IMG/VR virus record: IMGVR_UViG_3300038441_000216
Location: 1 to 26,796 of that record
Reading direction: 5' to 3' (one strand)
Length of the DNA: 26,796 bases
From: a virus
The position numbers and the translations under genes are program-made. A model generated the notes under the pieces. It did no database searches, was not told the DNA's origin, and was given only the letters and a program-made list of their open reading frames with translations. Of the stretch, positions 1 to 26,796 are shown in pieces (position 1 is the first letter of the stretch; each line of letters starts with the position of its first letter).

Positions 1-2
1 CC

Positions 3-116
3 TTTGTCGCTGTCGTCCGTAAGAGTGATGGCGTCAAGGGGTGCTTGGAGTTCACGCACAGTCCAAGGTACTACTTCAACTTCATGCCGATTGATATCAA
101 ATCGGTCCATTTGTAA
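3..116 (+). CDS. C-terminal end of an unrecognised protein (partial)
   Basis: An open frame enters from the window edge and ends at TAA 114-116, giving 37 residues that finish with MPIDIKSVHL. The residues look like globular protein (FVAVVRKSD, then an aromatic RYYFNF stretch) and a strong terminator follows 16 bases later, which supports a real gene end. No family can be assigned from this fragment. It lies on the same strand as the small-gene operon starting at 585 but is separated from it by the terminator and a non-coding stretch. Confidence 0.6.
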   Translation, partial: FVAVVRKSDGVKGCLEFTHSPRYYFNFMPIDIKSVHL

Positions 117-132
117 GTGTAGCGTTTGAGTA

Positions 133-201
133 GGACCGGAGGAGGTCAAACTTGGGATCGGTCACGCATCCCCAAGTTGGCTTTTTCCGGTCCGTTTTTT
201 T
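133..201 (+). terminator. Nested hairpin terminator
   Basis: An outer 8-bp stem pairs GGACCGGA (133-140) with TCCGGTCC (186-193). Inside it a second stem pairs AACTTGGG (149-156) with CCCAAGTT (171-178). Seven T residues follow at 195-201. The position just after the stop at 116 fits a Rho-independent terminator for the partial gene on the left. Confidence 0.8.
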
Positions 202-375
202 GACCTTGGATAGGTGTTTAGATACCGCCTACCGGGAAGCGCGGAAAAGCCCGTAAAACGGCCCATCGGATTAGCCACGTTTAAACAGCCCTAGGACGCG
301 ATAAACCGGACCGAGGCAGGTAGGGATAGCCCCCATCCCAGAAAGGCTTATAGGCGCGTGTTATTTCGTGGAATT

Positions 376-396
376 AGCCCTATTCCGGATAGGGCT
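376..396 (+). terminator. Perfect 8-bp hairpin, terminator-like
   Basis: AGCCCTAT (376-383) pairs perfectly with ATAGGGCT (389-396) around a 5-base loop TCCGG, followed by the pyrimidine-rich TCTTTCC. The T tract is short, so it may instead be a structural element of the surrounding non-coding region. Confidence 0.35.
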
Positions 397-403
397 TCTT
401 TCC

Positions 404-499
404 GGAGGCCTCCCGGAGGCCGGTAGGAGGCCGGTAGGCGTGTCCGGGAGGCCGGATCGGACCGGGAGGCAGGGCGGCCAGTTTTATCGCCTCCCGGAC
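404..499 (+). repeat. GGAGGCC repeat array with complementary copies
   Basis: GGAGGCC starts at 404, 415, 426 and 447, with GGAGGC again at 465. The copies at 415 and 426 form a perfect 11-base tandem repeat GGAGGCCGGTA, and 404 to 415 is also 11 bases. The complement CCTCCCGGA occurs at 409-417 and 490-498. GTCCGGGAGGC (442-452) can pair over 11 bp with GCCTCCCGGAC (489-499), and CCGGGAGGC (462-470) competes for the same partner, so mutually exclusive folds are possible. The 11-base spacing also resembles helically phased protein-binding sites. Confidence 0.65.
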
Positions 500-584
500 G
501 ATGCTCCTTTCAAATCGCTTTCGCCTGGTTCGCTTTCAGGGATAGCGTAACAAAAGGTAAACGTAACTATTGGAGGTTGTTGGT

Positions 585-1073
585 ATGAATAAACCATTCA
601 TCAATATCAGCGAGCTACGCCAATTGGTCGAGAGCGGGAAGCCTGTTACTGAAATCGCCAGAATCATCGGCACGACACCGAGCACGATCAAGGTACTCTG
701 TTCCAATAACGGTATCAGCCTTCTGCTCCCGCCAGTCGAGCACTCACCACGGACCGTGGCGCATGTCGCGATGTACAAGAGCGTCCACGATGCCTATGCG
801 GACCGCGCAAAAAAGTATCGGATAACTCCCGCGCGGTTAATGAATGCGATCTTGACGATCATAGTGAAGGATAATTTATTCTCTGCTGTGCTAGACGATA
901 GCAAGGAACAAGATGGGTTACTGCGGCAGAAGCCAAGCCGTTACCATCGAAGGGCTGCGCCGGTAAAACCCGGCAATGGTGCTGCCGCTGATCACAAGAT
1001 CGTCACCCATCCGTCAACCGATGGTCCAGACAGTCTCGTCCTAGGCAAGGTCAGCGGCAGGTCACCAAAATGA
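585..1073 (+). CDS. Helix-turn-helix DNA-binding protein, likely regulator
   Basis: The product is 162 residues. ATG 585 is chosen over the in-frame ATG at 570 because GGAGGT (572-577) sits 7 bases upstream of it. Residues about 10-45 (ISELRQLVESG, then VTEIARIIGTTPSTIK) have the pattern of a homeodomain-like helix-turn-helix, with TTPSTIK as the recognition helix. Residues about 75-110 form an amphipathic helical region (RITPARLMNAILTIIVKDNL, then AVLDD), a pattern I associate with small proteins of alphaproteobacterial phages. The C-terminal 50 residues are basic, low complexity and probably disordered. It heads a tightly packed operon and may regulate it. DNA binding is well supported by the motif; the target and role are unknown. 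Confidence 0.75.
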   Translation: MNKPFINISELRQLVESGKPVTEIARIIGTTPSTIKVLCSNNGISLLLPPVEHSPRTVAHVAMYKSVHDAYADRAKKYRITPARLMNAILTIIVKDNLFSAVLDDSKEQDGLLRQKPSRYHRRAAPVKPGNGAAADHKIVTHPSTDGPDSLVLGKVSGRSPK

Positions 1074-1240
1074 GAGCCTCTATGCGCCATATGAAAGATC
1101 ACAAGAACCGCAAGACGCGCAACGACAACCACGACAAGCGTATGCAATGGGGGCTTCTCAAGAATACAATAAGCACGAGTTCAAGAAACCGCCGCGTCAA
1201 GGTATCGCTCGCCAAGATCAAAATTGAGGGAAAGGACTGA
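1070..1240 (+). CDS. Very basic 56-residue protein
   Basis: The ATG overlaps the stop of the upstream HTH gene in an ATGA junction, indicating translational coupling. The product has 56 residues, is rich in Lys, Arg, His and Asn (HKNRKTRNDN early on) and has no membrane segment. Its length and charge suggest a nucleic-acid-binding or accessory protein, but no family is recognised. Coding status rests on the overlap at its start, the 2-base gap to the next gene, and the repetition of the same junction style elsewhere in the operon. Confidence 0.6.
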   Translation: MRASMRHMKDHKNRKTRNDNHDKRMQWGLLKNTISTSSRNRRVKVSLAKIKIEGKD

Positions 1241-1242
1241 AA

Positions 1243-1428
1243 ATGTTTTTGATGTTACCAGATGATAATGAAGGAACCTGGCGCGTTGTGATTGATAGTG
1301 ATGATGATAAACGACACCACATAGCTGAATATCTAACTAAGCTAGAAGCCGCCATCGTTATTCACTATCTGAATGGTGGAACGAACGTAAGTGAGGAATA
1401 TATCGAACGTCTTTTCAATAGGTCATAG
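1243..1428 (+). CDS. Small acidic hypothetical protein
   Basis: A 61-residue acidic protein begins 2 bases after the previous stop, with a GGGAAAGG purine tract upstream. It opens with MFLMLPDDNEGTW and then has an acidic turn DSDDD, followed by a predicted helical stretch (HHIAEYLTKLEAAIVIHYL) and a C-terminal helix SEEYIERLF. No known family is recognised. Placement in the coupled operon supports it being real. Confidence 0.6.
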   Translation: MFLMLPDDNEGTWRVVIDSDDDKRHHIAEYLTKLEAAIVIHYLNGGTNVSEEYIERLFNRS

Positions 1429-1435
1429 GTGACTG

Positions 1436-1600
1436 ATGAGAGACAATCGGCTCGCCCCACCTTGGAACTGGCATCACGAGTTGCACCAGATCACTGGCGC
1501 GATAGCCCGACACGGCAGTAAGATCGACAAAGAGCTAGTCAAGCAATGGATCGAGGCAATGAAGAAGATCACCAAGTCAATGCGGGAGGAAATAAAATGA
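1436..1600 (+). CDS. Small 54-residue hypothetical protein
   Basis: ATG 1436 follows AGGTGA (1427-1432) at a short spacing, 7 bases after the preceding stop. The product is 54 residues: a Trp/His-rich start (LAPPWNWHHELHQITGAIA) and a lysine-rich helical C-terminus (ELVKQWIEAMKKITKSM). Its stop overlaps the start of the SLOG gene in an ATGA junction, and its last codons supply that gene's ribosome site (GGGAGGAA). No function recognised. The alternative GTG frame from 1429 gives a shorter product with no coupling and is not preferred. Confidence 0.6.
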   Translation: MRDNRLAPPWNWHHELHQITGAIARHGSKIDKELVKQWIEAMKKITKSMREEIK

Positions 1601-1947
1601 GACGGGTTCTGGTCTGCGGTGGGCGAGACTATACAAACAAGGAACTCTTGTATCGCAAGCTTGATGAGGCACATGAGTTTAGCTCTATCGTTTGTATTAT
1701 CTCCGGGATGGCTCCTGGAGCTGATACCTTGGCCGCTGAGTGGGCAAAAGAACGCGGCATAGAGTTAGCTCCATTTCCGGCAGACTGGAGCAAATACAGC
1801 CGCGCCGCAGGACCAATAAGAAACGCAAAGATGCTCGTTGAAGGGAAGCCTGATGTTGTTATGGCGTTTCCCGGCGACAAGGGCACTAAGGACATGATCA
1901 AGCGAGCGACCAAGGCAAAAATCCCCGTGGTTCAAATTCACATATGA
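1597..1947 (+). CDS. SLOG-domain protein, DUF2493/YspA-like
   Basis: The product is 116 residues. The start at 1597 (MRRVLVCGGRDYTN) is chosen over an upstream ATG at 1546 because GGGAGGAA precedes it and it overlaps the previous stop. Motifs match the DUF2493 (YspA-type) SLOG family: a first beta strand with VLVCGGRDYT, then IISGMAPGADTLAAEWA, then the FPADW segment, GPIRNAKML, and PDVVMAFPGDKGTKDMI. The family has a Rossmann-like fold and is expected to bind a nucleotide or a nucleotide-derived ligand; the ligand is not known for this group. Phages often carry such genes. The annotation is strong at family level and silent on physiological role. Confidence 0.88.
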   Translation: MRRVLVCGGRDYTNKELLYRKLDEAHEFSSIVCIISGMAPGADTLAAEWAKERGIELAPFPADWSKYSRAAGPIRNAKMLVEGKPDVVMAFPGDKGTKDMIKRATKAKIPVVQIHI

Positions 1948-1959
1948 GGAGAGACTACA

Positions 1960-2508
1960 ATGAATAGCTATTTGCGGATGGCGACGCTATCCGTTGCGCT
2001 ACTCTCGGCAACACCCAGCGATGCTGCTGTGTTGACGTATACCTATCAAGGACAGCCATTGTTTTACGGTTCAAATTCAACAGTAGGCTGGACTGGACAA
2101 TTTAGCATTGATACGGAATTCATGCCGCCAGGGAGAACACTTAGCAATGCGGTGTTCTCTTTCAATTGGGACGCGAACAATTTTAGACAAATGCTAGACG
2201 GTTTGTCACAGGTGGGAATCAGCATTAGTTATGGCCCGATGATCAACCCAGGCATTGGACGCGGACACTTCGCGATAATGTTCGACGTAGACCATCACAT
2301 ATCATCATGGGAGGGTTACAACACGTTCGGATACATCGATCCGTACACCATGAATGGAATTGATGGATGGTCCACAGGCTTTGCGCAAAGCATCGGTCCT
2401 GGTACTTGGACCGGTGGCCGTGCGGTTGCGGCCGTACCGTTACCAGCGACGTTGCCGTTGTTTGCTATTGCTCTTGGCGTAATCGGTCTAATTGGGAGGC
2501 GCAAATGA
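1960..2508 (+). CDS. Secreted protein with VPLPA-CTERM sorting tail
   Basis: The product is 182 residues. A GAGGAGA ribosome site precedes ATG 1960 by about 10 bases. Residues 1-22 look like a short signal peptide (hydrophobic MATLSVALLSA, cleavage near PSDA|A). The middle is a beta-rich extracellular-type domain. The C-terminus holds VPLPATLPLFAIALGVIGL followed by GRRK, which is the three-part PEP-CTERM layout: VPLPA signature, one membrane helix, basic end. In such families exosortase recognises the tail and the protein goes to the cell surface or extracellular matrix. The gene is embedded in the operon: 12 bases after the SLOG gene, and its stop overlaps the next start. The N-terminal domain is not recognised. 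Confidence 0.82.
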   Translation: MNSYLRMATLSVALLSATPSDAAVLTYTYQGQPLFYGSNSTVGWTGQFSIDTEFMPPGRTLSNAVFSFNWDANNFRQMLDGLSQVGISISYGPMINPGIGRGHFAIMFDVDHHISSWEGYNTFGYIDPYTMNGIDGWSTGFAQSIGPGTWTGGRAVAAVPLPATLPLFAIALGVIGLIGRRK

Positions 2509-2732
2509 AACTATATCCGTGGGATGAGGTTATCGAAAAGTGTGAATTGATCCTCGCACAAGGCGGAGCCATATATCAACAATTCAACTGCCAGCATTGC
2601 GGACGTAAACAAACAATGGACAAGCCAAATAGCTTTTACATTGCTGGGATATGCGAGGAGTGTGGAGGAACGACCGACATTAAAAAGAACGGGATGAATT
2701 ATATGATTCATCTTGGCGCTAAGGTGAAATAA
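2505..2732 (+). CDS. Zinc-ribbon protein, 75 residues
   Basis: ATG 2505 overlaps the stop of the VPLPA-CTERM gene (ATGA), so the longer frame from 2367 is not used. The product opens with MKLYPWDEVIEKCELILAQG, then has two Cys pairs, CQHC near residue 28 and CEEC near residue 50, spaced as in a four-cysteine zinc ribbon. No enzymatic domain is seen. It is the last gene of the plus-strand operon; the hairpin at 2737-2758 starts 4 bases after its stop. A nucleic-acid or protein-binding accessory role is plausible but not shown. Confidence 0.75.
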   Translation: MKLYPWDEVIEKCELILAQGGAIYQQFNCQHCGRKQTMDKPNSFYIAGICEECGGTTDIKKNGMNYMIHLGAKVK

Positions 2733-2758
2733 AAAAGGGGAGGCGATTATGCCTCCCC
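2731..2758. terminator. Terminator between convergent genes
   Basis: A perfect 8-bp stem GGGGAGGC (2737-2744) / GCCTCCCC (2751-2758) with loop GATTAT. Read on the minus strand it is followed by six T residues (2731-2736), a canonical terminator for the PEP-CTERM cassette. On the plus strand it is followed only by AATTCATTT, so it is a weaker terminator for the operon ending at 2732. Confidence 0.85.
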
Positions 2759-2765
2759 AATTCAT

Positions 2766-3572
2766 TTAAGCCGCAGCGAGAAGCTTCTGCTGTTGCTTAC
2801 GACGACGCAACTTCAGCATACCGAGTCCAGCGATGCCTGAACCAAAGAGCCAAACCGCACCAGGGATTGGTACTGCCGGCGCTGCTACCCCAGGCGTGAG
2901 GAAGAAGCTATCCGGCCCATCGTTCGTACCAGTGAGGCGCCCAAAGAACGCATACTGGTGGTTGGCGATGAGGCCAAGGGTCGTTAGCCCATTCAATGTG
3001 TAGTCTGGGAAGCCCGTCCCATTGTTGAGAGAAGGAAGGGCTATGCCATCATTTATGTCCGGCAAGTAAGATGCAAGGACCGCGAACGACCCAGGAGTCA
3101 CGTCAAGGAAGAAGAACGACTCCAAGGTCTGCGCACCCTGACCATTGGCTTGGTTCATATCGATGCCGATGCTGAACCCCGTGCTACCGGGAATGCCAGC
3201 CGCTGCATTGATCGCCGCTATGACAGCGATCAACTGCGTACCACTGTAGTTGACCGCTGAGATAGTATCGGTTCCAAGTAACGTGTCCCTGAGAATACCC
3301 GATGAAAAGTAAGTCTCAGAGGTCTGGTTGCCTTGGTTGCCGTAGTCCGTGTAACCAAAACCCAGCGCTGTGTTGGTTTGGTTTGGTTGGTTGGCGCCGC
3401 AGATGATACAAGGATTGTTCTGCGGTTGATTCCCAGCCGGTACGCCACCAAGCGTCAAGTTTGTGCCGCCGATAGTAAAGACTTGACCGCCAAGAGTGCG
3501 GGTAGCGGCTTGTGCTTGAAACGTAAAAGCTAGCAACGACGCTGCCACCGCAGCGCCAAGTAGAGTTTTCAT
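2766..3572 (-). CDS. Secreted PEP-CTERM protein (moron candidate)
   Basis: The product is 268 residues. The start is ATG 3572 rather than the frame opening at 3608, because AGAGGT lies just upstream and the protein then begins with a classic signal peptide, MKTLLGAAVAASLLAFTFQA, cleaved after QAQA. The mature part is Gly/Asn/Thr-rich with a CIIC pair near residue 55. The tail is VPIPGAVWLFGSGIAGLGML followed by KLRRRK, a PEP-CTERM signature of the V-P-x-P-x-A-x-W-L-F-G-S-G type: signature, membrane helix, Arg cluster. Nine extra residues (QQQKLLAAA) follow the usual basic end. The gene stands alone between two terminators, with palindromes upstream, which is how phage morons are arranged. Surface or matrix location is inferred from the family; its precise job is unknown. 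Confidence 0.85.
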   Translation of the reverse strand: MKTLLGAAVAASLLAFTFQAQAATRTLGGQVFTIGGTNLTLGGVPAGNQPQNNPCIICGANQPNQTNTALGFGYTDYGNQGNQTSETYFSSGILRDTLLGTDTISAVNYSGTQLIAVIAAINAAAGIPGSTGFSIGIDMNQANGQGAQTLESFFFLDVTPGSFAVLASYLPDINDGIALPSLNNGTGFPDYTLNGLTTLGLIANHQYAFFGRLTGTNDGPDSFFLTPGVAAPAVPIPGAVWLFGSGIAGLGMLKLRRRKQQQKLLAAA

Positions 3573-3592
3573 TGGAGTTACCTCTGGTGAGA

Positions 3593-3606
3593 GTTGTTCG
3601 AACAAC
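3593..3606. promoter_or_regulatory. 14-bp perfect palindrome, operator-like
   Basis: GTTGTTCGAACAAC is its own reverse complement and lies 20 bases upstream of the PEP-CTERM start, in the untranslated leader or promoter. It could bind a dimeric regulator. No other copy was noticed in the window. Confidence 0.45.
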
Positions 3607-3610
3607 ACAA

Positions 3611-3634
3611 GCCTATCACAAGGTTGTGACAGGC
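3611..3634. promoter_or_regulatory. 24-bp inverted repeat, operator-like
   Basis: Two 11-base arms (GCCTATCACAA and TTGTGACAGGC) pair with one mismatch that is a G-U wobble in RNA, around a 2-base centre. The tiny loop favours a DNA operator over an RNA hairpin. It lies 39-62 bases upstream of the PEP-CTERM start, where a promoter should be; no clear -35/-10 pair could be fixed. Confidence 0.5.
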
Positions 3635-3659
3635 GGTAGAAAACTTTTCATTGTAAAAC

Positions 3660-3690
3660 AAAAAAAAGCCCCAACGCTCGGTCAGGGCTA
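3660..3690 (-). terminator. Late-operon terminator
   Basis: On the minus strand AGCCC (3689-3685) pairs with GGGCT (3671-3667) around a 13-base loop and is followed by a run of T residues reaching about 3660. It closes the long structural and lysis operon 19 bases after the 33-residue gene, and insulates the PEP-CTERM cassette from it. Confidence 0.75.
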
Positions 3691-3708
3691 AAAGTCACGG
3701 AGGGAGAG

Positions 3709-3810
3709 TTAGTAACTCTTAGAGTTGATCCATACAAGAAGGAGTATTACAAACACACCAAGCACGCCAACAACGCTTCCAAAGACAATCCAGAAGCCAA
3801 CATCATTCAT
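3709..3810 (-). CDS. 33-residue single-span membrane protein
   Basis: The ATG (3810-3808) overlaps the stop of the upstream 93-residue gene as ATGA. The product is 33 residues: MNDVGFW, one strongly hydrophobic helix (about residues 6-28), then a short INSKSY tail. It is the last gene before the terminator and directly follows two other membrane-protein genes and the endolysin, so a part in lysis (small holin or antiholin) is reasonable. It is too short to assign to a family. Confidence 0.6.
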   Translation of the reverse strand: MNDVGFWIVFGSVVGVLGVFVILLLVWINSKSY

Positions 3811-4088
3811 TTATTTCGGTCCCTCAAAATTTCATTGACGACGCGCTGTAGTTGTGCCTCCATGCTTCTGACGTGTTGTTCGAGGATTGTGATGCGTTCT
3901 TCCATCTTGCCCATTCGTGCAACAGAATATTCCGCACCACGCGTCTCCATTATTGCCACCCGTGTTTCTAGCTTCACAGAATAGGCAAGGATCGACGCCG
4001 CACCAGCGCCGATGGCGAGAAGCTGTGCGATCAAGAAATATATCAGCGTGGAATTTTCTTTCATCCACGACCGAACTTCCTCGACCAT
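3807..4088 (-). CDS. Membrane-anchored coiled-coil protein, holin-related candidate
   Basis: The product is 93 residues. Residues about 14-36 form one hydrophobic helix (STLIYFLIAQLLAIGAGAAS), followed by a long charged helix (METRGAEYSVARMGKMEERI onward) with heptad-like spacing, and an RDRNK end. The layout resembles XhlA- or DUF2730-like phage membrane proteins, which sit beside holins. Start and upstream stop share one base (TGATG); its own stop overlaps the 33-residue gene. With the 70-residue two-span protein and the endolysin it makes a lysis cassette; which protein forms the hole is not decided. Confidence 0.7.
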   Translation of the reverse strand: MVEEVRSWMKENSTLIYFLIAQLLAIGAGAASILAYSVKLETRVAIMETRGAEYSVARMGKMEERITILEQHVRSMEAQLQRVVNEILRDRNK

Positions 4089-4300
4089 CAGCGTATCAAT
4101 GGTCGGCCAGTATCAACGATGCCGACCATATCGAGGAGGAGAAGGATCAGGATGAGGACGCAAACCACGGTTATCACGACCCGTGCGATTTGCTTGAATG
4201 GCGCCATCATTGGCAGGTTGTCTACCAGATATATAAGCAACCAAGCAATAACGCCAAGCACGATCAGGTAGACGATGAAGTGGATCAAGGTATTGATCAT
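4088..4300 (-). CDS. Small two-helix membrane protein, holin candidate
   Basis: The product is 70 residues with two hydrophobic segments: about residues 5-26 (LIHFIVYLIVLGVIAWLLIY) and 38-60 (ARVVITVVCVLILILLLLDM), joined by DNLPMMAPFKQI. This two-span layout with a Pro-Met linker resembles small membrane proteins of the Thivi_2564 type found in proteobacteria and phages. A near-perfect ribosome site AGGAGG precedes the ATG by 6 bases. It directly follows the endolysin gene and leads three overlapping membrane genes, making it the best holin candidate by position. Holin function is inference. Confidence 0.7.
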   Translation of the reverse strand: MINTLIHFIVYLIVLGVIAWLLIYLVDNLPMMAPFKQIARVVITVVCVLILILLLLDMVGIVDTGRPLIR

Positions 4301-4315
4301 CGGTGGCCTCCTGTT

Positions 4316-5434
4316 TTATGAAACTGGTACGCCATTGACGGTTACTATTACATCGCCGATTATCTCGATATTGACGCGCGCCTCCACGACTGGCGGATGC
4401 GGCATCGGTCCTGGTATTGGCGGACGTGGCATTGGAGGTGGCATCGGTTCTGGTATTGGCGGCATAGGCATAGGTGGCCGCGTTGGCTCAGAGATTTCAC
4501 CGCTGAGTTGATCCGCCATAGCGGCGCATATCGGATTGAAGTTTAACTCATACTGCTTCGTGTCCGCCTCGCTGTCCACGAAACAAACCTCGAGCAACAC
4601 CGCCGGCGCTGATGTCTTGTTGAGGAAGAACAAATCGGTCCGCTTCTTTGGACCGCGATTGATAAAGCCACCTGATTCAGAGATGACCTTGGATAGCTCT
4701 GTCGCTAGGGATTGCTGTGTCACGTACAATACCTCCGTGCCCATCGGTTTATTTGTCGTCTTGTAGGCGTTGAAGTGAACAGATATGTCAAGTTGCCGCG
4801 TCCTGCTATTGTGAAAGTCAACAATGCGATTGAGGTTCTCATTTTGCGTCTTAGACACATCATCATGGAACGTGACGACATTGCAGCCGCGCATACGTAG
4901 CTCCAAGGCAAGCTTCTCCACAACGCTGCGCGCCTCGTCAACTTCATCGAGATAGCCAGAAGCACCACGGACATATTTCCCGTGTCCAGAGGACATCACG
5001 ATTGAATTATAAATACCCGTGTCGGTTTCATCTGGTAGTTCGTATGGGAAGGTCACTTCAACCTCATCGTCCGTCTCAATGCCCAATGCCGACATAAGCC
5101 CAGGGGACAAATCCGCAACACGGCCAGTATCCTTATGCGGTCCCCAGTCCGCTGGATAGGCCATAAACTCCTTGCCGGTCTTTGGCGAGCGTACCAACGC
5201 CATAATGCCGAGCAATTCATTCTTTGATGTCTCGTCATAGTCCCAACGACAGGCAACATAGAACTCCTCTGGGTTAAGCCGACGCGCTAGGCCTGTTGTG
5301 CCTGGAGGCTGATGCGGCAAGAATAGATGCGGCGCGTCAGCAACCTCATAGATGAACGCTAGGCCTTCGCTTGGCGATACTCCCGTATCACGGGGACCGC
5401 CAAAATGCGAACATTTGCCGGTGATTGTTCTCAT
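4316..5434 (-). CDS. Endolysin: RlpA-like domain fused to N-acetylmuramoyl-L-alanine amidase
   Basis: The product is 372 residues. ATG 5434 is chosen because it overlaps the upstream stop (ATGA); an in-frame start lies 7 codons further out. Residues about 65-130 look like an RlpA-type double-psi beta barrel: GKEFMAYPADWGP, then TGRVADLSPGLMSALGI and DDEVEV. Residues about 145-312 are an Amidase_3 zinc domain: SGHG (His151), LDEVDEA (Glu164), SVHFNA (His220) and the catalytic LLEVCF (Glu282). A Pro/Met-rich linker follows (about 317-348), then a roughly 22-residue beta-like end (IEIIGDVIVTVNGVPVS). It would cleave the amide between muramic acid and the stem peptide. No signal peptide is seen, so it should need the holin candidates downstream. 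Confidence 0.87.
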   Translation of the reverse strand: MRTITGKCSHFGGPRDTGVSPSEGLAFIYEVADAPHLFLPHQPPGTTGLARRLNPEEFYVACRWDYDETSKNELLGIMALVRSPKTGKEFMAYPADWGPHKDTGRVADLSPGLMSALGIETDDEVEVTFPYELPDETDTGIYNSIVMSSGHGKYVRGASGYLDEVDEARSVVEKLALELRMRGCNVVTFHDDVSKTQNENLNRIVDFHNSRTRQLDISVHFNAYKTTNKPMGTEVLYVTQQSLATELSKVISESGGFINRGPKKRTDLFFLNKTSAPAVLLEVCFVDSEADTKQYELNFNPICAAMADQLSGEISEPTRPPMPMPPIPEPMPPPMPRPPIPGPMPHPPVVEARVNIEIIGDVIVTVNGVPVS

Positions 5435-5964
5435 AGCTTTGCTGCCCGCAGCCACATGGCTTCCATTGCTTCTGGCGTTGTGTTTTCGGTATTGAGATAG
5501 GCTGCCAGACCTATTACAAATTCATGATCGATAGGGATGCTCTGCGCGCCAACAAAGAACATATTGGCCTCGAACTCCCGGTCATCCGGCACGTTATTAG
5601 ATTTGATGTAGTTGTCTATCTCGTTTGGCAGCGCGCCGGTCTTCATCGTACCCAGCGCGGAGTTCTGGGTTATCGAACCCATATTGGCGAGTTCTTGATA
5701 GAACTGGCGGCGCGAGATTGGCGGTGGCTTGAGCGGTGGCGGCGGGATGTAAGGCATCGTCACACCGCCCAGCGCAACCCATTCCTGGTACGCAATCCAG
5801 TCGGCATTGTCCGGATCATTAGGAATGACCGCACCGTCATTGCGGATCACCGCGGTCCCTTCCGCGTTGGCGAATGTGTACGTCACCTCTTGCGCCTTGA
5901 CCTCTGGCGGCGGGATCACAAACGGTGGCGTTGGCGGCATGAAGCTCCAGTCATCATTAGGCAT
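5431..5964 (-). CDS. Tail-fibre-associated small protein, function unknown
   Basis: The product is 177 residues. It overlaps the upstream fibre gene by 8 bases and the endolysin by 4. The N-terminus is Pro-rich (FMPPTPPFVIPPPEVK); a beta-rich part follows (VTYTFANAEGTAVIRNDGAV), then DNADWIAYQEWVALGG, a second Pro cluster, and a helical region starting ISRRQFYQELANMGSITQNS. The WIAYQEWVALGG plus ISRRQF layout is one I associate with small proteins encoded after tail fibres in alphaproteobacterial phages, some annotated as fibre assembly factors. A chaperone or fibre-cap role is inference. Confidence 0.6.
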   Translation of the reverse strand: MPNDDWSFMPPTPPFVIPPPEVKAQEVTYTFANAEGTAVIRNDGAVIPNDPDNADWIAYQEWVALGGVTMPYIPPPPLKPPPISRRQFYQELANMGSITQNSALGTMKTGALPNEIDNYIKSNNVPDDREFEANMFFVGAQSIPIDHEFVIGLAAYLNTENTTPEAMEAMWLRAAKL

Positions 5965-7423
5965 TCGGTAACCTCGCTTCTGCTTTCAGTGATGTGAGCC
6001 AAACAAATCCTGCGGTGCTTGTTAGATCGCCCAAAAGCTCGCACGAATATGGAGTGATATGGTTTGTTGTCGGATAACCAGCGTTGAACGTTGCAGAAGT
6101 TGCAGCAGTGATCGTCATTGTTGGCGCTATCCGCATATACGGATTAAAGTGATACGTTGCGCGACGATAAACGTTCGTTTCAATTGGATGTAGCCAAAGG
6201 CCACTAGGACCATACGTCTCATATCTGAGGTATCTTTGACACAGAAGGAGTTCCTCGTCATAAGGCCGCATCAGGTTTGGCAATTCATAATATGCCGGTA
6301 GCTGTGTGCCAGCGCTGATGAAAAGCGAGGTGATATAGAAAAAATCAGCAGCGGCAGGAATTAGATTTACCGAATTGGTGGTCTGCACTTTGTTAGTCGA
6401 TCCCCAGGCATTGAGAACCGATGCCGGCGAAGCTTCCTTGCCTGCAGCAAAAAATTCGATCCGCAATCCTACTCCATTGGTGATGTTCCACGCACCAATA
6501 GTATCTTCAGGAGGAACAGCGAAGCTAAAGTATCCCCAGAAGGGGCCAACCGTTATCTCATGGTAGTAGCAACGCGACCGATCATGATTTGATAATTTTA
6601 CGAATGCCACTCCTGGCTTCAGCGAGTAGTTCCAGAACGCGACCATGATCGGCTTGCCAGCGCCAGCACCAAGGCCCCAGCCGAAATGCTCAATGCGATA
6701 ACCCTCCGTCTTGTGACGCAATAACGCATAGTCCGTATTGGCAATTGTCGCCATTCCTGTGTTAGCATACATATAGATCGAGGTGTTAATTCCAGACAGT
6801 CCGCAGCCGCCCTGCGCGGAGGAGATGTTCGCCGTATTGGCAATTTGCGATACTTGCAAATCCCACATATCGACCGGGAACACGGCGGTGCCATTATTCG
6901 GAGCGGCGGCTGGCACGCCCATCTGCCAGACCCTTGAGCCACCATTGATGCAGATATTGTGGCGCGTGTCGAACGGCTCGCGGATGTCGCCTTGCGCGAC
7001 CCATGTTCCAGTCACCTTCAGCCACAACGTCCAAGATGGGGTCGTGGTATTTAACGCATAGTCCCCATCCTTGCCGATAGCCGGATCAGGAACACTCCCG
7101 CTGAACGTGTAGATGGTCCCGGCTTCGGCCATCTGCGACAGGAAGTCACGCAACACCACCTGGGTGATGGCGGGATCGTACCGCTGCCAAGAGTTCTTCA
7201 AGATCATGTAGACAGAGTTAGTTACCGTCGCTCCCGCCCAGGGAGCCATCAATGTGAGTTGGTTAAATCCTGCATTGACGCTGGAGATGTAGGCTTGGGT
7301 TGCACCGACCTGCAACGTGTCACCAATTATTACATCGACAAAGATCGCACCGGCGCTGGTAACCGTGGCCGAGCCATTGGTCACTGTCACCGTGCCGAGG
7401 TTGTAAATCTGACCGAGCGACAT
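5957..7423 (-). CDS. Tail fibre protein 3 (shared anchor plus lectin-like body)
   Basis: The product is 488 residues. ATG 7423 directly abuts the stop of the previous fibre gene, with GAGG six bases upstream. Residues 1-150 repeat the anchor module of its two upstream neighbours: MSLGQIYNLGTVTVTNGSAT, PWAGATV, ILKNSWQRYDPAIT, then GDYAL and WTLWLKVTGTWV. The body (about 150-488) resembles that of the middle fibre: YRIEHFGWG, SRCYYHE, NGVGLRIEFFAAGKE, ELPNLMRPYDEELLLCQRYL. The DEELLLCQRYL motif is common in phage fibre C-terminal domains. Likely receptor-binding or tail-decorating; the receptor is unknown. Confidence 0.8.
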   Translation of the reverse strand: MSLGQIYNLGTVTVTNGSATVTSAGAIFVDVIIGDTLQVGATQAYISSVNAGFNQLTLMAPWAGATVTNSVYMILKNSWQRYDPAITQVVLRDFLSQMAEAGTIYTFSGSVPDPAIGKDGDYALNTTTPSWTLWLKVTGTWVAQGDIREPFDTRHNICINGGSRVWQMGVPAAAPNNGTAVFPVDMWDLQVSQIANTANISSAQGGCGLSGINTSIYMYANTGMATIANTDYALLRHKTEGYRIEHFGWGLGAGAGKPIMVAFWNYSLKPGVAFVKLSNHDRSRCYYHEITVGPFWGYFSFAVPPEDTIGAWNITNGVGLRIEFFAAGKEASPASVLNAWGSTNKVQTTNSVNLIPAAADFFYITSLFISAGTQLPAYYELPNLMRPYDEELLLCQRYLRYETYGPSGLWLHPIETNVYRRATYHFNPYMRIAPTMTITAATSATFNAGYPTTNHITPYSCELLGDLTSTAGFVWLTSLKAEARLPNA

Positions 7424-8917
7424 TCACATCCTCGCGCTGACTTCTAGATTCCCAGCACTTTGATACGTGCCGATTGATCGACCAACTATAAGGGTTGATA
7501 AAGTTGAAACTGCGTCAATCTCAAGCAAAGCAGTGGTTGAGAAATTGTTGGTAATTGTAGCAATAGTTGTCGCTGTGCTACCGTCATAAACGCTGATTGG
7601 TGAAGTCAGTAGAACTGCCGGAGCAACCCGCATCGGTACTGGATGGAGGCAATTCATTCGACCGAGTGCGTTGCCGCCAGTACCGCTAACAACACCCTGT
7701 AACGGCGGAATGCCATTGTAGAAGTATCGCTGACAGATTGCTAACTCTTCATTATAAGGCCGCATCAGCTTCGGCAGATCACTCACGAGCGGCAGCTGCG
7801 TTCCAGCCGAGATGAATACTCCGGTGATCGCAAACGCATTACCAGCGGTATTAAATAAATTCGACGTTGCGTTGAGAGTCTGAACTTTGTTGAAGGTGCC
7901 CCAGGCATCGAGCGCCACGACCGGAGCTGTCTCCTTACCGTCGGCAAATATTTCAAACGTCAGACCGACACCGTTGCTCTTGTTCCAGGTACCAGCCGTG
8001 TCGGGCGGCACGTTGAAGGCGACATAGTTCCAATTGTTGACGATTGCGAACTCATGATAGTAACAGCGCGACTGATCGGCATTCGACAATTTGGCAAAGA
8101 TCGTTCCAGGTCCAAGCTGATTATAATAACGAAACGCCACGACAATCGGCGACGCAACACCGCCAGGCATCAATCCAGAATCACCGCCCCAGCCCCAATG
8201 GGCAATCCTATATCCCTCGATCTTGTGCCGGAATTTTACAAAGTCGCCGCTCGCTGGAGCTGAGAAATTTGCCGCATTGGAAAAATAACAGCACTGCGGA
8301 AACTCCCTGGATGCGGCAGTCTGCGTTGACCAGAAAGAAGCGGTGGCGTGCTTGAACATTCCCTCCCAGCCGTCAACGATATTCCGCGCCACGTTGTTAG
8401 TGAGAAAGTCAGTCGGGATTTGTCGCACCTCCATCGAGGTGTTCCACGCGACGTTCTGCTGGACGCCATGCGGCTCACGGAGATCGCCCTGTAGTACCCA
8501 GACGCCGCCAACCTTGAGCCATAGGGTCCAAGCGGGAGAATTAGTCCTCAGTGCGTAGTCACCATTGTTGCCGATGTCTGGGTTCGGTGTGGTCGCGACC
8601 GAGTAGATCACGCCCGCGGCATTGATCTTCTGCAGCATATCGCGGACCCATGATTGGGTGATCGCTGGATCGTATCGCTCCCAGGAGTTTTTCAATATCA
8701 TATATGCCGCGCCAGCGGCAGTGGTCCCGGCCCACGGGGCTTTCAAGGTGATAACCGTCAAGCCTGGATCGACACTCAGGATGAAAGCTTGCGTCGTGCC
8801 GACCTGCAGCGTATCGCCATTGATGACATCATTCCAGATAACTCCGGCACCCGTAACGGTGGCTGAGCCATTGGTAACAGTAACAGTACCTGTCGTGTAG
8901 ATTTGCCCGAGTGCCAT
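7424..8917 (-). CDS. Tail fibre protein 2 (shared anchor plus lectin-like body)
   Basis: The product is 497 residues. The start is ATG 8917 (MALGQIYTTG), not the upstream ATG at 8989, because it shares a base with the spike stop (TGATG) and matches the other two anchors. Residues 1-150 are the shared anchor, with PWAGTTAAGAAYMILKNSWE, then GDYALRTNSPAWTLWLKVGG. The body parallels the downstream fibre: YRIAHWGWG, SRCYYHEFAI, NGVGLTFEIFADGKE, LPKLMRPYNEELAICQRYF. The two bodies look like diverged duplicates, with the last 80 residues least alike. Receptor binding is inferred. Confidence 0.8.
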   Translation of the reverse strand: MALGQIYTTGTVTVTNGSATVTGAGVIWNDVINGDTLQVGTTQAFILSVDPGLTVITLKAPWAGTTAAGAAYMILKNSWERYDPAITQSWVRDMLQKINAAGVIYSVATTPNPDIGNNGDYALRTNSPAWTLWLKVGGVWVLQGDLREPHGVQQNVAWNTSMEVRQIPTDFLTNNVARNIVDGWEGMFKHATASFWSTQTAASREFPQCCYFSNAANFSAPASGDFVKFRHKIEGYRIAHWGWGGDSGLMPGGVASPIVVAFRYYNQLGPGTIFAKLSNADQSRCYYHEFAIVNNWNYVAFNVPPDTAGTWNKSNGVGLTFEIFADGKETAPVVALDAWGTFNKVQTLNATSNLFNTAGNAFAITGVFISAGTQLPLVSDLPKLMRPYNEELAICQRYFYNGIPPLQGVVSGTGGNALGRMNCLHPVPMRVAPAVLLTSPISVYDGSTATTIATITNNFSTTALLEIDAVSTLSTLIVGRSIGTYQSAGNLEVSARM

Positions 8918-11058
8918 CAGCCTAAAATCTCGTATTCGCCGCTCAGCCAGAACGTCCCAGCGCCAGTGAAGGTGCCATTGTAGTACCAAAAGATTGATTG
9001 AGTTGACCCAGAATACATCAGGCCTGTGAGATCAGCCGCGCCACCAGTCATGCCATGGAATGGCGTATAGTCCGCCGCCGGGAACGGCAGGTAAAATCTT
9101 ATCCAGGCTCCTGCCGATCCAACATTGGTGATGTCGAGTTGATACCGCCACTTGCATGTTTTTCCAACAAGGGCGTAGTAAAAATCATTCCTGCCAATCC
9201 CTCCAAGCGCCCCAACGCCGGAATCAACTGGCGGATGATACAGAGTCCATGATGGCCGGAAGAAGTTTGGATTGACCTGGATGTTCGCTCCAGAGGCAAT
9301 GTTATTTATATTAGTCACGTTGCCATAATAGTCATTTCCCTCGACATAGACGTAGGCAGTGCTGCCTTCAAAATGCAGTCCCTCATTGTTCTGACCATAC
9401 CCGCCACACGGCCCAATCCGGTTCGAATTGATTCGCGTTCCTCCATTACCGAATGGAAGTGCCGACACGTTGGAGAGAAAGATACCATAGGCGTTGCCAC
9501 CGATGCTGCAATTGTTAATGCCGAGATTTTTGACGTTATTGCCGATGGCGATAACTCCAGAATGGGTATTGCCCATCATCTGGCAATTGTTAAAAGTTAT
9601 TCCTTCAACGAGAGACGGCGCAGTAGCTGAGAGCGCGACACCATGCTGCGACCCAGTCATGATATTGCAATCGGTGAAGGTGCTGCGGCCAACCGCCCCA
9701 CTCCCACCAGGAGCCATGTAGACATTAACCTCTGAACCATATTCAAACGTGCATCCCTGTACCGTGACCCGATTGACGTTCTGACCCGAGCCAGGATCAA
9801 ACAGCATGCAATAGCGCGCGTGATTAAAAACGCAATCGGTGATGCTTGTCTTGTCAGGATTGTGCCGCATTAATATTTGCGCGTAGGGCAGCGGCGTTGC
9901 TGGACCGTCGCAATAGACCTTATCAATGAAGATGGTGCCTTGGGCATTGATCATCACGATACCGTAGCCATTCCCAACGGTACTATCAATAGTGCCGTCC
10001 TTGATGGTGAGATAGTAGCCTGCGTTGTCGATCTGGATGCCGATCCACGCACCAGCAATAAGAAAATCCTGGATCGTGATGGCATTGCCGGTGGTCATGA
10101 GATTGATGCCGCCAGTGCGTGCTACCGCGTTGACACATGCGATGTCCCTAAAATACTGAAAGCCCTGCAGATTGAATTGATGATTAGTAGCGTGCGTCAT
10201 CTTGAAGAACGAACGGCGAGCACCATCGCCATACACATTCACACCGGACGGTACAGTGATCACATTGGAATGACGATACACGCCAGATGGCAAGTAGGCA
10301 TTAAGCCCCATCGCATTGCAGTAGTTCACCCAATTGTTGAAGAACGTCTGGTTGTCGGTGCTGTCGTCACGCTTGGCTCCAACCGACAACGCGCTCAGAT
10401 ATTGCTTATTGCAGTATTGCCACCATGCACCATCTGCCGACTGAAAACCAAAATGACCGGCGGGTAATCCCCCAACCTTCTTGAACTCAATCCGCTCGCT
10501 GTCGCCAACGGCATAATAACCCGCAATGTTGATCATCTGGATCGACGGCGCGATGGTCGCCGCTTGTGCCAACGCCATCGTATCGTAGGACGATGTTGGT
10601 GGCGCGGAGCCACCGGATGGAGGTGCCTGGACAACCCAAGCGCCAGAAACCTTCAGCCACACAGTCCATGGCGAACTGGTTCGTAGCGCATAGTCACCTT
10701 CATTGCCAATAGCAGGATCAGGAACATGTCCCGGTTCAACGGCATAGAACACACCAGCATCTTCGAGCTTAAGCATAAACTCCCGCAGCATCACCTGGGT
10801 GATCGAGACAACATACCGCTCCCATGACATCTTCAGGATCAAGTAAGCTGCGCCAGATGCTGTGGTCCCGGCCCAAGGTGCCGCGAGCGTAATCACCGTG
10901 AATGTTGCATCAACACTCGACACGATAGAAACATATGGACCGACCTGGATGAAGTCGCCAATCAACACATCCGACCAGATCACCCCTGCGCCGGTGACGG
11001 TCGTGGACCCATTGGTAACGGTGACCGTGCCGACATTGTAGAATTGCCCGAGTGCCAT
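8917..11058 (-). CDS. Tailspike with beta-helix, possible depolymerase
   Basis: The product is 713 residues. AGGAAA lies about 9 bases before ATG 11058. Residues 1-145 are the anchor shared with the two downstream fibres (MALGQFYNVGTVTVTNGSTT). A Pro/Gly/Ser linker follows (about 146-160). Residues 226-279 match the start of a pectate-lyase-superfamily right-handed beta helix: VGAKRDDSTDNQTFFNNWV, YLPSGVYRHSNVITVPSGV, then VYGDG. Up to about 590 there are repeated Asn/Gly/Ile-rich coils typical of such spikes (FNNCQMMGN, INNCSIGGNAYGIFL). The last 120 residues are a separate beta-rich tip. Family knowledge suggests a polysaccharide-binding or -cleaving spike; catalytic residues cannot be fixed by eye. 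Confidence 0.82.
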   Translation of the reverse strand: MALGQFYNVGTVTVTNGSTTVTGAGVIWSDVLIGDFIQVGPYVSIVSSVDATFTVITLAAPWAGTTASGAAYLILKMSWERYVVSITQVMLREFMLKLEDAGVFYAVEPGHVPDPAIGNEGDYALRTSSPWTVWLKVSGAWVVQAPPSGGSAPPTSSYDTMALAQAATIAPSIQMINIAGYYAVGDSERIEFKKVGGLPAGHFGFQSADGAWWQYCNKQYLSALSVGAKRDDSTDNQTFFNNWVNYCNAMGLNAYLPSGVYRHSNVITVPSGVNVYGDGARRSFFKMTHATNHQFNLQGFQYFRDIACVNAVARTGGINLMTTGNAITIQDFLIAGAWIGIQIDNAGYYLTIKDGTIDSTVGNGYGIVMINAQGTIFIDKVYCDGPATPLPYAQILMRHNPDKTSITDCVFNHARYCMLFDPGSGQNVNRVTVQGCTFEYGSEVNVYMAPGGSGAVGRSTFTDCNIMTGSQHGVALSATAPSLVEGITFNNCQMMGNTHSGVIAIGNNVKNLGINNCSIGGNAYGIFLSNVSALPFGNGGTRINSNRIGPCGGYGQNNEGLHFEGSTAYVYVEGNDYYGNVTNINNIASGANIQVNPNFFRPSWTLYHPPVDSGVGALGGIGRNDFYYALVGKTCKWRYQLDITNVGSAGAWIRFYLPFPAADYTPFHGMTGGAADLTGLMYSGSTQSIFWYYNGTFTGAGTFWLSGEYEILG

Positions 11059-11064
11059 TTGTTT

Positions 11065-11499
11065 TTATTTCCTGATGCGCTCTTGCAGTCGCTTTGCCAT
11101 ATTTATCCCGTCTGGACGAGCAGGCCACGCCTTGATCTGTTCGATGTGGCTTAGTCCTTTCTTTGACAAGTCGCGAAGCTGTTGGCGGTATTCTGTCCAA
11201 GCATCAGTTTTTTCTTTGCTTAACCGGCCTGGAGCAAACATCGAATCTGTCGCGTGAAGCTCACCGGCGATAGCAACCTTCACTTCATGTTCAGTAGGAA
11301 GTTGCGCGTTGTATTTTTCTTCCTCGGTCATCTCAACAATTTCGCCATTCTCAACCTTGTGTTTATTAGTATCAAGTCCATTAAATGGCGTATCCAGATC
11401 GATATAATCCTGACCGTCCCTGGTTGTAGGAATGCTGCTGGACTCCCAGCCGTTAACTTTTCCGGTAGTAGGATTATAGAACACGCGAAAGTTATTCAT
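11065..11499 (-). CDS. Phage tail assembly chaperone family protein
   Basis: The product is 144 residues, translationally coupled to the J-like gene by an ATGA overlap, and 6 bases upstream of the spike. The N-terminal half (MNNFRVFYNPTTGKVNGWES onward) resembles the start of small fibre-associated proteins. The C-terminal half has the motif set of the phage tail-assembly-chaperone family (PF16778-like): DAWTEYRQQLRDL followed by WPARPDG. Its place between the tail tip and the fibres suggests it helps fold or attach a fibre, separate from the G/GT pair near 19000. Confidence 0.75.
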   Translation of the reverse strand: MNNFRVFYNPTTGKVNGWESSSIPTTRDGQDYIDLDTPFNGLDTNKHKVENGEIVEMTEEEKYNAQLPTEHEVKVAIAGELHATDSMFAPGRLSKEKTDAWTEYRQQLRDLSKKGLSHIEQIKAWPARPDGINMAKRLQERIRK

Positions 11500-14400
11500 C
11501 GTTTCATGATCTGGATTGTTAGAAGTTTCGTGTAAAACGTGACGCCACTATAGTTAGCCCATGCGGTCATCTGTGCGGTGGTCGTCTGCGGTCCTCCACT
11601 TCCGGTCATAGCAACGGCATAATTGAAAACAACAGGCCATGTCCTACTTGGCTCTGACGCGAAAATGGCACCCTCAACTCGACCACCATTGACATATAAA
11701 AATCCGCCTCCTGCGGCAAGCACCGGCGTAGTGTAGTCCATCCATCCGGAAACAACGGCATAATATCCGTATCCAGGTTCCAGGGTAACTGTGTTACTGA
11801 CCCCCAGCACAAGAGCTTCACCATCAACGTTAAAAGGATTAGTATCAAAAGCTATTCCTGGTGCTGTGATCGCATTGCCGGCAACCTTGAGTGTATCAAT
11901 CGACGCATCGATGATCTTCGCATAACCAATATTAGCGTCCGCGATCTTGGCATAGGTGATCGCAGCATCGGCGATAATTGCGCTTGCCGCAGTGATGGTA
12001 CCAACGACCATCTTCTGCGCAGAGATAGACCCGTCAATATACATATCGCCGCGCAGCGCGACCTTCGCAGTACCATTGACGTTGCCGATCTGGAATACCG
12101 TGGTCGGAGCACCACCACCAACGCCAGGAAAGGCTACTCGGAATATGTCGCCAACAAACGTCCAACTCGCAGTCGAGCCATCATTCAATGCCTTGAGACT
12201 AGAGACGTAGCCATTAACATCGAGCGTTACCGAGTAGCCTGCGGCTGCGACCTTGCCCGAGACACTAGCAATCGCTACCGAATTGGTGGTGACACTCGCA
12301 GACAGCCCTGCAACTTGCGCACTCGTGGTAACCGTGTAACTCGCGAACGAACTCTCAAGAGTGCCGAACGCTACACCATTGATCGAGACCTGTGCGCCAA
12401 GCGCATTGATCTCCTCGTGGAGTATTTCTTTCGTGCCTTGATTATCGAGCCAGTTCTGCGCGTCCTGATCGGAAGCAGCGGCAGCGATCTTTTGTTCAAT
12501 CGCGGCGAGCTTATCACTCGCATCGGTGAACTGCTTCGTGACAAGGTTGCGCAACTCCTCCGAGAAGTGTGCCAATACAGTCCGCACATCTGGCGTTGTA
12601 ACAGGAAGCCAAGTGGACCAAGCGGACGGATAACCATTCTGGCTTTCAAATCTGGCGCGGACCTCGTAATTGGTACCTGGGTTCAATCCACCAGCGATAA
12701 TAACATAACCACCAGTGACATTGGATGTAGATCCAGACATAATTGTGCTGGATGGATCGGCCGTCAAACGCACCTGCCACAGGAGATTAATCGAGTCAGC
12801 ATCAACCGGATCAGTCCAAGTCAACTTGATTGCCGGCTCACTAGTGGTATTGGCTCCGAGATAGACAAACCCAACAACGACAAAATTGCGAACGATCTTC
12901 GCTCCCGGTTCACGCATAACAATCTGCATGTCAACAGGAGGTATCTCAAGCGTGGTAGACCAATCATAATCGGCAGGATCAACCTCAGTGCATGATACTG
13001 TGACATTTAGACTTGAATCATAGTCAACTGAATCAATCTCAAACAGCTTGGTCGTGTAGCCGTTGCGGACGCTATTCCATTCAAACACATCGCCGGGCTC
13101 AAGCATCGTAGCAATAGGCGGCAACGGGATAATGTGCTTCCGCTCGCGGCGAACTCTTTGTAACAAATTCACCTGCAACCGCTGTATCTGTGTTTCAGAT
13201 TGAACCATTCCTGAAATTAGATCAGCAGGCAACCGCCGGCCATCTTCCAACTCCATCGCCGCATCGCCACGTGGCGGCGGTATCTTCTCGACCCAACCAT
13301 CCGCTGGCGATGTGAATTTGGCAGTGACGTAATTTACTCGCTCAGATAAAGGTAGTACCACGTTAAATGTATCTGACTTGTTAGCGAGCAAATCACCATC
13401 TGTGAATGTAAGTGATGGAACGCCAGGAGCACCGATATATAACTTGAAGACGCCGCCAATCTCAGTAAGCCGTCCACCACAGGCCTTCAATAGCGCCTTA
13501 CAAGCTTCAAGCGGCTCAACATCAATAGCTATTTCTCCGCCTGCCCTAAATTGTGGCTCTGTTCCTCCCGACGCAAGAGCTATTGATACATCGCATTCAT
13601 TCATCGCCGCAAACCAAATATCAAGCGGCAATTGATATGCTTGCGTGCCTTCTAGGCCATAGAAAATCTTGCCACCGTAATAGATACCTCGCAAAATGTT
13701 ATAACATATTACTGCTGGGTTGTCGCTGAACTCATAAGTTGCCGGATTACCCCAGGCATGAGAACCAGAACCGCCAACCGTTGAATCCTTGCGCGGATCA
13801 TAAAGCTTTGCACCATCAACGACCCAAGTCCATTGTAGCGGACTTTGTATCTTCTCACCGTCATAAATCGAATGGATACGGACATAACATACGCCAGTAC
13901 CAATACTACCATCATTCCAGGGATAATCAACATCACTAGCAAATACGCCGGAGGCAAATGAATCAGCAGTCGTCTGATTACCATCTAGGAAGCGCACTCG
14001 CAGCTTGCCACCATAGTTGGTCAACGGACCAGCGGTGTATGCGCCATTCTGATCGGTGCTGCCATAAGCCGGCAAGCCAAACTTAGCAAAATAAGCATCT
14101 GGTGTAAGCACACCTATACTGTCGGTGTAACCTTCCGCCCATGCACCTTCGTCCGTGCCTATTGATTTGAAGGCTACCGGCAAACCACTTACAAATGCTC
14201 CTGCTAGGCGAGTACAAGGGTAATCAGCCAGCGAGATAATCTCAATCAAATCGGAATTATCAACACCATCAGTATTGCCATAAGTATTTGTATAGACCCT
14301 TGAGCCAGCAACTACTGCGCGTCCAAAGATAATAGAATATGGAATATCAGAATCAGCTTTGATATTAAGAACCGCGCCACCAACATCTTGGTTAGCCGCC

Positions 14401-14612
14401 TCTTGAGGTGTCTCTGGCGGCTTCTTCGCCAGCAATTTGCTAGCAACGTAGCTAATACCAAAACTAACCGCAATGCCGATACCATAAGCGATCACGTTCG
14501 CAAGAAAGACACTACCAACCAACGGTATGATGAACGGCACGAGGAATGCCGCTTCTGCTGGAGATACCCCCAACAGATACAATCCCGAAATGAGCGCAAG
14601 TAACAAAGTCAT
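11496..14612 (-). CDS. Tail tip / host-specificity protein, lambda J-like
   Basis: The product is 1038 residues. It overlaps the K-like gene by ATGA and follows M-, L- and K-like genes, as lambda J does. Residues 1-60 contain two hydrophobic stretches (LLLALISGLYLLGV; LVGSVFLANVIAYGIGIAVS). Residues about 75-560 are the beta-rich J core (IPYSIIFGRAVVAGSRVYTN, then YPWNDGSIGTGVCYVRIHSI). Residues about 580-675 look like a fibronectin type III domain (NYEVRARFESQNGYPSAWST). A helical segment (about 675-725) leads to a DUF1983-like C-terminal region with tandem short repeats (AAITYAKIADANIGYAKIID) and a beta-rich end. It should form the central tip of the tail and contact the host. Confidence 0.85.
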   Translation of the reverse strand: MTLLLALISGLYLLGVSPAEAAFLVPFIIPLVGSVFLANVIAYGIGIAVSFGISYVASKLLAKKPPETPQEAANQDVGGAVLNIKADSDIPYSIIFGRAVVAGSRVYTNTYGNTDGVDNSDLIEIISLADYPCTRLAGAFVSGLPVAFKSIGTDEGAWAEGYTDSIGVLTPDAYFAKFGLPAYGSTDQNGAYTAGPLTNYGGKLRVRFLDGNQTTADSFASGVFASDVDYPWNDGSIGTGVCYVRIHSIYDGEKIQSPLQWTWVVDGAKLYDPRKDSTVGGSGSHAWGNPATYEFSDNPAVICYNILRGIYYGGKIFYGLEGTQAYQLPLDIWFAAMNECDVSIALASGGTEPQFRAGGEIAIDVEPLEACKALLKACGGRLTEIGGVFKLYIGAPGVPSLTFTDGDLLANKSDTFNVVLPLSERVNYVTAKFTSPADGWVEKIPPPRGDAAMELEDGRRLPADLISGMVQSETQIQRLQVNLLQRVRRERKHIIPLPPIATMLEPGDVFEWNSVRNGYTTKLFEIDSVDYDSSLNVTVSCTEVDPADYDWSTTLEIPPVDMQIVMREPGAKIVRNFVVVGFVYLGANTTSEPAIKLTWTDPVDADSINLLWQVRLTADPSSTIMSGSTSNVTGGYVIIAGGLNPGTNYEVRARFESQNGYPSAWSTWLPVTTPDVRTVLAHFSEELRNLVTKQFTDASDKLAAIEQKIAAAASDQDAQNWLDNQGTKEILHEEINALGAQVSINGVAFGTLESSFASYTVTTSAQVAGLSASVTTNSVAIASVSGKVAAAGYSVTLDVNGYVSSLKALNDGSTASWTFVGDIFRVAFPGVGGGAPTTVFQIGNVNGTAKVALRGDMYIDGSISAQKMVVGTITAASAIIADAAITYAKIADANIGYAKIIDASIDTLKVAGNAITAPGIAFDTNPFNVDGEALVLGVSNTVTLEPGYGYYAVVSGWMDYTTPVLAAGGGFLYVNGGRVEGAIFASEPSRTWPVVFNYAVAMTGSGGPQTTTAQMTAWANYSGVTFYTKLLTIQIMKR

Positions 14613-15013
14613 TCAACAACTCGAAAGGCTCGCGAAGCCTTCGTCAATGGTTGCATTCCAACGCCAGATTGAGTCCTTGCTATGATCTGTGGTCCAAATA
14701 CAACGCCCAATGATTCTGTACCATCACCATTATCAATGAACGCCCAATCTCCGGATTTGGCCATTGCTACGGGAATTTCCGGAAACATAGCCGCCGCTCC
14801 ATCTCCAAGAGTTTTCCATTCATTATCTGACATAATCTTGTTAGCGCCCTTTTGACTATCATAATTACCACGAATGCCTTTGCTCTTGTCCTTGCCGGTC
14901 AGAAGCAAAGCCATATCAGCGACAAACAAGAAACAATCTGTCTTTCCCCATTCAAAGGGAATAGACCGCTGGCGAAGATACTCTTCATGAATGACACGAC
15001 GGACATTGATCAT
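14609..15013 (-). CDS. Tail-tip protein K-like, NlpC/P60-derived (DUF6950-like)
   Basis: The product is 134 residues. Both ends overlap their neighbours by ATGA. The motif FEWGKTDCFLFVADMALLLT is the Cys-containing start of the NlpC/P60-like fold seen in K-type tail proteins, followed by GIRGNYDSQKGANKI. The position where NlpC/P60 enzymes carry the catalytic His (aHVGI) reads ESLGVV here, and the only His in the protein is at residue 9. This fits DUF6950-like members that have lost peptidase activity, so a structural rather than enzymatic role is likely. Confidence 0.75.
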   Translation of the reverse strand: MINVRRVIHEEYLRQRSIPFEWGKTDCFLFVADMALLLTGKDKSKGIRGNYDSQKGANKIMSDNEWKTLGDGAAAMFPEIPVAMAKSGDWAFIDNGDGTESLGVVFGPQIIARTQSGVGMQPLTKASRAFRVVE

Positions 15014-15606
15014 CCAATAGGTGCCTTCTTGCCGAAATAAAGCGCCTGTTGCGCTTGTCCGGATGTGTAGTCGTAGAACATATCATTCACATAGCGCTGC
15101 TTAAGCGATCCTGATGATCGTGTCTCGGTGCGTCGTATTGTAAGGGCACGGGCGATTGATTCACATGTTAGTGTAATATTGCTAGCCCCTCCAGCTTCAC
15201 CAGTATGTATCTCAACGCCATCTACAACGCCAATGAACCTTTGAATAAGCGGCGCCAAGATTGTATCTGTCGCCGTGTCCCATATGCCGAGCGAAACGGT
15301 AACTGGACGTTGCGAGACTTGATAGCCACGTACAAGCGCCACAGACTCAGCCGCAATACCAGAGATTACAATAGTCAATCCTGGAATTGATAGGTCCGAT
15401 TTAGCCGAAAGCGTAGCAACTTGGATAACGTTGCCTGATCCATAATATGACCGACCGCTAACTGTGATGATACCTACGTCATCCCAGAACCCAACTTGAT
15501 GCGGGGTAAATCCGTCATTAAGCGTAGCATCAAACCAAATGAAGATGCGCCGCTTTACCCGTCGCGATTGTAATGCTATCTGTTGCGCTGCTGTTAGTGC
15601 TAACAC
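15010..15606 (-). CDS. Minor tail protein, lambda L position
   Basis: The product is 198 residues. The start is GTG 15606: the TGAGG of the upstream stop forms its ribosome site 5-6 bases away, leaving a 7-base gap; the ATG at 15660 would overlap the upstream gene by 47 bases. The protein begins with LALTAAQQIALQSRRVKRRI, then has FDATLNDGF, GFWDDVGIITVSGRSYYGSG, and a central LVRGYQVSQRPVTVSLGIWD, close in pattern to tail-tip proteins of alphaproteobacterial phages. The end has FYDYTSGQAQQALYFGKK. Gene order M, L, K, J supports the L slot. There is no clear iron-sulphur cysteine cluster as in lambda L. Confidence 0.72.
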   Translation of the reverse strand: MLALTAAQQIALQSRRVKRRIFIWFDATLNDGFTPHQVGFWDDVGIITVSGRSYYGSGNVIQVATLSAKSDLSIPGLTIVISGIAAESVALVRGYQVSQRPVTVSLGIWDTATDTILAPLIQRFIGVVDGVEIHTGEAGGASNITLTCESIARALTIRRTETRSSGSLKQRYVNDMFYDYTSGQAQQALYFGKKAPIG

Positions 15607-15613
15607 ATAAACC

Positions 15614-16255
15614 TCACAAAGTTTGTATTGCCTTGAACGAGATTGAACCAACCGAAGCATTTATATTTTCAGAATAGCTCTCCGGCAAAACGATCATTCG
15701 CGCAGAAGCCCGAAACACCGTAACAGTCGCCCCATTAGAGAAACCGGCACGGACCGCAGGACGCACTTCAATTGTTAGTGAACCACCGCCAGATGCGGTG
15801 CCGCCTTCACTAACGCGATGTAAAGCCCGCACAGTCGTACCGCTAGTATAATCAAATGACAGATAATCTCCCGGCGATAAGATAAAACCCGCAGGCAAGC
15901 TCCCAAGCACGATGGTGTATGGAAGCGTCACTGATGTTAGAACACAAGTACCAGTGAAGCCTCCAAAAAAGCCTGTGTTTGCGTAGGCTAATGGATATTG
16001 CCGGTATTGATCGTAGCCATAAAATTCTTGAATCGAGGACAACGTATCAAACCAAGCACGGGCAACTCCCATTTTGGTAGCGTCCATCGCTTCTGAGCGC
16101 CATTCTCCAAGCCATAGATTTGGACCGATATCAAGAGCAATCTGCCGACCTGAACGCAACGGAGATATTTCTATCATCGGCTTCAAGGTAAATGTGAGAC
16201 CAGAAAGACGGTCACTTAGCTCAGATGGTATTGCCCTTGGGAAGGTGATTGCCAT
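15614..16255 (-). CDS. Minor tail protein, lambda M position
   Basis: The product is 213 residues. ATG 16255 directly follows the tape-measure TAA, whose last codons contain GGGAGGTG as ribosome site. Beta-rich, with MAITFPRAIPSEL at the start, then RSGRQIALDIGPNLWLGEWR, ARAWFDTLSSIQEFYGYDQY, and a C-terminal PESYSENINASVGSISFKAI. This is the usual gene directly after the tape measure in lambda-like tails and likely joins the tape measure end to the tip complex. Assigned mainly by context. Confidence 0.7.
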   Translation of the reverse strand: MAITFPRAIPSELSDRLSGLTFTLKPMIEISPLRSGRQIALDIGPNLWLGEWRSEAMDATKMGVARAWFDTLSSIQEFYGYDQYRQYPLAYANTGFFGGFTGTCVLTSVTLPYTIVLGSLPAGFILSPGDYLSFDYTSGTTVRALHRVSEGGTASGGGSLTIEVRPAVRAGFSNGATVTVFRASARMIVLPESYSENINASVGSISFKAIQTL

Positions 16256-18673
16256 TTATACACCTCCCACTCTGCGGCTCCTGGCGTCTTGCATAGTCCG
16301 GATCACGATGCTTGGTATCTCCCTTTGCCGCGCCGCAATACGCTCATCGATCATTGCTACGGTTTTTTCTGAAGCGTCGCCTTGAATAATGATATTGGTA
16401 CCGCCGATGTTTACTCCACCGCCGCGACCATAGCTTTGCGTCTCCTCGCGACTAAGCACACGCTCGCCAGGATGAGCGATGATTGGAACGCCACCATCGG
16501 TGATCATACCACCACTTGCAAAGTGCGGAGCGTTGTCAAAGTATGCTGAATGAACCCACGTTGGCGTGCCTCTATCTCGACCAACAAGGCCACCTCTTCT
16601 GAAGGCTCCTTCAATTCGCCAGTTTTGCAGATCAAGGAACGATGGACCTGCCGCATCAATTTTTGCATCTAATGGACTATATGCTCCTTCACTCATAACC
16701 GTGACATCTTTATCCCCGCCACCTCCACCACCACCAACTAATTTAGTTAGTGCTCCAACTCCCGCTCCACCGCTTGCTGCTCCAGCAGCGCCAGTTATAA
16801 GACTGCCGATACCACCGCCGCCACCAATTCCGGTCAGCGCGGCTTTCAACGCCAGAGCGATAGGCTGGAGGATCAGCATCTGGTTCATCATACTGAGTAG
16901 CGTGCGAATAGTCTGTAAGCCAAACTCCTTCATTGCCTCGCTTGCGGACTTGGTACCCATCTGGAAATCAAGCAGAGCGTTATTCATGTTACTGAGACCG
17001 ACGATGGCGACTTGATCGAGTTGCTTGTTCAAACTAGCCGTCTCATTGATGAATTGTTGCAGATGCGGCAAGCTTGATCCATAGACCTTCGCGGCTTCTG
17101 CGGCCTCCTTGGCGTGACGAGCATAATTGCTCATACTTGTATTAGCTTCTTGCTGCGTAAGATGTCCCTTCATAACTTCAATGTTTAATTCCTTCTGCTT
17201 TTGAATCATAAGCTCATCGGCAGTAACAATACCATTCGCAGCACGAACCTGCAGGATGGTATTAGATCGAGTTGCCTCTTCAACAGCCTTTGTTTCTTCA
17301 AGTATGTTCTTCGCCTGCCTTGAAGTTATCCCAGCGCCAGCCTCTCGATTGGCCTTCTCAATCTCAAGACGCTTCAATTTAACAATATCCGTGATCCTTG
17401 CTTCCTCGCCAAGCAAATTGATACGTGCTTGTAGAGCGGACATTGCCTCATTTGACTTAAACGCAGCAAGTGCTCGATCAGCATATACCCGGAATGATTC
17501 GCCATTCTTTGCTACTGCTGCGTCTAACTCCTTGACCTTGAGCGCAAGACGCTCTGCTGGCGTTGCCGCATCGCCAAGCACCTCCATCCATTTCTTAGTC
17601 TCATTATATGCTCTGATGGCGGCTTTCCTCGCCTCCTCTAAAGTTTTCTCTGGAGTGGCTACTGGAAAGACCGTGATTGCTACTGGTGATCGCGTTCCTC
17701 CCCGTGTTTGCGTCTCGTCCGTCGATTGCGCGGCAATCTTTGCAATAGACGTAGCAGCCGATAATAGTTTCTCAGAAGCCCAATTAAGCAATTCCAAAAC
17801 CTTCCCGGAGAAAATCTGAATGATTGCGGTACGCGCCGCAGCCATGTTCTTGGTAATGCTATCCCCAAGGTCATCGAATTTTTTGGCGTTCTGCTCCGTG
17901 ATATTCTGCAACATGTTCAAATCAGATGTGAGCTTGCCTAGTCCTCCACCCTCTTGCGACGCTCCAAGCAAGCGAGAAATGCCGCCACCACCTCGTCCGA
18001 ATATTTGTCGAGACAGAACAAGAGCCTGTTCCTGCGAGCCAGCTTTGGCCGCCTTGGCTACCAAGTCCCACGCCTCAGCAAGATCAGTTGTTTCTGAGAT
18101 TTGTTTAGCAATAGCTGGATTCATCAACAGAAGCTGCTCGTAGACTGGACCTGTTGCCTCCTTAACATTGTCCATCTCAAATGAGAATTTTTCTAATCCC
18201 TTTGAGACAGAATTAGCAGACACGCCAACCTCAGCACCGGCCTTCTGCAAAGCTTGAATTTGCGTCGTTGTAAACGTTGTCGTCTCAGCAAAGTCTCTTA
18301 GCTCGCCCGCCTTGTTAGCCATCTCCAATGCGGCCTCTGCAGCTTTATGAAAGGCAAAAGCCAAAACGCCAAGCGTACCAGCAATCGCTACTCCTGCTAC
18401 GCCGAATGATCGTAAGGCGGTTGTTATAATTCCAAAGCTACCACTAGCCAATGTGTTTTGCGCAACGACCTGCGTCATAGCATTCTTGACGGCATTGATT
18501 TGAGTAGCATGTCGTTCCATGCCGCCAGACGTTGTCCTCGCACGAATATCCATCTCATGTAATTTAACTTCAGTGTTTTGTGCCTCCTTGTTGAACGCCT
18601 TGAGTGAAGCTGTCCCTTTATCCAAAGGAGCAGAGTCAACGGCAAACCCAAGCTCAGCAACAGTAGCCGCCAT
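16256..18673 (-). CDS. Tape measure protein
   Basis: The product is 805 residues. It starts 7 bases after the GT frame ends. The N-terminus is helical (LGFAVDSAPLDKGTASLKAF), a pattern typical of tape measures. Residues 80-109 form a hydrophobic segment (FGVAGVAIAGTLGVLAFAFH). The middle is long, Ala/Lys/Glu-rich helix. A Gly-rich stretch lies at about 614-653 (GIGGGGGIGSLITGAAGAAS). No peptidase or lysozyme domain was noticed. The known rule of roughly 0.15 nm per residue predicts a tail of about 120 nm. It also acts in DNA passage in this family. Confidence 0.9.
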   Translation of the reverse strand: MAATVAELGFAVDSAPLDKGTASLKAFNKEAQNTEVKLHEMDIRARTTSGGMERHATQINAVKNAMTQVVAQNTLASGSFGIITTALRSFGVAGVAIAGTLGVLAFAFHKAAEAALEMANKAGELRDFAETTTFTTTQIQALQKAGAEVGVSANSVSKGLEKFSFEMDNVKEATGPVYEQLLLMNPAIAKQISETTDLAEAWDLVAKAAKAGSQEQALVLSRQIFGRGGGGISRLLGASQEGGGLGKLTSDLNMLQNITEQNAKKFDDLGDSITKNMAAARTAIIQIFSGKVLELLNWASEKLLSAATSIAKIAAQSTDETQTRGGTRSPVAITVFPVATPEKTLEEARKAAIRAYNETKKWMEVLGDAATPAERLALKVKELDAAVAKNGESFRVYADRALAAFKSNEAMSALQARINLLGEEARITDIVKLKRLEIEKANREAGAGITSRQAKNILEETKAVEEATRSNTILQVRAANGIVTADELMIQKQKELNIEVMKGHLTQQEANTSMSNYARHAKEAAEAAKVYGSSLPHLQQFINETASLNKQLDQVAIVGLSNMNNALLDFQMGTKSASEAMKEFGLQTIRTLLSMMNQMLILQPIALALKAALTGIGGGGGIGSLITGAAGAASGGAGVGALTKLVGGGGGGGDKDVTVMSEGAYSPLDAKIDAAGPSFLDLQNWRIEGAFRRGGLVGRDRGTPTWVHSAYFDNAPHFASGGMITDGGVPIIAHPGERVLSREETQSYGRGGGVNIGGTNIIIQGDASEKTVAMIDERIAARQREIPSIVIRTMQDARSRRVGGV

Positions 18674-18680
18674 GTGGTTC

Positions 18681-19414
18681 TCACTTCAAGAGATTATCGA
18701 ACAAATCCGGAGTCATGTCTTTTGGAATGACTTCTTCTGTCTTGTTACCATTAGTCCACGACACATAATAACTATCTAGTCGCCGAATGACAAGAAGCTC
18801 AAACGGACTAAGTTGTACGTGATTGAGTTTCTGCCAAGCAAGATACTCACTCGATTTAACAAAGCTAACTGGATCAAAATCTCTGTCTCTACTGATAGAC
18901 AGAAACCAATACCACAGATAGCTCAACTCTGGCGGTTCATCAGTATTTGGACTAGCAAACTGAGCCCGACCGAAATCAATTAGCTTTTCGGCAAGGCCTT
19001 CGAAAAATTTGCTCGTGCTCCGCAAAAATCGTTGCCTTGCTCGAACAACCATCGATACTTGTTGTAGGCGATCCGGTATTCATCCGGCGTATTTTGAGCG
19101 GGCGTCCCATCTGATAATGGAATGTCCCATTCCTTGGTGGCTACAACAAGTAACTCAATCGCATCCTTATCCAAGGCGGAAGCAAGCTGCGGCGATCTTG
19201 TCCGCATCATTGTTAGTGCCCGTCGATCTGCTTGCTGACGGGACACGCGCACGATCCGCTCAGAATCAGAACCATAATAGGTAATGGTCCACGGTCGCCC
19301 ATCAGGCCACCGTAGCACCTCACCATCGATATAACTGCGCACTTCCATAGTGGCTCCTTCTTCAGAGCCAACTGTGGTATCAAAAGAGTCAAGTCCAAGG
19401 CTTCGATTACTCAC
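18681..19414 (-). CDS. Tail assembly chaperone GT, made by -1 frameshift
   Basis: Joined product of 244 residues. Ribosomes read the G frame from GTG 19414 to codon 137 (TTT 19006-19004), slip back one base on A-AAT-TTT, and continue in the downstream frame to the stop at 18681. The junction reads GARANF then FEGLAEKLIDFG. The downstream frame alone (about 123 codons from 19052) has no ribosome site of its own, so frameshifting is its sensible route. This G/GT arrangement just before the tape measure is a conserved feature of long-tailed phages; GT coats the tape measure and recruits tail tube subunits. Confidence 0.82.
18980..19414 (-). CDS. Tail assembly chaperone G
   Basis: The product is 144 residues and begins with GTG (19414-19412) overlapping the previous stop as GTGA, with AGGAGT 6 bases upstream. 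It has SYIDGEVLRWPDGRPWTITY early on, then a helical part (RRALTMMRTRSPQLASALDK). The last seven residues (SKALPKS) come after the slippery site, so most G equals the N-terminal part of GT. The size matches lambda gpG (140). It acts in the cytoplasm during tail assembly and is not expected in the mature virion. Confidence 0.82.
   Translation of the reverse strand: MSNRSLGLDSFDTTVGSEEGATMEVRSYIDGEVLRWPDGRPWTITYYGSDSERIVRVSRQQADRRALTMMRTRSPQLASALDKDAIELLVVATKEWDIPLSDGTPAQNTPDEYRIAYNKYRWLFEQGNDFCGARANFSKALPKS
19004..19010 (-). promoter_or_regulatory. -1 frameshift heptamer A AAT TTT
   Basis: On the minus strand the G frame reads GCA AAT TTT TCG; the heptamer A AAT TTT fits X XXY YYZ exactly. 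The overlapping frame reads AGC AAA TTT TTC, one base back, and stays open to 18681. The site lies seven codons before the G stop, the usual place in G/GT pairs. No clear downstream pseudoknot was identified. Confidence 0.82.
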
Positions 19415-19824
19415 AGGGTTACTCCTGGTGTTTGGATGCGAAGGCTGAGAACCGACGTTGACTTTGCCAAGCCAAGAAGGTTCACCGTCTCACCCGTGGT
19501 TATCATATCAGTTTGTGGCTGGATACCGCCTGGCGTCTCCGACAGATAGTAAGGCGAACCAGCGACAAGCGTCGCACCGATCGTGACATCGCCGGAAACG
19601 GCAACCTCAATCGTCTGTCCCGTGCCGGCGCTGTTGAGAGCGATGCCGCCTGGCGTCTTAGACTCAACCGTTGCGCCATTGTTGTCAGCAAGCTTCCATT
19701 GACCAGTGGCGGCTTCCCGATAGACAACTTGGCCGGCTGTGATAGAGGCGCCAGCGATGCCGCCTTGAGTTGAGGCGTTACCTGCTGCGACGACGCTTGC
19801 CGGTGTTATGGTGAGATCAACCAT
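19411..19824 (-). CDS. Beta-rich structural protein between tail tube and G (DUF2190-like pattern)
   Basis: The product is 137 residues. The start is ATG 19824 (MVDLTITPASVVAAGNASTQ) with GGAG upstream; the longer frame from 19953 would run into the tail tube gene. The sequence is Thr/Gly/Val-rich with GGIAGASITAGQVVYREAAT, then GGIALNSAGTGQTIEVAVSG, and GSPYYLSETPGGI. That pattern resembles DUF2190-type decoration proteins and related beta domains. Its place among tail genes argues for a tail-associated or tube-decorating role. A small inverted repeat AACTC/GAGTT overlaps its ribosome site and might moderate expression. Confidence 0.6.
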   Translation of the reverse strand: MVDLTITPASVVAAGNASTQGGIAGASITAGQVVYREAATGQWKLADNNGATVESKTPGGIALNSAGTGQTIEVAVSGDVTIGATLVAGSPYYLSETPGGIQPQTDMITTGETVNLLGLAKSTSVLSLRIQTPGVTL

Positions 19825-19876
19825 TTGACGAACTCCATGAGTTGGAAGAAAGAAGGATAGAGATGAAGCGCGACGA

Positions 19877-20356
19877 TCATGTCGCAGCAACACGAACAAC
19901 GTTAGAGTTGATCTCCAACGTAGCGTTGACTTCACGGATGGTATTGGCGCCACCGCCCTGATCTTGCGCCGTCATAGCCAAGGCGATGAAGTATCGCTTC
20001 GACGGAGCGCCAGCCGCTATCTGATCATTCAGATCAATGCGGAAAGCATAGTTGTTCTTGTTATTCGGCTGCGATGCCGCCAGAAGAGCGATCTGTCCCG
20101 GATCAGTCGGTTGCGACGCAAAGACGTTTTGCATCGTGCCGGCGTTTGCCGTGCCCTTCTGTTTGATGTCACGGCCACGATTGATAATGGCGGTTGTGAT
20201 GGCTTGCGCCGCGTCACCAATAGCGCCCATCGTAGACCAACCGTCAATTTCGGTCCAAACCTGGGACGTGAAGTCAGATTCAATGAAGTCAGTAGGCTTA
20301 TCGGCGAGCACACCGCCGATGAAGATATGGCAACCTGCGACTGGATAGAGAGCCAT
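19877..20356 (-). CDS. Major tail tube protein
   Basis: The product is 159 residues. A strong AGGAGA site precedes ATG 20356, fitting a highly expressed virion protein. Motifs typical of this tube family are WTEIDGWSTMGAIGDAAQAI, TAIINRGRDIKQKGTANAGT, FASQPTDPGQIALLAA, RYFIALAMTAQ and the end EVNATLEINSNVVRV. It sits between the tail terminator and the chaperone genes, the standard slot. Stacked hexameric rings of this protein would form the tail around the tape measure. Confidence 0.85.
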   Translation of the reverse strand: MALYPVAGCHIFIGGVLADKPTDFIESDFTSQVWTEIDGWSTMGAIGDAAQAITTAIINRGRDIKQKGTANAGTMQNVFASQPTDPGQIALLAASQPNNKNNYAFRIDLNDQIAAGAPSKRYFIALAMTAQDQGGGANTIREVNATLEINSNVVRVAAT

Positions 20357-20381
20357 CTAGTTTTCTCCTTCAAAGATGATT

Positions 20382-20825
20382 TTAAGCGGTGGGTCTTGCG
20401 TAGCAACGGTACAGAAGGCGCACTGGGATGATCCACCATGAACCATCTGTAAACCCTTGAGTGACTTGTGGAGACTCATATAGCGTTACCACGAAGTCAT
20501 CATCGATGATTGTGGTTCCGCGTTTGAAGTAAGCAGCAACGTCCGCAGCGATCCGCCTTGGCTCTGTGTCGCTACCCCTGATGCCGCAGAAGACATCAAG
20601 TTGAAAGATACCATAGTGTTGCTGATAAGAATTATAAGGAATACCCAGCGCGAACGATGGCGCAGGAATAAAAGAAGCCCGCAGATATTTTGCCGTTGGC
20701 GTAGGTGTTGGTGGCGTGAAGTCTTTATTTGGCTCAGCCAACGGGAGACTAACTGAAGTGGCGAAGGCTCGTGCTTGTACGAGCAAGCCTTCCTCGATTG
20801 CCACTTCTGCTACGTCATCAACCAT
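20382..20825 (-). CDS. Tail terminator protein (lambda U-like, DUF4128-like)
   Basis: The product is 147 residues. It overlaps the gp10-like gene by 8 bases, with GAGG six bases before ATG 20825. Motifs of the tail terminator fold: AKYLRASFIPAPSFALGIPY, YGIFQLDVFCGIRGSDTEPR, RIAADVAAYFKRGTTI and the closing WWIIPVRLLYRCYA. The family caps the finished tail and joins it to the head. Position between gp10-like and tube genes supports the call. Confidence 0.8.
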   Translation of the reverse strand: MVDDVAEVAIEEGLLVQARAFATSVSLPLAEPNKDFTPPTPTPTAKYLRASFIPAPSFALGIPYNSYQQHYGIFQLDVFCGIRGSDTEPRRIAADVAAYFKRGTTIIDDDFVVTLYESPQVTQGFTDGSWWIIPVRLLYRCYARPTA

Positions 20826-21270
20826 TAGAAGCCTCTTTGACTCGGTTCTTTAATTCATTGACAACTTGATTCACAGTCTGTGGCCATTGTATTACGGCTT
20901 GACCGACATATGCCCGTGGCGCCATCCTGGACGTTCCATATTCCACAAACCCAGCGTAGCTTGCCGTGTAGCCGACATAAATCGTTTGACCAACCTTAGC
21001 TCCAGCAATAGCCAACGTTACATCTCCAGGAAGGGCCGTCCTGCGCCGACGCGAACCGCCGCCACCGCTAGATTTTGAACTATCAATTCGCGGCATCTCA
21101 CTAAGTGAAGCCCGGACAGAAGCGCGAAGAAATCCAGTATCAACAGGAACAAGGCTCTGGGCTATTGATATTGTACGTCTTGTACTCTCACGGAACACGG
21201 CAGTCATGCGCTGTTCTGTTGCGCGAACCCAATCGTCAATTTGCGCACCAAAGGAAAGATTATTGGCCAC
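20818..21270 (-). CDS. HK97 gp10-like head-tail joining protein
   Basis: The product is 150 residues starting with GTG 21270, seven bases after GGAGAGG, which itself lies inside the overlapping 36-residue gene. Signature motifs are LVPVDTGFLRASVRASL, then YVGYTASYAGFVEYGTSRMA and PRAYVGQAV, all characteristic of the HK97 gp10 family. A basic Gly/Ser insert (SSGGGGSRRRR) separates the two halves. It should bridge head connector and tail terminator. Confidence 0.85.
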   Translation of the reverse strand: MANNLSFGAQIDDWVRATEQRMTAVFRESTRRTISIAQSLVPVDTGFLRASVRASLSEMPRIDSSKSSGGGGSRRRRTALPGDVTLAIAGAKVGQTIYVGYTASYAGFVEYGTSRMAPRAYVGQAVIQWPQTVNQVVNELKNRVKEASNG

Positions 21271-21370
21271 CGAAAAACCTCTCCATAAGTATATGGATCA
21301 ATACCAGAACCGCCCCAGCAAGAACAATTACTGAGACTGTTATGAATATGAACCACATCCAGTCCGGCAT
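21260..21370 (-). CDS. 36-residue single-span membrane protein
   Basis: ATG 21370 begins 4 bases after the stop of the MuF-like gene, and TAA (21262-21260) overlaps the next gene by 11 bases. The product is MPDWMWF, one hydrophobic helix over about residues 5-28 (IFITVSVIVLAGAVLVLIHI), then MERFFGGQ. It fills what would otherwise be the only gap in this cluster and carries the ribosome site of the gp10-like gene. A membrane protein among virion-joining genes is unusual; no function is recognised. It resembles the 33-residue lysis-cassette protein only in general layout. Confidence 0.55.
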   Translation of the reverse strand: MPDWMWFIFITVSVIVLAGAVLVLIHILMERFFGGQ

Positions 21371-21374
21371 TGCA

Positions 21375-22397
21375 TCATTTCACTCCGGCAAGAAAGTCAA
21401 CGATTGGTTCGCGCCAGCACCGGCAGTTAATTACCTCATCTGCGGGTCCATTTGGATCACCAGGATACATTAGCGCAACGCCATTGCCAGTAATGAACGG
21501 CTCATCTTGCCCGACTTGTTGACCGTCCATAACTATGTGCGATTCACGGGTACGATCATCGTGGGTTGCGTGCCATACATAACCGACATTCTCCGTGTCA
21601 ATTGCGCCTTGCGAAATTCCTTGTCGCATCGCCTCATCCTGCGACTGATGCAAAGCGGCCATTGATTCGGTCCGTGCTATCGCTTCTGCGCGAAACTTCA
21701 ATGCGCGGTTTTTGTACGATGTAACCATCTTCTCCCGCAACTCAGCAGGAACAGGCTCGCCTTCCTCCGCTGCACGTCTCACTGCTCCATCGAACCTTTT
21801 GTCTCTGAGCGTGCGGTTGAGCGCTGCCCCTGGCGCATCTGAGGCAAGTTCATCCCGGTAGTTGCGGACCCATTCCGCTTGCGATGAAGTAAGGCCAATT
21901 GTTCCGCCCTCACGGCGTCCAGACGCGCCAATACGTCCAACGAGATCGAGTGACGCAGTGCGCGGGTTGAGTCCTTTAGATAACCCATCTGTTAGATGCT
22001 CCCGGATCATATTGCGCTGATCTTCAAGTATCTCTGTAATTGACTTAGACGAATGTGCGCTAAGCCATTGCTCTGCACTTTGATTGCGAACGGAAAATTG
22101 AATAACGGTCCTGAAGCCTTGCGGGTTCCTCGTGACAGGAATAAGTCTAGCTGTGGCATTGCCTCCTGCTTCAAAGGCATTACCAATAGTCGCATCCCAT
22201 TTGCGAAATTGCACGGGATCAAGACCAACAGCGCTAACAGCACCAGCCACATCGCCACTCTCAAGCATCCTAGCGATCTGCTGGATGTCAGCTCCCTTTC
22301 GCATATTCTGGACGGCATCGTTGAATGCCTTTTGTAGTTCGACATCCCAATGATCAATCAACCTATCAAAGAGACGATTGGTTCTAGCCTTCGCCAT
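21375..22397 (-). CDS. MuF/SPP1 gp7-like head morphogenesis protein
   Basis: The product is about 340 residues. Several in-frame ATGs lie close together (22406, 22400, 22397); 22397 (MAKARTNRLFDRLIDHW) is taken as most likely, so the start is uncertain by a few codons. The long helical N-terminal two-thirds ends with AIARTESMAALHQSQDEAM. The C-terminus has the signature of the phage Mu F / SPP1 gp7 family: HDDRTRESHIVMDGQQVG, then YPGDP and INCRCW. Members attach to the portal inside the head and affect DNA delivery. It usually lies next to the portal gene; here it sits later, among connector genes. Confidence 0.82.
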   Translation of the reverse strand: MAKARTNRLFDRLIDHWDVELQKAFNDAVQNMRKGADIQQIARMLESGDVAGAVSAVGLDPVQFRKWDATIGNAFEAGGNATARLIPVTRNPQGFRTVIQFSVRNQSAEQWLSAHSSKSITEILEDQRNMIREHLTDGLSKGLNPRTASLDLVGRIGASGRREGGTIGLTSSQAEWVRNYRDELASDAPGAALNRTLRDKRFDGAVRRAAEEGEPVPAELREKMVTSYKNRALKFRAEAIARTESMAALHQSQDEAMRQGISQGAIDTENVGYVWHATHDDRTRESHIVMDGQQVGQDEPFITGNGVALMYPGDPNGPADEVINCRCWREPIVDFLAGVK

Positions 22398-22650
22398 CAT
22401 CCTCATCCAGCAAATTAGTAAGCCGATGTTGTAGCATAACGACAGCACCAAGAATCAACCCGGCATTGCCGATTGTGTTTTCTGAAACGCAGCAATTGAT
22501 AGACGAGTTTGGCCGTACATAGGCAATTGCCACTTCAGTTATGTCTCCTGCCCTAGCCATTTTGAGGATCATTTCAAGCGTCTCAATCGCTGACTCGCGA
22601 TCTGAGTCAATACGGGTCTTGAGCTTTACAACCTTTGGTTTTCTTCTCAC
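22384..22650 (-). CDS. Small conserved-type phage protein, unknown function
   Basis: The product is 88 residues. GTG 22650 is preferred over the ATG at 22665 because AGAGG lies six bases upstream and GTGA overlaps the previous stop. A basic start (RRKPKVVKLKTR) leads to helices RESAIETLEMILKMARAGDI, then TEVAIAYVRPNSS, and a helical end with LILGAVVMLQHRL. The layout resembles small cytoplasmic proteins found in many alphaproteobacterial phages. No function assigned; its position among connector genes may only reflect operon packing. Confidence 0.65.
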   Translation of the reverse strand: MRRKPKVVKLKTRIDSDRESAIETLEMILKMARAGDITEVAIAYVRPNSSINCCVSENTIGNAGLILGAVVMLQHRLTNLLDEDDGEG

Positions 22651-23000
22651 ATTCGTCCTCTGCATGTCCAGATTGCCGTTGCTGGATCAGTTGATACTTC
22701 AAGAACCATAAATTCTTGACCGCCATTGACCGTGATCACATCTCCAACCTTAGGCATAACCGATATGCTTCCTGCTAGGATCATGATCTTACGTTCATTC
22801 TCTGCTACCAATCCATCCGCGCGCAACGACATTGAATATGTTTCAACGAGTGCCTTACAAGAATGAGTCGCTGTTACAAATTCAATAGAGTCACCAGAGC
22901 CAACAACCTCAGTATCCCGTCTTAGGATTGCTGGAAAGAACACGTCAGTGAACGCCTTGTTAACCTGTGAAGCCATAGTGGCAATCGGAGAACTAGCCAT
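22647..23000 (-). CDS. Head-tail connector-region protein
   Basis: The product is 117 residues from ATG 23000. An N-terminal helix (IATMASQVNKAFTDVFFPAI) precedes a beta barrel with ILAGSISVMPKVGDVITVNG, then QEFMVLEVSTDPATAIWTCR. The form 'GD.I.V.G..F.V..V..DPA......' recurs in small head-tail joining proteins such as lambda FII-like stopper proteins. The call depends on this pattern and on the neighbours. Confidence 0.62.
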   Translation of the reverse strand: MASSPIATMASQVNKAFTDVFFPAILRRDTEVVGSGDSIEFVTATHSCKALVETYSMSLRADGLVAENERKIMILAGSISVMPKVGDVITVNGGQEFMVLEVSTDPATAIWTCRGRM

Positions 23001-23001
23001 G

Positions 23002-23298
23002 TTATTTTGTCTTCACTTTGAGTTTGACCGTTTGATCCCAAGTCCGTCCACCAGCCGTGATCACTCGATTAATCAATTTGTAGGTGGTACCTTCAGTTCC
23101 ACCAGACAACCAAATTGTTGTTGTCGTCGTGGTAAAGCTATCGCTGTTCTTGACGAGACCATCAGGCACAATCCACGTTGATGATTGGAGAGTGTCGCCA
23201 AGGGTACGTCCAGGTTGCGCTGCATTCCCGGCCCAATTGAGGCTATAGTCGGCGACCTCATCGGGGTCTTTGTTATCCCACTTGCCTGATAATGCCAC
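23002..23298 (-). CDS. Phage fibre-tail adaptor-like / connector protein
   Basis: The product is 98 residues, starting with GTG (23298-23296) three bases after the repeat-protein stop. Motifs: KWDNKDPDEVADYSLNWAG near the start, GDTLQSSTWIVPDGLV, then TIWLSGGTEGTTYKLINRVI and TAGGRTWDQTVKLKV. The combination of KDPDE..DY..NW and WLSGGT.GTTY matches a small protein widely found in head-tail regions of alphaproteobacterial phages and often labelled fibre-tail adaptor. It follows directly after a fibre-like repeat protein, which fits that label. Confidence 0.7.
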   Translation of the reverse strand: MALSGKWDNKDPDEVADYSLNWAGNAAQPGRTLGDTLQSSTWIVPDGLVKNSDSFTTTTTTIWLSGGTEGTTYKLINRVITAGGRTWDQTVKLKVKTK

Positions 23299-23301
23299 TG
23301 G

Positions 23302-26300
23302 TCAACTCGCTTTTTGTAGTACGGAGACAGTTTCATCTTCTATCAATACATAAGCCGTGCGTTGCTCAAATCTTACCAATGCTATTTGACTTTCATCTAT
23401 AACATCTGCAACATGATCCGCGGCAATCTCGCTGGGGACGATAAAATCAAGAGAGAATATACCAGCACGAGCAGTAGCAGAAGCTCCAATCAAGAAGCCC
23501 GTAACATCAAACCTAAAGAGATTACCAGCAACCTTTGTCGCTTGTGCTCCGCCAAGAATAACACCACGGATAAGAGTACCAACTTGCGCCTGCGCTTGCG
23601 CACCTTGAATTGCGAATGCCGATACCCGCGCAAAGATCGCTCCAGCAGTAACTTGAACTTGCGCGCCAGTTAATACCGCGGTGATCGCCTGGGATATTGT
23701 AAACAAACCAGCCGAAGCAGTAGCTGAAGCACCAGTAAGCGATACGACCTTAGCAGTTGGCGCTGTCAACACTCCAGCAAAAGTTGTAACGAATGCGCCT
23801 TGTATATTGACGCTTATGGTACTTGCCGCTGCCGATGTGATCGTCCCAGCGCTCGCTGTGACTTGTGCGCCAGTCAAAGCAAAGATATCAGAGACGCCAA
23901 ACGCTCCAGCGACAGTCGAAGCAGATACGCCAGTAAGCGTAGCAACCTTAGTAGTCAGCGCCGCGATAGCTCCAGCTTGCGCTGCCGCTTCAGCACCAGT
24001 AAGCGTCGATGGCCTTGCAGCAAGAGAGATAATACCAGCAGATGCCGTAGCTTGTACGCCTGGTACAGCAACGTTTGCCGTGCTTGCAGTATTTACAACG
24101 AGCGAGCCAAATTGCGCCGTGACTTGTGCGCCGACAAACGCAAAGACATCGCCTATGCCAAACGTACCAGCAGAAGCAGTAGCTTGTGCACCCGTAAGCG
24201 CAACGAGTTGAGCGACTGACGGTGCTATTGTTCCGGCTTGCGCCGTTGCTTGTGCACCGATCAGCACCTTGCTGATGGGTTCACCAAGAACACCAGCGGA
24301 TATGGTCGATTGCGCGCCAGTCAGCGAAACAAATGTCGTGCTTACTGTGGTTGCTGTTATCGTACCGGACAGTGCCGTGACTTGCGCGCCAGTCAGAGCA
24401 AACGTATCACTCAGCTTAAATACGCCAGCGGTCGTAATCGCCTGCGCACCAGTAAATGTAACCGCTACAGCTTTCGTGACCGAGATACTACCAGGCATAG
24501 CAGTCGCTTGCGCGCCAACGATACCAACAGGTTGTATCTTAGCAACAGTCAAGCTACCCGGAGACGCAGTACATGATGCTCCAGGCAGCGTCTTGCTAAT
24601 GGTCTCCCTTATGACGCCAGCAGAAGCCGCAACTTGAATGCCTGGAACTGCAACATTAGTAACAGTCGAGACAGCCGAGACACCCTTCAGCGCGGCCCAG
24701 GAAACATAGACGCGCGCCAAAATAATAGCGAACTGGAAGTTGCCAGCGTAGTAAGTGCAACCCGCTCCGGTAATGGCTTCAGGAATAGACTTGCCAATGA
24801 CACCGGCGGATGATGTTGCTTGAACACCAATTAACGGAAGAGACTTAACAAATACGCCAGCGGAACTGGTAACAGAGACACCAGGAACCGCGACAAGCTT
24901 CGCTGCCGTTGTCGTCAGCGTGCCCGCCGACATCGTTGCTTGCGCACCAGCCAAGAAAACGCGCTGCTGCGCGAGCGATCCTGCTGACGCCGTAACCGAT
25001 GCGCCAGTCAGATTTACTGAAGTGGTAGTAACAGCAATCGACTTGCCATCCCAGGTGGTATAGCCGCTCGCCGGTGGTCCACCTAAGAATGTGCCATCAA
25101 AGTTTGCATTCATCACTTCGCCATTGAGGCGAAGATCAATTGCCAGCGACAAACGACCACCACCAAGCGCCGAGATACTAAAGGTATTCCAAATACCATT
25201 CTGCGTGATGTTACGAACGGAAACAGTAGCAGCCGACGTATCAGCGGAGACAGAATACCAATCACCGGCAGCAATAACTTTGTCGTGCGTTCCTACGTTA
25301 GTGCCGCCAACATAAACAGGTCTGCCTGAACCAGTCCAGAAACCAATGCTGTTGTTATCCCAACCTAAATAAGCGGCAAGTGGCAATACCGATGCCGACG
25401 CATTCGCAACACCGATAGCACTCGAAGGACCGCCACCGCCGCCAGTAAACCGAACCTCAGCATAAAGCTTAGTGGTACCAACCGCATTGAGAGTTGATAA
25501 TGCCAATCTATCAGAAAAATCTCCACTAAGCATAGTCGCTGTCAGATAATTGTTTGACAGGAAGATGGTTGGATAAGTTCGATCCGGATTAAAGAACGTA
25601 GCAGGATACGCACCCAACGTCCCAGCAGACATCGTCACGGACGCGCCGGGCAGATTGACTGCGCCTGTTATTGCCTTACCATCCCAAGTGGAATAACCAC
25701 TCGCGGGTGGCGTCCCTAAAAACGTCCCGTCAAAGTTTACAGTAATTGCATCAAATTGATTGCCAATGGTAGCAGCAAAGCAAATTTCACCACTAGTTAT
25801 ACTAGAGATGGAAGCTGTAGCAGACCAACTGCCTGAATCTGTGATGTTACGAAACTGGATCGTGCCCGCGGTACGATCAACCGCAATACCAACCCAATCA
25901 CCAGCACCAACCGCTGGTGAAACGACAACACCAGTATCAACACCATGATAAACAGCAGCACCATAAAGTCCAACTGAATTAGTGCTGTTACCAATATAAT
26001 CGAAGCCACTTGTGACATCAAAAGTAGGTACCGCAACACCAACGCCTAAAGTTCCAGTCAGAACATCAAGATGAACTTCCGCATAGACCTTGGTGCTGCC
26101 GTGCGTCGGCAGAGAAAGAACACTCGCCAAAGTTCCTGCGTTGTCAGGCCTCGTTGCCGTCAGATAATTATTTGACAATACGAGAGTAGAAAACTTGCGA
26201 TCCGGATTAAGGATCGTGCCAGGATAGCCACGCATACTCCCGGCAGACATCGTGACCGATGCGCCAGTGAAATTAACAACGCTCGTGAGCGCCTTGCCGT

Positions 26301-26796
26301 CCCAAGTGGTATAGTTTGTAGCGGGTGGCTCTCCTAGAAAAGTGCCGTTGCAATTTATAATTATTGAACGATTTATCAGAAGCAAAGAGAGTTGAAGAAA
26401 GAATGGAGCACTGCCCAAAGCGGAGATGGAAAAAGGATACCAAATGCCACTTTGCGTGATGTTTCTGAAATAAATAAGTGATCCAGGAATATCAACGGCA
26501 ATAGCAATCCAATCACCGACCGTAGGAGCAGGGCTGAACGACCCTACAGATGCACTGTTTTGATAAACGTTACCATTGTAAAGACCAATTGAATCATTGT
26601 TGCCGCCCGGAAAATTACTAGTGACCGATGCGCTATTGCCAATACCTAAGCCAATACCAGAAGATCCAGAGGAGCCAGAAGCAACTTGCACCTCGGCATA
26701 GAGCTTGGTAGTGCCGGTCGCATTTCGAATTGAGAACGTTGAGCGGTCATTGAAATCTTGTGTCGTCTTGGTTGCTGTCAGATAATTGTTTGACAG
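23302..26796 (-). CDS. Giant repeat-rich fibre-like structural protein (N-terminus outside window)
   Basis: The frame is open to the window edge, giving at least 1164 residues. Three parts are visible. First, three tandem 206-residue units of concanavalin/SPRY-like type, with LSNNYLTAT at each seam, YAEV, GDWVGIAVD, FRNIT, then FDGTFLG and TWDGKA. Second, about 24 short units with consensus LTGAQATASAGTL. Third, a 50-residue non-repeat end (DESQIALVRFEQRTAYVLIE) resembling the C-terminus of short proteins that lie between capsid and connector genes in related phages. Size and repeats suggest a long surface fibre or head decoration with carbohydrate-binding modules. No enzymatic motif is seen. 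The true start is beyond 26796. Confidence 0.8.
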   Translation of the reverse strand: MSNNYLTATKTTQDFNDRSTFSIRNATGTTKLYAEVQVASGSSGSSGIGLGIGNSASVTSNFPGGNNDSIGLYNGNVYQNSASVGSFSPAPTVGDWIAIAVDIPGSLIYFRNITQSGIWYPFSISALGSAPFFLQLSLLLINRSIIINCNGTFLGEPPATNYTTWDGKALTSVVNFTGASVTMSAGSMRGYPGTILNPDRKFSTLVLSNNYLTATRPDNAGTLASVLSLPTHGSTKVYAEVHLDVLTGTLGVGVAVPTFDVTSGFDYIGNSTNSVGLYGAAVYHGVDTGVVVSPAVGAGDWVGIAVDRTAGTIQFRNITDSGSWSATASISSITSGEICFAATIGNQFDAITVNFDGTFLGTPPASGYSTWDGKAITGAVNLPGASVTMSAGTLGAYPATFFNPDRTYPTIFLSNNYLTATMLSGDFSDRLALSTLNAVGTTKLYAEVRFTGGGGGPSSAIGVANASASVLPLAAYLGWDNNSIGFWTGSGRPVYVGGTNVGTHDKVIAAGDWYSVSADTSAATVSVRNITQNGIWNTFSISALGGGRLSLAIDLRLNGEVMNANFDGTFLGGPPASGYTTWDGKSIAVTTTSVNLTGASVTASAGSLAQQRVFLAGAQATMSAGTLTTTAAKLVAVPGVSVTSSAGVFVKSLPLIGVQATSSAGVIGKSIPEAITGAGCTYYAGNFQFAIILARVYVSWAALKGVSAVSTVTNVAVPGIQVAASAGVIRETISKTLPGASCTASPGSLTVAKIQPVGIVGAQATAMPGSISVTKAVAVTFTGAQAITTAGVFKLSDTFALTGAQVTALSGTITATTVSTTFVSLTGAQSTISAGVLGEPISKVLIGAQATAQAGTIAPSVAQLVALTGAQATASAGTFGIGDVFAFVGAQVTAQFGSLVVNTASTANVAVPGVQATASAGIISLAARPSTLTGAEAAAQAGAIAALTTKVATLTGVSASTVAGAFGVSDIFALTGAQVTASAGTITSAAASTISVNIQGAFVTTFAGVLTAPTAKVVSLTGASATASAGLFTISQAITAVLTGAQVQVTAGAIFARVSAFAIQGAQAQAQVGTLIRGVILGGAQATKVAGNLFRFDVTGFLIGASATARAGIFSLDFIVPSEIAADHVADVIDESQIALVRFEQRTAYVLIEDETVSVLQKAS
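23455..25017 (-). repeat. About 24 short coding repeats with 4-unit super-repeat
   Basis: The encoded consensus is LTGAQATASAGTL, repeated every 17-35 residues with variable linkers. A higher-order pattern is visible: the block beginning F-x-x-S/G-D-x-F-A followed by GAQVT occurs three times. Its matching plus-strand landmark GTGACTTGYGCGCC starts at 23858, 24119 and 24377, spacings of 261 and 258 bases (87 and 86 codons), each equal to four short units. Confidence 0.75.
25018..26796 (-). repeat. 618-bp tandem coding repeats (SPRY/ConA-like units)
   Basis: The seam sequence GTCAGATAATTNTTTGACAR (plus strand) lies at 25541-25560, 26159-26178 and 26777-26796, both spacings being exactly 618 bases (206 codons). 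Units share YAEV, IAVD, FRNIT, GTFLG and WDGK motifs at matching places but differ elsewhere, so they are old in-frame duplications. The last unit runs from 25560 to about 25018, where the short-repeat region begins. Confidence 0.8.

Follow-up and report, generated by a model that had tools for sequence, protein, structure and literature searches.

Phages alter the surfaces of their hosts with lipoproteins and with modifying enzymes. The locus described here raises the question of whether a phage may also reach that surface through the exosortase pathway of its host, and if so, what the displayed protein would do there.

The window gene and its neighbours

The locus lies in a tailed phage represented by a 26.8-kb IMG/VR virus record (the window, by which we mean the whole stretch of 26,796 nucleotides analysed) that carries head, neck, J-type fibre and endolysin genes; its fibre protein is nearest to those of rhizobial phages, at about 30%. 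The gene at issue, its leader and its neighbours are as follows.

1960–2508, plus strand: second exosortase-tailed secreted protein (gene 2), 182 aa, tail VPLPATLPLFAIALGVIGLIGRRK, PF07589; convergent to the window gene
2505–2732, plus strand: 75-aa zinc-ribbon-like protein downstream of gene 2; CxxC...CxxC in the sequence, zinc-ribbon matches sub-threshold
2737–2758, no strand: bidirectional terminator between the two convergent units (fold −19.3 kcal/mol, z −4.3)
2766–3572, minus strand: window gene, coding sequence of payload family 1 (family 1); 268 aa from the ATG at 3572, secreted, exosortase-type C-terminal tail
2793–2873, minus strand: exosortase-type sorting tail VPIPGAVWLFGSGIAGLGMLKLRRRK, from sorting-model scores and bare-tail plasmid matches
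3399–3410, minus strand: invariant CxxC (C55, C58) in a PCIICGANQP motif, from the family alignment
3507–3572, minus strand: signal peptide MKTLLGAAVAASLLAFTFQAQA, AxA-type end without a lipobox Cys, from the sequence
3580–3585, minus strand: ribosome-binding site AGAGGT, from the sequence; conserved in loci L002 and L004
3593–3606, no strand: perfect 14-bp palindrome GTTGTTCGAACAAC in the 5′ leader, from the sequence; conserved
3611–3634, minus strand: 10-bp hairpin in the 5′ leader (z −4.9), conserved; terminator-like or regulatory candidate
3667–3689, minus strand: intrinsic terminator upstream of the window gene, ending the lysis transcript (fold −12.8 kcal/mol, z −2.8)
3807–4088, minus strand: holin-like protein (PHROG 1296, weak, E 0.006)
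4316–5455, minus strand: endolysin, Amidase_3, from domain and PHROG searches

The 268-residue reading frame and signal peptide reported in an initial annotation of this DNA are present in the sequence, as are the VPIPGAVWLFGSG tail and its Arg cluster (the protein ends VPIPGAVWLFGSG...RRRK); structure prediction places an N-terminal helix at residues 5–14, within the signal peptide. Haft et al. defined PEP-CTERM proteins by a tripartite tail plus a signal peptide (PMC1569441), and the architecture of the window protein, as read from its sequence, fits this definition. On the PEP-CTERM models to which the annotation had pointed, the window gene by itself is marginal: against TIGR02595 (PEP-CTERM; cut-off 16) the tail scored 12.8 bits in one search and 17.2 in another, and its 18.8 bits against TIGR03370 (VPLPA-CTERM) fell below the cut-off of 25.35. 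The tails of family 1 relatives outscore that of the window gene on the sorting models. Searched against plasmids, the bare window tail had its best matches in Proteobacteria, chiefly alphaproteobacteria, among proteins annotated as PEP-CTERM or VPLPA-CTERM; the PEPxxWA tail matches Sphingomonadales. A lipoprotein was ruled out by the lipobox criterion taken from the Llp and Cor lipoproteins, because neither the window protein nor the family alignment has a Cys where the signal peptide ends.

The gene does follow the lysis genes, endolysin and then holin-like, and the terminators described on each side of it are both real by folding energy and conservation: both are kept in the nearest relatives of the window, and the stem of the upstream one has a compensatory change relative to L002. 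The ribosome site is likewise in place, and the two upstream palindromes of the initial annotation correspond to the leader hairpin and the perfect palindrome listed above. Palindrome GTTGTTCGAACAAC, which has one exact copy within the window, might together with the hairpin form a regulator site. The idea of an independent transcription unit fared less well, since no sigma-70-like promoter was found in the 94 bases from the upstream terminator to the ATG.

Gene 2 had escaped the initial annotation. Convergent with the family 1 gene, it passes the Pfam model PF07589 (23.7 bits, cut-off 20.7) and has relatives at L015, L016 (74%) and L017 (30%). The L017 gene, which directly follows an integrase-like gene, has the signal peptide and tail in common with gene 2 and a different middle. 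Elsewhere in the window, positions 1597–1947 (plus strand) encode a YspA/cpYpsA-related SLOG protein (PF10686, E 5e-23), and a very long repetitive reading frame with GAQATASAGT-type repeats (23302–26796, minus strand) runs open off the contig end.

A virus-restricted family in unrelated phages

By its distribution in sequence collections, family 1 is a large virus-restricted family, previously undescribed in open-licence papers. A search of viral genomes for the same protein, as the initial annotation had proposed, was run on IMG/VR with the protein as query and then with alignments, and returned 14, 105 and finally 206 relatives in viral contigs; these 206 places belong to several unrelated phage lineages. 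The family was not found in 72,556 plasmids, in 50,697 phage records or, with two pattern sets of exact short conserved peptides that remote relatives could escape, in 84,980 bacterial and archaeal genomes. The single match of the genome scan (L149) is an antisense frame with a chance match to CLICGANQ. No Pfam, NCBIfam or PHROG model convincingly matches the ectodomain, the models matching the tail instead; Pfam CBM models gave no match to the family, nor did a PDB sequence search with its profile. PHROG profiles also failed to match gene 2, the second payload family described below and the other second exosortase-tailed genes.

The carriers are true, mutually unrelated phages, with an HK97-type terminase, three portal families, a major head protein, endolysin and J-type fibre; others have T7-like replication genes and DNA polymerase A, or RecE/integrase. 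Phage hallmark or replication genes lie near the family 1 gene in 61 of 80 loci, and the possibility of a misclassified bacterial contig was rejected on the hallmark genes and the genome scans. The core is under purifying selection (dN/dS 0.02–0.21 by the Nei–Gojobori method). Diversifying selection on the ectodomain, an idea prompted by low identity inside conserved flanks, was rejected because dN/dS is low and the pattern fits recombination. At L005 (10001–10798) the family 1 gene is frameshifted exactly in the tail, through either assembly error or decay.

Among 50 carrier records no exosortase was found over the cut-off, in agreement with the earlier proposal that the cargo depends on the exosortase of the host; we infer that a host enzyme processes the protein and that the displayed product is located at the surface. 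A PF09721 match in G009 was disregarded, being below the cut-off and interrupted by an internal stop. As a clue to the host, a tRNA was sought in 43 loci and found in none.

Exchange of tails and ectodomains

By inspection, all family 1 members with a complete start have a signal peptide with a basic start, a hydrophobic helix and an AxA end. Every intact member examined ends in a tail of the sorting type. A script detected the tripartite form (P-x-P, membrane helix, basic cluster) in 61 of 62 distinct proteins, and inspection found it in 24 of 24 others, L005 being left out of the count for its frameshifted tail. These tails form at least three classes, VPLPAxxLF, PEPxxW and PxPxxGAGLPxL, and match the sorting models TIGR02595, TIGR03370, NF035944 and PF07589 to varying degree, the last being passed by 16 of the 50 carrier records. 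The commonest tail class, PGPIVGAGLPGL, has no match among NCBIfam sorting models and no plasmid counterpart. The tail at L185 reads VPGPTVGAVPEPATWAMM..., as if one tail type had replaced another.

Comparison of tails with cores shows both tail-class switching and core recombination. The core tree contains 10 tail-class changes, and no fewer than 4 to 7 per class are required by the branches with good support. L002 and the window have tail and flanks in common, yet a clade of their cores is rejected (AU p 0.002, a value to be taken as a guide, the pair having been picked after a first view of the tree). In some pairs, for example L116 and L140, tail and core are of different ages by the Nei–Gojobori method.

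The ectodomain, too, is exchangeable: alignment of related loci shows one slot where it has been replaced and the signal peptide and tail on either side of it have stayed constant. L004 and L231 are about 75–86% identical across the start of the gene and its signal peptide, and once more beyond the ectodomain, where the tail begins; the ectodomains themselves are unrelated, and L005 and L095 show the same swap relative to L231. The contig of L004 and L231 (IMGVR_UViG_3300021082_000020; 94,958 bases) has two DNA polymerase A genes, separated by about 47 kb, and is therefore probably two related phage genomes joined; the two loci were treated as two genomes sharing a tail by descent and not counted as a paired-gene tail match.

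The replacing ectodomain, payload 2 (DETGIGGTGN...FRIDV; L231 at 6947–7633, and L233–L312), occurs at no fewer than 89 viral places in IMG/VR. Its proteins carry signal peptides and the same tail classes as family 1, tail identity between the two families reaching 95%, and the two payloads themselves show no relation (hhalign probability 0.1). Among the family 1 records, 36 contain just one phage genome; payload 2 is absent from all of these, several of which are fragments. Further second exosortase-tailed genes are present at L082, at L126 and in the window with L003/L014, and in the three phages with two such genes both tails are of one class each time. As a control, 1.06 Mb from 63 phage loci without family 1 contained no gene with a signal peptide plus tail. 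At L126 the family 1 start is preceded, at a distance of 4 bases, by the end of a third payload type (9511–9996; 161 aa, same tail class), for which no relatives were found. Where the initial annotation saw one cassette, these comparisons describe a system that recurs, is modular and has two or more large payload families unrelated to each other.

Predicted structures give both payloads a beta-sandwich, in payload 1 with a C-terminal helix at 248–267 (pLDDT 84) and in payload 2 with a C-terminal membrane helix (pLDDT 87). Payload 1 has no significant structural match, its lectin- and CBM-like matches (Z 6.2) being within background. The predicted fold of payload 2 is like that of CBM29 (Foldseek E 6e-4, Z 8.1) and related beta-sandwiches, with no sequence similarity shown. 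Carbohydrate binding by payload 2 may be taken as a lead, and for payload 1 would be a guess.

A proposed role at the host surface

Three known systems are relevant to the function of the displayed protein. The PEP-CTERM/exosortase (EpsH) system has the same signal peptide and C-terminal P-x-P, membrane helix and basic cluster; here, in contrast, the substrates are phage-encoded without an exosortase, the ectodomain is not found in bacterial genomes, and tails and ectodomains are exchanged. The PepA floc protein of Zoogloea and Aquincola (NF033554) is likewise secreted with an exosortase-type tail, but the similarity of the window protein to it is weak, mainly at the tail, and far below the cut-off. 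Finally, Llp of phage T5 is a precedent for a phage surface protein that blocks adsorption (PMC9586334). The T5 Llp and Cor lipoproteins resemble the proteins described here in being phage-encoded and exported to the surface, with a proposed block on secondary adsorption; family 1, however, lacks a lipobox, would be anchored by an exosortase-type tail, and has a much larger beta-sandwich ectodomain and a putative function.

We suggest, tentatively and at somewhat less than an even chance, that the gene belongs to a modular, host-exosortase-dependent display cassette of the phage, which most likely masks or modifies the cell surface for superinfection exclusion. A phage ectodomain would carry a Sec signal peptide at one end and, at the other, an exosortase sorting tail suited to the host; during infection the protein would be made, exported and kept in the inner membrane by its tail, until the host exosortase cut it and transferred it to the outer surface or the exopolysaccharide layer. 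There it would most likely cover or modify a surface polysaccharide or receptor, so that sister phages would fail to adsorb to the infected cell and progeny would not be stuck on debris. Both superinfection exclusion and carbohydrate binding are, we infer, plausible properties of such a protein. The carriers include integrase-bearing and DNA-polymerase-bearing phages, which favours a benefit during infection. The lysogenic conversion envisaged by the initial annotation is not established: the window and its nearest relative have no integrase, and the carriers are mixed in having integrase or DNA polymerase A. Several observations weigh against the proposal: the commonest tail class lacks both an NCBIfam model match and a plasmid counterpart, the structural matches of payload 1 stay within background, and the strong conservation of the core suits one unchanging ligand more than receptors that vary among unrelated phages. 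A possible but rather doubtful extension of the scheme is that phages of exosortase-bearing bacteria have such a system in common: the host-matched signal peptide and tail would serve as a constant frame for exchanging ectodomains that are unrelated, confined to viruses and able to bind carbohydrate, and each phage would thereby gain a surface 'colour' that excludes competitors.

In our ranking, by analogy with T5 Llp, a block on adsorption would be the likeliest role, and effects on the matrix of the PepA kind would come second. The displayed beta-sandwich might cross-link exopolysaccharide and thereby make infected or lysogenic cells aggregate, grow as biofilm or retain debris. This is unlikely on balance, although PepA, a host PEP-CTERM protein, is involved in floc formation (PMC9850573), Haft et al. 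tied PEP-CTERM to EPS producers (PMC1569441), payload 2 is CBM-like and some carriers have an integrase; it is hard to see what carriers that encode DNA polymerase A, and in which no integrase was detected, would gain from aggregation ahead of lysis, and no sequence similarity to PepA exceeds the PepA cut-off. An accessory part in lysis, with the tail-anchored protein upsetting the envelope or placing a load on the exosortase pathway, would suit the position of the gene after the endolysin genes in the window, L002, L003, L014 and L130/L132. We consider it improbable: about 15 loci have the gene after the terminase gene instead, T7-like carriers have it between the replication and structural modules, and a conserved 195-residue ectodomain would be superfluous for such a role.

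The location inside the packaging/head operon of many carriers, 21–27 bases past the terminase, recalls a virion component, that is, a head or tail decoration with incidental hydrophobic ends. Such a decoration is very improbable, because the AxA-ended signal peptide, the Arg-cluster sorting tail and the CxxC all point to export, there is no PHROG match, and the virions of the carriers are unrelated. PEP-CTERM proteins are typical of bacteria (PMC1569441), but a host gene on misclassified contigs, or an unselected passenger gene, is hardly credible for a family absent from the genomes scanned, close to hallmark or replication genes at most loci and with dN/dS well below 1.

Finally, we note that the initial annotation considered phage cargo of this kind a little-described strategy, and in open-licence papers (subscription papers and preprints being outside the scope) no description of phage use of the exosortase pathway for display was found. 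The conserved core of family 1 offers a defined protein for tests of surface function, and the tails might report the host exosortase type for viruses of unassigned host. With about 300 viral occurrences and two unrelated payload families, our results suggest that this display route is common in uncultivated viruses.
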